Source: Desulfatibacillum alkenivorans DSM 16219
GTDB lineage: Bacteria; Desulfobacterota; Desulfobacteria; Desulfobacterales; Desulfatibacillaceae
Reading direction: 5' to 3'
DNA length: 64,000 bases
NCBI RefSeq assembly: GCF_900142135.1
Contig: NZ_FQZU01000010.1
Coordinates: 62,001-126,000 of the forward strand
Part shown: positions 1 to 64,000 of the stretch, piece by piece
How the letters are laid out: every line of letters starts with the position of its first letter
How positions within the stretch are numbered: the first letter of the stretch is position 1
Made by a program: the position numbers and the translations under genes
The notes under the pieces: model-generated
The model's database searches: none
Told to the model about the DNA's origin: nothing
The model's input: only the letters and a program-made list of their open reading frames with translations

Positions 1-1399
1 TTCTTTCCTGCAAATCCTTATGCGCGTCATCGTCGATCAGACCCAGGTCGTGGCCGTATTCCATCAGGCGCAGGTCCGTATTATCCTCCCTCAGCATAAG
101 CCGGTATTCGGCCCGGGAGGTGAACATGCGGTACGGTTCGGAGGTCCCCCGGGTGACAAGGTCGTCCACCATGACGGCCATGTACGCCTCGGACCGGTCC
201 GGCAGAAAGGGCGGCCTGCCCTGGATTTTACAGGCGGCGTTGATTCCCGCCCACATGCCCTGGGCGGCGGCCTCCTCGTAACCTGATGTTCCGTTGAGCT
301 GTCCGGCGGCGTAAAGGCCCTTCACCAGTTTTGTTTCCAGGGTGGGCTTCAAGCCCGTGGGATGGAGAAAATCGTATTCAATGGCATAGGCGGGCCGCAT
401 GATCTCCACCTGCTCCATGCCCGGTATAGAGCGGTACAGTTTGATCTGCACCTCCAAAGGCATGCTGTTGCCCAGGCCGGAAACGTATATCTCCCGGGTG
501 TGTACGCCCTCGTGCTCCAGGATGATCTGGTGGCTTTCCCGCTCGGGAAATTTGACGATTTTGTCCTCAAAGGAGGGGCAATACCTGGCCGAAACCCCTT
601 TGACGATTCCTCCGTACAAAGCCGAGCAGCTCAGGTTATCCCGGATGATCCGGTGGGTGCGTTCGTTGGTGCGGCCCATAAAGCTGGACATGGGCGTTAA
701 GGGGCTGGCTTTCGAAAACAAGGAAAAGGGCCGGGGGGGGGCCTCGCCCGCCTGCTCTTCAAAGCAGGAAAAGTCGATGCTGTCCTTGGCCACTCGGGCG
801 GGAGTGCCGGTCTTCATGCGGCCCATGGCGAATCCCAATTCCAAAAGATGGGAGGCCAGGCTGTACGAGGCGAATTCTCCGGCCCGGCCGGCTTTCATGG
901 ACTTGTGGCCTATATGGATGACGCCGGACAGGAAGGTGCCGGTGGCCAGGATGACGGCCTCGGCCTGGTATTCGTATCCAAAATGATCCACCACGCCCGC
1001 GACCCGGTTTCCGTCCAAAACCAATCGGTCGATTTTCGCCTGCTTGAGGTCCAGGTTGGGCTGGTCTTCCACGCACTGCTTCATCATCTGATGATACATG
1101 TGCTTGTCGTTTTGGGTGCGCGTGCTTTGCACCGCCGGGCCTTTCCGGGTGTTCAGGGTGCGGTAGCTGATGGCGGTTTGGTCGGTCACCCGGGCCATGG
1201 ATCCGCCTAAAGCGTCCACTTCCTTGACCAGTTGGCCCTTGCCGGCGCCGCCTATGGACGGGCTGCATGGCATGCCCGCCACCGAATCCAGGTGGATGGT
1301 CGTCAGCAGCGTCTTGCATCCCATGCGGGCGGCTGCCAGGGCGGCCTCGCATCCTGCGTGGCCCGCCCCGATTACTATGATGTCATACCGTTTACACAT
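1..1399 (-). CDS. mnmG: tRNA uridine-5-carboxymethylaminomethyl modification enzyme MnmG (GidA), 3' end outside window
   Basis: Reading the minus strand from ATG at 1399 gives MCKRYDIIVIGAGHAGCEA, the FAD-binding Rossmann start of MnmG, followed by the family signatures AGMPCSPSIGGAGKG near residue 45 and TSGYEEAAAQGMWAG near residue 370. MnmG works with MnmE to add the carboxymethylaminomethyl group at wobble uridine 34 of several tRNAs in the cytoplasm. The window holds 466 codons of a family that is usually about 620 residues, so the C-terminal helical part lies beyond position 1. A run of nine G at 733-741 could suggest a frameshift, but the frame is the same on both sides. The gene diverges from the radical SAM gene at 1424 with only 24 bases between them. 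Confidence 0.96.
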   Translation of the reverse strand, partial: MCKRYDIIVIGAGHAGCEAALAAARMGCKTLLTTIHLDSVAGMPCSPSIGGAGKGQLVKEVDALGGSMARVTDQTAISYRTLNTRKGPAVQSTRTQNDKHMYHQMMKQCVEDQPNLDLKQAKIDRLVLDGNRVAGVVDHFGYEYQAEAVILATGTFLSGVIHIGHKSMKAGRAGEFASYSLASHLLELGFAMGRMKTGTPARVAKDSIDFSCFEEQAGEAPPRPFSLFSKASPLTPMSSFMGRTNERTHRIIRDNLSCSALYGGIVKGVSARYCPSFEDKIVKFPERESHQIILEHEGVHTREIYVSGLGNSMPLEVQIKLYRSIPGMEQVEIMRPAYAIEYDFLHPTGLKPTLETKLVKGLYAAGQLNGTSGYEEAAAQGMWAGINAACKIQGRPPFLPDRSEAYMAVMVDDLVTRGTSEPYRMFTSRAEYRLMLREDNTDLRLMEYGHDLGLIDDDAHKDLQER

Positions 1400-1423
1400 A
1401 TTGCTTGACCGTGTATAAGCCTA

Positions 1424-2383
1424 ATGGCGTTACAAAATTTTAATTATACCATGCAGACGGCCATGAACGAAAAACCTTATAAGGATCTTGCCGGCTTCCT
1501 CCGGTCCCATTTTGGATGCAGGGTGCAGAAAATCACCCTGGACGCCGGGCTTTCGTGCCCCAATCGGGACGGAACCCTGGGCCGGGGAGGATGCATATAC
1601 TGCAATGAAAGAGGATCGGGCACCGGCGCCGCTCTTCAAGGCCTATCCATAACCCAACAGCTTGAACGCGGCAAGGAAACTTTGGGAAGGCGCTATAAGG
1701 CCAAGAAGTTTCTGGCCTATTTCCAGGCCCATACCAACACCTACGCCCCGGTGGAGAGGCTGCAGGCGTTGTATCGCGAGGCCCTGGCGGTTCCCGGCGT
1801 GGTTGGGTTGTGCATCGGAACCCGGCCTGACTGCGTGGACGAAAAAATCCTGGCGCTTTTGGAGGACCTGGCCGCGGAAGCCATGATTTGGGCCGAGTAC
1901 GGGCTGCAATCCCGCCACGACAAGACCCTCGACCTCATCAACCGGGGGCACGATGCGGCCTGCTTTGAAAAAACCGTCGTGGCCACCGCCGGACGAAACA
2001 TCCTGACCTGCGCCCACGTGATCCTGGGCCTGCCCGGAGAAAACCGGGAGGACATGCTGGAGACGGCCCGGTACATCGCCGCATTGCCCGTTGACGGGGT
2101 GAAGATTCACCTGATGTACGTGGTAAGGGGGACGGCTTTGCACAGGATTTACGAGCAAGGCCGGTATCAATGCATGGAGCAGGAAGACTACGTGGAAACC
2201 GTGCACCGGTTTCTGGAGCTTCTGCCGCCTGATATGGTCATCCAGCGGCTTACCGGCGACCCGCACCGGGACGAACTCGTCGCCCCGGAATGGTCGTTGA
2301 GAAAGGGCGAAACCATCACCCTGATTCATGAGTCCATGGCCCGGGAGAACTCCCGGCAGGGACGGTTTTACTCTCCGTCCTGA
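1424..2383 (+). CDS. Radical SAM protein, YhcC/TIGR01212 family
   Basis: The protein has the family's N-terminal radical SAM signature with spaced cysteines: SCPNRDGTLGRGGCIYCN at about residues 46-63, then the GTRPDCVDEK and EYGLQSRHDKTL motifs and a C-terminal HRFLELLPPDMVIQRLTGD. This matches the YhcC/YtqA (TIGR01212) group of about 310 residues, a radical SAM family of unsettled function related to Elp3-like enzymes. ATG 1424 has no clear ribosome binding site. ATGs at 1451 and 1463 are equally possible, and the family usually starts close to the 1463 methionine. The last 16 bases overlap the convergent nadE. The neighbour across the divergent promoter is the tRNA modification gene mnmG, which fits an RNA-related role, but that is inference. 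Confidence 0.9.
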   Translation: MALQNFNYTMQTAMNEKPYKDLAGFLRSHFGCRVQKITLDAGLSCPNRDGTLGRGGCIYCNERGSGTGAALQGLSITQQLERGKETLGRRYKAKKFLAYFQAHTNTYAPVERLQALYREALAVPGVVGLCIGTRPDCVDEKILALLEDLAAEAMIWAEYGLQSRHDKTLDLINRGHDAACFEKTVVATAGRNILTCAHVILGLPGENREDMLETARYIAALPVDGVKIHLMYVVRGTALHRIYEQGRYQCMEQEDYVETVHRFLELLPPDMVIQRLTGDPHRDELVAPEWSLRKGETITLIHESMARENSRQGRFYSPS

Positions 2384-4014
2384 TCCTTGAACCGTTGGGC
2401 CACGGGATATCTTCTGCCCTCGCCGAAGGCCTTGGAGGTCAGCTTAAGCCCGGGCGCCGCCTGCCTGCGTTTGTATTCGTTGCGCACCACCCGCCGGACG
2501 ATATCCCGCACAATCTTTTCATCATAGCCCATGGCGATGATTTCTTCAGGATCTTTCAAATCCTCTATGTAGGCGTGCAGAATCGGGTCCAGGATCTCGT
2601 AGGGAGGCAAGTCGTCCTGGTCCGTCTGGTCCGGCCTAAGCTCGGCGGACGGCGCTTTGGAGAGGATGCTTTCCGGGATGATTTCCCGGTCCTTGTTAAA
2701 ATAACGGGAGACCTCGTAAACCAGCTCCTTGGGCAGGTCGGAGATGACGGACAAGCCGCCGTTCATGTCTCCGTACAAGGTGCAGTAGCCTACGGCCACT
2801 TCGGACTTATTGCCCGTGGAAAGGACCATGGCGCCGGTTTTATTGGAAAAGGCCATGAGGATGGAGCCTCGGGTTCGGGCCTGGATATTTTGTTCGGTAA
2901 CGCCAAAATCCTCCTTGTTGCAAAAGCTGAGGCTGCTCAGGAAGGTCTCGAAAACAGGCGTGATAGGAATGATCTCGTAAGGGCAGCCCAGGTTGTCGGC
3001 CAGTTCTCTGGCGTCCGTAAAATTCTGTTGGGAGGTGTATTCCGAAGGCATGAAAATGCTGTAGGCGTTTTCCGGCCCCAGAGCCTCGGCTGCTACGGCC
3101 AGGGTCAGGGCGGAGTCTATGCCGCCGGACAGGCCCACCACCACCTTGGAAAAACCGCATTTGCGTACATAGTCGCCCACCCCGGTGACCAAAGCCTTGG
3201 CCAGGGATTCGGCTTCGCTTTCGCAAACCGGGTGAATGTCTCCCTTGCCGGTTTCCGTGTCAAAGGTCACCAGGTCTTCTTCAAACTCTCCGGCCAGGGC
3301 CGCCAAATCGCCGCCCGGCGTATGCACGGTGCTGGCGCCGTCGAATATCAGATGATCGTTTCCGCCCACCTGATTGACGTACACGCAGGAAAGGCGGTGC
3401 TTTTTGGCGAGGTGGCTCATGATATTGCCGCGAACGGCCCGTTTTCCGGCATGGAAAGGGGATGCCGCGATATTGATGATCAAGGCCGCTTTTTTGTCAG
3501 CCAGGGTTTGAACCGGGTCCCAGTCGTAAAGCTGCTCGGGAAAAAGATCCTTGTCGTTCCATGCGTCTTCGCAAATGGTCAGGCCGATATTCATGCCTTT
3601 GTACATAAAAGGTTCGGCCTTGGCGCCGGGAGCGAAATACCGGGACTCGTCAAACACGTCATAAGTGGGCAGCAGCCTTTTGTGGACCACCTCCAGAATA
3701 TTGCCGTCCTCAAAAAGCATGGCGGCGTTGGCGATGGGCTTGCCCGGAGCGCCGCCCACCCGGTCAACAAACCCAAGTATGACGCCGATGCCTTTAATCT
3801 CGGCCACCAGGCTTTGGACCGTGTTTTGGCACGCCCGGATAAAACTTTTTCTTTCCAGCAGATCCCTGGGGGGATAGCCGCACACGGACAGTTCGGGAAA
3901 TATAACAAGGTCGCAGGAGAGGTCTTTCGCCTTTTGAGCGAAATCCTGAATTTTACTCCTGGCGCCTTTAAAGTCGCCGACAATGGGATTAATTTGAGCC
4001 AATGCTATTTTCAT
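2368..4014 (-). CDS. nadE: Glutamine-dependent NAD+ synthetase
   Basis: 548 residues in the usual two-domain order. An N-terminal nitrilase-type glutaminase begins MKIALAQINPIVGDF, with the catalytic set E (FPELSVCGYPPRDLL), K (HKRLLPTYDVFDE) and C (GLTICEDAWND). A C-terminal ATP-pyrophosphatase synthetase has the P-loop VVGLSGGIDSALTLA near residue 290 and STGNKSEVAVGYCTLYGD. The enzyme amidates deamido-NAD+ to NAD+ using glutamine ammonia. The start was placed at ATG 4014, where the conserved MKIALAQ begins. An open frame extends 54 codons further upstream but that extension is not conserved in the family. The 3' end overlaps the convergent radical SAM gene by 16 bases. Confidence 0.96.
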   Translation of the reverse strand: MKIALAQINPIVGDFKGARSKIQDFAQKAKDLSCDLVIFPELSVCGYPPRDLLERKSFIRACQNTVQSLVAEIKGIGVILGFVDRVGGAPGKPIANAAMLFEDGNILEVVHKRLLPTYDVFDESRYFAPGAKAEPFMYKGMNIGLTICEDAWNDKDLFPEQLYDWDPVQTLADKKAALIINIAASPFHAGKRAVRGNIMSHLAKKHRLSCVYVNQVGGNDHLIFDGASTVHTPGGDLAALAGEFEEDLVTFDTETGKGDIHPVCESEAESLAKALVTGVGDYVRKCGFSKVVVGLSGGIDSALTLAVAAEALGPENAYSIFMPSEYTSQQNFTDARELADNLGCPYEIIPITPVFETFLSSLSFCNKEDFGVTEQNIQARTRGSILMAFSNKTGAMVLSTGNKSEVAVGYCTLYGDMNGGLSVISDLPKELVYEVSRYFNKDREIIPESILSKAPSAELRPDQTDQDDLPPYEILDPILHAYIEDLKDPEEIIAMGYDEKIVRDIVRRVVRNEYKRRQAAPGLKLTSKAFGEGRRYPVAQRFKDQDGE

Positions 4015-4168
4015 TGAAAAGCCTCCGTTCAAACACGGTATAGATATTTTGCGAGGCATTTTCAAGACCCATGCTATGGGTTGAACCGAAAAAGCCTTGA
4101 CCTTAGTCTGTACAGCGCCATAATAACGAAAAATTCCTTCCTTAGTATAGCATTTCCATGGAGAGGCC

Positions 4169-5650
4169 TTGAACAAAAAATCGGGATTTCAAAACATCGC
4201 TGCTTTTTGCCTTTCAGCCATCCCCTGGCTGGCGTTTTTGGGGGCGATCACGCAAAACACGGCGGACCCGGACCTTTTCGGTTACCTGGCCTTCGGCCGC
4301 CTGTTTTTTGAGTCCCATGGCTTTCCCTATGAAGACGTTTTTTCCTATTATCCGGTCAAAAGCCCGTGGGTTTACCACGAATGGCTGACCGGAGTATTTT
4401 TTTACAAGCTATATACGGGATTAGGCGCCTGGGCGATTCAGTCCTTGAAGTACGCCCTGGCCCTGGGCTTCCTGGGTTTGGCCTGGAAAACCGCCAGGTT
4501 GAGCAAGGCGGACGGCAAAGCCGTCGCAGCCGCTGCTATGACGGGCGTTTGGGTGCTGGCCCAGGGTTGGAGTCCGGTTAGGGCTCAGGCGTTCACTTAT
4601 TTTTTCTTTGCACTGACTTTATACGCGCTGGAGAGGGCGCGCCTGCACGGCGCGGTGAAAATGCTATGGGCGGCGCCGGTTTTATTCCTGTTCTGGTGCA
4701 ATCTCCACGGCGGCTTTCCGGCCGGGCTGGGAGTATTGGCCATCTATGCGTGCTGGTTTTGGGCCGGCGGCATAAAAAGAGAGGCGGCCGCCTGCACAGC
4801 GGCGTTGGCCGGATCGGTTTTGGCGACTTTGGCTAATCCTTACGGAGTTGACTATTGGGCATATCTGGCCAAGTCCCTTTTTATGGACCGACCCTTTATC
4901 GTGGAATGGTGGCCGCTCCCCAAAACTTTGGTTCACGGTTTTTATCTGCCGGCGAGCGTCTTTACGCTGATTTTGTTTTTATGCGCCGCTGTTATGCTTC
5001 CCAAAATGTTCAAGGATCGCAATCCCGGAGCCGTGCTTTTGCCGGTATTGGCGGGGCTCGCCTTTTTGCATCATCGCCACGGGATTTTTTTCGTCCTGGG
5101 GTTTATCGCCCTTGCGCCCGGATATTTGTCCATTAGAAAGCCCAAAAAAATATGGGGATGGGCGGCGGCGGCCCTGGCCGCCTTTTGCCTGGCGGGGAAT
5201 ATGCTGCTGGCCGGATATCAGAGTTTGTATTTATTTTCAGGCTCTCCCTTGGCATTGAACGCCCCCTCTTATGAGCAAGCTCCGGCGAATGCGCCTTATT
5301 ATCCCTCGGGCGCCGCAGACTATTTGCTTGCCTGCGGCATGCAAGGCAATGTACTGACCGATTTTCATTGGGGGGAGTACCTGATTTGGCGGCTGCATCC
5401 AAATTTTCGGGTTGGTGTGGACGGGCGCTACGAAACCGTGTTCCCGGAGGGAATTGTTAACGAACATTTCTTGTGCTTTGAAAATCCTCGGGTGAGAGCC
5501 AAGGACTTTTTCGCCTATCTGGAAAAATATCCTACGGATACGATCATAACAACCGCCCAAAGCGCGGCCCATATCCTGTTGGCGCAAAACAAGGGCTGGC
5601 GCCTGATGTATCAGGACCCTGGAAGCGCGCTGTTTGTGCGGGACAAATAA
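4169..5650 (+). CDS. Polytopic membrane protein, possible GT-C type glycosyltransferase
   Basis: 493 residues, starting at TTG 4169 with GGAGAGG just upstream. About ten hydrophobic segments cover residues 8-400 (for example IAAFCLSAIPWLAFLGAI, VLFLFWCNLHGGFPAGLGVL and VLLPVLAGLAFL). A soluble tail of about 95 residues follows. An acidic loop after the first membrane segment (NTADPDLFGYLAFGR) and the tail motif HWGEYLIWRLHPNFRVGVDGR resemble membrane proteins with a GT-C glycosyltransferase-like topology. The D/E loop residues are compatible with that, but I do not recognise a specific family. No neighbouring cell-envelope genes support a role. The gene is convergent with the PilZ gene, 19 bases away. 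Confidence 0.6.
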   Translation: MNKKSGFQNIAAFCLSAIPWLAFLGAITQNTADPDLFGYLAFGRLFFESHGFPYEDVFSYYPVKSPWVYHEWLTGVFFYKLYTGLGAWAIQSLKYALALGFLGLAWKTARLSKADGKAVAAAAMTGVWVLAQGWSPVRAQAFTYFFFALTLYALERARLHGAVKMLWAAPVLFLFWCNLHGGFPAGLGVLAIYACWFWAGGIKREAAACTAALAGSVLATLANPYGVDYWAYLAKSLFMDRPFIVEWWPLPKTLVHGFYLPASVFTLILFLCAAVMLPKMFKDRNPGAVLLPVLAGLAFLHHRHGIFFVLGFIALAPGYLSIRKPKKIWGWAAAALAAFCLAGNMLLAGYQSLYLFSGSPLALNAPSYEQAPANAPYYPSGAADYLLACGMQGNVLTDFHWGEYLIWRLHPNFRVGVDGRYETVFPEGIVNEHFLCFENPRVRAKDFFAYLEKYPTDTIITTAQSAAHILLAQNKGWRLMYQDPGSALFVRDK

Positions 5651-5669
5651 AAAAAAATCTGCTGATAGT

Positions 5670-6062
5670 TTAGTCCTTGGCCAAGTGGCGGATCAGCACC
5701 CGGTAGTCGTCTCCGGCAATGTCTATGAATTTGACTCCTACCCGGTAGTCTCCGGTTTCGTCGTCTTTGTCGTTGCGGACGACCTCCACCTTGCATGAAA
5801 TGGGATTGGAAGCCCTGGATATGGTGACCCCGGTCTGATTGTCGTCTGCTTCGGAATTGGTAATGCGAAAAGCCATGCTTAACTTGGCGCCGACATCATA
5901 CGGGGAGGGAGAGGAGAAGCTGAGGCCGCTCACGCTGATGTCTTTGCCTTCGGCTTCATGCTCCAGTTTTTCGGAAACCGGAAAGATCCTCCCGTTAATA
6001 TCCACTGAAATTGTTTTGGAAAAACGGGGAAACTTTCTCCTGTCGCCGTTAAAATCGTTCAT
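5670..6062 (-). CDS. PilZ domain protein (probable c-di-GMP receptor)
   Basis: A 130-residue single-domain protein with both PilZ c-di-GMP contact motifs: RRKFPRF (the RxxxR element) at residues 8-14 and DISVSGLSF (the D/NxSxxG element) at about 41-49. The rest is the expected small beta barrel ending VGVKFIDIAGDDYRVLIRHL. PilZ proteins bind cyclic di-GMP and pass the signal to motility, adhesion or secretion partners. No partner gene is adjacent, so the output is unknown. It reads as a complete stand-alone gene, convergent with the upstream membrane protein. Confidence 0.88.
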   Translation of the reverse strand: MNDFNGDRRKFPRFSKTISVDINGRIFPVSEKLEHEAEGKDISVSGLSFSSPSPYDVGAKLSMAFRITNSEADDNQTGVTISRASNPISCKVEVVRNDKDDETGDYRVGVKFIDIAGDDYRVLIRHLAKD

Positions 6063-6379
6063 TATCAGCTCCGTAGGGAGGCCCGGTGCAGACTTCCTCC
6101 CGTTTCAGGTGGTTTGCCATGCATAGCATTTGCAAACAGGATTCATTGAATTGGTATCCCCATAAATATACTATAAAGGACGCCTTGGATACAAGAGATA
6201 CCATGGCATATTTCAGGTCATGGGCCAAACTTTCGTTTACAGTCTTGACTTTGCTTGGAAGTCAGTATAATTATAGCTAAAATAAACAAGTCTGCTCCCG
6301 GTGTTTTTGAGGGAATTTGCGTCTGAATTGGAAAGCAAGCGGGAGAGTAAACACGGTTCACCCTTTCCAGGACAAGACT

Positions 6380-7012
6380 ATGAAGAAACCGAGAACGCAA
6401 GAGGAAATCGATCTGGTCAAAAGACAGATTCTGGATGAGGCTCTTGATATCATTACAGAAAGCGGATTCTCGTCGCTGACCATGCGGGCTATCGCCTCCG
6501 GCATAGGGATGACTGCCCCCAACATCTACAATTATTTCGTCGGCAAGGACGAAATATACATCACCTTGGTCATCCAGGGTTTTCAAACCATGTACCAGCA
6601 ATTGGTGGATGCGGCGGCCTCCCATGACGACCTTAAGGAAAAGGGCCGGGCGTTCATTCAGACTTATTTGAAGTTCGGCATGGAAAACGCCAGCCACTAC
6701 GACATCATGTTCACCCAGCCTACGCCCAAGTACGACGATTACGTGGGCACCCCGTTCCAGGACCTTTCGGAAGTGGAGTTAAAAATCTCCATGGACATTG
6801 CGTCGTTGGCCGAAAAGCTCATTAAAGAGGCCGGGGGGCCGGATATGGAGCAGGAAACAGTGTCCGACAAACTATTGGCTTTCTGGAGCATGCTGCACGG
6901 CATGGTCAGCCTGCACAATTCCAATGTGGCCTCCTACGTGGTCAAGGACGTGCGGGCAACCTGCGACAGAATCACGGAAGACATGCTGAACCTGTTTTTT
7001 CCCAACCTTTAG
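6380..7012 (+). CDS. TetR/AcrR family transcriptional regulator
   Basis: 210 residues from ATG 6380 (MKKPRTQEEIDLVKRQ). The N-terminal helix-turn-helix is typical: ALDIITESGFSSLTMRAIASG followed by MTAPNIYNYFVGKDEIY. The C-terminal helical ligand domain (about residues 60-200) includes FGMENASHYDIMFTQPTPKYDDY, seen in WHG-type TetR proteins. An open frame continues upstream to 6317 but lacks the family start. Only 11 bases separate it from the SUMF1-like gene, so it probably heads, or at least regulates, the three-gene secreted cassette that follows. The ligand is unknown. Confidence 0.88.
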   Translation: MKKPRTQEEIDLVKRQILDEALDIITESGFSSLTMRAIASGIGMTAPNIYNYFVGKDEIYITLVIQGFQTMYQQLVDAAASHDDLKEKGRAFIQTYLKFGMENASHYDIMFTQPTPKYDDYVGTPFQDLSEVELKISMDIASLAEKLIKEAGGPDMEQETVSDKLLAFWSMLHGMVSLHNSNVASYVVKDVRATCDRITEDMLNLFFPNL

Positions 7013-7023
7013 GTCCATGCCAG

Positions 7024-7842
7024 ATGAAGCCGGGCTATTTGACAAAATTCGCCGCCTGCCTGCTCTCCGTTCTGTTGCTTTGGCTTCCTGCATACGGCAT
7101 GGGCCCCAAGCCCAGAGTGGATGACATGCAAACCGGGACCGGGGAGGACTTTACCGATCCCGCCACGGGCATGGAATTCATTTGGGTTCCGGGCGGCCCT
7201 TTTTTTATGGGCTGCGGAGACTGGGCCGGAGATTGCGACCTGGACGAGGAGCCCGCCCATGAGGTCCAGCTTCAGGGTTTTTGGATATCCAAAACCGAAG
7301 TCACCCAGGGGCAATGGAAAAAAATCATGGGCTTCAATCCCTCCCATTTTGACCTGGGGGACGATTATCCCGTAGAAAACGTCTCCTGGACCAACGCCAA
7401 GGAGTTCGTCCGCAGGCTTACCGTCGCCAATGACATGAAATATTGGTTTGACATACCCTCGGAAGCCCAATGGGAATACGTCTGCCGCAGCGGAGGCCAA
7501 GCCGAGCAGTTTGCAGGAACCGCAGACCCTTTGGAGGCGGCCTGGTTTTTGGAAAACAGCCAGGGAACGACCCATCCCGTGGCCTCGAAAAAGCCCAACG
7601 GCCTGGGAGTCTACGACATGTCCGGCAACGTGTGGGAATGGTGCCGGGATCAATATGACGTAAAAGCGTACGCCAAGCACGAACCCAACGACCCGGTTTT
7701 TCGCGGGGAAGAGCCGTATCACGTCATTCGCGGAGGGGCCTTTAATTTTAACGCTTTCAATGTCCGGTGCGGAGTCCGAAACGACAGCGCGCCCGGAGAT
7801 CCCTACTACGATATAGGATTTCGTTTGGTTCGAACGTATTGA
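7024..7842 (+). CDS. Secreted SUMF1/FGE-sulfatase-domain protein, non-catalytic type
   Basis: 272 residues with an N-terminal signal peptide (hydrophobic LLSVLLLWLPAYG, residues 13-25) and one SUMF1 domain from about residue 50: GMEFIWVPGGPFFMGCG, ISKTEVTQGQWKKIMG, PSEAQWEYVCRSGG, GNVWEWCRD and VIRGGAFNFNAFNVRCGVR. Genuine formylglycine-generating enzymes carry a reactive CxxxxC pair in the last strand region. Here only one cysteine (RCGVR) is present, so sulfatase activation is unlikely. The protein is probably an exported structural or ligand-binding member of the family. It follows the TetR gene by 11 bases and is part of a SUMF1-TPR-SUMF1 set. Confidence 0.85.
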   Translation: MKPGYLTKFAACLLSVLLLWLPAYGMGPKPRVDDMQTGTGEDFTDPATGMEFIWVPGGPFFMGCGDWAGDCDLDEEPAHEVQLQGFWISKTEVTQGQWKKIMGFNPSHFDLGDDYPVENVSWTNAKEFVRRLTVANDMKYWFDIPSEAQWEYVCRSGGQAEQFAGTADPLEAAWFLENSQGTTHPVASKKPNGLGVYDMSGNVWEWCRDQYDVKAYAKHEPNDPVFRGEEPYHVIRGGAFNFNAFNVRCGVRNDSAPGDPYYDIGFRLVRTY

Positions 7843-7910
7843 TTATTTGGAGTATTGATTAATTTGCGGCCCCTTTCGGGACCTCTCGATTTTGCGGAAA
7901 TCCAGAGAAC

Positions 7911-8588
7911 ATGAGAATGTTTTTAATGCCGCTTGTTGCGGCAGCCATACTATTTTCTCCATCCACAGGCCTTGCAAATTGCGAAGAGGCCCGCATCATG
8001 GCCGCCCGGGCGCACGCCTATTTTGAAATGCAACCCCAAAACAGCCTGGAATTGCTTGAAAAAGCCCATCAGCTATGCCCTGGGGACTACGCCATATATT
8101 ATAATCTGGGCCTGGCCCTGTACCTGACGAACAAGCCCGGGGAGTCTTACAAAGTATGGGCGGAACTGGCGAAGCGTCACGCCGACTCCAAATTGCTCGT
8201 CAACCTGGGCTGGCTCGCTTTGGAATTGGGCCGCCCGGAAGAAGCCGAAGAGTGGCGAAAAAAATCCGAGGAGCACAACGCCTCCGATCCCAACGCCGTA
8301 GCCCTGCATGTGGAAATCCTGTTCGCCCTGAACAGGCCCAAGGAGGCTTTGGACATCGCCGCCCTGAACAAGGGCCGGGTCCCGTTCAACATCTCCCGGG
8401 ATCATCTGGAAAAGGTCACCGCCGGCATTCGCCAGACTTATGAAAACGGCGATAAATCCGAGGCCGCAGACCAGTTGAGGGACGCCATCAGGGAATATCC
8501 GGAAATTAAAAAGCTCCAGTCGGCCCGCGACCTCATGCGCATTTTGTTTTTCGACCGTAAGGTGGAAATGTCCGGGGAGGAAAAATAA
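7911..8588 (+). CDS. Exported tetratricopeptide-repeat protein
   Basis: 225 residues with a signal peptide (MRMFLMPLVAAAILFSPSTG, then a short cut site before NCEEA). Helical TPR-type repeats run from about residue 28 to 130: AYFEMQPQNSLELLEKAHQL, YYNLGLALYLTNKPGESYKV and NLGWLALELGRPEEAEEW. The rest is a charged helical tail. It lies between two exported SUMF1-domain proteins and its stop is 4 bases before the second one, so the three are probably made together. TPRs suggest a periplasmic scaffold or partner-binding role. No enzyme motif is visible. Confidence 0.82.
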   Translation: MRMFLMPLVAAAILFSPSTGLANCEEARIMAARAHAYFEMQPQNSLELLEKAHQLCPGDYAIYYNLGLALYLTNKPGESYKVWAELAKRHADSKLLVNLGWLALELGRPEEAEEWRKKSEEHNASDPNAVALHVEILFALNRPKEALDIAALNKGRVPFNISRDHLEKVTAGIRQTYENGDKSEAADQLRDAIREYPEIKKLQSARDLMRILFFDRKVEMSGEEK

Positions 8589-8592
8589 AACC

Positions 8593-9510
8593 ATGAAAAA
8601 TTATTTGGTTATTTGCCTCCTGGTTTTATTTTCCCTCCTGCCTATGGCCGCCCCGGCTTCGGAAGTGGGAATCGACGTGGAATGGGAGCCCATCGCAGGA
8701 AGCGACTCGTCGTCCTTTTTGCCTCCCAATCCGGGGCAAACCGGCCAAACCTGGATCGAACCGGCCACCGGCATGGAGTTCGTGTGGATTCCCGGTGGAT
8801 GCTACACCCAGGGAACCCCCACCACGGAGCGGGGCCGGTATCACGACGAAGGTCCGCAGCGGAAAGTCTGCGTGGACGGGTTCTGGATGGGCAGGACCGA
8901 AGTGACCAACCTCCAGTTCCGGCATTACAAAATCACCCACGACAGCATGGCCTTTAAAGGCCACTCCCTGAACGCAGACCAGCAGCCCGTGGTTTACGTA
9001 AGCTGGCGGGACGCCATGGCCTTTTGCAACTGGCTGACCGAGCAAAGCGGATTCAGGCACTCCTACACCCTGCCCACCGAAGGCCAGTGGGAATACGCCT
9101 GCCGGGCCGGGACGACCACGTCCCGATACTGGGGAAACAGCCCTATCAACGCCTGCAACTTCGCCAATATGTCCGATAAAACCGCCCGGGAGGAATGGAA
9201 AACCTGGACCCCCAACAAATGCGACGACGGCTACGCCGTGTCCGCGCCCGCGGCGACCTTTCAGCCCAACGCCTTCGGCCTGTACGATATGCTGGGCAAC
9301 ACCTGGGAATGGTGCCGCGACTGGAAGGGAAAGTATCCCGAAAAGGACGAAACCAACCCCACCGGCCCGTCTTCCTCTGAGCTTGGCAAGATCGTCCGCG
9401 GCGGATCCTGGGACAACGCCGCCAACGGCATCCGCTGCGGCAACCGCAGCTACGCCACCATCGGATTTGAACGATATAACAACGGATTTCGGGTAATCAG
9501 AATTCGGTAA
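8593..9510 (+). CDS. Secreted SUMF1/FGE-sulfatase-domain protein, second copy
   Basis: 305 residues with a signal peptide (LVICLLVLFSLLPMAAPAS) and one SUMF1 domain from about residue 55: TGMEFVWIPGGCYTQGT, VDGFWMGRTEVTNLQF, PVVYVSWRDAMAFCNWL, LPTEGQWEYACRAG, LGNTWEWCRDW and IVRGGSWDNAANGIRCGNR. As in the partner at 7024, the paired active-site cysteines of true formylglycine-generating enzymes are missing. This copy is closer to the PvdO/EgtB-like consensus. Its ATG lies 4 bases after the TPR gene stop, consistent with translational coupling. Confidence 0.86.
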   Translation: MKNYLVICLLVLFSLLPMAAPASEVGIDVEWEPIAGSDSSSFLPPNPGQTGQTWIEPATGMEFVWIPGGCYTQGTPTTERGRYHDEGPQRKVCVDGFWMGRTEVTNLQFRHYKITHDSMAFKGHSLNADQQPVVYVSWRDAMAFCNWLTEQSGFRHSYTLPTEGQWEYACRAGTTTSRYWGNSPINACNFANMSDKTAREEWKTWTPNKCDDGYAVSAPAATFQPNAFGLYDMLGNTWEWCRDWKGKYPEKDETNPTGPSSSELGKIVRGGSWDNAANGIRCGNRSYATIGFERYNNGFRVIRIR

Positions 9511-9531
9511 TCTGTTTCACTTGCGGGCGTC

Positions 9532-11358
9532 CTACTTGTTCATGCAGCATTTTTTATATTTTTTGCCGCTGCCGCAAGGGCATTTGGCGTTGCGTCCGAT
9601 TTTTAGCGCACCCCGTTTTACGGTTTCAGTACTCTCCCGCCGGATATGTTTTTCTTCCTCTTTTTTCATCCTGGCTTGAGCCTCACGGGTTGCTTCAATT
9701 GTCGGGACGGACTTTATGTCGCCAAAAATTGCTTTGCGCCTTTCCTCCCGGGCTATCTGGTCTTCCTCAATCAGGACCATCTCCTCGGAGATGTCCGCGC
9801 CATGGAGCGTGGCCAGGGTTTCCAGGGACTCTTCCACCCCTATCATGTGTCCTTCTTTTATAAATTCTTTCAGGATGTCTATTCCCCGGCGGTCTCCGAT
9901 TCCCTCCAGGGTCAGGGCGAAGAACTCATGATCCCTGTCGCCTCTCCGGGCGTTTTCCCAAACCTGGATGGCTGCGTCAAAGGCTTCGGCGTAGGGCAGG
10001 TATCTGAGAAAACCTATCATGGAGAAGGTGTCTCCGGCCGTTCCGTTCTTTACATGTTCCAGGATGATTTCATGGGCTGCCTCCTCCATCCTTTCCATGG
10101 CGTTGGAGGCGTTGCTGTATATCCAGGCGAGGCTGTCAACGGTTTTTATAATTCGAATTAAATGGGGGACGAATCTTTTATCCCCGATTTGCCCCATGAG
10201 TTTTGTTGTTAGAATATCCCCCCAGGATCCCAAATCTTCGGACAGGCCGTCGATTAATCCCTGGACCGGAGCCGCTTTTCTGATTCGCTCGAGGATGGAT
10301 TCCGGAAAATGATTTTCCGCCGCCTGGAGGGCGGCCAATAAAGTGGAAAGCTCCGCGTCCGGCTCAAGGGCTTCCATCAGGAATCCCCTGTACCGGACAG
10401 ACATATAGCATGCCAATGCAGCGGAAACGACTTGTTCCATGCCGTCATCTCCCGCCATGGAAGCCGTTTCCCAGCAAATTTCCTTTGTGGCGAAAAAGTC
10501 CAGGAATGCCAAGGCCATTTTGTCTTTTTCAAAAAGATCCTGATGGTGCTCCTTGCAGGACTTTTCAGGATACCTAGCTCTGAACATGGCCTGGGCTTTG
10601 AATAAAAGCAGGGAGACGGCGTCCTGGTCCCTTTCTGCACGGAGCAGCGGCCACACCTCTTCCAACTCTTCGACCACACCCTCCATGCACCGTGAGTCAG
10701 AGGCAATGGAGGTGACAAGGTCCACAGGCGAGGTGAGAATGAATTTTTCCCGGTCGCTGACGAACCACTCGTAAAAATAATCTCCCTCCACGGACTCCAG
10801 CAGATCTTTAAAGGGAAGAATATCCGGCTGAGACTCATTGAACGCCTCCAACAGGCGGTTTAGCACCCTGCGGACCTCATTGGGGCGGTGGTGTTTGAGC
10901 AATGCTCCGGCAATATCGGAGTTGGCCTCTTTGTGCATGCTTTCGCTAAACAGGCTGGATAAAATTTGATGCGAATCTTCGTTTCGAACAGTTCCCAGGA
11001 AATGGAGGTATCCCAGAAATTCCATTAGGTTCTGAGAATGGGGAACGGCCTTAATGACTTCTTCCGTAAATTGTCCGTATCCCAGTTTTCCCAAGACCTC
11101 CGCGGCTTTTCCTTTTTTTCGGCCCTCATTGAAAGCCCGGATAAGGTCCGGAATTGCATCCTCGGCTTTGTGCCTGGCCAGGTAGTCGGCGGCCTTGCTG
11201 GCAAGAAATCCTTCCGTTTCCTTTAGCAAGCCGGAGACTTCTTTGGTGTATGTTCGATAATATTGCTTGTCCAGAGCGTCAAAAGCCCATTCGCGCACCA
11301 GGAGGTTAGGGTGTTGAAGGCGATCCACATAATCATTATAGGTCCAGAGCTTTTCCAA
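9532..11358 (-). CDS. HEAT-like helical protein with C-terminal SEC-C zinc motif
   Basis: 608 residues starting at TTG 11358, preceded by AAGGAGG. Most of the protein is alpha-helical with short degenerate HEAT-like units (for example LLVREWAFDALDK, DAIPDLIRAFNEGRKKGKAAEVLGK and FVPHLIRIIKTVDS). The extreme C-terminus is a perfect SEC-C zinc-binding motif, CPCGSGKKYKKCC. SEC-C tails occur on SecA and on many stand-alone proteins, where they bind zinc and often SecB or the ribosome. The function of this large helical protein is not known. The 138-residue gene at 11398 lies 39 bases upstream on the same strand and is probably co-transcribed. Confidence 0.75.
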   Translation of the reverse strand: MEKLWTYNDYVDRLQHPNLLVREWAFDALDKQYYRTYTKEVSGLLKETEGFLASKAADYLARHKAEDAIPDLIRAFNEGRKKGKAAEVLGKLGYGQFTEEVIKAVPHSQNLMEFLGYLHFLGTVRNEDSHQILSSLFSESMHKEANSDIAGALLKHHRPNEVRRVLNRLLEAFNESQPDILPFKDLLESVEGDYFYEWFVSDREKFILTSPVDLVTSIASDSRCMEGVVEELEEVWPLLRAERDQDAVSLLLFKAQAMFRARYPEKSCKEHHQDLFEKDKMALAFLDFFATKEICWETASMAGDDGMEQVVSAALACYMSVRYRGFLMEALEPDAELSTLLAALQAAENHFPESILERIRKAAPVQGLIDGLSEDLGSWGDILTTKLMGQIGDKRFVPHLIRIIKTVDSLAWIYSNASNAMERMEEAAHEIILEHVKNGTAGDTFSMIGFLRYLPYAEAFDAAIQVWENARRGDRDHEFFALTLEGIGDRRGIDILKEFIKEGHMIGVEESLETLATLHGADISEEMVLIEEDQIAREERRKAIFGDIKSVPTIEATREAQARMKKEEEKHIRRESTETVKRGALKIGRNAKCPCGSGKKYKKCCMNK

Positions 11359-11397
11359 AATCGTTTTGCCTCCTTGCTAAAGCGCAAAAAAATGCCG

Positions 11398-11814
11398 TCA
11401 CTCCAATCCTTCGAATAGATAGCAGCGTGCGTCCCTGTCTTGCAGGCAGTTGGTGGGGCATTGCCGGCACAGGGCGAAGTGTTCGTTCCATGCCATTTTC
11501 ATAATTTTGAGAACTTTTCTTTTTGTTTTCGGACCAAGAGGCGGGAGATGGTTATCCAGGATGGCTTCATGAATTTCCAGGGACTTGGCGTCTCCGTCCG
11601 CGTATCTGCAAATTGCGTCCTTAAGTTCCAGGGCCGCATAAACGCTGAAGACTGCTGTTCTCAGCTTATGAACCTTGTGGCGCGACTTTTTCAGGGGTTT
11701 GACCAAGTCGTCGTAAAAAGCCATGGCAAGCTCATAACACAGCCAATTCAGTTTTGTTTTCTCGGATTCATCGGAATAAAACAAGGATCGGTCTATCATG
11801 TCCATAGCCGGCAT
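11398..11814 (-). CDS. Small hypothetical protein with cysteine cluster
   Basis: 138 residues, mostly helical and rich in Lys/Arg in the middle (VKPLKKSRHKVHKLRTAVF). The C-terminus carries five cysteines in 36 residues, including CRQCPTNCLQDRDARCYLF, which could hold a metal or Fe-S centre. I do not recognise the family. It precedes the SEC-C protein on the same strand by 39 bases, so the two may act together. Confidence 0.5.
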   Translation of the reverse strand: MPAMDMIDRSLFYSDESEKTKLNWLCYELAMAFYDDLVKPLKKSRHKVHKLRTAVFSVYAALELKDAICRYADGDAKSLEIHEAILDNHLPPLGPKTKRKVLKIMKMAWNEHFALCRQCPTNCLQDRDARCYLFEGLE

Positions 11815-12184
11815 AATACGGATTCCCTTAAAGCATTTAGGTTGCGGGCTTTCGCCCCGTCATGAAAAGTTGATGTTCGCCTCTTTTCACTATTCTCATA
11901 TCAGACCATGCGCAGTTTGCCAATTTTCAACATGGCGGAATACAGGCTTTTCCATTCTGAGAATAGATGGTTTGTACCAACTATCCGTTGATTGGGCAAG
12001 AATTCGCCGGGATTGGGCGGCAGATCGAGATTTGCAGGAGGAGGGGGATGTGCTATACTTGATTCCAGGATGAAGTAGGTGGCGCAATGCATTGATCTAC
12101 AAGGGTTTTCGTCCTAATAAAGCATCCCAGCTTATTATGTGCGGTATACAATTGGGAATTAAGCTCTTGAAAAAGATAAAAAAA
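11815..12184. other. Intergenic stretch without a recognised gene
   Basis: This stretch of 370 bases between the small cysteine-rich gene and tRNA-Sec has only short open frames in all directions. I see no convincing promoter, repeat or RNA element in it beyond the flank of the tRNA gene. Confidence 0.5.
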
Positions 12185-12282
12185 TGGCGGAAGTGCATGG
12201 GAATCGAACCCACCCGGGACGTTGTTAGCGCCCCACACCGGATTTGAAGTCCGGGAGCCCCACCAGTGAGCTGCGCACTTCC
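12185..12282 (-). tRNA. selC: tRNA-Sec (anticodon TCA)
   Basis: On the minus strand the 98-base gene begins GGAAGTGCGCAGCTCACTGG and ends GCACTTCCGCCA, with the CCA encoded. The acceptor arm pairs eight bases (GGAAGTGC with GCACTTCC), longer than in ordinary tRNAs. The anticodon loop is CTTCAAA with TCA at 12245-12247, which reads UGA. A long variable arm (GTGTGGGGCGCTAACAACGT) lies between the anticodon and T arms. These are the hallmarks of bacterial selenocysteine tRNA, which is charged with serine, converted by SelA and delivered by SelB. A UGA-containing client, fdhA, lies about 10 kb away in this window. Confidence 0.97.
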
Positions 12283-12374
12283 GCGAAGCACTCTTGGTAC
12301 ACTATGCACCCTCGGATTGTCAATGACTACTCGACGGTTTTCCATGATTCGCAATTAATAGAAAGGTTTTTTCA

Positions 12375-13520
12375 ATGATACAAATAGACAGGCTTTCCGA
12401 TTTCTTCTCCACTGTCGTGCAGATAGACTCGGTTTCCCGGGAGGAAGCCCAGGTGGCGGCCTATCTCACCAAGGAATTCGAGAAGTTGGGCGCGTCAGTG
12501 GTCATGGACAACGCAGGGGAGGCCGTGAACGGAAACTGCGGCAATCTCATCGTCCGGTTTCCCGGAACCGTGGAGGCGCCGCCTTTGCTTTTGAGCGCCC
12601 ATATGGACACGGTGGAGCCGGGCCGGGGCATCGTCCCTGTCTTGGAAAACGGAGTTTTCACCAGCCAGGGCGACACCATTCTGGGTTCGGACGACAAAAG
12701 CGCCGTCGCTATATTGCTGGAGATCTGCACCGTTTTGGTTGAAAACAGTCTTCCCCACGGCCCCTTGGAGCTGGTCATCACCGTGTGCGAGGAAATCGGG
12801 CTGTTGGGCGCCAAGAACTTCGACATCACCCAAATTTCCGCCAAGTACGGCTACGCTTTGGACGCCCGAGACCCGGACGGCATCGTCACCCGGGCGCCCT
12901 ACGCCAACCGCATTGAATTCAAGGTCCACGGCATAGACGCCCACGCGGGCGCCAAGCCGGAAGACGGGATCAACGCCATTTTGCTGGCCAGTCGGGCCAT
13001 TGCAGGGCTGGAGCTGGGCCGCATCGACGAGGAAACCACGTGCAACCTGGGCCTTATCAAGGGCGGCGTGGCCACCAACATCGTCCCCGGACTGGTGGAG
13101 ATCTGCGGCGAAGCCCGGTCTCACAACCCGGACAAGCTGAAAGCCGTCACGGAAAAAATGACATCCGCCTTTGAGCAGGTCATCAAGGAGGAGCGCGCCA
13201 AGATGGCCGATCCCGGCGACCGCCCCTTTGTGGAGTATGAGGTTTTTGAGGATTTTGCGGGCATCAACATCCCGGACGACCACCCGGTGGTGGTCATGGC
13301 TAAAAGGGCGGGCGAGAACCTGGGCCGGGAAGTGTCCACCCGGATGTCCGGCGGAGGCGCGGACGGCAACGTGTTTTGCTCCCAAGGCGTCATGACCGGC
13401 GTCATGGGCACGGGCATGAACGACGTGCATTCCACCCGGGAGTCCGTGGCCGTGGCCGACATGGTCAAGTGCGCTGAGCTGCTTCTGGAAATCATCAAGA
13501 TCCATGCGGAAGAGCGCTAA
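12375..13520 (+). CDS. M20 family metallopeptidase, PepT-like
   Basis: 381 residues with the ordered metal-binding motifs of the PepT-like M20 group: LLSAHMDTVEPG (first zinc His/Asp), GSDDKSAVAILLE (bridging Asp), VCEEIGLLGAK (catalytic Glu pair), ALDARDPDG and a C-terminal MSGGGADGNVF. A dimerisation lid lies between about residues 180 and 290. M20 enzymes remove N-terminal residues from small peptides in the cytoplasm. The length fits the peptidase-T-like family (TIGR01883) rather than PepT proper. larC starts 2 bases after its stop, so the two are co-translated. Confidence 0.88.
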   Translation: MIQIDRLSDFFSTVVQIDSVSREEAQVAAYLTKEFEKLGASVVMDNAGEAVNGNCGNLIVRFPGTVEAPPLLLSAHMDTVEPGRGIVPVLENGVFTSQGDTILGSDDKSAVAILLEICTVLVENSLPHGPLELVITVCEEIGLLGAKNFDITQISAKYGYALDARDPDGIVTRAPYANRIEFKVHGIDAHAGAKPEDGINAILLASRAIAGLELGRIDEETTCNLGLIKGGVATNIVPGLVEICGEARSHNPDKLKAVTEKMTSAFEQVIKEERAKMADPGDRPFVEYEVFEDFAGINIPDDHPVVVMAKRAGENLGREVSTRMSGGGADGNVFCSQGVMTGVMGTGMNDVHSTRESVAVADMVKCAELLLEIIKIHAEER

Positions 13521-13522
13521 AG

Positions 13523-14695
13523 ATGACCGAAAAAAAACTCATAGCCTATTTTGACTGTTTTTCCGGCGTCAGCGGGGATATGACCCTTGGCGCCCTCATG
13601 CATCTCGGCGTTCCCAGGGAGTGGCTGGAAGAGCAGCTTCGGGCCATCCCGCTGGAGGAGTTCCGCCTGGAGCTGGAAGATAAGACAACCCACGGCATTT
13701 CGGGCAAGCACGCCAAGGTGATCGTGGAGCACGAGCCCCACGCCCGGCATTTTGCAACGATCCGGGACATCATCACCCTGTCGGATTTAAGCCCCTGGGT
13801 AAAGGAAAAAGGCCTGGCGATATTCAGCCGCCTGGCCCACGCAGAAGCCCAGGTGCACGGGCAGGCCGTGGATCACGTCCATTTTCACGAAGTGGGCGGA
13901 ACCGACGCCATCGCCGACATCATCGGCAGCCTGCTGGCTTTGGAGTACCTGGGCGTTTCCGAGGTGCAGTCATCCCCTCTGCCCCACGGGACCGGATTCG
14001 TCCGGTGCGCCCACGGCATGCTGCCCATCCCCGCGCCGGCCACGGTTCTGCTGCTCAAGGACTGCCCCACCTACGGCACCGACGTTCCGTGCGAACTGGT
14101 CACGCCCACGGGCGCGGCCATCGTATCCACCATGGCGGCCAGGTTCGGCCCCCAGCCGCGCATGACCATCCAGGGCGTGGGATACGGCATGGGAACCCGG
14201 GTGCTGGAAAACCGGCCCAACGGCCTGCGCGTCATCCTGGGCAAGCCCGAATTGCTGCTGCAGACCGATACGGTGCTGACCGTGGAAACCAATATCGACG
14301 ACATGAACCCGGAGATTTACGGGTACGTGCAGAAGAAGCTGTTTGAGCAAGGCGCTCTGGACGTGGGCTGGATTCCCATGTTCATGAAGAAAAACCGCCC
14401 CGCCACTTTGGTGCGGGTTTTGTGCCCCATACACGCTAAGGACGAGATCGCCCGCACCCTGCTCATGGAGACGACGGCCACGGGAGTCCGTTTTTTTGAG
14501 ACGGCCCGGGATAAGCTGCCCCGGGAAGAAATCCTTTTGGACACTCAGTTCGGACAAATCCGCGCCAAACGCATCACGTGCCCGGACGGGTCCGTGCGCA
14601 TCACGCCCGAATACGACGCCTGCGAAAAAATAGCGAGGGAGCAGGGCGTCCCCCTGGTGCGGGTCTATGAAATAATCGGAAAGGAATCCGAGTAA
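13523..14695 (+). CDS. larC: Nickel pincer cofactor biosynthesis protein LarC
   Basis: 390 residues of the LarC/TIGR00299 family: AYFDCFSGVSGDMTLGAL at the N-terminus, VDHVHFHEVGGTDAIADI at about residue 114, TGAAIVSTMAARFG, and NIDDMNPEIYGYV at the start of the C-terminal domain. LarC is a CTP-dependent cyclometallase that puts nickel into the pyridinium dithiocarboxylate nucleotide made by LarB and LarE, giving the cofactor of lactate racemase and relatives. In Lactobacillus plantarum the gene needs a programmed frameshift; here it is one continuous frame. larA, larB and larE are not in the window. It overlaps the PepT-like operon with a 2-base gap. Confidence 0.92.
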   Translation: MTEKKLIAYFDCFSGVSGDMTLGALMHLGVPREWLEEQLRAIPLEEFRLELEDKTTHGISGKHAKVIVEHEPHARHFATIRDIITLSDLSPWVKEKGLAIFSRLAHAEAQVHGQAVDHVHFHEVGGTDAIADIIGSLLALEYLGVSEVQSSPLPHGTGFVRCAHGMLPIPAPATVLLLKDCPTYGTDVPCELVTPTGAAIVSTMAARFGPQPRMTIQGVGYGMGTRVLENRPNGLRVILGKPELLLQTDTVLTVETNIDDMNPEIYGYVQKKLFEQGALDVGWIPMFMKKNRPATLVRVLCPIHAKDEIARTLLMETTATGVRFFETARDKLPREEILLDTQFGQIRAKRITCPDGSVRITPEYDACEKIAREQGVPLVRVYEIIGKESE

Positions 14696-14745
14696 ATTTC
14701 CAACCCAAAAGGGGCGGGAAACATTTAAGTTAAGGAGTGAATGAC

Positions 14746-15687
14746 GTGGATACCGATTTGCTGTGCCTGGCGTCCAGGAATCTTGCGGAAAACGGCTGGC
14801 AAGCCGGGCGTTTTTTTCACAGAAAGGATTTGGCGTCCCCGGAAAACGGGCAAAGCGGTTGGATATTTATTGAGGACCAGGAAGACGAGGAATGGCTCTC
14901 GGACCCGGATAATTACATCGCCGTTCCCTTGTCCAAAATAATCCTCAATAATCCAGGCATCAGGGCGTATCTGGACAAGTCCGGGGATCGGGAGTTCCAG
15001 GTTAATCCCAGGACAGGCGATGTTCAAGAATTGGAAAGGTTAAAGAAATTCTCCTATACAGCCGCCAGCCGTCCGGGCAGGCTGGTTTTCAATCCCATTG
15101 CCTTAATGAATGTGTATCCCAAGTCGTATTTGTTTTTTGGGATTTGGTGCTTTTTTCTTTTCGCGGCCGTCATGGGCGTCTGGCCGGCCTGGATATTCTC
15201 CGCCGCAGGCGCTGCGGGGGCAGGATTTATCTGGCGCAGGCTTCATTTGTATTTTAAGTACGGCGACGCCAACCCGGGCGTCATTATCGCCGTCAACCCG
15301 GTTCTTATGGCTGTAGCCACGGATCTGCAAAAGAGGAGCGGCCGATACCCTGTTGTAGCCGTGCGCGAAGTTAAAATTCGAAAAATAGACAAAATCAAGG
15401 TAGAGCCAGGAATGCGCCTTGCCACGGTGTCCCTGTATACCAACGGCGACGAAGCCGCGCCCTATTGGACGGACTTCGACCCCTTTCCCGCGCAATACGC
15501 AACGCTAAGCTCCCCAAAAATCGCAGCCCTTTTCGAACGGTTTTCCCAACAGGATTGGGATGATTTGGAGGAGGCTGTCGCCCAGATTCCCAAACCCTGT
15601 ACGGAAGGGCTTTATCCCCTTGATGTAGAGAATTCCGATTGGAAGGATTACAAGGATTTCTGGGATCAACAAAGCAGGGAAAGCTGA
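14746..15687 (+). CDS. Hypothetical membrane-anchored protein (DUF3239-like)
   Basis: About 313 residues. A soluble N-terminal part of about 120 residues precedes two adjacent membrane segments (YLFFGIWCFFLFAAVMGVW and a glycine/alanine-rich helix ending AGAGFIWRR). A soluble C-terminal domain contains GDANPGVIIAVNPVLMAVATD and YWTDFDPFP. The pattern of a residue block about an expected value and DFDP resembles DUF3239 proteins, whose function is unknown; this match is from memory and is not firm. GTG 14746 was preferred because TAAGGAG lies 8 bases upstream. GTG 14737 overlaps that ribosome binding site. Confidence 0.6.
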   Translation: MDTDLLCLASRNLAENGWQAGRFFHRKDLASPENGQSGWIFIEDQEDEEWLSDPDNYIAVPLSKIILNNPGIRAYLDKSGDREFQVNPRTGDVQELERLKKFSYTAASRPGRLVFNPIALMNVYPKSYLFFGIWCFFLFAAVMGVWPAWIFSAAGAAGAGFIWRRLHLYFKYGDANPGVIIAVNPVLMAVATDLQKRSGRYPVVAVREVKIRKIDKIKVEPGMRLATVSLYTNGDEAAPYWTDFDPFPAQYATLSSPKIAALFERFSQQDWDDLEEAVAQIPKPCTEGLYPLDVENSDWKDYKDFWDQQSRES

Positions 15688-15749
15688 GGCCGCGGCTCCC
15701 TGTTGAGGCGTCGCTGATGAGTGCTTTGAGTAAAAGGGAAAAAATTCGC

Positions 15750-15778
15750 TTGCAATCATCTGTAATGATGGTTAATAT
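15750..15778 (+). promoter_or_regulatory. Sigma-70-type promoter for the NYN gene
   Basis: TTGCAA at 15750-15755 and TAATAT at 15773-15778 are separated by 17 bases. Transcription from here would begin near 15785 and run through the hairpin at 15794-15844 before reaching the gene at 15872. Confidence 0.55.
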
Positions 15779-15793
15779 GTAATTGTAATTCCT

Positions 15794-15854
15794 CCCCGTC
15801 CGACCTGCGCCGCGCTATATGCACGGATTAACGCCCGGACGGGGTTATTTTTTT
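15794..15854 (+). terminator. Terminator-like hairpin in the leader of the NYN gene
   Basis: Perfect 9-base arms CCCCGTCCG (15794-15802) and CGGACGGGG (15836-15844) are followed by a T-rich run to 15854. A ribosome binding site AAGGAG and the ATG at 15872 come straight after. The hairpin lies between a promoter and its gene, so it may act as an attenuator rather than a simple terminator of the upstream gene. Confidence 0.6.
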
Positions 15855-15871
15855 GCAAGGAGAAAATCTCC

Positions 15872-16492
15872 ATGCCTGCTGAGCCGGATCTCAAAAGGAC
15901 GGTAGCCTTTTTTGACGGCCAGAACCTCTTCAATGCCGCTAAAAGTGCTTTCGGCTATCATTTTCCCAATTACGACGTGAAAGCCTTGGCAAAGGCCGTT
16001 TGCTTGCAGCACGGCCTTCAGTTGATCCAAACCCGTTTCTATACAGGCGTTCCCAGTGTTACGTATGACCCGGCGAAAAACAAATTTTGGTCAAAAAAGT
16101 TTCTTTCCATGCGCAGGCAAAAGATAAGGGTTTTTTCTCGCCCTGTTCGCTATTTACATAAGAGCATCAAGAGTACGGACGGGCAGGAACAAAAAGTGCT
16201 GGTTGGCGATGAAAAGGGCATTGATGTCCGCATAGCTATTGATATTATCAGTTTAGCCTTTGATCAAATTTATGATGTGGCTTTGGTTTTTAGCCAGGGT
16301 CAAGATTTGTCGGAGGCGGCCGATGAAATTCGGAAGATCGCAAAAGTGCAGGCTCGATGGATCAAAATCGCCTCGGCGTTTCCTATTAATCAGGCAAACA
16401 AGAAGAATAGGGGAATCAATAAAACTGATTGGCTTCCTTTTGATAAGGCCGTTTATGATGCATGCATTGATCCCAAGGATTATCGGCAGTAG
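15872..16492 (+). CDS. NYN (PIN-like) domain putative ribonuclease
   Basis: 206 residues. The NYN fold acidic positions are visible: VAFFDGQNLFNAA near residue 11, EKGIDVRIAIDII near 116 and ALVFSQGQDLSEAADEI near 137. NYN (LabA/DUF88) proteins are Mg2+-dependent RNases of the PIN superfamily, often linked to RNA processing or phage defence. The usual third motif SNDSDL appears here as SQGQDL, still keeping the last Asp. The start at 15872 has AAGGAG 9 bases upstream. A second NYN gene lies at 36358, and both have a promoter-hairpin-gene leader. Confidence 0.82.
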   Translation: MPAEPDLKRTVAFFDGQNLFNAAKSAFGYHFPNYDVKALAKAVCLQHGLQLIQTRFYTGVPSVTYDPAKNKFWSKKFLSMRRQKIRVFSRPVRYLHKSIKSTDGQEQKVLVGDEKGIDVRIAIDIISLAFDQIYDVALVFSQGQDLSEAADEIRKIAKVQARWIKIASAFPINQANKKNRGINKTDWLPFDKAVYDACIDPKDYRQ

Positions 16493-16688
16493 ACGGCAAT
16501 TCGTGTTATCTGCATTTGATTCTCACTTTACCAATCGACAATATCTGTTGCGTCTTTGGAATGAATAATTGACAAGGACTGGATTTTATGCGATTTTAAA
16601 TTTGTCCGATCGTTTAATTTTTCCGCACGCACACACTGCAATTCTTGGGGGATACGCCTTAATCACAGAAAAATAGGGGGGTGAAGTT

Positions 16689-17534
16689 ATGGCAAGATCC
16701 GGCTGGATATTTCCGGTAATCGAGAAAACCTTTCCAAGAAGTATGCGCTGGATGGGGCTCACCAAAGTTCCGATTTTAAAACGCCTGATTGAATACATGT
16801 TTTTTGAAGGGGACCACCTGATCGTCTTGCCCCGGAATGAGGTGGTGGAAGTAAACCGGGATGTGGATGATCCCGGCCAGATGGCCTTGCCCACCGAGTT
16901 GGTGGACCAGTTGATAGACAGCATGGAATACCACTTTGTGATGGACTTTTGCCTGTGCCGGATTTCCATGCCTTGCGAGGACTACCCCAGGGACCTTGGC
17001 TGCATCTTTATGGGGGAGGCCGCCCGGGGCATCAATCCCAAGTGGGGCCGTTCCGTTTCCAAGGACGAGGCCAAGGAGCACATCCGTAAATGCCAGGAAG
17101 CCGGCTTGATTCACGCCGTGGGTAAGAGCAAACTGGACACCGTCTGGCTGGGAATAGGGCCGGGGGAGAAACTCCTGACCATCTGCAACTGTTGCCCGTG
17201 CTGCTGCATCACCCGAGTCATTCCCCATACGCATGAGGTATTTCAGGAAAAATTGGTTCGGGCGCCCGGCGTGGAGGTCATGGTCAATCAGGAGGAATGC
17301 GTGGGCTGCGGAACCTGTGTGAGCAAGGCCTGCATCCTGGAAGCCATCAGCCTGGTGGACGGCAAGGCGGTGATCAACCAAGCCAATTGCCGGGGCTGCG
17401 GCCGGTGCGCGGAGGCCTGCCCCACGAAGGCCATCACCCTGACCATAGACGGGAGCCTTTTTGTGCGGGAGTCAGTCCGTCAGATAGGGGCGGTGGTTTC
17501 GTTTGAATCCGAACAGGCGGCAGCCTCCGGCTGA
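16689..17534 (+). CDS. 4Fe-4S ferredoxin-domain protein
   Basis: 281 residues. The C-terminal third has two ferredoxin clusters: CVGCGTCVSKAC at about residues 204-215 and CRGCGRCAEACP about 30 residues later. The middle has further cysteine groups, FCLCRISMPCEDYPRDLGC and ICNCCPCCC, that may hold another centre. Proteins of this architecture occur in sulfate reducers and methanogens as electron carriers of unassigned partners. The gene is alone between a NYN gene and a convergent M48 protease (5-base gap to the latter's stop), so context gives no partner. Confidence 0.8.
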   Translation: MARSGWIFPVIEKTFPRSMRWMGLTKVPILKRLIEYMFFEGDHLIVLPRNEVVEVNRDVDDPGQMALPTELVDQLIDSMEYHFVMDFCLCRISMPCEDYPRDLGCIFMGEAARGINPKWGRSVSKDEAKEHIRKCQEAGLIHAVGKSKLDTVWLGIGPGEKLLTICNCCPCCCITRVIPHTHEVFQEKLVRAPGVEVMVNQEECVGCGTCVSKACILEAISLVDGKAVINQANCRGCGRCAEACPTKAITLTIDGSLFVRESVRQIGAVVSFESEQAAASG

Positions 17535-17539
17535 TATAT

Positions 17540-19072
17540 TTATCGGAAATCCTTGGACTCCCAGTCCACTTTGCCGGGGTTGGGGCTTCCCGCCTTTTCG
17601 GCGGACATGGAGAACTGCGGACCGTAGCTGGTCAAGGGATTAGTCAATGAGTTCGGCTCATTGTCATCTTTATCGCCGCCTTTTCCCTTTTTCTTGTCGT
17701 CCTGGCCGTTCATCTCCTCCATGGCTGTTTTGATTTTCTCTTCCAGCTCGGGATTGCCCTTTGCCAGGCTTTGGGCCTTTCTCAGATGAAAATCGGCGTT
17801 TTTCATGTCCCGCCGTTTCATGTGATAGATCCCCAGGTAATAATGGGCCCGATCCAATACGTTCATCCTGCCGTAAACCTGGCCCAGATAGTAGTATAGT
17901 TCGGAGTTTCTATTGCTAAGCTCACGGGCTTTTTCCAGGGAGGCTGCTGCGTCCTGGAGCGCGCCGGATTCCATGTGCACCCTGCCAAGCAGGAAGTAGG
18001 CTTCCGGGACTTCCGGGGCGGCGGTTATGGCGTTGGTAAGCGAGGCCTTGGCTTCCGTAAATAATCCCGCCTCAAACTGGGCTTTGCCCAATTCCCTTAA
18101 AATGTCGGCGTCAAAAGGCGACAGGGCCAGGGCTTTTTTTAATTCCTCCACAGCCTGGGAGCGCTGGTTGACCCGGGCCAGCAGGGTTCCGTAGCCGTAA
18201 TGCAGCAGCGGCAAATTGGGGCTTTTTTCCACCGACCGGGCCATCTTTTGCAAGGTCAGGCTTGGATCTCCGTATAATGCAGCCAGCCGAATGCGCATTT
18301 TATTGTAGGCATACTCATCCAGATTCCGTTTGACGGTTTGGGCCTGGGGATTGGATTGCAGCCAGGTGTTGAGGTTGACGAAACGGTCCTCCACGGCGGG
18401 GTGCGTGGTCAGGTAGCCCGGCACCTGATCCTTGCCGAACCAGGTTTTGGAGCGCATGACTTTCATGGCTTCCACAAGCCCCTGGCCGCTGTATCCGGCG
18501 TTGAGCAAATACTGTATGCCGATTTCGTCGGCCTGGGCTTCGTCAGCCCGGCTGTACGCCAGCATGGCGCTGGATCCGCTCGCGGATGAAAGCACGGCGC
18601 CAGCGGGGAACCCGGCCACAAGGCTGGCGATCATGCCCACGGCCGTAGCCGCGGAAATCTTTTTGTTTTTATCGATTTTCTCTGAAATATGGCGGCAGGT
18701 CACGTGGGCGATTTCGTGCGCCATGATGCCGGCAAGCTGATCTTCGCTGTCCAGGGCTGCAATCAGGCCGGAGTTGATCACCACAAATCCGCCGGGGCCG
18801 GCGAATGCGTTGTACACGTCTTCGTTCGCCACAAAGAACTTGAATTCAAACGGCTGGGCCGGAACCGCTTCCAGGAGGTTTCGCCCTATTTTGCGAACCG
18901 GCTCTACAATAACCGGGTCTTCAATGAAATCCATATTCTGCTCAAGGTACTTCATATACTTGTCGCCCAGTTCCTTTTCCTCGGACACCGTGAGAGCGAG
19001 GCCGGGGGCGGCCAAGGGGCCGAGCACTAAAAATATGACGAGCAGGTAAAACGCATTTTTGAGGGATGGCAT
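17540..19072 (-). CDS. M48 family zinc metalloprotease with TPR domain (BepA-like)
   Basis: 510 residues from ATG 19072, chosen because it begins a clean signal peptide (LKNAFYLLVIFLVLGPLAAPG). The M48 catalytic motif HEIAH is at about 119-123 and the third ligand lies in RADEAQADEIG. From about residue 275 TPR helices follow (LLHYGYGTLLARVNQRSQA, ADILRELGKAQFEAGLF and AYFLLGRVHMESG). The protein ends in a Lys/Asp/Gly-rich tail. This is the BepA/YfgC layout, a periplasmic protease and chaperone that controls outer-membrane protein assembly. An open frame extends 57 codons upstream but has no export signal. Confidence 0.88.
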   Translation of the reverse strand: MPSLKNAFYLLVIFLVLGPLAAPGLALTVSEEKELGDKYMKYLEQNMDFIEDPVIVEPVRKIGRNLLEAVPAQPFEFKFFVANEDVYNAFAGPGGFVVINSGLIAALDSEDQLAGIMAHEIAHVTCRHISEKIDKNKKISAATAVGMIASLVAGFPAGAVLSSASGSSAMLAYSRADEAQADEIGIQYLLNAGYSGQGLVEAMKVMRSKTWFGKDQVPGYLTTHPAVEDRFVNLNTWLQSNPQAQTVKRNLDEYAYNKMRIRLAALYGDPSLTLQKMARSVEKSPNLPLLHYGYGTLLARVNQRSQAVEELKKALALSPFDADILRELGKAQFEAGLFTEAKASLTNAITAAPEVPEAYFLLGRVHMESGALQDAAASLEKARELSNRNSELYYYLGQVYGRMNVLDRAHYYLGIYHMKRRDMKNADFHLRKAQSLAKGNPELEEKIKTAMEEMNGQDDKKKGKGGDKDDNEPNSLTNPLTSYGPQFSMSAEKAGSPNPGKVDWESKDFR

Positions 19073-19275
19073 AGCGTCCTTCCAGGGGCGGCTTTTAGAT
19101 ATATTGGAATCTCTAATAATTTCCTCCAATTTCTTCCATACTTTAATCATCATACAGCTCATTGTCGAGGATTTTGTTCCCCGGCGCCTTTGGAGGGGCA
19201 ATGGGCCTTGATCTAACCCGGCAGTTGGGGCATAGTGAAACAACTTAATCCTTTCACCACATTTCAGGGGGGAGT

Positions 19276-20754
19276 ATGAGCGATTACATTCTTGCCATTG
19301 ATCAGGGTACGACGGGCTCCACGGTTTTGCTTCTTGATAAAGACCTTAATCTGGTTTCCCGGGGGTATAGGGAATTCCGCCAGATTTATCCCAAGCCGGG
19401 CTGGGTGGAGCACGATCCGGGGGACATCTGGAATTCCGTAACCGGCGCCATCGCCGACGCCCTCAAGGAATGGGGCATGGAAAACCCGCCCATCAAGGCT
19501 ATCGGCATTACCAATCAGCGCGAAACCTCCATCATTTGGGACCGCAAGAGCGGCAGGCCCATGCACAACGCCATTGTCTGGCAATGCCGCAGGACCGCCG
19601 ATATCTGCCAAAAGTTGAAAGACGCGGGCCATGAGGACCTGTTCCGGCAAAAAACCGGCCTGGTGCTGGACCCGTATTTTTCCGGCACCAAATACAAGTG
19701 GATTCTGGATCAGGTGACCGGATTGCGAGAGTCGGCCATGGCGGGCAAGATAGCCGCCGGAACCGTGGACTCCTACCTGGTGTATCGTTTGACGGGCAGC
19801 CAAAGCCATGTGACCGACGTTTCCAATGCCTCCAGAACGCTTCTCATGGACATTCATAAAGGGGACTGGGATCCGGAGCTTTGCTCCATCCTGGACGTGC
19901 CTCAATCCATCCTGCCTAAGATAGTCGGTTCAGCCGAGGTGTATGGTTACACCAAAGGCGTGCCCGGCCTTGCCGACGGCATTCCGGTCAGCGGCATGGC
20001 GGGCGATCAGCAGGCGGCTTTGTTCGGTCAGGCCTGCTTCACCCCCGGCGAGGCGAAATGCACCTACGGCACCGGGGCTTTCATGCTCATGAATACGGGC
20101 GATAAACCGGCCATTGGATCGGGCGGCCTGTTGGGCACCATCGCCTGGAATTTGGACGGAACCATGCAATACGCTTCGGAAGGCTCGGCGTTTATTGCGG
20201 GCGCCGCCGTGCAATGGCTGCGCGACAGCCTGGGCTTTATTGAAAGCGCACCCCAGGTGGAGGCTTTGGCCGCCAGCGTGCCGGATTCGGAAGGCGTGAT
20301 TGTGGTTCCCGCCTTTGTCGGCCTGGGCGCCCCCCATTGGCGGCCCGAAGCCAGGGGCATTATGACCGGCCTCACCCGCGGCACCACCCGCGCCCATATC
20401 GCCCGCGCCACCTTGGAGGGCATCGCCCTGCAGAACGTGGATATTTTGAAGCTCATGGAAAAGGAAAGCGGCCGGGATATCAAGGCCCTCAAAGTGGACG
20501 GCGGCGCCTGCGCCAATAACCTGCTCATGCAAATGCAGGCCGACTTTCTGGGCTGCACCATAGTGCGGCCCAAGCTGGTGGAAACCACCGCTTTGGGAGC
20601 GGCCTTTCTGGCCGGTCTGGGCGCCGGGCTTTTCTCCGGCGTGGACGACATCCGCGCTTCCTGGCAGGAGGACCGGGTTTTTGAGCCGAAAATGAAAGAC
20701 GCCGAACGGGAGGAAATTCTGGCTCGTTGGAGGGAAGCGGTCAGCAAAGCCTGA
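19276..20754 (+). CDS. glpK: Glycerol kinase
   Basis: 492 residues matching FGGY glycerol kinase throughout: LAIDQGTTGSTVLLLDKD, GWVEHDPGDIW, IGITNQRETSIIWD, KTGLVLDPYFSGTKYKWIL, CTYGTGAFMLMNTGD and LKVDGGACANNLLMQ. It makes sn-glycerol-3-phosphate from glycerol and ATP in the cytoplasm. GGGGGGAGT lies just before the ATG. The length is standard. The glpD-like dehydrogenase that would oxidise its product lies 34 kb away in the GRE locus. A glycerol facilitator is not adjacent. Confidence 0.96.
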   Translation: MSDYILAIDQGTTGSTVLLLDKDLNLVSRGYREFRQIYPKPGWVEHDPGDIWNSVTGAIADALKEWGMENPPIKAIGITNQRETSIIWDRKSGRPMHNAIVWQCRRTADICQKLKDAGHEDLFRQKTGLVLDPYFSGTKYKWILDQVTGLRESAMAGKIAAGTVDSYLVYRLTGSQSHVTDVSNASRTLLMDIHKGDWDPELCSILDVPQSILPKIVGSAEVYGYTKGVPGLADGIPVSGMAGDQQAALFGQACFTPGEAKCTYGTGAFMLMNTGDKPAIGSGGLLGTIAWNLDGTMQYASEGSAFIAGAAVQWLRDSLGFIESAPQVEALAASVPDSEGVIVVPAFVGLGAPHWRPEARGIMTGLTRGTTRAHIARATLEGIALQNVDILKLMEKESGRDIKALKVDGGACANNLLMQMQADFLGCTIVRPKLVETTALGAAFLAGLGAGLFSGVDDIRASWQEDRVFEPKMKDAEREEILARWREAVSKA

Positions 20755-20797
20755 TTCGAATAGATTGATCTAAATCAAGTCCAAGGGAGGGCGGGAA

Positions 20798-21703
20798 ATG
20801 AAAGCAGTGATCGTGGTTTTTTCCCAGACCGGCAACACCTTAAAACTGGCCGAGCGCATCCAAGAAGGCATTGCCGCCGAGTGGAGCGAATGCGAGCTGG
20901 TCGCCCTGGAAAAGGCGGACGGCATGGATTTTGCCAGTTATGACCTTGTAGGCTTGGGGTGCCCCTCGTTTTATTGCAAAGAGCCTTTTAACGTAACGGA
21001 TTTTATCGAGGCCCTGCCCCGGCTTGACGGCAAGAACTGGTTTGTGTTCGCTTCCCATGGCTGCGAAATGGGGCCGGTTTTGGTTTCCATGGCGGAGAAA
21101 CTGGCCGAAAAGGGCGTGACGGTCATCGGCTCCACCCATGTTTACGGGGACGCCTTTTTGCCCTTTTATCCCCATCCCACATACACCACCGGCCACCCGC
21201 TGGAAAAAGACCTGGATCAGGCCTGCGAATTCGGCAAAACAATGGCGAAAAACAGCGTCGCCATCGCCAGCGGGCAAAAGGAACTCATCGACCCTCCGAC
21301 TTTGGAGCATATCCCGGACTGGGCTCAAAAAGACCGGGTGAACCTCAGCCGGGAAATCATGCCCAAGATCATGCCCAAGTTCACCATCAATCAGGACGAG
21401 TGCATCCAATGCGGGTTGTGCGAGGACCAATGCCCGGTGGACGGCATCGATATTTCCGCGGATCCTCCCAAAATCCAGGAGCCGTGCATCTACTGCTTCA
21501 TGTGCGCCAAGTCCTGCCCGGAATGCGCCATCGAGGCGGATTGGTCGGGTCTGGTCAAAATGGCGCCCGGCAATTACGCCCGGTATCTTGTCTCGTTAAA
21601 AGCAGCCGAAGCCCGGGGGGATTTTCAATTTATGGTGGATCCCGACTCGATCAATTTTGACGACCCCATGCACGTGCAGCAGGCCAGAAAAAAGAATTCC
21701 TAA
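20798..21703 (+). CDS. EFR1-type flavodoxin-ferredoxin protein
   Basis: 301 residues. A flavodoxin-like N-terminal half starts VIVVFSQTGNTLKLAERI (FMN phosphate loop T/S-Q-T-G-N-T). A two-cluster ferredoxin at about residues 195-250 reads CIQCGLCEDQCPVDGI and CIYCFMCAKSCPECAI. This is the EFR1 family architecture of anaerobes, an intracellular electron carrier that can shuttle between flavin and Fe-S partners. It follows glpK by 43 bases on the same strand and could be co-transcribed, but no functional link is known. Confidence 0.85.
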   Translation: MKAVIVVFSQTGNTLKLAERIQEGIAAEWSECELVALEKADGMDFASYDLVGLGCPSFYCKEPFNVTDFIEALPRLDGKNWFVFASHGCEMGPVLVSMAEKLAEKGVTVIGSTHVYGDAFLPFYPHPTYTTGHPLEKDLDQACEFGKTMAKNSVAIASGQKELIDPPTLEHIPDWAQKDRVNLSREIMPKIMPKFTINQDECIQCGLCEDQCPVDGIDISADPPKIQEPCIYCFMCAKSCPECAIEADWSGLVKMAPGNYARYLVSLKAAEARGDFQFMVDPDSINFDDPMHVQQARKKNS

Positions 21704-21841
21704 GCCTGAAATCATGTCGGGTTTGAAGTCCAAATACGTTCTCGGTGATCAAACGCCTTGCCGCCGGATTTCGTAACCTGGCCTACGACTTGGCTCCGTG
21801 ATAGGCGTAGGCGATTGAAACCGAGCGGTGATTTCAATAAG

Positions 21842-22079
21842 ACACTGGGTCCCCGTTTCCGGGAGTACGTCATGCGGATTGCATAACTACCGCAATCAGC
21901 CCGCCGCATCCCTTCACGGGGATGACCAGCAGCTTGGGCAATTTGGGGCTTTTCAAGAGGTGCAATCATGCCCTCTTGAAATTTCAATCGTCTTTTTACT
22001 TTGGATTCACCGTATAAGACCGTCATCCCCGCAAGGGCGATCCGCTTTTCAGGATCGACCGCAAGCGGGGACCCAGCGT
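21842..22079. repeat. Composite dispersed repeat, copy 1 of 3
   Basis: A left unit (21842-21927, ACTGGGTCCCCGTTTCC ... CACGGGGATGAC) and a right unit (22021-22077, CGTCATCCCCGC ... GCGGGGACCCAGCG) are separated by about 94 bases. The outer ends CTGGGTCCCCG and CGGGGACCCAG are inverted repeats. The same pair recurs at 45034-45276 and 54990-55415. No gene lies inside it. Confidence 0.8.
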
Positions 22080-22150
22080 TGGTTAAATATGGCGGCCGAA
22101 AACGCATTTGTTGATGTTTAAGCAAATTGGTCTGCTCAGGCGATTCTAAA

Positions 22151-22188
22151 ATCAAAAAAGGGGAGCCTTTCGGCTCCCCTTTTTGATT
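22151..22188. terminator. Bidirectional intrinsic terminator
   Basis: AAAAAAGGGGAGCC, loop TTTCG, then GGCTCCCCTTTTTT form a strong G+C stem flanked by A and T runs on both sides. It lies 70 bases past the fdhA stop, so it can end fdhA on the minus strand. Confidence 0.85.
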
Positions 22189-22257
22189 CATCTCGCTCCC
22201 ATGCTCCAGCGTGGGAGTGTATTTTTAAAAGGCCGTGGGACGGCCTCCTTTTACTTC

Positions 22258-25014
22258 TTACGCCGCTTTGGCGATTTTGACGGCGCACACCTTGAATTCC
22301 GGGATTTTGGCCACAGGGTCCAAGGCCGCGTTGGTGAGCTTGTTGGCCGCCGCTTCCGCATAATGGAAGGGCAGGAACACGGTGCCGGGGCCGGTCATGT
22401 CGATGACCCGGGCCACAGCCGTGATTTCGCCGCGGCGGGAGGCGATGTGAACCTTGTCGCCGTCCTTGATTCCGTAAGACGCGGCGTCTTCCGGAGACAC
22501 TTCCACAAAACACTCGGGCGCGGCCGCGTTGAGCCCCTCGGATTTCATGGTCATGGTGCCGGTGTGGTAGTGGTAGATCACGCGGCCCGTGGTGAGGTAC
22601 AGGGGATATTCTTCGTCCGGCTGCTCCGCGGGCGGAATAAAGTCGATGCCGTGGAAAAGCCCCTTGCCTCTGGTAAACTGCCCTTTGTGCAGGATGGGCG
22701 TGCCCGGATGGTCGGGCGCGGGGCAGGGCCAGTGCAGGCCGTCCTTGTCAATGCGTTTGTACGAAAGTCCGCCGTAGGAAGGCGTCACCCGGGCGATTTC
22801 GTCGAAAATCTGCTCCGGGTTGTCGTACTTCATTTCGTATCCCATGCGGGAGGCGATTTCGCAGGTGATTTCCCAATCCTGTTTGCAGTCGCCGGGGGCG
22901 TCCACGGCCTTCCGGACCCGCTGAACCTTTCTTTCCGTATTGGAGAAGGTGCCGTCTTTTTCGGCAAAGCAGGCCGAAGGCAGGACCACGTCGGCTTTGG
23001 CCGCGGTTTCGGTCATGAAGATGTCCTGGACGACCAGGAATTCCAAGTGCTCCAGGCATTTTTCGGCGTGGTTAAGATCCGGGTCGGAGACCAGGGGGTT
23101 TTCGCCGATGATGTACAGGGACTTGAATACGCCGTCATGAGCCATGGGCAGCATGACGGTCACGGGCAGGCCCAGGTTGCCGGACATGCCGCTAACGCCC
23201 CATTCCTTTTCCAGACGGGCTTTGACGTCCGGATTGGTCACGGGCTGGTAAGCCGGGAACACATTGGGCAGGCCGCCCATATCGCAGGCGCCCTGGACGT
23301 TGTTCTGGCCGCGGAGAGGATTGACTCCCCCGCCCTGGATGCCCAGGTTTCCGGTGAGCATGGAAAGGTTGGCCAGGGACTTTACGTTGTCCGTGCCGCA
23401 AATATGCTGGGTGATGCCCATGGCGTAGCAGATGCTGGCGGACTTGGCCTTGGCGAAAATCCGGGCGGTTTCCTCAATGTCCTTGGCGGGAATGCCCGTA
23501 ATCTCCTCAGTGTATTGAGGCGTGAATTTTTCCACCGCGGCTTTCAGGTCTTCAAAACCTTCGGTCCGGTTCGCCACGTAATCCTTATCGTAGAGATTTT
23601 CCTTGATGATCACGTGCATAAGCCCGTTGATCCAGGCCACGTCGGTTCCCAGGTTCTGTCTGAGCCACTTGTGGGCCAGTTTGGTGATGGGAATCTGACG
23701 CGGGTCAACCACGATAATTTTGGCGTTATTTCTCTTAACCGCCCTCTTGGCGTAAGTGGACAACACGGGATGGTTCTCCGTGGTGTTGGAGCCGGTGATG
23801 AGAATCACCTCGGCTTTTTCCACATCGCCGATGGGGTTTGTCATAGCTCCGCTTCCGAATGCTGCGGCCAGACCGGCCACTGTGGAGCTGTGTCAAAGAC
23901 GGGCGCAGTGGTCCACGTTGTTTGTCTTGAGGACCGCCCGCGCAAATTTTTGGGCCAGATAGTTTTCTTCGTTGCTGATGCGCGCCGAAGTCAAAACGCC
24001 CATGACGTCTCCGCCGTGCTTCTCCCTGATCTCGGAAAACCTTTTGGCCGCCAAATCCAGGGCTTCGTCCCAGGAGGCTTCGCGGAACTTGCCGTTTTCC
24101 TTGATCAAAGGAGAGGTGATGCGGTCGGGGTGGCCCACAAAATGATATCCGAACCGGCCCTTGACGCACAGGCTGCCGTAATTGGGGGCGGCGTCCACGC
24201 CTTCCACCTTGACGATTTTATTATCGCGCACATGCAGTTCGAGCTGGCAGCCGACGCCGCAATAGCTGCACGTGGTGCGGACTTTTTTGTCCACTTCCCA
24301 GGGGCGCAGGCTGTAATGCACGTCCTTTTCCACCAGAGCGCCCACCGGGCACGCCTGGACGCATTCGCCGCAGTACACGCAGAATTCGTTGGCCAGGGGA
24401 TAGGAGGCGTCCTTGTCGTTGCGGTTCCAATCGATGGCCAGGTTGACTTGCACCTCGTTGCAGGCCGCTTCGCAGCGTCCGCACTTGATGCAGCGGGAGT
24501 AGTCCCTCACAAAGAAGGGGTTGGCCAAATCCTTGGGGTATTCCTTGTCCGAAGGAATGTTCTGGCCCTGCACCTGGTATTTGAAAGCCAGGTCCTGCAG
24601 CCGGCAGTCTCCCCAGACCGGGCAGAGATCCGTGGTTTCGTCGGATTTCTGGGCGCCCAATTGAAAATCAGTCCAAGCTGCGTCGCTGGTTCCGCACACC
24701 GCGCAATTATGATTGCCGGTGTCGAGCATGTTTTGGATCGCCTCTTTACGGGCTTTGATGACCGTAGGAGACTCGGTGCGGACGTTCATCCATACGTCTG
24801 CCGGGGTTTCACAGGCGCGAAGCATTTGCACGCCTTTTTCCCCGCCGGCGACTTCCACCACGCAAACTCCGCAGCCGCCGTTGGACGTCGCCCTTTTGAG
24901 ATAGCACAGGGTGGGGATGTCCAGGCTGTTAGCCTGCGCAACGTCCAGGATGGTTTGCCCCTCGCGAAAAGGAAAGCTCCTGCCGTTGATAGTGATATTG
25001 CCTTTTGATTTCAT
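22258..25014 (-). CDS. fdhA: Selenocysteine-containing formate dehydrogenase alpha subunit (NuoG-like N-terminus)
   Basis: 918 residues when UGA at 23893-23895 is read as selenocysteine (residue 374). Domains in order: [2Fe-2S] ferredoxin (LCYLKRATSNGGCGVCVVEV), the His-Cys [4Fe-4S] motif (HNCAVCGTSDAAW), two [4Fe-4S] clusters (CIKCGRCEAAC, CVYCGECVQACP), then the molybdopterin domain with TTCSYCGVGCQLELHV. The Sec site reads NNVDHCARL-U-HSSTVAGLAAAF, the known formate dehydrogenase context, and a SECIS hairpin follows. The protein oxidises formate to CO2 at a Mo or W bis-pterin centre in the cytoplasm; no Tat signal is present. Start ATG 25014 has GAGGTG 5 bases upstream. A tool that stops at UGA would split it into two false genes at 23893. 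Confidence 0.96.
23864..23880 (-). promoter_or_regulatory. Bacterial SECIS element in fdhA mRNA
   Basis: In the fdhA transcript, 12 bases after the UGA, GUGGCC, loop GGUCU and GGCCGC form a 6-base stem. The apical GGUCU loop matches the SelB-binding loop of the Escherichia coli fdhF SECIS, and the spacing from UGA (11-12 bases) agrees. This element lets SelB deliver tRNA-Sec at UGA 23893-23895. Confidence 0.92.
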
Positions 25015-25365
25015 AACACCTCGGTGATGCAAAAAAAAGGGGCGGCCTGCCGTGCGCCGCCGGCCCCATTAACATTTAAATCCTACTCCAGGGGGACTGA
25101 AACCACACCCCGTAAATTGCAGCATCATTGATATATTATATCTATAGGCGTTGTCAATTGGGATGCGTTTAATCAATTTTGACATAACGGAAAAAGTAAT
25201 GAGAATTCCGTTCTTGCCTTCCTGGCCCTGTCGTGGTATCGCCAATACCGGTGAAAAGTCCGCCGGGGAGGGACTGGCTGGACGTTTTCATGGGTTGGCC
25301 GCAAAAGCGGTGAAGTCAATATTCAATAACCCGTAAGGGTAAGCATACAACAGGAGAAAATACCG
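25015..25365. other. Divergent intergenic region with structured leader of the RnfB-GltD gene
   Basis: 351 bases separate fdhA from the divergent gene at 25366. The right half, on the plus strand, contains four small hairpins in series: GGTAT/ATACC (25235-25249), AGTCC/GGACT (25257-25275), CCGC/GCGG (25299-25310) and ACCC/GGGT (25329-25340). AGGAG and GTG 25366 follow. I cannot match it to a named riboswitch. Confidence 0.45.
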
Positions 25366-27384
25366 GTGTTAACAGCGTTTTTAGTCTTGGGAGTCCTGGG
25401 GTTGATTATTGGAGTCGGACTGGCTGCTGCTTCCAAAATCTTTTATGTCTATGTGGACCCGCTGGTTCTTGCGATTGACGACGTTCTTCCCGGCGCCAAC
25501 TGCGGCGGCTGCGGCATGCCGGGATGTTCGGCCAACGCCGAGGCCATCGTCGCAGGCAAAGCGTCTCCCGCCAGTTGCGTAGCTGGAGGCGAGGACTTGG
25601 CGGCGGCCATCGCCGCCATCATGGGCGTTTCCGTGGCTGCCACGGAGCCGGACATCGCCAAGCCCGGCTGCTATTACGGCGTGAAGGACGCGGCGACCAA
25701 ATTTACGTACGAGGGCATTCAGGACTGCCGGGCTGCGGCCATGATCAACGGCGGCATGAAAGAATGCACCGTGGGGTGTCTTGGCTTGGGAAGCTGCGTC
25801 AAGGCCTGTCCTTTCGGCGCTTTGGAAATGGGCGAAGACGGCCTGCCGAGAGTCATTGCCGAGAAATGCACCGGCTGCGGCACTTGCGAAAGAACCTGCC
25901 CCAAAGGCATTATCAACATGTCCTCGGTCACCCGCCGCATTATCAAGGAATACACCACCAATGACTGCACCACGCCGTGCCAGCGCGCATGTCCCGCAGG
26001 CATCAACATTCGCGGCTATGTGGGCGCCATTGCGGAAGAAAAATTTGAGGATGCGGTTCTGATCATCAAGGAGCGCAACCCCTTCCCGGCGGTCATTGGA
26101 AGAATCTGCCCCCATCCCTGCGAGACGGAATGCCGCAGGAATCTGGTGGACGAGTCCGTGGCCATCAACTACTGCAAACGTTTTGCAGCCGACTTTGAGA
26201 TGAAGTCCGGCAAACGCCTTCTGCCCTACAAAGCTCCCGAGACCGGCAAGCGCGTCGCTGTGGCCGGCGGCGGCATCCAGGGCCTGACGGCGGCTTTCTT
26301 CCTGGCTCGTTTGGGCCACGCTCCCACGGTGCTGGAAGCCACCGACACTCTGGGCGGCCTCCTGCGTACGGCCATTCCGGAAAACCGTTTGTCCCAAAAG
26401 GTTTTTGACTGGGAGATCCAGGGCATCCTGGATATGGGCGTGGACGCCCAGATGAATACCGCCTTGGGCCGCGACGCCTCCGTGGCCGAATTGCTGGCCG
26501 AAGGGTACGACGCCGTTCTGGCCGCCCCCGGCGGTTGGGACGGAAGGCTGAGCAGGCCTGAGGACAAGGAGCCCAAACAGGTGCTGCCCAACACCAACCT
26601 GTTGATCGACGTGGCCAAAGACGCGGGCTCCGTAACCTGGGGCGACAGCGCAATCTTTGTGGGCGGCGGCGCAGCCGTGGTGGATATTGCAGCCCAGACC
26701 AAGGCCAAGGAAAAGACCCTGGTGCTCAGAGGCGCCGCAGACGACGCCTTGATCGCCAAAGCCAAGGAAAAAGGCGTGAAGCTGGTTCAGAATTCCGCTG
26801 TCACCCGACTGTTCGGTCAGGATGCGGAGTTGAAGCAGGTGGAGATCATGGATCTCACTTCCAGCGAAAAACAGGTCGTATCCTGCAGCAACCTGATTCT
26901 CGGCTCCGGCCGCGCTCCTGAAATGGTGTTCATCCGCAAGCCTGCGGAATCCGACGGAACCGAACCGCCGGCCGTTCCCGCTGACGGACCTGTGAAATGG
27001 ATCGGTGCGCCTCCTTACAAAAAGCCCAAGGACGACTTCACCCCCGGCCTGCTTGCTCCGGCCGATCCGGTCAGCGATTACTCCGCGGCCGTGGAAGCCA
27101 TTGGCGCCGGACGCCGGGCCGCGGCATCGGTCCACATGGTCATGAACGGCGAAGACGCCTTCCTGCCCGAGAATGTGGTTACGCCTTCGGTCTACGTCCA
27201 GGATGTTTTCATGCTGGACGCCGTGCCGCCTATTCCCAGGGAGATCATGCCCTTGCAGAAGACGGGAACGGAAGACGCTCCGGAGCTGGAAAAAGGCTAC
27301 CCCAAAGAGCAGGCGGTGGCCGAGGCCTCCCGCTGCCTCCAGTGCGGCCTTATCTGCTACCAGAAAGGCAAAAGGGCGGCGTAA
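25366..27384 (+). CDS. RnfB-like ferredoxin fused to GltD-like NAD(P)H/FAD oxidoreductase
   Basis: 672 residues. The N-terminal membrane helix (MLTAFLVLGVLGLIIGVGLA) and RnfB Fe-S domain (NCGGCGMPGCSANAEAIVAG) are followed by ferredoxin clusters (CTVGCLGLGSCVKACPFGAL, CTGCGTCERTCPKGI). From about residue 204 a GltD-type module begins: CTTPCQRACPAGINIRGYVG, ICPHPCETECRR and the FAD loop VAVAGGGIQGLTAAFF. A second dinucleotide loop is AIFVGGGAAVVDIAAQ near 428. The last motif is SRCLQCGLICYQKG. This joins ferredoxin and NAD(P)H chemistry in one membrane-attached chain. It diverges from the formate dehydrogenase, so it is a likely electron partner; that is inference. Translation starts at GTG 25366 after AGGAG. 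Confidence 0.85.
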   Translation: MLTAFLVLGVLGLIIGVGLAAASKIFYVYVDPLVLAIDDVLPGANCGGCGMPGCSANAEAIVAGKASPASCVAGGEDLAAAIAAIMGVSVAATEPDIAKPGCYYGVKDAATKFTYEGIQDCRAAAMINGGMKECTVGCLGLGSCVKACPFGALEMGEDGLPRVIAEKCTGCGTCERTCPKGIINMSSVTRRIIKEYTTNDCTTPCQRACPAGINIRGYVGAIAEEKFEDAVLIIKERNPFPAVIGRICPHPCETECRRNLVDESVAINYCKRFAADFEMKSGKRLLPYKAPETGKRVAVAGGGIQGLTAAFFLARLGHAPTVLEATDTLGGLLRTAIPENRLSQKVFDWEIQGILDMGVDAQMNTALGRDASVAELLAEGYDAVLAAPGGWDGRLSRPEDKEPKQVLPNTNLLIDVAKDAGSVTWGDSAIFVGGGAAVVDIAAQTKAKEKTLVLRGAADDALIAKAKEKGVKLVQNSAVTRLFGQDAELKQVEIMDLTSSEKQVVSCSNLILGSGRAPEMVFIRKPAESDGTEPPAVPADGPVKWIGAPPYKKPKDDFTPGLLAPADPVSDYSAAVEAIGAGRRAAASVHMVMNGEDAFLPENVVTPSVYVQDVFMLDAVPPIPREIMPLQKTGTEDAPELEKGYPKEQAVAEASRCLQCGLICYQKGKRAA

Positions 27385-27403
27385 GCATTTATAAATGAAC
27401 ATC

Positions 27404-27444
27404 AAACCGGGAGGCGGCCTCAAAGCCCCTCCCGGTTTTTTTTT
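27404..27444 (+). terminator. Intrinsic terminator of the RnfB-GltD gene
   Basis: AAACCGGGAGG (27404-27414) pairs with CCTCCCGGTTT (27428-27438) and a run of T follows. It lies 20 bases past the stop codon. Confidence 0.9.
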
Positions 27445-27573
27445 CGCCCGGACTTTCGCCCCGCCCCCAACCTCCTTGCAATAATTCTCAAAAGGGTTAT
27501 ATTTATTTGTGTACGGTTTGCTTAAAACCGGAGCTATCAACCCGGGCTGCTCCCGCGAAACGGAAGGTGTAAA

Positions 27574-28053
27574 ATGGCGGACGATATCGGCGTTGTAGTC
27601 GGCGTGTACGGAAAAAAAGTCAGGGTGAAATCCCACAGAAATGAATGCTGCGACCATTGCGAAGCCCGGGACGGTTGCCGGGTGATGGGCGGCGGCAAGG
27701 ATATGTTTTTTGAGGTGGAAAACAGCCTTAACGCCCAAATGGGCGATCAGGTCAAGGTCCGGGTTTCGGACAAAGCCTTTTTAAAAGCCATCTTTCTGGT
27801 GTACGTCATTCCCATGATCGCTTTTATCGGCGGCGCCTTTTGGGGCAACAGCCTGGGCGAGCCCCTGGGCATGGATCCTTCCGCCACGGCGGCCCTGGCC
27901 GCCTTTGGATTGATGGGCGCAGTCTTTGCTGTGGTGCGCGTGATCGGCAATAGGCTTGGCCAAAAAGCCGGCTACAAACCCAGGATGGTCTGCATTACCG
28001 CCAAGGCTGGAGACGTCCAGGAATTCGCCCCTGCTTCCTGCCCCAGTGAATAA
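27574..28053 (+). CDS. RseC/SoxR-reducing-type membrane protein
   Basis: 159 residues of the RseC family (Pfam SoxR_reducing). A small N-terminal domain carries the cysteine set NECCDHCEARDGC, then two membrane helices (FLKAIFLVYVIPMIAFIGGAF and a helix ending GLMGAVFAVVRVIGNR). RseC is associated with the Rnf complex and with sigma-E and SoxR signalling. Here it sits just after the RnfB-GltD gene and could serve the same redox unit, although a terminator separates the two. Confidence 0.82.
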   Translation: MADDIGVVVGVYGKKVRVKSHRNECCDHCEARDGCRVMGGGKDMFFEVENSLNAQMGDQVKVRVSDKAFLKAIFLVYVIPMIAFIGGAFWGNSLGEPLGMDPSATAALAAFGLMGAVFAVVRVIGNRLGQKAGYKPRMVCITAKAGDVQEFAPASCPSE

Positions 28054-28087
28054 CGCATTACTCGCAAAAATCGATTATCCAATAAAG

Positions 28088-28125
28088 AAAGGCCTTCTCA
28101 TTTTTTGGGAAGGCCTTAATATTTC
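28088..28125 (+). terminator. Intrinsic terminator of the RseC-like gene
   Basis: AAAGGCCTTCTC (28088-28099) pairs with GGGAAGGCCTT (28107-28117) and AT-rich sequence follows. It lies 35 bases after the stop codon. Confidence 0.75.
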
Positions 28126-28208
28126 TTACGATTCCTTCTTTGCTCTCACAGCCCGCCCTGCGCGTGGATGAGGGGAAAAATCAAGATCACACCCCTTGAA
28201 ACCATGCT

Positions 28209-28424
28209 TTGTTGGGTTTCGCAGCAGCGATGCAAACCTCACAATGCCTTTAGGCAAGACTCATTTTCTTCGATTTAATTGGCTATTTCCGTGCTCTACC
28301 CAACCTACGTCTCATCATGGCGCGACGTAGGTTGGGTAGAGCTTTCGGAATATTTCCCACAAAGGCTGCCCATTTTTCGCCGGTAAGAATCCAACGCCGG
28401 ATGCATATGTGCGAAACCCAACAT
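28209..28424. mobile_element. 216-bp MITE-like element, copy 1
   Basis: Terminal inverted repeats TTGTTGGGTTTCGC (28209-28222) and GCGAAACCCAACA (28411-28423) bound exactly 216 bases. An internal 16-base palindromic pair, GCTCTACCCAACCTAC (28293-28308) and GTAGGTTGGGTAGAGC (28327-28342), lies in the middle. It has no coding capacity. A second 216-base copy is at 55102-55317. Confidence 0.8.
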
Positions 28425-28522
28425 ATGGATTTCCACTCCAAAAGAATACTTCCACCCTTGCAGATCGTCACCACCGCAAAGATGATCCGCTCTACAGGGT
28501 TGAGTGCAAGCTGGAATAAAGG

Positions 28523-29584
28523 TTAACCTTCCTCGTAGCGAAAGATGTTTCCCTCGAAATTGCGGACCAGGACGGCGTTTTTCTCCCGGCCCACGATGCT
28601 TTCGGGCAGGGGGGCTTTGCCGCCGCCTCCGGGAAGGTCCACCACGTAATGGGGGATGGCCGTGCCGGGAATGCCTCCCCTCAAGGCCTGCATGAGTTGA
28701 ACGCCCCGGCTTATGGGAACGTGAAAATGGGCCGCGCCTTTCACCCGGTCCAATTGATGCAGATAATACGGCCTGACGCGAATCCTCAGCAATTCCTCCA
28801 TCAACTCCCGCAATACCGCCTCGCCGTCGTTCACTCCCTTTAACAGCACGGTCTGGCAGCCTAAAGGGATCCCCTGATTGGCCAGGATGCGGCATGCCTC
28901 CTCCGATTCCGGCGTTATCTCTCTGGGGTGGTTAAACTGGATGTTCATGTACAGGGGGTGAAACTTTGCCAAACCTTTGGCCAGCTCCGGCGTAATTCTT
29001 TGGGGCAGAACGCCGGGAACCCGGGAATGTATGCGCAAAGTGCGGATGTGGTTGATGGAGCGAAGCCGGCCCAGCAGGTCCAGGAGCTTTTCGTCCTCCA
29101 TCACCAGGGGATCGCCGCCGGAAAGCACCACTTCCCGGATTTCCTTGTTGGACCGGATATAGTCCACGCCCAGGGCGAGGGCTTCGGCCGTGACCGGTTT
29201 TACGCCGCCCACTTTGCGTTTTCTCAGGCAATGGCGGCAGTATACGGCGCAGCGGTTTTCCACTTGAAACAATACGTGATGGGGATAGCGATGGATCAGG
29301 CCCGGAACGGGAGACTGGTCTTCTTCGCACAAGGGGTCGGGGGACAGGCCCGCGTCGGAAAGTTCCTCAACACTGGGTATGACCTGCCGGGCGATGGGAT
29401 CGTTTTGCTCGCGAATCAGGGACAGGAAGTGCCTGGTGATCCGCATGGGATAGGTTTCCGCGGCCTTTCCCAGGGCCTGAAGGTCCACGGGGAGGACTCG
29501 GGACAACCCGTCCGGGGCGGCCACGCATTCCGCCATGGCCTGGCGCCAGGGAGGAAGGGAGGACGTGACGGAGCTATCTTTCAT
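28523..29584 (-). CDS. KamA family radical SAM protein, lysine 2,3-aminomutase-like
   Basis: 353 residues. The radical SAM cluster motif is CAVYCRHC. The PLP lysine motif is VVDLPGGGGKAPL near the C-terminus. The two substrate aspartates of lysine 2,3-aminomutase are conserved, one in HQLDRVKGAAHFHVPISRG and one in YVVDLPGGGGK. EpmB, the EF-P lysylation enzyme, has a different end. The sequence therefore favours a true lysine 2,3-aminomutase making beta-lysine from alpha-lysine, although it is shorter than the 416-residue clostridial enzyme. It lies 10 bases after the epimerase gene on the same strand and is probably in one operon. Confidence 0.85.
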   Translation of the reverse strand: MKDSSVTSSLPPWRQAMAECVAAPDGLSRVLPVDLQALGKAAETYPMRITRHFLSLIREQNDPIARQVIPSVEELSDAGLSPDPLCEEDQSPVPGLIHRYPHHVLFQVENRCAVYCRHCLRKRKVGGVKPVTAEALALGVDYIRSNKEIREVVLSGGDPLVMEDEKLLDLLGRLRSINHIRTLRIHSRVPGVLPQRITPELAKGLAKFHPLYMNIQFNHPREITPESEEACRILANQGIPLGCQTVLLKGVNDGEAVLRELMEELLRIRVRPYYLHQLDRVKGAAHFHVPISRGVQLMQALRGGIPGTAIPHYVVDLPGGGGKAPLPESIVGREKNAVLVRNFEGNIFRYEEG

Positions 29585-29594
29585 AACAAAAGAA

Positions 29595-30500
29595 CTACGC
29601 CTGCTTGAGCAGGTGCTCCAGGGCCGGCAGCATTTCAGGGTGTTTGAACGTAAAGCCCGCGTCCAGCAGGCGTTGGGGAATCACCCTTTGCCCATGGAGC
29701 AGGGTGTCGCCGAACTCGCCCATGATCAGCTTGAGCATAAAGCCGGGAACCGGTATGAAAGCGGGGCGTCTCAACGCCTTGCCCAGGGCTTTTGCCATGC
29801 CTTTGTTGGTGACCGGATTGGGCGCGGTAAAGTTAAAAACGCCTTCCAGTTCCTTGTTTTCCAGGAGGAACACAAAAGCGGAGGTCAGGTCGTTTGCGTG
29901 AATCCAAGAAAACCATTGTTTGCCGCTTCCCAAAGGCCCCCCAAGGCCGAATTTGAAGGGCGGGATCATTTGCTCCAGGGCGCCGCCGTGGGCCTGCATA
30001 ACCACCCCGAAACGGGTGATCAGACGGCGCACCTTTTTGGCTTCGGCCTTGGCGGCCTCCGCCTCCCAGTCCTGGCAGACCAGGCTTAGAAAGTCGTCTC
30101 CGGGGGGAGAGTCTTCGGTCAGTTCTTCGTCTCCGGTAAAGCCGTAATATCCTGCGGCCGAGGTGTTGATGAATGTGAATGAAGGATTTTCCGGCAAGGC
30201 TTCCACCACCCGGCGGGTGGTGAGGATGCGGGAATCCAGGATGTCCTGCTTGTATTGCGGGTTCCACCGGCGGAAGATGGTCACGCCGGCGAGATTGACC
30301 ACCGCATCGTGGTCGTGCAGGGCCTGCTGCCACGATCCCGGCTCTTGGGCGTCTGCGCTTACGTAATGATATTTGTCGTGTTCTATTCGGCCTTTTCCCC
30401 GGCCTCTGGCCATGGCGGTCACATAGTGGCCTTTTTCCAGCAGCTTCCTGGACAAAAGAGTCCCCACAAAGCCGGTGCCGCCGACTATGAATACTTTCAT
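29595..30500 (-). CDS. TIGR01777 family (YfcH-like) sugar epimerase-type protein
   Basis: 301 residues. The N-terminal Rossmann loop is MKVFIVGGTGFVGTLLSRKLL. FINTSAAGYYGFTGDEELTE marks the YfcH group, and the C-terminal DUF1731 part ends DTLLHGQRVIPQRLLDAGF, FKHPEMLPALEHLL. The family is an atypical short-chain dehydrogenase whose substrate is unknown. It precedes kamA by 10 bases on the same strand. Confidence 0.92.
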   Translation of the reverse strand: MKVFIVGGTGFVGTLLSRKLLEKGHYVTAMARGRGKGRIEHDKYHYVSADAQEPGSWQQALHDHDAVVNLAGVTIFRRWNPQYKQDILDSRILTTRRVVEALPENPSFTFINTSAAGYYGFTGDEELTEDSPPGDDFLSLVCQDWEAEAAKAEAKKVRRLITRFGVVMQAHGGALEQMIPPFKFGLGGPLGSGKQWFSWIHANDLTSAFVFLLENKELEGVFNFTAPNPVTNKGMAKALGKALRRPAFIPVPGFMLKLIMGEFGDTLLHGQRVIPQRLLDAGFTFKHPEMLPALEHLLKQA

Positions 30501-30721
30501 ATATCACCCTTGTTTGAGTGGCCCGCATGAATGCGGTTTGGGCGGCCATTGCCGGAGAACCCGGCGTCAATCCGCCTCTCATCCCTGAGGTTTCATACAA
30601 CAATACACTTTGTTTGCCAACCAGGTAAAGGGCGGGAGGATCAGGCCCCATCATGTTGTGGCTTTGGGCGGGATTTGGAGAGAGGGGGCGGCACATGTGC
30701 AGCCCCCTGGGATAACATGCG

Positions 30722-32809
30722 TTATTTCACCAGCATACGCATATCCAAAGGCATAACGCCTTTTTCAAATACGCGCACCGGGTTGAGGTCAAGCTCCTGG
30801 ATTTCGGGAAATCCGGCCATCAGGCAGGAGATTTGGCGCACAAGATCGACAAAGGCGCCGACGTCCGCCGGCGCCTGGCCGCGAGCCCCTTGCAGCAGTT
30901 TGTGGACTTTCAATCCGGCGAGAGCCTCCCGAACGGCGCTTCTGCGGGCCGGACAGGGGATGGTTGCTAGGTCTTTGAAGATTTCCATGTAGATTCCGCC
31001 CATGCCGAAGACGATGACCGGGCCGAACACCTCGTCCCTTTTTGCGCCGATGAACAGGTCGTGTCCTTTGGGCGCCATTTCGGCGATGCGCACACCGTCG
31101 AACCGGGCTTCCGGTGCGTGGGACTTCAGGTTGCTTCTGATGGACTCGAAGGCCTTTTTGGCTTGTTCCAAATCCTGAACGCCTACCTTCACTCCGCCCA
31201 CGTCGGATTTGTGCAAGGCGTCGGGGCTGACCACCTTCATGACCACCGGAAAGGGAACGCCGTTCAAGGCCTTGTCCAATTCATCCACCGAGGCGGCCAG
31301 GGCGGATTTAGGCGCGGGGACGCCGCAGGCCTGGAGCAGTTCCATGGATTCCTCGCCCAAGGGCCCCTTATGGGCCTCCAGCCATTCCCGGGCTTCAGGA
31401 AGGCCGGCCAGATCCTCAACCCCCTGGCAGTCCTTCATTTGCTTTTGGCGCGTGTGATATTTCATTTGAAAGGACATGGCCCGGACCAGCTCCTCGGGGC
31501 TGTTGAAGATAGGCACGTTGATGGCCTGCTTAAACGGCGAAAGATTGGGGGTGACCAGCGCCGCGCCCAAAGGTTTGCCGGAGGAAAGAATGGCCCCCCA
31601 GGACTCCTTGGACAGGTCGGTGCGGAGCATCATCTTGAAGACGCTGTCTCCGGAAGGCATGTCCGGCGTGAAGCTTACGTACATGGCGCCGTCCACCTGG
31701 TCGGAATGCATGACCTCGCAGATGACGTGGGCCACGAATTGGGGATCGTAGATGTCTCCCAGGTCCAGGGGGTTGGAGAATTTGATGACGCCTGCATTGG
31801 AGAAATTGCGCAAACTTTCGTAAAACGCCTCACCGGGGTCCGCGAACTGAAAGCCGGATTCTTCACACAGGTCGGCCATCATGACGGAAAGGCCTCCGGC
31901 CGGGCTCATGACCACCACCCGGGGGCCTTTCATGGGCGGCAGCTTAAAGGCTTTGGCCACGGCCATGAAATCGTGGAAGTGCCTGATGCGGATAATGCCG
32001 GAATCCTTGCATACGGCGTCGAGGATGTGGTCGTCGCTGCTCACGGAGGCTGTGTGGCTCATGGCCGCCTTTTTGCCGGATTCGGTGGTGTTGGATTTGA
32101 AAACCACCACGGGCTTGTTGATTTTGGAGGCCAGCTCCGCAAGCTCCCGGCCCCGGGTAATGCTTTCCAAATACATGAAAATGATTTCCGTGTCCGGGTC
32201 CTGCCCGAAGTACTCCAGAAAATCCACTTCATCCAGGTCCAGCTTGTTGCCGACGCTGGCGAATTTCGCCATGCCCAAATTTTCGGCCTTAAAATGAGTC
32301 ATAATCATAAGCCCCACGCCGCCGCTTTGACTTACCACGGAAATATTTCCCAAAGGCGGCTTGACCACCGGGGCGAAAGGCAGGCAAAGGCCGTTTTTGA
32401 CGTTGGCCAGGGTCAGGCCGTTGGGCCCCACAAATCGAATGCCGTATTTCCGGGCTGCATCCAGGGTTTGCTGGGCCAGATCGTCTCCATGGCCTCCGAA
32501 TTCCGAAAAGCCGCCGCTGGGGATGGCCATGCGCTTTACGCCCATTTTGCCGCAGCGCTCCACCATGTCCGGCACCAGCTTGGCCGGGATCAGGCTGTAC
32601 ACGATGTCCGGGATGATCGGCAATTCCTCGATTTCACGAAACATTTTGACGCCGTCCACATAGGCGTCGTTATTCCGGCCGTTGACTCCGAATATTTGCC
32701 CCCGATAGCCCCAGCGGAGCATGTTTTCCAGGCTGAGCCGGGGGATGTTGGATTTATTGGAGGATAATCCCACCATGGCGATGGACTGGGGGTTGAACAT
32801 TTTTTCCAT
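30722..32809 (-). CDS. ADP-forming acyl-CoA synthetase, fused subunits
   Basis: 695 residues. CoA-binding domain at 1-130 (MEKMFNPQSIAMVGLSS), CoA-ligase domains to about 440, with the phosphohistidine region SGKKAAMSHTASVSSDDH near 240, and C-terminal ATP-grasp domain from about 470 (VMKVVSPDALHKSDVGGVKVGV, FGMGGIYMEIFKDLA). This is the NDP-forming acetyl/acyl-CoA synthetase layout, which makes ATP from acyl-CoA with free acid and CoA as products. It could conserve energy during fatty-acid or alkane oxidation, which is inference. ATG 32809 has AAGGAG 8 bases upstream. It is transcribed towards the epimerase gene, with about 220 bases between. Confidence 0.92.
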   Translation of the reverse strand: MEKMFNPQSIAMVGLSSNKSNIPRLSLENMLRWGYRGQIFGVNGRNNDAYVDGVKMFREIEELPIIPDIVYSLIPAKLVPDMVERCGKMGVKRMAIPSGGFSEFGGHGDDLAQQTLDAARKYGIRFVGPNGLTLANVKNGLCLPFAPVVKPPLGNISVVSQSGGVGLMIMTHFKAENLGMAKFASVGNKLDLDEVDFLEYFGQDPDTEIIFMYLESITRGRELAELASKINKPVVVFKSNTTESGKKAAMSHTASVSSDDHILDAVCKDSGIIRIRHFHDFMAVAKAFKLPPMKGPRVVVMSPAGGLSVMMADLCEESGFQFADPGEAFYESLRNFSNAGVIKFSNPLDLGDIYDPQFVAHVICEVMHSDQVDGAMYVSFTPDMPSGDSVFKMMLRTDLSKESWGAILSSGKPLGAALVTPNLSPFKQAINVPIFNSPEELVRAMSFQMKYHTRQKQMKDCQGVEDLAGLPEAREWLEAHKGPLGEESMELLQACGVPAPKSALAASVDELDKALNGVPFPVVMKVVSPDALHKSDVGGVKVGVQDLEQAKKAFESIRSNLKSHAPEARFDGVRIAEMAPKGHDLFIGAKRDEVFGPVIVFGMGGIYMEIFKDLATIPCPARRSAVREALAGLKVHKLLQGARGQAPADVGAFVDLVRQISCLMAGFPEIQELDLNPVRVFEKGVMPLDMRMLVK

Positions 32810-33103
32810 GCGAAAGACTCCTTGCAAAAACCGGCCTGGGCTGGTCCGTCCGGGCGTTTTGCCGCCGGCCCCGGCGATTGTAAAAAAATGAGCGGCAGTC
32901 GGTGTATAACCAAAGAAGCATCAGAGGGCAAGTCCATAAAAAAGGCCTATTATGCATACTCTATTATATTGGATAGTTGCCGGAATGAATTTTCCACTAT
33001 GATTTAATTACTTTTTGAGGCGAATTCATTTTCCGCCGTTCCCAACCGTGGGCTGCTTCACATTATATTAAATGATAATAGTTGGTTATGTCAAATTTTA
33101 GGC

Positions 33104-33131
33104 TTGACAAAATTCTGGAAGCCGGTATCCT
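33104..33131 (+). promoter_or_regulatory. Sigma-70-type promoter for the thrombospondin-repeat gene
   Basis: TTGACA at 33104-33109 and TATCCT at 33126-33131 are 16 bases apart, with the gene start 70 bases downstream. The rest of the 32810-33200 spacer is AT-rich and shows no other element. Confidence 0.55.
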
Positions 33132-33200
33132 GTAAATCCATCAAATCCATGCAAAGGTCCGTTGCCTTACAAAGATGTTCTTGCGAAAGGGGTTCCGCCC

Positions 33201-35063
33201 ATGCTGCGAATAATGAGCGCTTTCTCTATGGCTTTGTTGCTGGCTCTTGCTGCTCCTGCGCTCTGTTATGCAGGGGCTCCCAGCGACTTTGTGATTAACG
33301 AAATCCATGGGGACCCCGCAGGGGACGCCAACGGCGACGGGCTTATAAACAACGGAGACCGGTTCATTGAATTGGTTAACGTAAGTTCCGAGGCCGTGGA
33401 CGTCTCCGGCTGGACGCTCTCCGCGGCGGCGGGAATTCTCCATGTCTTTCCCGAGGACACAGCCGTTCCGCCCGGATACCCCGTTGTGGTCTTTGAAGGG
33501 GACGTTCCCGCGGGCCTGGATGATTGCGCCGTGTTTCAAACCGCCAGTTCCGGGGCCGTGTCCATTGCTCCCGGAATGGACATAATAAATCTTAGCGACG
33601 GCTCCAGCACCAGCTCGACTTATGGGGTGATTGGGATCGACAACGGGCAATCCCTTAACAGGAATCCCGACCTGGATGCCCAAGATGTTTATTATTTGCA
33701 CACCAACATTGATGGATCGAACGGCAAGCTGTTTTCCCCGGGCGTTCGGGTGAACGGCTTCCCCTTTGCCGCCGACTGCATCTGCCCCGTATCCTGCGAT
33801 ATGGACGGCGACGGCGTTCTGGGCGTGAGCGACGCCTTGTACATCATTCAAACCGCAGCCGGCGGCAGGCCGGATCCGGGCTATTACCACTGGGGCGTCG
33901 GCGCATGGTCCCCCTGCTCGGAAACGTGCGGAGGGGGTGCTTACACCCGCGAGGTGGTCTGCCTGGACGGAAACGGCGCCCAAGCGCCCGACGGGTTCTG
34001 TCCCGATCCCAAACCCGAATCCACCGGCGCATGCAACACCCACTCCTGCGATTATTCCTGGAGCGCCGGAGAATGGTCCGAATGCTCCAGCCTTTGCGGG
34101 GGCGGGACTTCCACCCGGGCGGTGGTCTGCCTGGACGGGTCGGGAAAGGTTGCCGCCGATTCATTCTGCACTGGCGCCAAACCCCAGGCCAGCCAGAGCT
34201 GCAACGAATTCGCCTGCACCTATGTATGGGCCGTCGGTCCGTGGTCGGATTGCTCCGCCAATTGCGGGGGCGGGACCTCCACGCGAACCGTCTCCTGTCA
34301 GGACGAAGGCGGAAACATTGCGGCCGACGGGTTTTGCGCGGGAGTCAAGCCGGCCGTGGTGCAAACCTGCAACGGAGATCCATGCTCCTATGGCTGGCAT
34401 ATAGGAGCATGGGAGAACTGCTCCGCATCCTGCGGCGGGGGGGCGCAAACACGCAACGTGGACTGCCGGGATCAGGACGGCAATGTTGTGGATGACGGTT
34501 ATTGTACGGAAATCAAGCCTTCCTCCAGTCAGGCGTGCAATGAGGACCCTTGCGTATATTCATGGACGGTCAGCGCCTGGGGGGATTGCTCGGACGCCTG
34601 CGGCGGCGGAATGCAAACCCGCAGCGTAACATGTCAGGATCAAGCGGGGAACATCGCCGCCGACGGCCTTTGCACGGGCGTTAAGCCTTCCGCGACTCAG
34701 GCTTGCAACACGGACGCCTGCGTGTACAATTGGGCGCTCGGCGCCTGGGACGATTGTTCCGTGGACTGCGGAAGCGGGTTTCAAAGCCGCAGCGTGACAT
34801 GTCAGGATCAGGCGGGAAACATAGTGAGCGACGGCTACTGCTCGGAAGTCAAGCCGTCCACAACCAATCCTTGCAGCGTAACCCCCTGTGAATACAACTG
34901 GTCGGTGGGCTCCTGGAGCGAGTGCTCCACGCCTTGCGGAGGCGGGTTGCAGATTCGCAGCGTCACCTGCCGGGACCAGTTCGGCAATGCAGTGAACCCG
35001 GAAAATTGCATAAACGTACAGCCTGCAGCCACTCAGACCTGCAACACCCAGGCTTGCGAGTAA
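33201..35063 (+). CDS. Secreted protein with lamin-tail, dockerin-like and seven thrombospondin type-1-like repeats
   Basis: 620 residues. Signal peptide (MSAFSMALLLALAAPALCYA), then a lamin-tail-like domain (FVINEIHGDPAGDANGDG ... FIELVNVSSEAVDVSGWTL) to about residue 190. A single EF-hand/dockerin-like motif CDMDGDGVLGVSDALYII sits at about 199-216. From residue 230 there are seven tandem repeats of about 56 residues, each with W..G.W..CS..CGGG...R.V.C and a closing C. This is the ADAMTS/thrombospondin-1 type pattern, common in animals and rare in bacteria. The repeats diverge from one another, so they are not assembly copies. Start ATG 33201 gives the signal peptide. Likely an extracellular adhesive or matrix-binding protein. 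Confidence 0.85.
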   Translation: MLRIMSAFSMALLLALAAPALCYAGAPSDFVINEIHGDPAGDANGDGLINNGDRFIELVNVSSEAVDVSGWTLSAAAGILHVFPEDTAVPPGYPVVVFEGDVPAGLDDCAVFQTASSGAVSIAPGMDIINLSDGSSTSSTYGVIGIDNGQSLNRNPDLDAQDVYYLHTNIDGSNGKLFSPGVRVNGFPFAADCICPVSCDMDGDGVLGVSDALYIIQTAAGGRPDPGYYHWGVGAWSPCSETCGGGAYTREVVCLDGNGAQAPDGFCPDPKPESTGACNTHSCDYSWSAGEWSECSSLCGGGTSTRAVVCLDGSGKVAADSFCTGAKPQASQSCNEFACTYVWAVGPWSDCSANCGGGTSTRTVSCQDEGGNIAADGFCAGVKPAVVQTCNGDPCSYGWHIGAWENCSASCGGGAQTRNVDCRDQDGNVVDDGYCTEIKPSSSQACNEDPCVYSWTVSAWGDCSDACGGGMQTRSVTCQDQAGNIAADGLCTGVKPSATQACNTDACVYNWALGAWDDCSVDCGSGFQSRSVTCQDQAGNIVSDGYCSEVKPSTTNPCSVTPCEYNWSVGSWSECSTPCGGGLQIRSVTCRDQFGNAVNPENCINVQPAATQTCNTQACE

Positions 35064-35067
35064 ATGG

Positions 35068-35172
35068 TCAGAACAGGTTGAAACGAGTCCGCAAGCGGCG
35101 GGAGAGTTCGCGAACCACGCCGAAAGCCTTTTCCACGGTGACCTCGCCGTCCGGGTTGATCAGACAGCAGAC
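35068..35172 (-). pseudogene. Remnant of a second methionine-synthase-like gene (3' end only)
   Basis: On the minus strand this stretch reads CCLINPDGEVTVEKAFGVV followed by RELSRRLRTRFNLF and a stop. It matches the last 33 residues of the protein at 37082 (there RELSQRLRERFQLD). Upstream the frame meets a stop within a few codons and no further similarity is visible. Several substitutions separate the copies, so this is a decayed paralogue rather than a recent duplication. Confidence 0.8.
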
Positions 35173-35228
35173 ATACTAAATTTCTCCTGAAAATTCAACT
35201 TATTATGATTTGGGAAAATGATTTGGCT

Positions 35229-36017
35229 TTAATCAAAGTCCTGCAATCCTAATCGCCGATTCCCGATTCTCCGGAATGATTTAGACATCCAGCCCATGAG
35301 CGTTTTTATGTGTCGGACATCGACCCAAACTTCCCTTGGCGCCCTGCCGCCATACCTGAACGTAGTTCCTTTTGGATCAAACTCATTGAAAACCAGGACT
35401 ATATCGCTGAACCATTTTGGTAAGGTTGCATCAAATTCTGACTTTAGTATTTCAATAAACTCTTTTTGTAGCTCTACTAAGTCATGTGTCTTCTTCCACT
35501 TGCCGATAGTCGCCTTGAGATATAATTCCGTTGCATGCCTGTAATTGAAGAGTATCGGGTTTACAAGCTCAAAGGCTTCATCATTGTCAATGGCTGCGTC
35601 AACGAGAATGTCCCCAGCATTTTTATAAGAATCAGCAATTTCAAAGATATCGCCATACTCAGACATACCATCGAATAATGCGCCATGCAGCCAGTCTTCA
35701 TTTAGTCCTTCCGGGCGCTCAATGAATAAAGGCGTCAATCCCGTAATGAAATTATCATAGATATCTTCATAATGCCCGTTGGTATTCAAGCCGATTTTTA
35801 TTGCTTCAATATCCGCTTCATCTTCCCAATAATAAAAGACGTAGGCAAAGACTCGAAGGTCTTCTGCGGAAAACTTTCGTGGGGTTCCTTTCGGGGGATT
35901 TGCTGCGGGCTCAAGATAATCAGAAAAAATGTAAGCCCATTTCTTGATTCGGTCACGGTCAGTCCTAAAATACTTGGCAGCCTCGGAAACACTGAATTTC
36001 ATCTCATAGTTGGGCAT
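35229..36017 (-). CDS. Hypothetical protein, MerR-like N-terminus and HEPN-like C-terminus
   Basis: 262 residues. The N-terminus (FSVSEAAKYFRTDRDRIKKWAY) resembles a MerR-type winged helix-turn-helix. The second half contains NYRHATELYLKATIG and KKTHDLVELQKEF, a pattern seen in HEPN-type nucleotidyl or RNase domains found in defence genes. No known family was recognised. It sits between the decayed methionine-synthase remnant and a NYN nuclease gene. The base composition is visibly more AT-rich than the neighbours, consistent with acquisition from elsewhere. Confidence 0.5.
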   Translation of the reverse strand: MPNYEMKFSVSEAAKYFRTDRDRIKKWAYIFSDYLEPAANPPKGTPRKFSAEDLRVFAYVFYYWEDEADIEAIKIGLNTNGHYEDIYDNFITGLTPLFIERPEGLNEDWLHGALFDGMSEYGDIFEIADSYKNAGDILVDAAIDNDEAFELVNPILFNYRHATELYLKATIGKWKKTHDLVELQKEFIEILKSEFDATLPKWFSDIVLVFNEFDPKGTTFRYGGRAPREVWVDVRHIKTLMGWMSKSFRRIGNRRLGLQDFD

Positions 36018-36239
36018 TTATACTCTACTCCATAGTTTCTGGATCATGACTGCACAACTCAACAACTGTTCTCAAAGTTTTCGGGCATTCCAGCCCCGCC
36101 TTTCCCGGTGCTTCCCAGCCCGCTCATTAAGCTGCCAGGCCAAGGGCCTCCTCTGATTTGGCTTTCATATTATGTAAGTAAAATGATAAAAAGTGCGGCG
36201 AGTGTCAAGTAAATGCCATTGCTTCAAACTTCATTTTTC

Positions 36240-36269
36240 TTGACATATGAGACTGTGAACCATTATAGT
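36240..36269 (+). promoter_or_regulatory. Sigma-70-type promoter for the second NYN gene
   Basis: TTGACA at 36240-36245 and TATAGT at 36264-36269 with an 18-base spacer. A transcript from about 36276 would pass through the hairpin at 36313-36332 before the ATG at 36358. Confidence 0.6.
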
Positions 36270-36312
36270 ATATGTAAGTGAAAACTACCCCCGTGGTTTC
36301 GACCTGGGGCGC

Positions 36313-36342
36313 GGGGCTGCTTCGGCGGCCCCTGCTTTTTTT
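36313..36342 (+). terminator. UUCG-loop hairpin with T run in the NYN gene leader
   Basis: GGGGCTGC (36313-36320), loop TTCG, GCGGCCCC (36325-36332), then seven T to 36342. The ribosome binding site AGGGAG and ATG 36358 follow. The arrangement mirrors that before the first NYN gene at 15872, so an attenuator role is possible. Confidence 0.6.
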
Positions 36343-36357
36343 AGGGAGCCAAAGCAA

Positions 36358-36876
36358 ATGCGGACATCCGTGTACATTGACGGCTTCAACCTCTATTATC
36401 GCGCTCTGAAGAACACCTCCTACAAGTGGCTGGACCTGAAGCAGCTCGCGGCCAATTTGCTTCAGCCAAAACACGTAATTACCGAAATAAAATACTTCAC
36501 GGCCATTGTCTCCGGTATTTTTGACGCCCGCCAACCCATCCGGCAAAAGACTTACATCCGGGCTTTGGAAAGCTACATCCCTGAGGTTTCCGTCCACTAT
36601 GGTCATTTTCTGAGTCACACGGCGTCTTTACCCAGATCTCCTTTAACCCAGCCTCCCAGCTTCGCCAATGTCATTAAAACCGAGGAAAAAGGATCCGACG
36701 TCAATTTGGCCGTGCATCTTCTTAACGATGCGTGGCTGGATAAATACGATTGCGCTATAGTCATTTCGAACGACAGCGACCTGGCTGAACCCTTGCGTCT
36801 AATTCGTGAGCAAAATGGCAAATTGCTCGGTCTCTTATCCCCTCTTGTCCAGGGACATCCCTCCCAAGAACTGTAG
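36358..36876 (+). CDS. NYN domain putative ribonuclease cut short by an in-frame amber codon
   Basis: 172 residues up to TAG at 36874-36876. The NYN motifs are intact: VYIDGFNLYYRAL, EKGSDVNLAVHLL and VISNDSDLAEPL. The frame continues past TAG for 34 more codons to TGA at 36979-36981 and reads KHAHFVKRIRKGVLKVSQLP followed by SMIPGTNITKPPSW. That is the expected C-terminal tail of this family, so the intact product would be about 207 residues. A CAG to TAG change would explain it. The truncated protein keeps all acidic catalytic residues and may still be active. Start ATG 36358 follows AGGGAG. Confidence 0.8.
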   Translation: MRTSVYIDGFNLYYRALKNTSYKWLDLKQLAANLLQPKHVITEIKYFTAIVSGIFDARQPIRQKTYIRALESYIPEVSVHYGHFLSHTASLPRSPLTQPPSFANVIKTEEKGSDVNLAVHLLNDAWLDKYDCAIVISNDSDLAEPLRLIREQNGKLLGLLSPLVQGHPSQEL

Positions 36877-37081
36877 AAACACGCCCATTTTGTCAAACGC
36901 ATCCGCAAAGGCGTCTTGAAAGTCTCTCAACTGCCATCAATGATACCCGGGACCAATATAACCAAGCCGCCTTCCTGGTGAATTATCCCCGCAATACCCC
37001 AAAGAACGGACAGTGTAAGGTGTAATATCTGTTCAGGTAACAGGGCAGCCCTATTTGCGAAGTGACTTGTTCTGGGAGGCG

Positions 37082-38107
37082 TCAATCCAGCTGAAATCGC
37101 TCCCGCAGCCTTTGGGAAAGCTCCCGCACCACGCCGAAAGCCTTTTCCACGGTGACCTCGCCGTCCGGGTTGATCAGGCAGCAGGTGGCCGGGGAAATAA
37201 GGCTTTGGGCGAAAAGCATGTCCCGGTCCACGCCCCGGGAAGCCAGTTCATCCCACAGGCTCACCAGATACTCCTCCAGGGTGGAAATGCCCTCTTTTTC
37301 AAAAGGCTCCACATTGGTGGGAACGATTCCCCAGACCAGGGTATTGCCCTTTTCCAAGAATTCCTTGATGGCTTTATGGTACGAGGTGAACACGTTCCCG
37401 TTGGAATAGACGTCCAGGGACAGGATGTCCATGTCCAGGCCCAAGAGAAAATCCCAGGAAGGATTTCCGCATAAATGAACGCCCCGGGGCCGGTCGATCA
37501 TGGCGAAAAACTGGTCCAGGTCCTTCTTGGCTTTCATGTCGTCGTATCCGGAAAGGGCGGAGAACACGAACTGCAGGCCCGGTTCGTCCACAAACATGAA
37601 GGCGTTGGGGTTCAAGGCCTGCAGCCGGGTGAGCTGCACGTTCACCCTTTTAGCCATGAACTCCATCATAAAAGGCCGCACCATATCGTCGAAGATAATG
37701 GGCCGGTCGTTTTCGTCCTTCACGTTAAAACCGAAGCTCACCGGGCCTTCCAATTGCCCGCGCACGGCCTTTTTTTGAGACAGATCCATCTCCAGAAAAC
37801 GATGGTAAACCGCGGAGTATTGGGGGCTTACGTCAAAATACGCAGGCTCCTCAAAATGAGCCATGGCTTCTTCCAACTCCAGGGCGAATTTTTCGGAGGA
37901 AAAGCTCAGCAACTGGTTTTCCATGTCCAGGACAATGCCCGGAAAATGCTCCGAAGCCTGGACGTACATGTCCTCGTAATACGAAAGCCTGGGCAGTTGA
38001 GGCCAAAACGGGACGTCCAGGGACCACGCAAGGTCCAGGGCCCTGTTTGCGTCCGTATGGGGCATGACGGCCATGGCCGTGGTGCGAAGATTTCCGGGTA
38101 TGGGCAT
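37082..38107 (-). CDS. Core-MetE methionine synthase-like protein (possible folate-independent type)
   Basis: 341 residues, corresponding to the C-terminal catalytic barrel of MetE without the N-terminal half. Zinc-site positions are visible: GVHLCGNPSWD (His and Cys), DILSLDVYS (an Asp where MetE has Glu) and SLISPATCCLINPDGEV (Cys). Stand-alone core-MetE proteins include the MesA-MesD families, which take methyl groups from corrinoid proteins rather than folate. The MesB type occurs in anaerobes with the Wood-Ljungdahl pathway, which fits here, but assignment needs an alignment. Start ATG 38107 has AGGAGG 6 bases upstream. An ATG at 38113 overlaps the CDF stop as ATGA. It is the last gene of the csoR-CDF operon. 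Confidence 0.82.
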   Translation of the reverse strand: MPIPGNLRTTAMAVMPHTDANRALDLAWSLDVPFWPQLPRLSYYEDMYVQASEHFPGIVLDMENQLLSFSSEKFALELEEAMAHFEEPAYFDVSPQYSAVYHRFLEMDLSQKKAVRGQLEGPVSFGFNVKDENDRPIIFDDMVRPFMMEFMAKRVNVQLTRLQALNPNAFMFVDEPGLQFVFSALSGYDDMKAKKDLDQFFAMIDRPRGVHLCGNPSWDFLLGLDMDILSLDVYSNGNVFTSYHKAIKEFLEKGNTLVWGIVPTNVEPFEKEGISTLEEYLVSLWDELASRGVDRDMLFAQSLISPATCCLINPDGEVTVEKAFGVVRELSQRLRERFQLD

Positions 38108-38109
38108 GT

Positions 38110-39111
38110 TCATCCTCCTGAATGTTGAGCGTCATGGCAATGGCATCGGCATTCGTGGTCCTGACAGGCGCGAACTTCCACGTTAACATGGGCCGCGTTG
38201 GGCAAATCCGCAAGTCTTGCCTGATACTCCTCGGGCTGGCGCCCCTCTCCGGTAACCACCGTGGCCAGGATGGACACCTCCTTGGAACCCAGCCTCCATA
38301 CGTGCAGGTCGGCTATGCGGCTTTCGCCGTCCGACTCAATCAGTTCCACCGCCTGCTTGCGGATTTCCGGGTCAATCTCGCCGTCCAGCAGGATTAACCC
38401 TGTGTCCTTGAGCAATCCGTAGGCCCACCTGCTTATAAGCAATCCTCCCACAATTCCCATGACCGGGTCCAGAAAAGACCAGCCAAGGTATCTGCCGGCC
38501 AAAAGAGCGGCCAGGGCGAACACGGAGGTCAGAGTGTCGGCGATTACGTGTAAATAGGCGGCCTTGTAGTTTTGGTCCTGATGGCTGTGATCGTGACCAT
38601 GGTCGTGGTCATGATCGTGGTGATGGTGGGAATGGCCGTGGTCGTGTCCGTGTTCTCCGGAGTTGTGCAAAATAAACACGCTGGCGCCGTTGACGGTCAG
38701 GCCGACGATGGTCACCAGAATGGCCTCGTCAAAGGCGATGGACACCGGGTTGAAAAGACGGTGGATGGACTCGTAAATCATCCACAGGGCCGTTGTCCCT
38801 AAAAACAGGGCGCTGGTGTATCCCCCCAGAATTCCGAATTTGCCCGTTCCAAAGGAAAACCTGCTGGATTCCATGTGCTTCCTGGCCAGCAAATATGCGG
38901 CGTAGCTGATGCCCAGGGCGAATGCATGGGTTCCCATGTGCCAGCCGTCGGCCAAGAGGGCCATGGACCCGGTGAGGTATCCTGCGGTTATCTCGACAAT
39001 CATGGTGGATGCGGTGAGCAAGACCACCATGAGGGTGCGCTTTTCGTTCTTGCCGTCAGACTCGCCGAAGTGGTGGTCATGGGCGATTTTGTTTACGGTC
39101 TTTGAATGCAA
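38110..39111 (-). CDS. dmeF: Cation diffusion facilitator, DmeF-type Co/Ni/Zn efflux
   Basis: 333 residues. Six membrane helices with MALLADGWHMGTHAFALGIS in the second segment, the metal-site HxxxD typical of CDF proteins. The loop between helices 4 and 5 is strongly His-rich (runs of His, Asp and Gly such as HGHSHHHHDHDHDHGHDHSH). The cytoplasmic C-terminal domain begins KDTGLILLDGEIDPEIRKQA and ends in a His/Cys-rich tail. DmeF proteins export Co2+ and Ni2+. TTG 39111, 16 bases after the regulator stop, was preferred. Another TTG at 39165 overlaps the regulator by 38 bases. It is in an operon with a CsoR/RcnR-type regulator and a MetE-like gene. Confidence 0.88.
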   Translation of the reverse strand: MHSKTVNKIAHDHHFGESDGKNEKRTLMVVLLTASTMIVEITAGYLTGSMALLADGWHMGTHAFALGISYAAYLLARKHMESSRFSFGTGKFGILGGYTSALFLGTTALWMIYESIHRLFNPVSIAFDEAILVTIVGLTVNGASVFILHNSGEHGHDHGHSHHHHDHDHDHGHDHSHQDQNYKAAYLHVIADTLTSVFALAALLAGRYLGWSFLDPVMGIVGGLLISRWAYGLLKDTGLILLDGEIDPEIRKQAVELIESDGESRIADLHVWRLGSKEVSILATVVTGEGRQPEEYQARLADLPNAAHVNVEVRACQDHECRCHCHDAQHSGG

Positions 39112-39127
39112 CTTCCTATACTCCCGG

Positions 39128-39400
39128 CTAACGTATTTTTTGTAAGTGATCCACGAGTTCGTCAATCACGGCCTGGTCGTTTTCCATGGCCGCCTGGGCG
39201 ATGCAGCCCCGGAGGTGGTCCCCCAATACCTGGGTCCATACCCCCTTGAGCGCCCCGGAAGCCGAGGCGATCTGCCGCAAAACCTCGATGCAGTCCCGGT
39301 TTTGCTCCACCATCTTGGCGAGGCCCCGGATTTGTCCCTCGATTCTCGCCAGCCTTTTGATCAATCTTTCCTTGTCCTGGTCCGTGCCGCACAAGCTCAT
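39128..39400 (-). CDS. dmeR: CsoR/RcnR family metal-responsive repressor (DmeR-like)
   Basis: 90 residues from ATG 39400. This all-helical family (DUF156) is seen in RLIKRLARIEGQIRGLAKMV, NRDCIEVLRQIASASGALKG and LGDHLRGCIAQAA. The metal-site positions include the Cys of NRDCIEV and the His of LGDHLRGC. CsoR/RcnR proteins bind Cu(I), Ni or Co and release their operator. The downstream exporter suggests Co/Ni. A candidate operator lies in its promoter at 39433-39451. The longer open frame to 39457 was rejected because ATG 39400 begins the conserved family sequence. Confidence 0.9.
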   Translation of the reverse strand: MSLCGTDQDKERLIKRLARIEGQIRGLAKMVEQNRDCIEVLRQIASASGALKGVWTQVLGDHLRGCIAQAAMENDQAVIDELVDHLQKIR

Positions 39401-39428
39401 GGCTTTCCCCCGGTTAGAGTTCTTTTGT

Positions 39429-39457
39429 AGGATATAGGGGTATACCCTATACGTCAA
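39429..39457 (-). promoter_or_regulatory. dmeR promoter with overlapping CsoR/RcnR-type operator
   Basis: On the minus strand TTGACG (39452-39457) and TATCCT (39429-39434) are 17 bases apart. The spacer holds the G-tract dyad TATAGGGGTATACCCTATA (39433-39451), the pattern bound by RcnR/CsoR/DmeR proteins. Bound repressor would block the promoter, giving autoregulation of the operon. Confidence 0.78.
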
Positions 39458-39505
39458 GCGAAGAATCAGACAGGATGGAAAGGCCTTTCTGTTTTAGCTT
39501 GACGC

Positions 39506-39523
39506 ATAGTACATATGTACTAT
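39506..39523 (+). promoter_or_regulatory. Perfect 18-bp palindromic operator in the dnaE2-like promoter
   Basis: ATAGTACATATGTACTAT is a perfect palindrome. It overlaps the spacer and -10 of a promoter with TTGACG at 39499-39504 and TATATC at 39521-39526. A repressor site here would switch the polymerase gene. DnaE2 genes are commonly in the LexA regulon, so a LexA-type box is the first guess, but the motif is not a known LexA consensus. Confidence 0.6.
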
Positions 39524-39616
39524 ATCCTGACTCAAAAACAGACTCCTTGCCGGCGGCTCATTGGCTTTCGTTCGCCCCGGCGCGGGGCCTTTAGCGTCTG
39601 CAACCGGAGAAAAAGC

Positions 39617-42259
39617 GTGTTCGCTCATTTGCATGTCCATAGCGGGTTTTCGTTCATGTACGGAACCTTTTTGCCCGAAGCCCTGGCCGCAAAAGCCAAG
39701 GAGGCGGGGTTCAACGCCGCAGCCCTTACGGATAAAAACGGGGTTTACGGGGCCGTGCGTTTTTGCGCGGCGGCGGAAAAGCTCGGCGTGCATGCGGTGA
39801 TCGGGACGCAGTTGACCATCGAAGGGCGGGACGACCTGGTGCTGCTGGCGCGTTCGCCCCTGGGATACAATAATTTATGCCGGCTTATCACATTGGCCCA
39901 TGAGTACGGTCCGCGGGACCAGCCCGCCTGTCCGGAGAAATTTCTGGCGCTGCACAGCCGGGATATCGTTTGCCTGACCGGAGGCAGGGACGGGAGGTTT
40001 TGCAAGCTGGTGGAAGGAGCGGAAGGCACGCAGTACCGCCGGGCCTGCGGCTGGGTCTGGCGTTTGCAGGAAATTTTCGGCAGGGAAAACGTATTCGTTG
40101 AGATTCAAAACGCGGGAACGCCTTACGACGCCCGCATCATGCACATCATGGCCCGGGTTGCGGAAAAGGCGGGCGCCCCATTGGCTGCGACCAACGACGT
40201 GGTTTGCCTGGAGCCCGCCGACCTGCCCGTGCATCAGGCCCTGGTGGACATCCAGAACCAGGTGCATCATCGCGCCTGTCAGGCCAGGGAAAGCAGGGAG
40301 TATTATCTGAAAAGTCAGGAGGACATGGCTAAATTGATTCCCTATCCCCAGGCCCTGGAAAACACGGGGATCATAGCCCATGAGTGCCGGGCCATGCTTC
40401 CCCTGGGTAAAAGCAGCCCGCCTGTGTTTCCGGTTCCGCCGGGCATGTCCCAGGACCAGGCCCTGGCCAAGCTCTGCTACCGGAGCCTGGCGAGGCGCTT
40501 CAATCCCCTGGACCTGAAGGTCCTCCGGCGCCTGGAAAAGGAGTTGGGGCATATCCGCAGGCGGGATTTGTCCGGGTATTTTCTGCTGGTCAAGGAGATC
40601 CATTCATTCGCCAAAACGCGGCGCATCCGGGGCACGGTGCGGGGCAGCGCGGCCGGGTCTTTGGTGCTGCATTTGCTTTTGGGCGGGGTGAATCCTTTGG
40701 AGCATCGCCTGTTGTTTGAACGATTTTTGAACAACGGCAGGCTGGACATGCCGGATGTGGATATGGATTTCGATTCCCTGCGGCGGGACGAGATTTTTGA
40801 ATACCTCATGGAAAAATATCCCAATCAGGCCGCCATGGTGGCCACGGTTTCCACTTTTCGGGCCAGGGGGGCGCTGCGCAGCCTGGGCCGGGCCTTGGGA
40901 TACTCCTACGAAAAAATCGACCGCCTCACCCAGTTCGTGCCCCATTTTTTACGTTCCCATGACATCCGTAAGGCCATTGAGCGCATGCCGGAACTGGAGG
41001 GCAGCCCCTTGCTTCAGGAAGACGAACTCCTGTGGCTGGCGGAGAAGATTTCCGGCCTGCCCCACAACCTTTCCGTGCACCTGGGCGGGATGGTGCTTAC
41101 GCCCGGCGAGATTTTCAACTGGAGCCCCTTGCAGACCTCCCGGAAAGGCATTCCCGTGGTCCAGTTCGACAAGGACGACGTGGAGGCCCTGGGCCTGGTC
41201 AAGCTGGACATCCTGGGGCTGCGCATGCATTCCGCCCTCCAGGCCGGGGTGGAGTTGCTGGAGGAAAAAGGCGTTCGCCTTTGCCTGGACGAGGTTCCCC
41301 TGGACGATCCGGCCACGTTCCGTATGCTCCGCACCACTGATTCGGTGGGTGTGTTCCAGGTGGAGTCCCCGGGCCAGCGCCAGCTTTTGGGGCGGCTTCA
41401 GCCCAGGCATTTTGAGGATATCATTGCGGAAATCTCCCTGTTCCGGCCCGGCCCCATGTCCGGCGCCATGGTGGAGCCTTACGTGCTTCGCCGCAACAAC
41501 AAGGAGCCCGTGACCTATCCCCACCCGGATTTGAAACCCATCCTGGAAAGCACCTTCGGGGTGGTGTTGTTCCAGGAGCAGATTCTGGAGATCGCCCATG
41601 ACATCGCCGGGATGCCTTACGGCGAGGGGGACCGGATGCGGCGATCCCTCAGCAAGAAGGCGCCCCGGGCGGTGTTTCGGGAAATGGAGGAGGCCTTTGT
41701 AAAAGGATGCCTGAAAAAAGGATACGACAATCCCACGGCCCAGGCTTTTTTCGACCTCGTGGCCAGCTTTATGGGATACGGGTTCTGCAAGGCCCATGCG
41801 GCGTCTTTTGCGCACATTACGTACCAAAGCGCGTACTTGAAAACCCATTATCCCCTGGCTTTTTATTTTGGAATCCTGAACGCCGAGCACGTGGGCTCCT
41901 ATCCCCATAGCGTGATTCTGAACGAGGCCAGGCGCATGGGAATCTCCGTGCTTCAGCCCCATGTGAACAAAAGCGGCGTGCAGTATCAGGAGGAAAACGG
42001 CGGCATCCGCATCCCCTTGATTCGCATCAAGAACATCGGGCCGAAATATTGCGAAAAGATTATTCTGGAGCGGGAGAATGGCTTGTTTTTAAGCGCGGAC
42101 GACTTTACCAAACGGGTTTCTTTGCCCGCCAAGGCCCGTTTCAGCCTGGAAAAGGCGGGCGCCCTGAAAGGCCTGGACGGCGCCTGGAACGCGCCGCCCC
42201 CCGTGTTCCGGGATCCCGTGGTCACCTCCCCCGGCCTTTCGCCCCACGCGGCGAGGTAA
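39617..42259 (+). CDS. DnaE2-like error-prone DNA polymerase III alpha subunit, short C-terminus
   Basis: 880 residues from GTG 39617 (FAHLHVHSGFSFMYGTFLP). The N-terminal PHP domain is followed by the polymerase core with RGTVRGSAAGSLVLHL, the catalytic triad region MPDVDMDFDSLRRDEIF, the third-Asp region VVQFDKDDVEALGLVKLDILG and DFTKRVSLPAKARFS near the end. These match the DnaE2/DnaE class of C-family polymerases involved in induced mutagenesis. The usual DnaE2 length is about 1050; here the C-terminal OB and clamp-binding part is absent and the end reads PGLSPHAAR. The last bases coincide with one of two short direct repeats that flank the next module. GGAG lies upstream of the GTG. Confidence 0.85.
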   Translation: MFAHLHVHSGFSFMYGTFLPEALAAKAKEAGFNAAALTDKNGVYGAVRFCAAAEKLGVHAVIGTQLTIEGRDDLVLLARSPLGYNNLCRLITLAHEYGPRDQPACPEKFLALHSRDIVCLTGGRDGRFCKLVEGAEGTQYRRACGWVWRLQEIFGRENVFVEIQNAGTPYDARIMHIMARVAEKAGAPLAATNDVVCLEPADLPVHQALVDIQNQVHHRACQARESREYYLKSQEDMAKLIPYPQALENTGIIAHECRAMLPLGKSSPPVFPVPPGMSQDQALAKLCYRSLARRFNPLDLKVLRRLEKELGHIRRRDLSGYFLLVKEIHSFAKTRRIRGTVRGSAAGSLVLHLLLGGVNPLEHRLLFERFLNNGRLDMPDVDMDFDSLRRDEIFEYLMEKYPNQAAMVATVSTFRARGALRSLGRALGYSYEKIDRLTQFVPHFLRSHDIRKAIERMPELEGSPLLQEDELLWLAEKISGLPHNLSVHLGGMVLTPGEIFNWSPLQTSRKGIPVVQFDKDDVEALGLVKLDILGLRMHSALQAGVELLEEKGVRLCLDEVPLDDPATFRMLRTTDSVGVFQVESPGQRQLLGRLQPRHFEDIIAEISLFRPGPMSGAMVEPYVLRRNNKEPVTYPHPDLKPILESTFGVVLFQEQILEIAHDIAGMPYGEGDRMRRSLSKKAPRAVFREMEEAFVKGCLKKGYDNPTAQAFFDLVASFMGYGFCKAHAASFAHITYQSAYLKTHYPLAFYFGILNAEHVGSYPHSVILNEARRMGISVLQPHVNKSGVQYQEENGGIRIPLIRIKNIGPKYCEKIILERENGLFLSADDFTKRVSLPAKARFSLEKAGALKGLDGAWNAPPPVFRDPVVTSPGLSPHAAR
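42235..42253 (+). repeat. Left 19-bp direct repeat flanking the HigBA module
   Basis: CCTTTCGCCCCACGCGGCG here matches CCTCTCGCCCCACGCGGCG at 43931-43949 in 18 of 19 bases, in the same orientation. The first copy is the last part of the dnaE2-like frame; the second lies past the toxin promoter. Confidence 0.7.
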
Positions 42260-42265
42260 ATTTCC

Positions 42266-43471
42266 TTATAAAAACAGCCCCCTGACTTGACCCTGTCCCA
42301 CCTGTCTTGCCAGAATGCGGAAATTGTTGGATTTATATCTTGCCCTGCCCGCGACAATAGCGGGATGAATTCTCATCCGCGACGCCATGTCCAGGACGTT
42401 TTGAGTGGAAGGGGTTTGACTGACCGGGTGCTCCCGCCAAGCGCTGGACGGTAAAAGAGCTTCCTCCGCCCATTCGTCAGCCTCTCTTTCTTTTTTGTCT
42501 GCATCATCGTTTAAAGGAAGGCGAAGAGACAGATCATCAACAAAAATGGAGTCCCCCTTGTCCAAATGCCGCCCTATATGGGCCAATTCATGAAACAGGC
42601 AAAACCAGAAATTATCAAGCCTGTCATAGCGCAACGTCATTCCGATTACAGGCTTTTTTTGAGGAGTCATGATTGCGGCTCCGTCAATGTACATGCGGCT
42701 TAGCTGATTCTCAAAAATAACCTGTACGCCATATTGCGCTAAAAATTCCACAGCAGCTTTAGGGCCGCTTGGTACGGAGCTGAATTTGACCAAGTGCCTT
42801 AAAAAATCCAAGTCAATGCTTCCAGGCTTGTACTCGTTTTGTAGAGGAGCTTCTTTTGCGAGGCTCATGATTCGTAAACACCATGCCGCCACAGAATAGG
42901 GATCGCGGCGGGCGTTTTGCCGGGGGCTGTCAGTCGCACGAAAAACAGGCTCTGGGATGGCTGACATTCCTCCCGCCCTCCCTATAAAGGAACGCATAAT
43001 TTCTTCTGCGTGATCTGCAAGCGTTTTTCCCCGGCCTTCAATCCACCCTTGTTTTGCCATTTCCCTTAGTGGAAACTTTTGCCAATCCAGGCCTATCCGG
43101 TCATGGGGAAAAACGGCGTCAGGGTCTTGTAAAAGCACCTCTGCAGGTATTCCCAAATTTTTATGCAAAGCGCGCATCATTCTCAAGGTGGGCCGCATTT
43201 TACCGGAAAGCACTTCGGAGACTTTCGCCCTGGAGCCAATATACGGAATCAAATCCTTCTGCTCCAATTCCAGCCTATCCATTTCAAAACGGATGGCATC
43301 CGGGATGCTGGGCAGGCCAATAGGCTCCGCCATGTCTTCATAGTCCGACACCAGGATGCCCAAAACTTCCAGTTCATCCGCTTCCGGGCTGCCGGAAGGG
43401 GCGTCGATAATTTCGTCTATCCTGGCCAGGGCGGCTTCATAATCATTTTCGTTTCTAATTGGCTTAATCAT
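42266..43471 (-). CDS. higA: HigA-type antitoxin fused to ImmA/IrrE metallopeptidase domain
   Basis: 401 residues. The N-terminal 130 residues are a HigA-like XRE helix-turn-helix (LEQKDLIPYIGSRAKVSEVLSG, PTLRMMRALHKNLGIPAEVLL). The C-terminal part carries the ImmA/IrrE zinc peptidase motif LFHELAHIGRHL. HigA-IrrE fusions are known as toxin-antitoxin antitoxins. The partner HigB lies 22 bases upstream on the same strand. It is convergent with the dnaE2-like gene (6-base gap). Confidence 0.85.
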   Translation of the reverse strand: MIKPIRNENDYEAALARIDEIIDAPSGSPEADELEVLGILVSDYEDMAEPIGLPSIPDAIRFEMDRLELEQKDLIPYIGSRAKVSEVLSGKMRPTLRMMRALHKNLGIPAEVLLQDPDAVFPHDRIGLDWQKFPLREMAKQGWIEGRGKTLADHAEEIMRSFIGRAGGMSAIPEPVFRATDSPRQNARRDPYSVAAWCLRIMSLAKEAPLQNEYKPGSIDLDFLRHLVKFSSVPSGPKAAVEFLAQYGVQVIFENQLSRMYIDGAAIMTPQKKPVIGMTLRYDRLDNFWFCLFHELAHIGRHLDKGDSIFVDDLSLRLPLNDDADKKEREADEWAEEALLPSSAWREHPVSQTPSTQNVLDMASRMRIHPAIVAGRARYKSNNFRILARQVGQGQVRGLFL

Positions 43472-43493
43472 GGCTGATTACCTTCCATCACGC

Positions 43494-43802
43494 TTATATT
43501 GTTTCGGCGTCAATAGCATCGTACTCCTGATGGGTTCCTACGAATCTTATAAAAACCTGTTTCGTTTCGTAACTGATTTTAACGACGAGCCGATATTTGT
43601 TCCCTTTTATGTTGAATACCACCCTGCCGTTCTTAAGGATGCTCGCTGACCCGTATTCCGCCTTTATGTCCTGCGGGGAGTCCCATTGAGATTGCCTTGT
43701 CCTGGCAAACCATGCCTCCAATGGGCCTTGGGCGTCTTCATGCCCCGGCTCTTCCCAAAATTCCCGTAATGTTTTTCGGGCGATGATTCTGGTTTTTGGC
43801 AT
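43494..43802 (-). CDS. higB: HigB-type toxin (RelE superfamily mRNA interferase)
   Basis: 102 residues from ATG 43802 (MPKTRIIARKTLREFWE). The C-terminal core RVVFNIKGNKYRLVVKISYE and FIRFVGTHQEYDAIDA is the HigB/COG4680 signature. Such toxins cut mRNA on the ribosome. The gene comes before the antitoxin, the order typical of hig modules. A longer start at 43820 (TTG) is less likely because GGAGG lies between it and the ATG. Confidence 0.88.
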   Translation of the reverse strand: MPKTRIIARKTLREFWEEPGHEDAQGPLEAWFARTRQSQWDSPQDIKAEYGSASILKNGRVVFNIKGNKYRLVVKISYETKQVFIRFVGTHQEYDAIDAETI

Positions 43803-43930
43803 TTCCAGGCTTGCCTCCAAGGCGGATAAAAAGTGCTCCTAAAGTTTTGGCGGTTAAATGCTCCCGGAATTCTTAAATATTATTATTACCTAAAATAGGA
43901 ATATTGTCAATGTTTCAAGAAAACCTCCCG

Positions 43931-43949
43931 CCTCTCGCCCCACGCGGCG
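43931..43949 (+). repeat. Right 19-bp direct repeat flanking the HigBA module
   Basis: CCTCTCGCCCCACGCGGCG, partner of 42235-42253. Together they bracket about 1.68 kb with higA and higB. Confidence 0.7.
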
Positions 43950-43984
43950 CAATGATTCGGTTTGAGTATTGCGAACAAGCCGAT

Positions 43985-44018
43985 ACAAAAACAGGCCATA
44001 TAAAAACTATATGGCCTG
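43985..44018 (-). terminator. Intrinsic terminator of hisF
   Basis: CAGGCCATATA (43992-44002) pairs with TATATGGCCTG (44008-44018), and on the minus strand a run of T (AAAAAC on plus) follows. It lies 30 bases beyond the hisF stop. Confidence 0.85.
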
Positions 44019-44047
44019 CTGAATTGAATATTATATTTGTAACTGCT

Positions 44048-44830
44048 TTATTGCAGTTGGTCCCTGACGGGGACGCCCTGGCTTTTCAGGTGCTCCTTGA
44101 TTTCCGGAATGGTGTAGGTTCCGTAGTGGACCATGGAGGCGATGAGGGCCGCGTCGGCCTTGCCCTCTTTGAGCACGTCGGCCAGATGCTGGGGGATGCC
44201 GCCGCCGCCCGAAGCGATGACCGGGATGTTCACGTTTTCCGAGATGAGCGCGGTCAGTTCCAGTTCGTAGCCTTCCTTGGTGCCGTCGGCGTCAATGGAG
44301 TTGAGGCAGATTTCCCCGGCGCCCAGGCGCTCGCCTTCCTGGGCCCACCACAGGGCGTCGATGCCCATGTAGGTGCGGCCGCCGTTGATGACGATTTCGT
44401 AGCCGGAGGGGATTTTTTCGGACTTTTCCACCTTTTTCACGTCCATGCCAAGGACCACGCACTGGTTTCCGAACGCTTCGGCGCCTTCGGTGATGATCTT
44501 GGGATTTTTGACTGCGGCGGAGTTGACGGAGATTTTTTCCGCGCCGGCCAAAAGCACGTCGCGCATGTCCTCCACCGAGGAAATGCCGCCGCCCACGGAA
44601 AAGGGGATGAAAATGGTTTCGGCCACGCGGCGCACCACGTCGATCATGATGCCCCGCTTTTCATGGGACGCGGTGATATCGTAGAAGACCAGTTCGTCGC
44701 ACCCGGCTTCATAATAGATACGGGCCATATCCACGGGGTCCCCGATATCCACATTGCCTTTGAACTTGATTCCTTTGGTGGTCTTTCCGTCCCGGACATC
44801 CAGGCATACGATAACGCGTTTGCTTAACAT
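44048..44830 (-). CDS. hisF: Imidazole glycerol phosphate synthase cyclase subunit HisF
   Basis: 260 residues, full length. [18 protein letters not shown] holds the first catalytic Asp, and [19 protein letters not shown] the second. [20 protein letters not shown] and [15 protein letters not shown] are phosphate-binding loops. HisF with HisH closes the imidazole ring in histidine biosynthesis. It stands alone here, with hisH not in the window. A DRG variant of the common VDGRVVK motif near the N-terminus is usual in part of the family. Confidence 0.94.
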
Positions 44831-45033
44831 GGCTTTCCCCTGTTTCTTAAAATGATTAGAGCCGCAGTGCGGCCCTTGCTTGCCTTATGGCACAACACGC
44901 CGTGCATGTAAAGAGCTTGAAAAGCCTCCGGTTATGGTATGCACAAGGGGCTTAAATCAAGGCTCCATTATTCGCGTAATTTGCTTCTTCGCTTTCCTAT
45001 CGTTTGGTCCGTATTCAGCCGCCATTCAAAAAC

Positions 45034-45276
45034 GACACTGGGTCCCCGTTTCCGGGATAGCGTCATGATGATTGCAAAACCACCGCAATCATCCCGCCGC
45101 CTCCCTCCACGGGGATGACGGACAGTGACGGGTTCAGTGCCAAAAGGCCTTGAATGCGCCTTCCTATCTTTGCAAAAGGGCGACAAGCGCCCTATGTTCT
45201 TTCGCTAACCCTAAAAGTCGTCATCCCGGCAAGGGCGATCCGCTTTTTCGGATCGCCCGCAAGCCGGGACCCAGTG
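45034..45276. repeat. Composite dispersed repeat, copy 2 of 3
   Basis: Left unit 45034-45120 and right unit 45218-45276 with about 98 bases between, same order and orientation as at 21842-22079. The rest of the 44831-45476 spacer shows nothing else. Confidence 0.8.
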
Positions 45277-45476
45277 TTTTTTTGGCCTGAACCTGGAATA
45301 TGAACTTGCCTGTAGGCAAATCCCTTGCGTCTTCCCATACCGCCCTTGCCGACTATGCGCCCCCATGGTATCGTTCAAAACGAAACGCAAGGGCCTGTTT
45401 GGCGCCATTCTTTTTAGGATGAAAAACGCCGGAGCCTTTGCCTTGCCGCCAATAGCCATTTTGCAGGGGGGCGCCC

Positions 45477-46370
45477 GTGGCTATCTTGTTCGACATCCAG
45501 CGTTTTTGCATCCACGACGGTCCAGGGGTGAGGACCACCTTGTTTTTCAAGGGCTGTCCCTTGCGCTGCCAGTGGTGCCAGAATCCCGAATCCCAAAATC
45601 CAAAACCGGAGATCGCCTTTTACCAGGAAAAATGCGTGGGCTGCTTTGAATGCCTGGAGGCGTGCCCTCATGAAGCCATTGTAAGCCTGCCGGACCGGCG
45701 CATAGACAGGGGCAAGTGCGACGCTTGCGGCCTGTGCGCCGAGGTTTGCACCCAGGACGCCCTACGCCTGGTAGGCAAGGATTGGGACGCGGAATCTCTG
45801 GTGGAGGAGATTGCCGCAGACCGGGATTTTTTTCTGGATTCGGGCGGAGGCCTCACCCTTTCCGGCGGCGAGCCTCTCCTGCAAGGGGATTTTTTGCTGG
45901 AATTTCTTTCCCTGGCCAAGTCTGAGGGGATTCACACAAACCTGGAGACTTGCGGCATGGCCGGGTACGAGGTCCTGAGCAGCCTGACGTCCCTATTGGA
46001 TTTGGTGTACTTTGACCTCAAACTCATGGACTCCCAGGAACACGCCAAATACACCGGCGCGTCCAACGCCCGCATTCTAAGCAACTTTTCCCTGTTGGCC
46101 GGGGAGTTTCCCGCCGTTCAAGCCCGCATGCCGGTCATTCCCGGCGTGAACGATTCGGCGGAAAATATCTTTCAAACAGCCGCCTTTTTACGGCATAATA
46201 ACAAAAACAGCATCCACTTGCTCCCTTATCACAACCTGGGGCAGTCCAAGCTCACCCGCCTGGACGCCGGAGCCGAGCCGTTTTACATCCGGGACATCCC
46301 GGAGGATTATTTGATCCGGGCCAGGGAGGCCTTTGAAAAGGAGGACGTCCATGCCATTGTCTACGAATGA
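45477..46370 (+). CDS. Glycyl radical enzyme activase
   Basis: 297 residues. The radical SAM motif is GCPLRCQWCQNPES, and two inserted ferredoxin clusters follow: CVGCFECLEACPHEAI and CDACGLCAEVCTQDAL. LTLSGGEPLLQGDFLL and FDLKLMDSQEHAKYTG are activase signatures. It uses SAM to place the glycyl radical on the enzyme encoded next. Start GTG 45477. Its last codons overlap the GRE start by 20 bases, so the two are coupled. The extended ferredoxin insert is typical for activases of dehydratase and decarboxylase GREs, not of pyruvate formate lyase. Confidence 0.93.
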   Translation: MAILFDIQRFCIHDGPGVRTTLFFKGCPLRCQWCQNPESQNPKPEIAFYQEKCVGCFECLEACPHEAIVSLPDRRIDRGKCDACGLCAEVCTQDALRLVGKDWDAESLVEEIAADRDFFLDSGGGLTLSGGEPLLQGDFLLEFLSLAKSEGIHTNLETCGMAGYEVLSSLTSLLDLVYFDLKLMDSQEHAKYTGASNARILSNFSLLAGEFPAVQARMPVIPGVNDSAENIFQTAAFLRHNNKNSIHLLPYHNLGQSKLTRLDAGAEPFYIRDIPEDYLIRAREAFEKEDVHAIVYE

Positions 46371-48762
46371 AAAGCAAGCCCGCTCCGTCTCGCCCAGGCT
46401 GTCCCTGGTCAAAAAGAAAGACCGCGTGACCCGCCTGAAAGAGGCCGTCCAGGCCGCAACGCCGGGAATTTGCACGGAGCGCGCCTTGTTGTGGACCGAA
46501 TATTTCAAGGACAAGGCCAACCGGACTAAACACGTTTACGTGCAAATGGCCGAGGCCCTGGCCCACTCCCAGAACAACCGTTCCATCGCCATTCATCCCG
46601 GCGAGCTGATTGTGGGCAATTACACTTCCCGCAGGGTAGGGGGGCTGATGTTCCCGGAACTGCACGGGCTGGTGGTCATGCAAGACCTGTTCAAGTTTCC
46701 CACTAGAGAGACCAATCCCTTGGAAATCTCCCGCCTGAATCAGGTCCGCCTGCTGTCCATCGCGCCGTTCTGGGCTACCCGGATGCTGGCCGTGAAGACC
46801 TGCGACTCCTGGCTGGACGCCTTTTCGTTGGTCCTGAACCAGCTTATGGGGAATTATTACATCATCAACGAGGCCGCCGGAATTTCCCATATCGCCCCGG
46901 ATTACGAAACCCTCTGCCGCCTGGGAACGGACGGCATCAAGGCCCAGGCTTCCAAGCTCCAGAAGCAGAGCCTCATGGACGCGGACAAGTGGTATTTTTA
47001 CGAAAGCGTGAAGATAGCCGCCGAGGGCTTGGCCGCGTTTGGCGAGCGTTACGCCCAATTGGCCGCCGAAATGGGGGAAAACGAATTGGACGAAGGTCGC
47101 GCGGCGGAGTTGAAAGCCGTCGCCGAGGTTTGTTCACGGGTTCCGAGAAAAGGCGCCAAGACCTTCCGCGAAGCCCTGCAATGCTGTTTTTTCGCTCAGA
47201 TCGCCATCAATAACGAAAGCCTGGACAACTCCGTCTGTCCCGGCAGGATGGACCATTATTTGTATCCCTATTACGAAAAGGACCTCAAAACCGGGCTACT
47301 GACCCGGGAGGAGGCCAAGGAGCTTGTGGGCGCCTTTTCCGTGAAAATGTCCGAGATCGTGCCGGTTTTCTCCAAATACATCACCAGGACCCATGGGGGC
47401 TTTTTTAACGGCCAGATCGTAAACGTGGGGGGAACCGACAAAAACGGCGAGGACTCCACCAACGAACTGACCATGATTTTTCTGGAAGTCATGGACGAGT
47501 TGCGCATGCGCCAGCCCAATTACACGGCCCGGGTTCATAAAAACTCCCCCAAAGAATACCTGGACAAGGTTTACGGCATTCTGTCCAAAGGCGCCAATTC
47601 TCCGTCCATATACAATGACGAGGTGATTGTTCCGGTCCTGAAGCAAAACGGAGTGAAAATAGGCGACGCCCGCAATTACACCCCCGTGGGATGCGTGGAG
47701 CCTGTCGCCCAGGGGGTATCTTTTTCCTCCACGGACGCGGCCTTGTTCAATACGGCCATCATCCTGGAACTGGCCCTGAATCAGGGACGGCGCTTGGGCA
47801 GATTCGCTCAGATAGGCGCCAAAACCAAGCCAGCCTCCCAAATGACATGCATCGAAGACGTGCAGGAAGCCTTTGAAATCCAGATGTTCCACGGCATAAA
47901 CCGCCTGCTTAAGGACTTGCAGGCCATTGAAATCGCCAACGCGGAGCATCATCCCACGCCGCTTTCCAGCATGCTCCTGGACGGGTGCCTGGAAAACGGG
48001 GCCTGCTCCACCCGGGGCGGAACGCGCTACAATTTTTCCGGCATTCAATGCGTGGGGCTGGTGGACGTCGGCGATTCCCTGGCCGCCATAAAGCAGGCTG
48101 TGTTTGAGGATAAAAAGCTCAGCATGGAAGAGCTGGTCGGCCATTTGAAAAACAATCTTTCAGACGACCGCTGGCGGCATTATTTGTTGAATATGCCCAA
48201 GTTCGGCAACGACGATCCCTTTGCCGACATCTGGACCGCCTACGCCCTGGACGTTTTTAAGGCAGCCTTGGACGGAAAGACAAGCACCCGGGGCGGCAAG
48301 TACACGGTGGGCGTTTATTCCGTCACCCTGCACGAGTATTGGGGCACGGTGGTATCGGCCCTGCCCAACGGCCGCAGAAATGGCGAAAGCCTGTCCAACG
48401 GCATGTCGCCCTCCAACGGCCAGGATCGCAAAGGCCCCACGGCCGTGTTGAACTCCATGAATCGGATTGACTATTCAAAGACGGACAACGGCGTCAATTT
48501 CAACATCAAGTTCGATGCAAACACCGTGGGTAGCCCGGCCGGCTGCATTGCCATGAAAAGCATCTTTTCCACCTATTTCAAACGCGGAGGAATGCAGGCC
48601 CAGATTAACGTGCTGGACCCCAAGGTTTTGATCGAAGCCAGGGACAACCCCGAGGCTTACCCGCATTTGTTGGTTCGTGTGTCCGGGTATTCGGCCTATT
48701 TCAACGATCTCACCCCAGCCATGAAAGAGGAGATGATCCGCAGGACAAGTATGGGGTTGTGA
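46351..48762 (+). CDS. Glycyl radical enzyme of the eliminating (dehydratase/lyase) class, substrate unknown
   Basis: 803 residues from ATG 46351, with AAGGAGG upstream. The active-site motif is VGCVEPVAQGVSFSSTDAAL with Cys448 and base Glu450. The glycyl loop is VRVSGYSAYF with Gly779. The Cys-x-Glu class includes glycerol and propanediol dehydratase, choline, isethionate and dihydroxypropanesulfonate lyases and hydroxyproline dehydratase. The residues after GCVEP differ from what I remember of the characterised groups, so the substrate is open. It is fused to no other domain. The neighbours include a GntR repressor and an operon of dehydrogenase, kinase and aldolases. Confidence 0.92.
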   Translation: MPLSTNEKQARSVSPRLSLVKKKDRVTRLKEAVQAATPGICTERALLWTEYFKDKANRTKHVYVQMAEALAHSQNNRSIAIHPGELIVGNYTSRRVGGLMFPELHGLVVMQDLFKFPTRETNPLEISRLNQVRLLSIAPFWATRMLAVKTCDSWLDAFSLVLNQLMGNYYIINEAAGISHIAPDYETLCRLGTDGIKAQASKLQKQSLMDADKWYFYESVKIAAEGLAAFGERYAQLAAEMGENELDEGRAAELKAVAEVCSRVPRKGAKTFREALQCCFFAQIAINNESLDNSVCPGRMDHYLYPYYEKDLKTGLLTREEAKELVGAFSVKMSEIVPVFSKYITRTHGGFFNGQIVNVGGTDKNGEDSTNELTMIFLEVMDELRMRQPNYTARVHKNSPKEYLDKVYGILSKGANSPSIYNDEVIVPVLKQNGVKIGDARNYTPVGCVEPVAQGVSFSSTDAALFNTAIILELALNQGRRLGRFAQIGAKTKPASQMTCIEDVQEAFEIQMFHGINRLLKDLQAIEIANAEHHPTPLSSMLLDGCLENGACSTRGGTRYNFSGIQCVGLVDVGDSLAAIKQAVFEDKKLSMEELVGHLKNNLSDDRWRHYLLNMPKFGNDDPFADIWTAYALDVFKAALDGKTSTRGGKYTVGVYSVTLHEYWGTVVSALPNGRRNGESLSNGMSPSNGQDRKGPTAVLNSMNRIDYSKTDNGVNFNIKFDANTVGSPAGCIAMKSIFSTYFKRGGMQAQINVLDPKVLIEARDNPEAYPHLLVRVSGYSAYFNDLTPAMKEEMIRRTSMGL

Positions 48763-48793
48763 TTTCGTAACTTCGCGGCATAGACTTTATTAA

Positions 48794-49522
48794 TCAGGAA
48801 AAGATAATCTCCCGTTCCATGGCGTTGATGTTGGTCAGCAGCTCCAGCACGCCCAGGGGCTTGTCGCCCGGCAGGTAGGCGATGATGGTTCGGTGGAAAA
48901 TGGGCGTGCCGTCGGGCAGTTGCAGGTGCTCAGAAGCGTAATGGTCGCAAAACCAGGGCCGGGTTACCTGCCGAATCCGGGCCACGTCAACGTCCATGGC
49001 CGCGGACGCAAGGGGCGCTTTCCGCCATTGATCCAACGGGACCTGGTTGTATCGCCATATCGGGACGAACATCCTCGCCAGGTCAATACGGCTTTTATCC
49101 TGGCTGGAGATGAGCAGAAAGTGGTTCTCGTAAATTTTTCCGTCCTGCAAAATTTCGTCCCGACAGTCGAAATGGGCCGTCACCCGGTTGGGGGGATCGA
49201 CGAATCCGTCCGATAAGAATCGGATGGACCCAAGCTCCAGCCTTTGCCTGAAGTCGTCCAAGGACGAAGTGGGAACCCAAAGGGCTTTTTGCGGGCTTTC
49301 CCGCACCACCGTTCCCACCCGGGGCTTTTTTATAATCAGGGACTCCATCTCCAAAAGCTCCAGGGCCCGGCGTATCATGCCATGGCTCACACCGGTCTGC
49401 TCCGCCAGTTCGTTAATGGTGGGGACGGGCGAGCCCGGCGGACGATCTCCGGAAATAATTTCTTGTTTTAATTGGAGATAAATTTGAAAATAAAGGGGGA
49501 TGTTTCCCTTTTTAAAAGCCAT
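48794..49522 (-). CDS. GntR family regulator (HutC/UTRA type)
   Basis: 242 residues. N-terminal winged helix IPLYFQIYLQLKQEIISGDR, TINELAEQTGVSHGMIRRAL. The C-terminal ligand domain, about residues 85-240, has the UTRA-like pattern (ILQDGKIYENHFLLISSQ, HRTIIAYLPGDKPLG). It lies between the GRE gene and the divergent operon and probably controls both. Inverted repeats for its binding lie in the 49523-49642 spacer. The effector is likely the pathway substrate. Confidence 0.88.
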   Translation of the reverse strand: MAFKKGNIPLYFQIYLQLKQEIISGDRPPGSPVPTINELAEQTGVSHGMIRRALELLEMESLIIKKPRVGTVVRESPQKALWVPTSSLDDFRQRLELGSIRFLSDGFVDPPNRVTAHFDCRDEILQDGKIYENHFLLISSQDKSRIDLARMFVPIWRYNQVPLDQWRKAPLASAAMDVDVARIRQVTRPWFCDHYASEHLQLPDGTPIFHRTIIAYLPGDKPLGVLELLTNINAMEREIIFS

Positions 49523-49557
49523 AAAGGTTTCCTTTGCCGGAAAATTTGATTTTTTTT

Positions 49558-49619
49558 AATTGACAAACAACCTGGAATTTAGCAACTTTAATTTGATTTT
49601 GTCAATTTTATATCAAATT
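49558..49619. promoter_or_regulatory. Candidate GntR operators in the divergent promoter
   Basis: Two inverted pairs overlap: AATTGACAAA (49558-49567) with TTTGTCAATT (49598-49607), and AATTTGAT (49590-49597) with ATCAAATT (49612-49619). They sit between the GntR gene and the dehydrogenase gene. Confidence 0.6.
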
Positions 49620-49642
49620 GAAATTTTTGGAGGGGATTGTCA

Positions 49643-50698
49643 ATGAAAAAAATGAAAGCAGCCTGCCTGACCAAAATACCCAAGGAAATTGAAGTGCGGG
49701 AAATCCCGGTCCCGGAAATCGGGGAAAATGAGTTCCTGGTCAAGATGCACGCTTGCTCCCTTTGCTATACGGACGTCAAGGCGTGCGTGCACGGCAAGCA
49801 TTTTTATATTGAGCTTTACGGCCTTCCCTGGACTCCCGGGCATGAAATGGCCGGAGAAATCGCGGCGGTGGGCGATCAGGTGACTGGCTATTCCGTGGGG
49901 CAGCGGGTGGCCGTGGCGCCTTTCAATCCGTGTTTGGAATGTCCGCCCTGCAAGCTGGGGGCCTACCGGTTTTGCCACAAGGCGCCGGGCAGTTTTGTGC
50001 AGCCGGGGGGATTTGCGGAATATTTCAAGGTTCCGGGGGAGGGCGCCCATTTGCGCACGCTGGTCCTGCCCGATTCCATGTCCTACGAGGAAGCCGCCCT
50101 GGTGGAGCCTGTGGCGTCCTGCCTGCATGCGGTTCGCAAGGCTGGAGTTCCGCAAGGATCGACGGCGGCCGTCATTGGCGCCGGCCCCATGGGCCTGATT
50201 TTGATGCAGCTTGCCAAGGCCGAGGGCGCGGCCAAGGTGTTTATGGTGGACGTGGACGACCAGCGGTTGGAGCAGGCTTTGGAGTTCGACGCGGACGAGG
50301 TGATCAACTCGGCCAGGGAAAACGCCAACCAGGCCATCCGCTTGAAAACCGGCTTTATGGGCGCCGACGTGGTTTTCGAAGCTGTGGGAAACGCCCAGAC
50401 CTATTTGCTGGCTTTGGAAATGGCCCGGGGCGGCGGCGCGGTGAGTTTGTTCGGCGGCTTGCCCGGCGGGTCTACTGTGGAGATTCCATCGGAGCTTTTG
50501 CATTATCATGAGTTGACCATCACGGGTACGTCCTCGTTCTCACCGGACGACTACAAAAACGCCCTGGAGTTGATCGAGGCGGGAAAAATCGACGTCAAAC
50601 GTTTGATCAGCCACCGGTTTGACAGCCTGGACGGCGTGTTGGAAGCCATCAATCTTAGTTTGGACAAACAGGGATTGAAAAAAGTGGTGCTGCTGTAA
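49643..50698 (+). CDS. Zinc-dependent medium-chain alcohol/polyol dehydrogenase
   Basis: 351 residues from ATG 49643 with GGAGGGG upstream. Catalytic zinc ligands are in ACSLCYTDVKACVHG and PGHEMAGEI. The structural zinc is held by CLECPPCKLGAYRFC. The NAD-binding loop is AAVIGAGPMGLILMQLAKAEG and VDVDDQRLEQALEFDAD follows, favouring NAD. It groups with sorbitol/threonine dehydrogenases. It heads an operon with a kinase and two aldolases, so it probably interconverts a polyol and a ketone or aldehyde of the same pathway. Confidence 0.88.
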   Translation: MKKMKAACLTKIPKEIEVREIPVPEIGENEFLVKMHACSLCYTDVKACVHGKHFYIELYGLPWTPGHEMAGEIAAVGDQVTGYSVGQRVAVAPFNPCLECPPCKLGAYRFCHKAPGSFVQPGGFAEYFKVPGEGAHLRTLVLPDSMSYEEAALVEPVASCLHAVRKAGVPQGSTAAVIGAGPMGLILMQLAKAEGAAKVFMVDVDDQRLEQALEFDADEVINSARENANQAIRLKTGFMGADVVFEAVGNAQTYLLALEMARGGGAVSLFGGLPGGSTVEIPSELLHYHELTITGTSSFSPDDYKNALELIEAGKIDVKRLISHRFDSLDGVLEAINLSLDKQGLKKVVLL

Positions 50699-50713
50699 AC
50701 AGGGAGAGAATTT

Positions 50714-51541
50714 ATGAAATTCGAGGACTTGACGCCATTGGCCGTGGGCCGGGTTTCCGACGTGTACGTGACGCAGGATAACCTTGTTTTCAAACTGCTG
50801 CACGACTCTGTACCGGATTGGAAGGTGGAGGAAGAGTTTAAACGCTGCCGGATTGTAGACAAGGCCGGGGTTCCTTCTCCCAAGGCTTTGGAAATGCTGG
50901 ACATGAAAGGCCGTAAAGGCATTCTCTTTGAGTGGGCGGGCAAGCAGGATCTCCTGAAAGCCAAGTTGGGCAATCCTTTGAATTTGTGGTCAGGGGCCAA
51001 GTTCATGGCCTCCGTGCATGCGGATTTTTTGCGCCGCGAGGCGCCCGGTCTGCCGGATATCAAGGCGGAGGCCTGGCGCATGGCCCACGAGGAGCTTCCC
51101 CAGGGGACCATCAAGCCGGAGCAGTTTGACTTGTTCCGCCGCTACCTGGACGGCCTGCCTGACGGCAACGCCATTTGCCACATGGATTTTCATCCCTCCA
51201 ACATCATGCTTACGGACGACGGCGGGTACTCCGTCATCGATTGGGCCGAGGCGGTAAAGGGCTCTCCCGAGGCGGACGCGGCCATGACTTCCTTTATGCT
51301 CGCCAATGCGGAAACCGCGCCGGGCAACAGCTTTTTGATGGAAATCATCATTTCCATATTCCGCAAGGGTTTTGAAAAGCAGTACAGAAAGCACATTCAG
51401 TCCATGATGGGCTTTTCCGCGGACGGCTTCGAAAAATGGACCCTTTTGCTTGGCGTGTTCCGTATGGCCATGTGGAAGCTGGACAGCGAAAGGGAGTTTT
51501 TGACCAGCCTGATTCGGGAAAACCTGGAGAAATTGGCCTAA
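50714..51541 (+). CDS. APH-like small-molecule kinase
   Basis: 275 residues with the aminoglycoside-phosphotransferase fold. The Brenner motif is ICHMDFHPSNIMLTDDGG and the metal Asp is in SVIDWAEAVKGSP. The N-lobe has an unusual short start (MKFEDLTPLAVGRVSDVYVT). Members phosphorylate diverse hydroxyls (choline, methylthioribose, homoserine, sugars). Given its operon partners a sugar or polyol substrate is likely; that is inference. It starts 15 bases after the dehydrogenase stop. Confidence 0.85.
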   Translation: MKFEDLTPLAVGRVSDVYVTQDNLVFKLLHDSVPDWKVEEEFKRCRIVDKAGVPSPKALEMLDMKGRKGILFEWAGKQDLLKAKLGNPLNLWSGAKFMASVHADFLRREAPGLPDIKAEAWRMAHEELPQGTIKPEQFDLFRRYLDGLPDGNAICHMDFHPSNIMLTDDGGYSVIDWAEAVKGSPEADAAMTSFMLANAETAPGNSFLMEIIISIFRKGFEKQYRKHIQSMMGFSADGFEKWTLLLGVFRMAMWKLDSEREFLTSLIRENLEKLA

Positions 51542-51575
51542 TATGGAATCCAACAACGATTATTGAGAGACGCTC

Positions 51576-52424
51576 ATGTTAGTTACCTTGTCCGAAATAT
51601 TGGCGCCTGCACAAAACGAAAAATATGCGGTGATCGCGCCGGATTTTTTAAGCATCGGCATGCTAAAGCATTATCTGCGTGCGGCTGAAAAATACGGCGC
51701 CCCGATTATCGCCAGTTATCCACCCTTGCCCATCGACCGGTTCCGCCGTTATGACAGGTGGATAGGCAAGATCAGGACTCTTTGCCGGGAATCCAAGGTT
51801 CCGGTGTGCCTCCACCTGGATCACGGCAAGAACGTCCAAATCTGCTTGCGGGCCGTCGCCGCCGGTTTTACCAGCGTGATGATTGACGCCAGCGCCTTTG
51901 ATCTCGACCTGAATCTGAAAATGACTCGGCGGACGGCGCAGGCGGCCCGCCAGGCGGGAGTTTCCGTGGAGGCGGAAATCGGCCACGTGGGCGCCAACAA
52001 AGACAGCATGGAAGGCAAGGCCCAGGAAAGCAACCTGACCGATCCGGAACAGGCCGCTTTTTTCGCCCGGGAAACCGGCGTGGACGCCCTGGCTGTGTCC
52101 ATCGGCACGCTCCACGGGACCTACAAAGGGGAGCCTCACATTGATTTTGGCCGCCTGGAGGCCATTAAAGAGGCTGTGGACGTTCCTCTGGTGCTTCACG
52201 GAGGCTCGGGGACCGGCGAGGACAACCTCCGTCGCTGCGTTGCCGGAGGGATTTGTAAAATCAACGTGTTTACGGAGCTTATTAAGGCCTACTTGCCGGC
52301 GACCAAAGCGGGATTCAATCCCTTGGTGAAAGGAAACCCCGGTTTTCATCAATACAATGCGGTGGACAAAATCCTGGAATTCTATTTTACAATCTCCGGC
52401 AGCATGGGCGTTGCGTCCGCCTAA
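51576..52424 (+). CDS. Class II fructose-bisphosphate aldolase family protein
   Basis: 282 residues. LHLDHGKNVQICLRAV gives the catalytic Asp and a zinc His. SVEAEIGHVGANKD, HGTYKGEPHIDF and LHGGSGTGEDNLR give the other ligands. The length and pattern fit the KbaY/GatY/FbaA class, which cleaves ketose bisphosphates to dihydroxyacetone phosphate and an aldehyde phosphate. Here it is in one operon with a second, class II fuculose-type aldolase, so two different aldol steps are suggested. Confidence 0.9.
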   Translation: MLVTLSEILAPAQNEKYAVIAPDFLSIGMLKHYLRAAEKYGAPIIASYPPLPIDRFRRYDRWIGKIRTLCRESKVPVCLHLDHGKNVQICLRAVAAGFTSVMIDASAFDLDLNLKMTRRTAQAARQAGVSVEAEIGHVGANKDSMEGKAQESNLTDPEQAAFFARETGVDALAVSIGTLHGTYKGEPHIDFGRLEAIKEAVDVPLVLHGGSGTGEDNLRRCVAGGICKINVFTELIKAYLPATKAGFNPLVKGNPGFHQYNAVDKILEFYFTISGSMGVASA

Positions 52425-52466
52425 TCACATATTTCAGGGAAAGCAAAAACAAGCAAAGGAGCAGCC

Positions 52467-53117
52467 ATGTTACTTGAAAAAGAGCGGGAACAAGTGGTTG
52501 TGTACTGCCAAAGGATGATTTCCACAGGCCTGACCGTAGGAACGAGCGGAAACATAAGCATTTATAACCGGGAGCAAGGACTGATGGCCATCAGCCCCAG
52601 TTCCATGGACTACATGATCATGGAGCCGGTGGACGTGGTGGTTCAGGATTTGGACGGCAATGTTGTGGACAGCCCCCGGCGTCCCTCCTCCGAGTCCGAT
52701 CTGCATCTGATCTGCTATAAAAACAGGGAGGACATCAACGCGGTGGTGCACACCCATTCCCCCAACACAACCACCCTGGCGATTCTGGGCTGGGAGCTTC
52801 CGGCGGTCCATTACAACGTGGCCTACAGCGGCGGCTCCACCATTCCCGTGGCGCCGTATCGCCTGTTCGGGACTATGGAGCTTGCGGAAGCGGCTTTGAA
52901 AACCCTGGAAGGCCGTTACGGATGCCTGCTGGCCAATCACGGCGCTCTGGCCGCCGGATCCGGCATCAGCCACGCTTACGCCCTTGCTGAGCAAATGGAG
53001 TTTTGCGCCGAGGTGTATCTGAAAGCCAAAGCCGCGGGCGAGCCCAATGTTTTGAGTGAAGAGCAGATTATTGAAGTCATCGGCAAGTTCATTGCCTATT
53101 CCAGCCAGGAAAAATAG
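52467..53117 (+). CDS. Class II aldolase/adducin family, L-fuculose-1-phosphate aldolase-like
   Basis: 216 residues. TVGTSGNISIYNREQGLMAI is the phosphate-binding start. The zinc-binding His-x-His is in AVVHTHSPNTTTLAIL and the third His in LLANHGALAAGSG. SSESDLHLICY carries the catalytic Glu. The size equals FucA. It would split a 1-phospho-ketose to dihydroxyacetone phosphate and an aldehyde such as lactaldehyde, or a related deoxy-sugar phosphate. Spacing to the next gene is 26 bases. Confidence 0.88.
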   Translation: MLLEKEREQVVVYCQRMISTGLTVGTSGNISIYNREQGLMAISPSSMDYMIMEPVDVVVQDLDGNVVDSPRRPSSESDLHLICYKNREDINAVVHTHSPNTTTLAILGWELPAVHYNVAYSGGSTIPVAPYRLFGTMELAEAALKTLEGRYGCLLANHGALAAGSGISHAYALAEQMEFCAEVYLKAKAAGEPNVLSEEQIIEVIGKFIAYSSQEK

Positions 53118-53143
53118 CAACCTGAAGCGCGGACGGACGAATC

Positions 53144-54721
53144 ATGCAGTACACAAGAGAAGACATAGTCAAAAAAATCAACGCGGAAGATTGGGACCTG
53201 ATCATCATCGGAGGCGGCGTCACCGGCGCCGGCATCCTGCGGGAAGCGGTCCGGCGAAACCTGAAAGCCCTGTTGGTGGAGCAGCGCGATTTCGCCTGGG
53301 GCGCCTCCAGCCGGTCCGGCCAGTTGGTGCACGGCGGCCTGCGATACCTCCAGCAGGGGGATTTCATGCTCACCTATCAGTCGGTCCGCGAGCGGGAAAT
53401 GCTCTTGCAGGAGATTCCCGGCCTGGTCAAGCCTTTCGGGATGATGATGGCCGTTTATAAAGGCAGCCTGCTGCAGCGCTTGATCGTCCAGGCGGGCCTT
53501 TTGACCTACGATGTCATGAGCCGCAAATTCCGGAAACACACGTATTCGGTCAAGGAAATGCTCCAGCGCTTTCCCGGCCTTAGGGAAAAAGGGCTGGAAT
53601 GCGGCCTGCTTTTTTACGAGTCCGTGACGGACGACGCAAGGCTGGTGTTGCGGGTTTTGCAGCAAGCCCGGGAAGAGGGCGGAGTCACGCTGAATTATTG
53701 CAAGGTCACGGATTTATTAAAGGATGACGGCAGGGTGTGCGGCGTGGAACTGGAGGATTCGGTTTCGGGCGAAAAAATGCAGGCCAAGGCCAAACAGGTT
53801 ATTAGCGCAACAGGCGCCTGGGCGGACGACTTCCGCAGCAAGGTCAGAAGGAAGAACTCCAAGCATATGCGCCCGTTACGGGGCAGCCACCTGGTTTTTT
53901 CCGCGGACAGGCTGCCGGTAAGCCAAAGCATTGTCATTACCCATCCGGTCAGTAAACGGCCCGGATTTATTTTTCCCTGGGAAGGCCGTGTCATCACGGG
54001 CAACACGGACATCGACCATCGGCAAAAGCTCACCGAAGAGGCTTTCGCAACCTCCGGCGAGGTGGATTATTTGCTGGAAAGCGTCCGGCATCACTTCCCG
54101 GACCTGGACATAACGCGCAAGGATATTATAGCTACCTATTCGGGCGTCCGTCCCGTGGTGGGATCGGGCAAGAAAGACCCGTCCAAGGAATCCCGCGATC
54201 ATGTGGTCTGGCAGGAGGACGGATTGCTGACAGTCACCGGCGGCAAGCTGACCACCTTTCGGCTGATCGCCCTGGACGCCTTGAAGGCGGCCCGGCCCGC
54301 CCTGGGGGATTTGCCGGACCTGGACAAAAAGCAGCGCGTGTTTTCGCCCGTAAAACCCTTGTCCGCCGAAGCCGCGGGCCTGGGCCGGGAGTCCTTGACC
54401 CGCCTCCAGGGCAGGTACGGCGCCCGGGCTCAAGATTTGATCAAGGACGCCCAGCCCGGCGAGTTGGAGAACATTCCGGGCACGGAAACCCTCTGGGCGG
54501 AGTTGCGCTGGGCCGCAAAAAATGAAATGGTAGTGCATTTGGAGGATTTGATGCGCAGACGCACCCGCATTGCAGTTTTATTAAGGCAGGGCGGAGCGTC
54601 CTATATGCCCGCAATAAAGGAAATTTGCCAGCCGCTTCTTGGCTGGGACGACGAGAAATGGAGTCAGGAAGAGAAGCAGTATTTGCAATCGTGGCAAAAG
54701 TACAATGGGGTGAAATATTGA
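53144..54721 (+). CDS. glpD: FAD-dependent glycerol-3-phosphate dehydrogenase
   Basis: 525 residues. FAD loop WDLIIIGGGVTGAGILREAV, then WGASSRSGQLVHGGLRYLQQ and FPWEGRVITGNTDIDHRQ, YSGVRPVVGSG and the C-terminal helical domain from about 390. These are GlpD/GlpA features. It passes electrons from glycerol-3-phosphate to quinone or another acceptor and yields dihydroxyacetone phosphate. As the last gene of the operon it may channel triose made by the aldolases, or oxidise glycerol-3-phosphate formed in the pathway. Confidence 0.9.
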   Translation: MQYTREDIVKKINAEDWDLIIIGGGVTGAGILREAVRRNLKALLVEQRDFAWGASSRSGQLVHGGLRYLQQGDFMLTYQSVREREMLLQEIPGLVKPFGMMMAVYKGSLLQRLIVQAGLLTYDVMSRKFRKHTYSVKEMLQRFPGLREKGLECGLLFYESVTDDARLVLRVLQQAREEGGVTLNYCKVTDLLKDDGRVCGVELEDSVSGEKMQAKAKQVISATGAWADDFRSKVRRKNSKHMRPLRGSHLVFSADRLPVSQSIVITHPVSKRPGFIFPWEGRVITGNTDIDHRQKLTEEAFATSGEVDYLLESVRHHFPDLDITRKDIIATYSGVRPVVGSGKKDPSKESRDHVVWQEDGLLTVTGGKLTTFRLIALDALKAARPALGDLPDLDKKQRVFSPVKPLSAEAAGLGRESLTRLQGRYGARAQDLIKDAQPGELENIPGTETLWAELRWAAKNEMVVHLEDLMRRRTRIAVLLRQGGASYMPAIKEICQPLLGWDDEKWSQEEKQYLQSWQKYNGVKY

Positions 54722-54989
54722 ATCAACTTGGAACAGGAACTTGCCGCACGAACTAGCCCCTTGGGGAGGGATGACGTTCCTATTGCAGAAAACTGATTCT
54801 TGCCTGATGAAATGACGCAGGGCCGTCCTGCCCGCCTTAGCTCCTTAAAATCCCAAAACAGGAGGGCGGGCGGTCCTGCGTAAACGCAATTCTCAAACTC
54901 GCCTATTTATACTAATTGCTATTATTCGAGTGGTTATTCGGTGCGTTCTCCGGGCGCTCAAAATTTACTTCGCTAAAATTTGGAAAGTC

Positions 54990-55070
54990 GCTGGACCCCG
55001 TTTCCAGGAGCGCGTCATGATGATTGCAAATAGGGCCAATCAACCCGCAGCTTCCCTCCACGGGGATGAC
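54990..55070. repeat. Composite dispersed repeat, copy 3, left unit
   Basis: CTGGACCCCGTTTCCAGGAG ... CACGGGGATGAC, the same as the left units at 21842 and 45034. The right unit (55359-55415) is displaced by a MITE-like element at 55102-55317. Confidence 0.75.
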
Positions 55071-55101
55071 AGAGAGCGTCGGCCGTAGCAGCCGTCCTGC
55101 C

Positions 55102-55317
55102 TTGTTGGGTTTCGCGGCGGCGATGCAATTTTATGATGCATTTAAGCAAGACGCATTTTTCCCGATTCAACATTCTGTTTCAATGCTCTACCCAACCTAC
55201 TTTTTATCCATAAAAATAGTAGGTTGGGTAGAGCTTGCAGAACTATTCAAACGAAGGCTGTCCAGTCCTCGCCGAAATAATGACCAACGTCGAAAACATG
55301 CGTGCGAAACCCAACAA
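55102..55317. mobile_element. 216-bp MITE-like element, copy 2
   Basis: Terminal repeats TTGTTGGGTTTCGC (55102-55115) and GCGAAACCCAACAA (55304-55317), with the inner pair GCTCTACCCAACCTAC (55185-55200) and GTAGGTTGGGTAGAGC (55219-55234). The length is exactly that of copy 1 at 28209-28424. It sits between the two units of a composite repeat. Confidence 0.82.
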
Positions 55318-55358
55318 ATGGATGAGCGCTCCCAAAACTGATTGTAGCCCGGGAAAAT

Positions 55359-55415
55359 CGTCATCCCGGCAAGAGGCGGTCTGCTTTTTAAGACCGCCCC
55401 GCAAGCCGGGACCCA
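55359..55415. repeat. Composite dispersed repeat, copy 3, right unit
   Basis: CGTCATCCCGGCAAGAGG ... GCAAGCCGGGACCCAGCG, matching the right units of copies 1 and 2. Confidence 0.75.
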
Positions 55416-55478
55416 GCGCCTTCGGGGACTTATCTGGGAGCATCATTACTTGTTTGAAGGCGCCTTGTTATCAGAGTT

Positions 55479-56858
55479 TTAGCCCGCACACAGATTTTTC
55501 AGTTCTGAAAGGAGTTTCCATGAAAAAGGAGCTTTTTGGCAGGGAAAAACCGCCCGGTTGGTGTAAAGGGGATCCGCCTCCAGATTGTACCGGGAAGACG
55601 CCTTGGCCTCCTCCCACAAGGCCGTGTGGGGTATGGGCGTGTAATGGGTCAGCACGGGGCGTATGCCCGCCTCTTTGACGATGGATATGGACTCTTTCAC
55701 GGCTTCGTAATCCTGATTGGGCAGGCCGATAAGCAAATAGGCGCCAACCACGCTGGCGTCAAAACCCGCCTCCTTCATATTCCTGGCGCCGTCCAAAAAC
55801 TCTTGCCGGGTGATTTTGGCGTCCATGCCGTTTCGTTTGGAGAACACGGCCGTCTCCAGGCCCAGGCGAATGGTTTGGAATCCCGCCTGGAACATGGTTT
55901 TGGCCGTCCTGGGGGTCAGGTTGCGGATATGGACCGCGTTGGGAGTATGGAATCGGCAGTTCAGGCCTCGGGAGAGGATTTTATCCATCAGGGGCAAAAA
56001 ATACTTCTCCGGCTGCACCAGCATGGCGTCGTCGTAAAACACGTAATCCCTTAATCCGTAGCGTTCGCGCCAATAAAGCATTTCGTCGAACACGGCGTCG
56101 GGATCTCTCCGCAAAAATTCCGGGTTCAAGAAGCCCGAGGCGCAATAATGGCAGCGGAAGGGGCATCCGCGGGAGGTCAGCACGGGCGCGAACACGGGAG
56201 CCCCCTCCAGATCCAAAGCGGGGTAGGGGAAGTCGTCCAATGCGCCCGATTTGACCGGGTTATCCGCGCTCCAGCCTGTATGGCGATTGGCCAGGTCCAC
56301 AATGCGTTCGTCGGCCAGGCCTGTAAAAACCTCGTCAGCCCCGGAAAAATTTCGTGCGTGATCAGGCCATAAGGTCGGGTAGGTTCCGCCTAAAACCAAA
56401 GGGACGTCCGGCCAGATTTCCTTGGCAAGAGCAATGGTCTCAAACACCCCCGGATACCAATAGGCCATGAGGGACGTGACCAGGATCAAGTCCGGCTTTT
56501 CCGCGCCCGACAAATCCTTGCGCACCCGTTCGGGTTCCAGGCCGTAGCGGGAAAATCGCCGTTTGACGTCCCCGAGGATTTTCGGCGCGGGCAGGGCTTG
56601 TTTCAGGTACGGGCCGGCGCCGTAGCGATTTTTTTTCAGATGGGATGTATCCGGCCTTCCCAGGCAGTCGTAATAAGATACGGAAAAGCCGGCTTTTCGC
56701 AGGATGGCCAGGAGGTAATATAAACCCAGAGGCCTGGCCCACACGTCGTAGGCTGCGAAGTCGTGAATCCAGGGGTTTAGGCCCAGTATGCGGGGCGGGG
56801 CTGCGTTCATGGTCTTGGCGTTATGGGGTTCATCTTGAGGCATGGGAGTGCATAGCAT
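55479..56858 (-). CDS. B12-binding domain radical SAM protein
   Basis: 459 residues. The N-terminal half is a cobalamin-binding-like Rossmann domain (LGLYYLLAILRKAGFSVSYYDC, PLVLGGTYPTLWPDHA). The radical SAM motif is SRGCPFRCHYCASGFLNPEF near residue 230. Such proteins include methyltransferases and many of unknown substrate. The conserved His of true B12-binding loops is not seen, so B12 binding is unproved. No clear ribosome binding site selects among ATG 56858, 56843 and a later methionine. No metabolic context is adjacent. Confidence 0.82.
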   Translation of the reverse strand: MLCTPMPQDEPHNAKTMNAAPPRILGLNPWIHDFAAYDVWARPLGLYYLLAILRKAGFSVSYYDCLGRPDTSHLKKNRYGAGPYLKQALPAPKILGDVKRRFSRYGLEPERVRKDLSGAEKPDLILVTSLMAYWYPGVFETIALAKEIWPDVPLVLGGTYPTLWPDHARNFSGADEVFTGLADERIVDLANRHTGWSADNPVKSGALDDFPYPALDLEGAPVFAPVLTSRGCPFRCHYCASGFLNPEFLRRDPDAVFDEMLYWRERYGLRDYVFYDDAMLVQPEKYFLPLMDKILSRGLNCRFHTPNAVHIRNLTPRTAKTMFQAGFQTIRLGLETAVFSKRNGMDAKITRQEFLDGARNMKEAGFDASVVGAYLLIGLPNQDYEAVKESISIVKEAGIRPVLTHYTPIPHTALWEEAKASSRYNLEADPLYTNRAVFPCQKAPFSWKLLSELKNLCAG

Positions 56859-56994
56859 ACAAGCCAGGGCGCAGGGAAAATAAATTTTCAGCTTAACCGG
56901 ATATTAATTTGACTAAATTGAAAATTCCTTTATCATTAAAGGTTAATCGCCGCGTACGGCTTTAATATATACTTAAACGAAAGGATTTGGAATC

Positions 56995-58116
56995 ATGGCA
57001 AAAGTGGCTTTTGTAGGTTGGAGAGGAATGGTTGGATCGGTGTTGATGGACCGTATGAGGGCTGAGGGCGATTTCAAGACTGCCGGTCTTGATCCCCTGT
57101 TCTTCACCACCTCCCAGACCGGACAAAAGGCCCCGGATGTGGGACTGGGCGAGTCCCTGCTCCAGGACGCCATGGACGCGGATAAACTCCTGCCCATGGA
57201 CGTCATCGTAACATGCCAGGGCAGCGGATATACCAAGGAAATGCATCCCAAACTCAGAAGCATGGGTTGGGACGGATACTGGATCGACGCGGCTTCGGCC
57301 ATGCGTATGGACGACGACGCGGTCATCGTTCTGGACCCGGTGAACAGGCCCGTCATTGACAAGGCCCTGGCTTCGGGGGTGAAAAAATACATCGGCGGCA
57401 ATTGCACGGTCAGCCTCATGCTCATGGCTTTGGGCGGACTGTTTGAAAACGGCCTGGTGGAGTGGATGACCTCCATGACCTATCAGGCGGCTTCGGGCGC
57501 CGGCGCCAAGAACATGCGGGAGCTCATCGCCCAGATGGCTTCCATTTCCGGCGCCAGCAAGGCGCTGCTGGACGATCCCGCTTCGGCCATTCAGGATCTT
57601 GACAGGACCGTCCTGGAAACCATGCGCTCCGGGGATTTTCCCGCGGACAATTTCGGCGTGCCCCTGGCCGGCAGCGTCATCCCCTGGATCGACTCGGAAG
57701 TGGCCGACGGCCAAAGCCGGGAAGAGTGGAAGGGCCTTGTGGAGACCAACAAAATCCTGGGAACCGAAAAGCAGATTCCCATTGACGGCCTGTGCGTCCG
57801 CATCGGCTCCATGCGCTGCCATAGTCAGGCTTTGACCATCAAGCTCACCAGGGACGTTCCCGTGGATGAGATAGAGGACATGCTGGCCAAGGCCAATGAC
57901 TGGGTCAGGGTCATCCCCAATAACAAGGCCGACTCCATGAAGCTCCTGAGCCCCACGGCGGTCACCGGCGGCCTGGAAGTGCCGGTGGGCAGAATCCATA
58001 AGTTGAACATGGGGCCTGAATATCTTGGGGCCTTTACCGTGGGCGACCAACTGTTGTGGGGCGCTGCCGAGCCTCTGCGCAGGATTTTGCAAATCATCCT
58101 GGAGTTCATGGGATAG
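56995..58116 (+). CDS. asd: Aspartate-semialdehyde dehydrogenase
   Basis: 373 residues. NADP loop [18 protein letters not shown] at the start. Catalytic Cys137 is in [27 protein letters not shown] is typical for the proteobacterial type. It turns aspartyl phosphate into the semialdehyde for lysine, threonine and methionine synthesis. A terminator follows at 58163. Confidence 0.95.
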
Positions 58117-58162
58117 GCCGAAACAAGGCTTGTTTCAGGAAAATGGTGTGAGTTAGAACGAT

Positions 58163-58198
58163 AAGGCCGAGGCGGGGAAATCCTGCTTCGGCCTTTTT
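58163..58198 (+). terminator. Intrinsic terminator of asd
   Basis: AAGGCCGAGGCGGG and TCCTGCTTCGGCCTT form a stem with a T run. It lies 46 bases after the asd stop. The remainder of the 58117-58442 spacer holds no recognised element. Confidence 0.8.
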
Positions 58199-58442
58199 AA
58201 CGGGAACAAAGGCCGTCCCCAACCCTGATTTTCGGGCGGAGGCGCGGTTTTGTATGGCGTTTCCCCCAAAAATCCTTGAAAAGGCCTTGTATTTAACCAT
58301 TCGTAAGGGTATACCGATTACCCTTGGGATAAAATCGGACCGGCGATCCGTTTTTTTCCGCGGCGAGGGGAACGCCGCAAAATGGGGCGGGTATGAGCGT
58401 ACGTCCCGGTTTTTTGGGCTTCACATTAAGGGGAAAGGGAGC

Positions 58443-60092
58443 ATGGACCGGACATCTGAGGCAAAGCGCAGGGAACTTGTAGCCAACCGCGAAACCTTGA
58501 AGCGCATTTTCATCATGCGCGAAGACGACTCGGCCAAAGCCACCTTGTTAAAATACATGGAGCAGATTTTTTTCGGGCTCCAGGATTTTTTAAAAGACCA
58601 CGTAGGCATTACCGAAGAACGCAGCCTGCGTGAAATGGCCTCCCGCTTCCAAAACAGCCTGATCAGCGAACAGCCGGAAAAAAAGCTGGCCGAAGTCATC
58701 ACCGAACTGGTGGAAGACATCGCCCCCCACGCCGTAAACGTGGCCTCGCCTTATTTTGTGGGCCACATGACCTCCGCCATGCCGTTCTTCATGGTCCACC
58801 TTGCCGCTTTTGTGGCCGCCCTGAATCAGAACGTGGTCAAGCTGGAAACCTCCAAGATCGTCTCCATCGTCGAAAAGCAGCTTTTGGCTAAAATCCACCG
58901 GATGATCTACCAGCAGGACGACGCGTTTTACTCCCGCCATATCCAAAGCGTGGATACGTCTTTAGGCGGATTCACCGAGGATGGCACCCTGGCCAATATG
59001 ACCGCCCTGTGGGTGGCCCGCAACAGCATCCTGAACCAAACCGAAGGCTTCGCCGGCGTGGAGCAGGAAGGCATGTTCGCCGCGTACCAGGCTTTGGGCA
59101 TCGAGCGGATGGTGGTGCTGGTCTCCCAATTGGGGCATTATTCCCTGCGCAAGGCGGCGGGGCTCCTTGGTCTGGGCAATAAAAACGTCATCGGCCTGCC
59201 CATTGACGCAAACAACCGGGTGGACGTGGACGCCCTGGCCAGGGCCGTCAAGGAAATCAGCGCCGACCCCAAAACCCGGATCATGGCTGTAGTGGGCATC
59301 GCGGGCGCGACCGAAACCGGGTCCGTGGACCCCTTGCCCAGGATCGCCGAAATCTGCGCCGAGCATAACATCCACTTTCATGCGGACGCCGCCTGGGGCG
59401 GTCCGACCCTGTTTTCCGAAAAGTACAAGCATCTTCTGGAAGGCATCGACCTGGCCGACTCGGTGACCATCGACGGGCACAAGCAGTTTTACATGCCCAT
59501 GACCTGCGGCATGGTGTATTTTAAAAATCCCTGGGCCATGGACGCCATCGCCTATCACTCCACCTACATCGCCCGGCCCGGCTCCGTGGATTTGGGCATC
59601 AAGTCCCTGGCGGGCTCCCGGGCCTCCACCTCCTTGATCCTGGACAGCGCGCTTAAGGTCATGGGCGTCAAAGGCTACGGCATTCTGGTGGAGCACGGCA
59701 TTGGGCTGGCCAAGCAATTCGCCAAGGAAATCCGGGCCAGGGAGCATTTCGAACTGGTCACCCCGCCGGAGTTGAACATCCTCACCTATCGGTACGTGCC
59801 CGCGCGTCTGCAGGAAAGATTGAAAAACGCCGAACCCAAGGAAGCCGTCAGGATCAATCAATGCCTGAACGCCCTGAACATTGTCCTGCAACGGGATCAG
59901 CGCGAGGCGGGCAAGAGCTTCGTCTCCCGGACGACTTTCCGGCGGCCGCCTGAACAAGGTGGAGACGTGGTGGTCTTGCGGACCGTGTTAATGAATCCCA
60001 TGACCCGCTTGCGCATTCTCAAGGAAATTCTGGACGAGCAGGAGCAAATCTGTCAGACCAAGCTGGGCAAGGCCTTCGGCGCGATTTGCTAG
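58443..60092 (+). CDS. panP: PLP-dependent aspartate 1-decarboxylase (PanP type)
   Basis: 549 residues from ATG 58443 (MDRTSEAKRRELVANRE). The PLP lysine is in TIDGHKQFYMPMTCGMVYF, Lys347, and HFHADAAWGGPTLFSEKY gives the PLP aspartate. FVGHMTSAMPFFMVHLAAFV and the total length fit the PanP/TIGR03799 group, which makes beta-alanine for pantothenate and coenzyme A. Bacteria with PanP usually lack the pyruvoyl PanD. The neighbour asd also uses aspartate, though in a different branch. The longer frame to 58254 is not conserved. Confidence 0.88.
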   Translation: MDRTSEAKRRELVANRETLKRIFIMREDDSAKATLLKYMEQIFFGLQDFLKDHVGITEERSLREMASRFQNSLISEQPEKKLAEVITELVEDIAPHAVNVASPYFVGHMTSAMPFFMVHLAAFVAALNQNVVKLETSKIVSIVEKQLLAKIHRMIYQQDDAFYSRHIQSVDTSLGGFTEDGTLANMTALWVARNSILNQTEGFAGVEQEGMFAAYQALGIERMVVLVSQLGHYSLRKAAGLLGLGNKNVIGLPIDANNRVDVDALARAVKEISADPKTRIMAVVGIAGATETGSVDPLPRIAEICAEHNIHFHADAAWGGPTLFSEKYKHLLEGIDLADSVTIDGHKQFYMPMTCGMVYFKNPWAMDAIAYHSTYIARPGSVDLGIKSLAGSRASTSLILDSALKVMGVKGYGILVEHGIGLAKQFAKEIRAREHFELVTPPELNILTYRYVPARLQERLKNAEPKEAVRINQCLNALNIVLQRDQREAGKSFVSRTTFRRPPEQGGDVVVLRTVLMNPMTRLRILKEILDEQEQICQTKLGKAFGAIC

Positions 60093-60385
60093 CCTATTCC
60101 CGATTCGAATAAAAAGACGTCCAACCCATTTTGCAGCATTCCGGTTCACGCAGGGGCGCCGCTATATTCGTCGTCTCATGGCAATTTCAAGACTTGTTGG
60201 CTAATTCCACCTTAAAACATCTTTGTCAGAAAATTTCTTACACAGGAATCAGAGTTCCAAGAATTTTCCTGAGCCCTATCATTAATATATGATGGGTCCA
60301 TCGTGGGTATTTCCGTCCCCTGGACCGGAGCGGCGGGGGATCAACTTTTATTCCAAAACAATCAGACGAGCAAAAGGAGCGTGTC

Positions 60386-61354
60386 ATGAAAAAGCGGTTA
60401 GTTTTCTTGTGTGTGGTAATGACGGCGATGGCTCTTTGCTTTGGCGGGTCCACCGCCTTCGCCAAGATGTACAAGTTCTCCGGCGGCCCTTCCGGCGGAA
60501 CATTCCAGTACTATGCCAGCGCCATTACTTCTCTGACCAAGGATTCCATGAAAGGCTCGGGCATCAAGGTCCTGGCCAGCTCCTCGGGCGGATCCATCGA
60601 GAATATTCGCCTGATCAACGCCAATCGGGCTCAGATGGCCGTCGCTTATTCCGGCCATGTTTTCCAGGCCCGCAACGGCAAGCTGAAGAATGACGACCGC
60701 AAGTACGAAAACGTGCTGGCCATGTGCTATTTTTACGGGGCGCCGGCCCAGTTGGTGGTTAAGGCCAAATCCGACATCAAAAAGACCACGGATCTCCAGG
60801 GCAAACGCGTGGGCGTCGGCAACGCCGGCTCCGGCGCTGCGGCCAACTGCGAACTGTTCTTCACGGAACTGGGCATCTGGGAAAATGTGGATCGTCGTTT
60901 TCAGGGCTACCGCGCCGCCGCTGACGCTTTCAAGAACAATCAACTGGACGCCTTCTGGGTTTTCGTGGGCTATCCCAACGCCTCCGTTATTGAAGCAGCT
61001 CTCCAGACCGACATCCGCCTGATCGACGTGTACAAAGACGCCGAGGAAATCGGCATGTTCAAGAAATACCCCTATTTCTCCAAGGTTGTCATCCCGGCCG
61101 GTACGTACAAGGGCGTGGACGAGCCCACCAACACCTTCCAGGATTCCTCCCTGTGGGTGGCAAGCCCCAGCCTGACCGAAGAAGACGCTTACAAGCTGCT
61201 TTCCACGGTGTTCAGCGACGAAGGCCTGAAGTTCATGGTGGAAACCCATAAGTCCGCCAAGGCCATGAGCATTGAAAACGGCATCAAAGGCATCATTACT
61301 CCTTTGCATCCCGGCGCTGAAAAGTTCTGGCGTGAAAAAGGCGTATTGAAATAA
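60386..61354 (+). CDS. TRAP transporter solute-binding protein, TAXI family
   Basis: 322 residues with a signal peptide (LVFLCVVMTAMALCFGGSTAFA). FSGGPSGGTFQYYASAI is the TAXI start, LASSSGGSIENIRLINANRAQ and RVGVGNAGSGAAANCELFF are typical binding-site segments. It delivers an organic acid in the periplasm to the fused permease at 61475. The ligand is not readable from sequence. A GC-rich hairpin (GGGGCCG/CGGCCCC) lies in the gap before the permease. Confidence 0.93.
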   Translation: MKKRLVFLCVVMTAMALCFGGSTAFAKMYKFSGGPSGGTFQYYASAITSLTKDSMKGSGIKVLASSSGGSIENIRLINANRAQMAVAYSGHVFQARNGKLKNDDRKYENVLAMCYFYGAPAQLVVKAKSDIKKTTDLQGKRVGVGNAGSGAAANCELFFTELGIWENVDRRFQGYRAAADAFKNNQLDAFWVFVGYPNASVIEAALQTDIRLIDVYKDAEEIGMFKKYPYFSKVVIPAGTYKGVDEPTNTFQDSSLWVASPSLTEEDAYKLLSTVFSDEGLKFMVETHKSAKAMSIENGIKGIITPLHPGAEKFWREKGVLK

Positions 61355-61474
61355 CAACAGGGATTTCCGGGGCCGTCCTTCTGGGGCGGCCCCGCCCAAG
61401 CCCGGGGCAGGGGGCGTTTCCGGGAAAAAGACGGGAGTCTCGGGCTTTCCGCAGGGGAAGAAAACAGGTGAGCC

Positions 61475-63208
61475 ATGTACGATACATTAAATCGCTTTGA
61501 AAAAGTTTTGTTCAGCCTCATGTCGGTTTTTCTGGTGGGGTTTTATTCGTTTTCCGCCGTGTTGAGGCCGGCTGCCAACCAGTTCCACGTCGGCATATAT
61601 GTTGTCATCACGTACATGCTTATTTTTCTTCTTTATAAAAGCAAGATTCCCTTTTTGCGGGTGCTTGATTATTTGCTGATGATCCTGTCTCTTTTGGTGT
61701 GCGGCTATTTTATGTATAATTACGAGGCCCTGAACTACCGGGCCGGCGCCGAAACCGACATGGACAAGTATGTGGCCGTGGTGGGCGTTCTCATAGGCAT
61801 CGAGGCGGCCCGCAGGGTGGTGGGATTCGTATTCGTCATCATTGGAATCATTATGATTCTGTACGGCGTTTACGGCATGTACATGCCGGACCTCATCGCC
61901 CACCCCGGGGACACCTTCATCGGCATTTGCACGTTCATTTATTATCAGGCGGACGGCGTGTTCGGCATCATGGCCAACGTCTTGGCCACCTATGTTTTGC
62001 TGTTCGTGCTGTTCGGCGCCTTTTTGGAAAGCTCCGGAGCGCAGAAATTCTTCATTGACTTTCCGCTGGCCGCCGTGGGCCATCGCGTGGGCGGCCCGGC
62101 CAAGGTGGCGGTCATCGCCAGCGCCATGTTCGGCTCCATTTCCGGCAGCGCCATCGCCAACACGGTTTCCACGGGCGCTTTCACCATTCCGCTCATGAAA
62201 AAGGCCGGGTTCCGGCCGCATGTGGCCGGAGGCATCGAGCCCGCCGCCTCCATTGGCGGCATGTTCATGCCGCCCATCATGGGCGCGGGCGGCTTCATCA
62301 TGTCCGAGTTGACCGGGGTGCCGTATTCCAGAATCATGGTGATCGCTATATTTCCGGCGCTCATGTATTTTTTCAGCGTCTTCGTCATGATTCATTATGA
62401 AGCCAAAATTCATAACATCCGGGGCGACAAATCAGAGATCGGCGCCACCCAGATCTTAAAAAAGGAATGGTATTACACGGTCCCGCTTCTCTTAATCACC
62501 GCACTCATGCTGATCGGCTATTCCCCCGGCTTTGCGGCCGTTTTGGGAATCTGCTCCTGCATCCTGCTCAGCTGGGTGAAAAAAGATACGCGCATAGGTT
62601 TAAAAGGCTTTGTGGAGGCTTCCCGCCAGGGCGCGGAAAGCAGCCTGAAAGTCGGCGCCACGGTGGGCGTCATAGGAATAATAATCGCCGTACTAACATA
62701 TAGCGGTCTGATTCTGACATTTGCCGATATCGTCATAGACATTGCCGGTGGACGCCTCTTCCTGACCATCCTGCTAATTGCACTGGCCTCCCTGATCCTG
62801 GGCATGGGGGTTCCCGTCACAGCGGCCTACCTTATCACTGCAGTTGTAGCCGTGCCTGCGCTCACCCATTTGGGCGTCAATGAAGTCGCGGCTCACATGA
62901 TCGTCTACTGGCTGTCCCAGGATTCCAATATCACTCCTCCGGTGTGCATAGCGGCCTTTGCAGGGGCGACCATCGCCCAGGCCAATATGTGGCGGACGGC
63001 TTTCGCCTCTTTCAAGTTCGCCAAATTCTTGTACCTGGCGCCCTTCCTGTTTGGATACGTGCCGGGATTCTCCCTGAACGGGACCTCCGGAGACATTATC
63101 AAGGCCATGGTCCTCATTGCAATGGGAACCTGGTTTTTCGCTTATCTATTGAGCGGGGCCTGGTATTACACCCTGTTCAAAAAAGAGCCTGCTCCGTATA
63201 GGGATTAA
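61475..63208 (+). CDS. TRAP transporter permease, fused DctQM (4TM/12TM)
   Basis: 577 residues, about 16 membrane helices. Small-subunit-like N-terminal part to about 170 (VGFVFVIIGIIMILYGVYGM). The large-subunit part includes FGSISGSAIANTVSTGAFTI and GIEPAASIGGMFMPPIMGAGG, the signature of the TRAP 4TM/12TM fusion. It imports an organic acid with Na+ or H+ together with the TAXI protein before it. A terminator follows at 63304. Confidence 0.94.
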   Translation: MYDTLNRFEKVLFSLMSVFLVGFYSFSAVLRPAANQFHVGIYVVITYMLIFLLYKSKIPFLRVLDYLLMILSLLVCGYFMYNYEALNYRAGAETDMDKYVAVVGVLIGIEAARRVVGFVFVIIGIIMILYGVYGMYMPDLIAHPGDTFIGICTFIYYQADGVFGIMANVLATYVLLFVLFGAFLESSGAQKFFIDFPLAAVGHRVGGPAKVAVIASAMFGSISGSAIANTVSTGAFTIPLMKKAGFRPHVAGGIEPAASIGGMFMPPIMGAGGFIMSELTGVPYSRIMVIAIFPALMYFFSVFVMIHYEAKIHNIRGDKSEIGATQILKKEWYYTVPLLLITALMLIGYSPGFAAVLGICSCILLSWVKKDTRIGLKGFVEASRQGAESSLKVGATVGVIGIIIAVLTYSGLILTFADIVIDIAGGRLFLTILLIALASLILGMGVPVTAAYLITAVVAVPALTHLGVNEVAAHMIVYWLSQDSNITPPVCIAAFAGATIAQANMWRTAFASFKFAKFLYLAPFLFGYVPGFSLNGTSGDIIKAMVLIAMGTWFFAYLLSGAWYYTLFKKEPAPYRD

Positions 63209-63303
63209 AAAAAACATGGCCGCACGGCCGTCATAAGGGAGGCCGGGGCGCCTTTGGCGCAGGCTTTTCCAATCGCAGTCGTTCAATTTTTTCATTGGCT
63301 TGG

Positions 63304-63337
63304 AAATGCTCCGGTGATATTTATCCCGGAGCATTTT
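63304..63337 (+). terminator. Terminator after the TRAP permease
   Basis: AAATGCTCCGG and CCGGAGCATTT form an 11-base stem with T residues at the end. It separates the transporter from the sensor gene. Confidence 0.7.
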
Positions 63338-63365
63338 CCGTAATGACAATAGGGACCGGCGAAGA

Positions 63366-64000
63366 ATGGCCATACGCTCGAATAAAAAAGAGAGCCCCGA
63401 AGGCGCCCTGAGGCAGATCGTCTCCGTGCTTGCCCTGCTGGCTTTTTTGTCCATTGTTACGGGCGGGGTGCTTTACGTTTCCTTTCTGCAAAAGGCCGCG
63501 GTGTCCGAAGCCGACCATCAGGCGGTCAACCGGATCAAACTGGTCGCCAGGCACATTTCCGATTCCTTGTCCGAAAACGAAAGGCCCGTAAAAACCCTGG
63601 CGGGCATGAGGCGCATCGTCAGGGCGCTGGAAACCACCGACCTGGAAGCCACCGAACAAGCCAACAGGATCCTGGACCATTTCAAGGAAACCCTGAACGC
63701 GGACGTCTGCTACCTGATCGACGTCACGGGCCTGACCATCGCTTCCAGCAATCGCCATTTTACGGACAGTTTTGTGGGCAAGAACTTCGGGTTCAGGCCG
63801 TATTTCCAAAAGGCCATGGAAGGCCGCACAGCCACTTATCTCGCCCTGGGCTCGGTCTCGGACAAACGCGGAGTGTATTCCAGCCATCCGGTCATGGGCT
63901 CGGACGGCGAGCTTGCGGGCGTGGTGGTCATCAAGGCCTCGGTGGATTTGATCGAAAGCTCCCTCACCTCCCGGCCCGAGGAAGACGTCCTGGTGGCGGA
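63366..64000 (+). CDS. DctB-like sensor, N-terminal dCache part, 3' end outside window
   Basis: 211 codons from ATG 63366 in one open frame to the window end. A first membrane helix (IVSVLALLAFLSIVTGGVLYV) is followed by a periplasmic dCache domain with FVGKNFGFRPYFQKAMEG and YLALGSVSDKRGVYSSHPV, then GVVVIKASVDLI. This is the DctB-type ligand domain for C4-dicarboxylates or related acids; the kinase part would lie beyond 64000. It lies 157 bases after the TAXI TRAP permease and likely senses the same substrate. Confidence 0.85.
   Translation, partial: MAIRSNKKESPEGALRQIVSVLALLAFLSIVTGGVLYVSFLQKAAVSEADHQAVNRIKLVARHISDSLSENERPVKTLAGMRRIVRALETTDLEATEQANRILDHFKETLNADVCYLIDVTGLTIASSNRHFTDSFVGKNFGFRPYFQKAMEGRTATYLALGSVSDKRGVYSSHPVMGSDGELAGVVVIKASVDLIESSLTSRPEEDVLVA

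Follow-up and report, generated by a model that had tools for sequence, protein, structure and literature searches.

ADAMTS-type thrombospondin repeats are typical of animals, and in group-1 repeats disulfide bonds link C1 to C5 and C3 to C4. PMC9198472 adds the group-1 disulfide C2-C6, gives the O-fucose site for POFUT2 as C-x-x-S/T-C, and reports that 65% of the ADAMTS-superfamily repeats having this site carry a proline directly behind C6. The tryptophan-arginine ladder and C-mannose are tied to W-x-x-W/C in PMC6954052, and according to both sources animal thrombospondin repeats rely on O-fucose and C-mannose to be stable and to be secreted. Bacterial lamin-tail domains occur mostly on secreted or membrane-associated proteins and have no known role according to PMC6085458, which also reports that the lamin-tail domain of ExeM is needed for full activity in vitro and is dispensable on plates.

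Here we describe a gene of Desulfatibacillum alkenivorans DSM 16219 whose product joins a lamin-tail domain and a single EF-hand to seven ADAMTS-type thrombospondin repeats; the stretch of 64,000 nucleotides in which it lies is referred to below as the window. The feature is genuine, the module is rare among the bacteria sampled, and the wider pattern of plasmid and phage-tail relatives is the more interesting lead. We found no mention of the protein, of a study of ADAMTS-type repeats in bacteria, or of thrombospondin repeats in phage tails in a literature search of weak coverage, mostly without subscription papers. The organism, called a sulfate reducer in an earlier note made from the sequence, encodes dsrA (TIGR02064, 615 bits; cut-off, 392.85).

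Gene and domain organization

The features of the gene and its 620-residue product are collected in Table 1. The promoter-like site and the AAAGGGG element suggest that the gene may have a transcript of its own; support for the promoter is weak, the same consensus scan returning 3 sites in the stretch scanned compared with a mean of 1.5 in shuffled sequences. The probable signal peptide, recognized by eye, has a short basic start, a hydrophobic core, and an A-x-A-like end, and a similar one opens the orthologue in a second genome of the genus (G370).

Table 1. Features of the thrombospondin-repeat gene and its product, in window coordinates
Feature	Coordinates	Strand	Residues	Basis
Sigma-70-like promoter candidate, TTGACA, 16 nt, TATCCT	33104..33131	+		Consensus scan, 10/12, weak
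Ribosome-binding-like AAAGGGG, 8 bases before ATG	33186..33192	+		Read in the sequence
Gene (ATG to end of stop codon) for 620-aa lamin-tail/EF-hand/7x thrombospondin-repeat protein	33201..35063	+		ORF reading, Pfam
Probable signal peptide	33201..33272	+	~1-24	By eye
Lamin-tail domain, PF00932	33276..33599	+	26-133	Pfam
Calcium-type loop DANGDGLINNGD in lamin-tail domain	33324..33359	+	42-53	By eye
Single EF-hand, dockerin-half-like, DMDGDGVLGVSDALYIIQTAAG	33798..33863	+	200-221	By eye
Thrombospondin repeat 1	33891..34058	+		Pfam, unit alignment
Thrombospondin repeat 2, pairs with G370 repeat 2	34059..34226	+		Pfam, alignment, tree
Thrombospondin repeat 3, pairs with G370 repeat 3	34227..34394	+		Pfam, alignment, tree
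Thrombospondin repeat 4, pairs with G370 repeat 4	34395..34562	+		Pfam, alignment, tree
Thrombospondin repeat 5, without G370 counterpart	34563..34730	+		Pfam, alignment, tree
Thrombospondin repeat 6, without G370 counterpart	34731..34898	+		Pfam, alignment, tree
Thrombospondin repeat 7, pairs with G370 repeat 5	34899..35060	+		Pfam, alignment, tree

The lamin-tail domain scored 47.6 bits in a Pfam scan of the protein (cut-off, 34.3), and within it lies the calcium-type loop DANGDGLINNGD, an addition to the features listed in the earlier note; similar loops are found in the G370 orthologue and in the Glaciecola and G1238 proteins. The best relatives of this N-terminal head outside the genus are secreted proteins combining a lamin tail with an Exo_endo_phos domain; those of G1238 and Glaciecola are each 49% identical to it. 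Surveyed with the head, 6 of the 389 genomes of the order matched; a match in G1252 (E = 9e-4) was set aside as probably due to chance, the ORF looking like a cytoplasmic signaling protein. The genome has one other lamin-tail protein, in which the domain is accompanied by EF-hand halves and the carbohydrate-binding Cthe_2159 domain, so that this type of head is joined elsewhere to a binding module.

Following the head, DMDGDGVLGVSDALYIIQTAAG reads by eye as one EF-hand resembling the second half of the two-half dockerins of the same genome. The dockerin-like calcium motif of the earlier note thus stands as a resemblance, whereas a dockerin as such is not called: PF00404 was not reported for the protein even at E = 10, and one EF-hand half is present where a type I dockerin has two. 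Down to E = 10, Pfam returned the repeats, the lamin tail, and one chance match, with no metalloprotease, disintegrin, or spacer domain, and nothing in NCBIfam matched the protein. The 620 residues show no C-terminal anchor; a single residue follows the last cysteine.

The gene is flanked by an ATP-grasp/CoA-ligase-type protein, an ORF without a Pfam match, and an ORF with an NYN domain, and no operon partner points to a function. The latter two ORFs, both of low GC content, lie in a stretch of about 2 kb (window 35067-37184), at 35229-36017 on the minus strand (42.7% GC, no Pfam match) and at 36358-36876 on the plus strand (NYN domain). A 104-nt direct repeat, a copy of the 3' end of the gene at 37082-38113, bounds this stretch on both sides (35067-35170 and 37081-37184, 81% identical). 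Only 5 bases separate the thrombospondin-repeat gene of G370 from the counterpart of 37082-38113, so the 2-kb stretch of the window looks like an insertion. Elsewhere in the window, a selenocysteine tRNA gene occupies positions 12185-12282 of the minus strand.

Seven group-1 repeats of the ADAMTS type

The repeat region was matched by PF19030 (TSP1_ADAMTS) with 304.4 bits (E = 1.3e-92; cut-off, 23.8) in seven stretches, each passing on its own, followed by PF00090, PF19028, and PF19035 with 137.7, 73.4, and 55.2 bits, respectively. Across the whole 6.47-Mb genome, these seven repeats are the only matches to PF19030, at 51.7 to 57.9 bits each. The units start at residue 231, and six of them are exactly 56 residues (168 nt) long, the last having 54. 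When searched as a DNA pattern, the core W..CS..CG.G...R...C had 7 matches in the 64-kb window, all within the gene, and none in 100 shuffles.

All 12 repeats available from the window (7) and from G370 (5) contain six cysteines, with C1-x3-C2 set in CS..CG, a tryptophan before it, and an arginine after it, as in group 1. Sixteen positions are invariant among the 12, namely W1, W6, C9, S10, C13, G14, G16, R20, V22, C24, D26, G29, C37, P42, C48, and C53. The repeats are group-1, ADAMTS-type thrombospondin repeats, and the family call is correct: the tandem array of seven units of about 56 residues, the matched cysteines, the lamin tail, and the ADAMTS-like pattern described in the earlier note were all recovered, and the profile comparison it had proposed, with a bacterial-only family as the alternative, returned the ADAMTS profile as the best. 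Its motif W..G.W..CS..CGGG holds overall, with two departures: unit 5 has a serine for the first glycine, and unit 6 has CGSG.

The net charge of the window repeats ranges from -2 to -6 and that of the G370 repeats is -3 or -4, whereas five animal repeats lie between 0 and +2; the acidity argues against classical heparin-type binding and binding of polyanions. Recent tandem duplication was rejected as the source of the array: the window repeats are 36% to 62% identical to one another and pair with orthologous repeats, and Tandem Repeats Finder reported no array in the region.

Conservation within the genus

In both genomes of the genus examined, the gene occupies the same chromosomal locus, and its composition resembles that of most neighboring genes. 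The G370 orthologue has 512 residues and five repeats; despite the difference in repeat number (7 vs 5), the order and all aligned cysteines are conserved. The flanking proteins are 80% and 91% identical between the two species, and the head is 65% identical. All 30 cysteines and all 10 tryptophans are retained across the five aligned repeat pairs, compared with 134 of 237 other residues. From four pooled repeat pairs (221 codons), dN/dS was estimated at about 0.12; dS, at 2.04, was near saturation, and in two single pairs it was saturated.

Predicted fold

Consistent with the profile results, the repeats are predicted to adopt the thrombospondin-repeat fold. The structural modeling proposed in the earlier note was carried out on units 3 and 4 (10 alignment rows), the best model reaching a pLDDT of 91.8 and the other four 47 to 61; the whole-protein model, built on two alignment rows, had a pLDDT of 33.9. 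With the two-repeat model, Foldseek returned five matches at E ≤ 0.001, all of them chains carrying thrombospondin repeats: THSD7A, three thrombospondin-1 entries, and C5b6, in which the C6 chain carries the repeats. VIA-align superposed the model best on THSD7A, with Z = 6.8 (rmsd 15.6, 108 aligned), and on semaphorin-5A with Z = 5.0 (rmsd 2.2, 48 aligned), values that the tool regards as middling (Z < 8). The sequence profile of the repeats matched chains of thrombospondin-1, circumsporozoite protein, THSD7A, F-spondin, and CCN3. When viral models were searched by fold, 4 matches without a name reached E ≤ 0.001, and named thrombospondin-domain proteins of algal viruses appeared only at E = 0.3.

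Distribution among bacterial genomes

ADAMTS-type repeats are rare among the bacterial genomes sampled, as the earlier note had expected for bacteria at large, and the survey of the phylum it had proposed placed the multi-repeat form in this genus alone. With the best 16 candidates per genome scored, 6 of the 395 genomes of the phylum matched; the four outside the genus had one match each, at 25 to 37 bits. Within the family, 7 of the 9 genomes had no match. In the phylum of the Glaciecola genome, 1 of 398 genomes matched, and the class of that single genome yielded 3 of 289, itself included; another of these three, G870, encodes a protein with eight repeats as extracted by us. A search of genome contigs with the whole protein returned one locus, the Glaciecola lamin-tail relative, in which Pfam finds no thrombospondin repeats.

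Two genomes of the phylum, G323 (L010) and G243 (L011), encode a secreted-looking astacin peptidase carrying one thrombospondin repeat and a MAM domain (the G323 protein was the one scanned), an animal-like set of domains.

Relatives on plasmids and in phage tail regions

Of 72,556 plasmid records, 5 matched the protein: two from Azospirillum and one each from Erythrobacter and Sphingosinicella through the repeats, and one from Streptosporangium through the lamin tail; none covered 80% of it. On plasmid p1 of Azospirillum sp. TSA2s (L022), two thrombospondin-repeat proteins with a common N-terminal part are encoded directly after traK, a virB10-type gene, traV, and traA. None of the 50,697 annotated phage records matched the whole protein, so the link to phages rests on domain-level matches in IMG/VR contigs, and PHROGs gave one weak match, to the head (E = 0.004). 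On the plasmid and phage record searches, we rejected a plasmid or phage as the source of the window gene itself.

Scanning IMG/VR with the core pattern yielded 23 stretches; their reading frames showed a thrombospondin-like repeat in 11, on 9 contigs, and none in the other 12. PF19030 was passed by all six proteins scanned, which come from five of the contigs, the one at L056 scoring higher with PF00090. The neighbors were scanned for two contigs, revealing baseplate J and tail-fiber genes beside L060 and a tail collar/fiber gene beside L078. The tail-region proteins of L060, L078, L063, L069, and L059 have a short N-terminus with a W-K motif and one ADAMTS-type repeat; the C-terminal part of the phage repeat proteins varies from one to the next and is glycine-rich in two cases. 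No comparable tail-gene neighborhood, the mark of a phage tail adhesin, exists at the window locus.

A tree of 63 repeats over 56 columns united the 12 repeats of the window and G370 in one clade (96/85), with three phage repeats as the nearest group (83/72, below the star mark of the tool). The repeat phylogeny proposed in the earlier note was thereby obtained in part: its animal rows come from solved structures and include no C-terminal ADAMTS repeat. Mean pair scores of the window repeats were 174 with G370; 109 to 119 with Azospirillum, phage, and G870; 77 with Sphingosinicella; 74 with Erythrobacter; and 71 with the five animal repeats. The Y-x-W entry was considered as a bacterial-only signature and rejected because human THSD7A has Y-x-W too.

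These relatives allow a broader reading, to which we attach a rather low probability: ADAMTS-type repeats may make up a standing pool in prokaryotes, common to the surface proteins of bacteria, to conjugative plasmids, and to phage tail proteins, and serve there as rigid contact modules that fold without the O-fucose system of animals. The window gene would then be the multi-repeat, cell-encoded form, and the animal repeats perhaps one offshoot of a module that arose outside animals. If the spread over bacteria, plasmids, and phage tails holds, a module of animal matrix becomes a general contact module and its place of origin is reopened.

Possible function

We consider it about an even bet that the product is a secreted rod, stapled by calcium and disulfides, with a role in adhesion or extracellular matrix. 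Its export, fold, and calcium loops are predicted. The signal peptide would direct export via Sec; the lamin-tail head and its calcium loop, together with the EF-hand half, could make an N-terminal anchor, stabilized by calcium, that holds on to a surface or a polymer; and the seven repeats, with six cysteines each, would fold as group-1 thrombospondin repeats, their cysteines presumably paired in disulfides. Stacked head to tail, they may make a long, stiff arm, which would either offer a repeated binding face or hold the head at a distance from its target, and such a rod might reach out and bind weakly many times over. The most likely target is another microbial surface, a polysaccharide, or a particle, not animal matrix, and the bacterial and phage relatives point to a role in sticking or spacing and not to an animal host.

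The earlier note had proposed adhesion to a matrix or host. A secreted, adhesion-like role is plausible, whereas an animal host or matrix is unsupported, and we regard as improbable an adhesin for such a target gained from an animal by horizontal transfer. That PF19030 is the best family, that ADAMTS-type repeats are at home in animals, and that a human THSD7A repeat shares the Y-x-W entry would fit such a transfer; against it stand the chromosomal location of the gene, syntenic in the genus and with adapted composition, the acidity of the repeats, the absence of the O-fucose site from most repeats and of the proline after C6 from all, and the higher scores of the Azospirillum, phage, and G870 repeats over the animal ones, an argument tempered by the Erythrobacter and Sphingosinicella repeats, which do not outscore them likewise. 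The EF-hand half could instead dock the rod onto a cohesin-bearing surface protein as part of a cohesin-dockerin assembly, which we hold to be unlikely. The genome does have the components (contigs C56, C76, and others; L035-L055): 17 dockerin matches at E ≤ 0.1, 12 of them over the cut-off, stand beside 4 cohesin matches, of which 3 exceed theirs, and one small protein carries both a cohesin and a dockerin; the resemblance to second dockerin halves agrees with docking. The window protein, however, has a single half without a PF00404 call, in an internal position, whereas many dockerins of the genome end their protein.

The kinship of the head with lamin-tail/Exo_endo_phos proteins, together with the in vitro contribution of this domain to ExeM, raises the prospect of an accessory to the turnover of extracellular DNA or polymers, its head derived from secreted nucleases and its rod a mere spacer; Pfam finds no catalytic domain in the protein, no nuclease gene was recognized among the neighbors scanned, and we judge this reading, too, to be improbable. 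Least credible is that the protein derives from a contact protein of a phage or plasmid, as a leftover or by capture, and serves against phages or competitors. The three phage repeats next to the window clade and the plasmid relatives adjoining conjugation genes speak for it, but the support for that grouping is below the star threshold over 56 columns, no phage gene adjoins the window gene, and the phage databases gave the weak PHROGs match to the head and nothing among annotated phages.

Comparison with known systems

ExeM-type secreted nucleases share with the window protein the lamin-tail domain, at 49% identity to the head, and a similar calcium-type loop; they differ in carrying a nuclease domain where the window protein has repeats. 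The plasmid proteins of Azospirillum, Erythrobacter, and Sphingosinicella likewise pass the PF19030 cut-off with similar spacing and a Y-x-W entry in many repeats, whereas they lack the lamin tail, have other N-terminal parts, and read RSDG instead of D-x-x-G, and some of the cysteines are gone from the repeats of Erythrobacter and Sphingosinicella. The phage tail-region proteins L060, L063, L069, and L078 also pass PF19030, with Y-x-W in most of them, and differ in having a single repeat, the W-K N-terminus, a variable C-terminus, and no visible signal peptide.

Given the need of animal repeats for sugar modification, a seven-repeat bacterial array lacking most O-fucose sites allows folding without that help to be tested directly. 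PF10250 (O-fucosyltransferase) had no match in the genome, and the control genomes were equally without one. With the TSP1_ADAMTS repeats of PF19030, which lie C-terminally in ADAMTS and ADAMTS-like proteins, the window repeats have in common six cysteines in group-1 order and the core W....W..CS..CG.G...R.V.C. Unlike ADAMTS and ADAMTS-like proteins, the window protein has no protease, disintegrin, or other ADAMTS domains, and in contrast to animal ADAMTS-type repeats, the repeats of the window and G370 carry the O-fucose site in 3 of 12 cases (2 of 7 and 1 of 5, respectively), never have a proline after C6 (0 of 12), and have no W-x-x-W, the window repeats having W-x-x-C.
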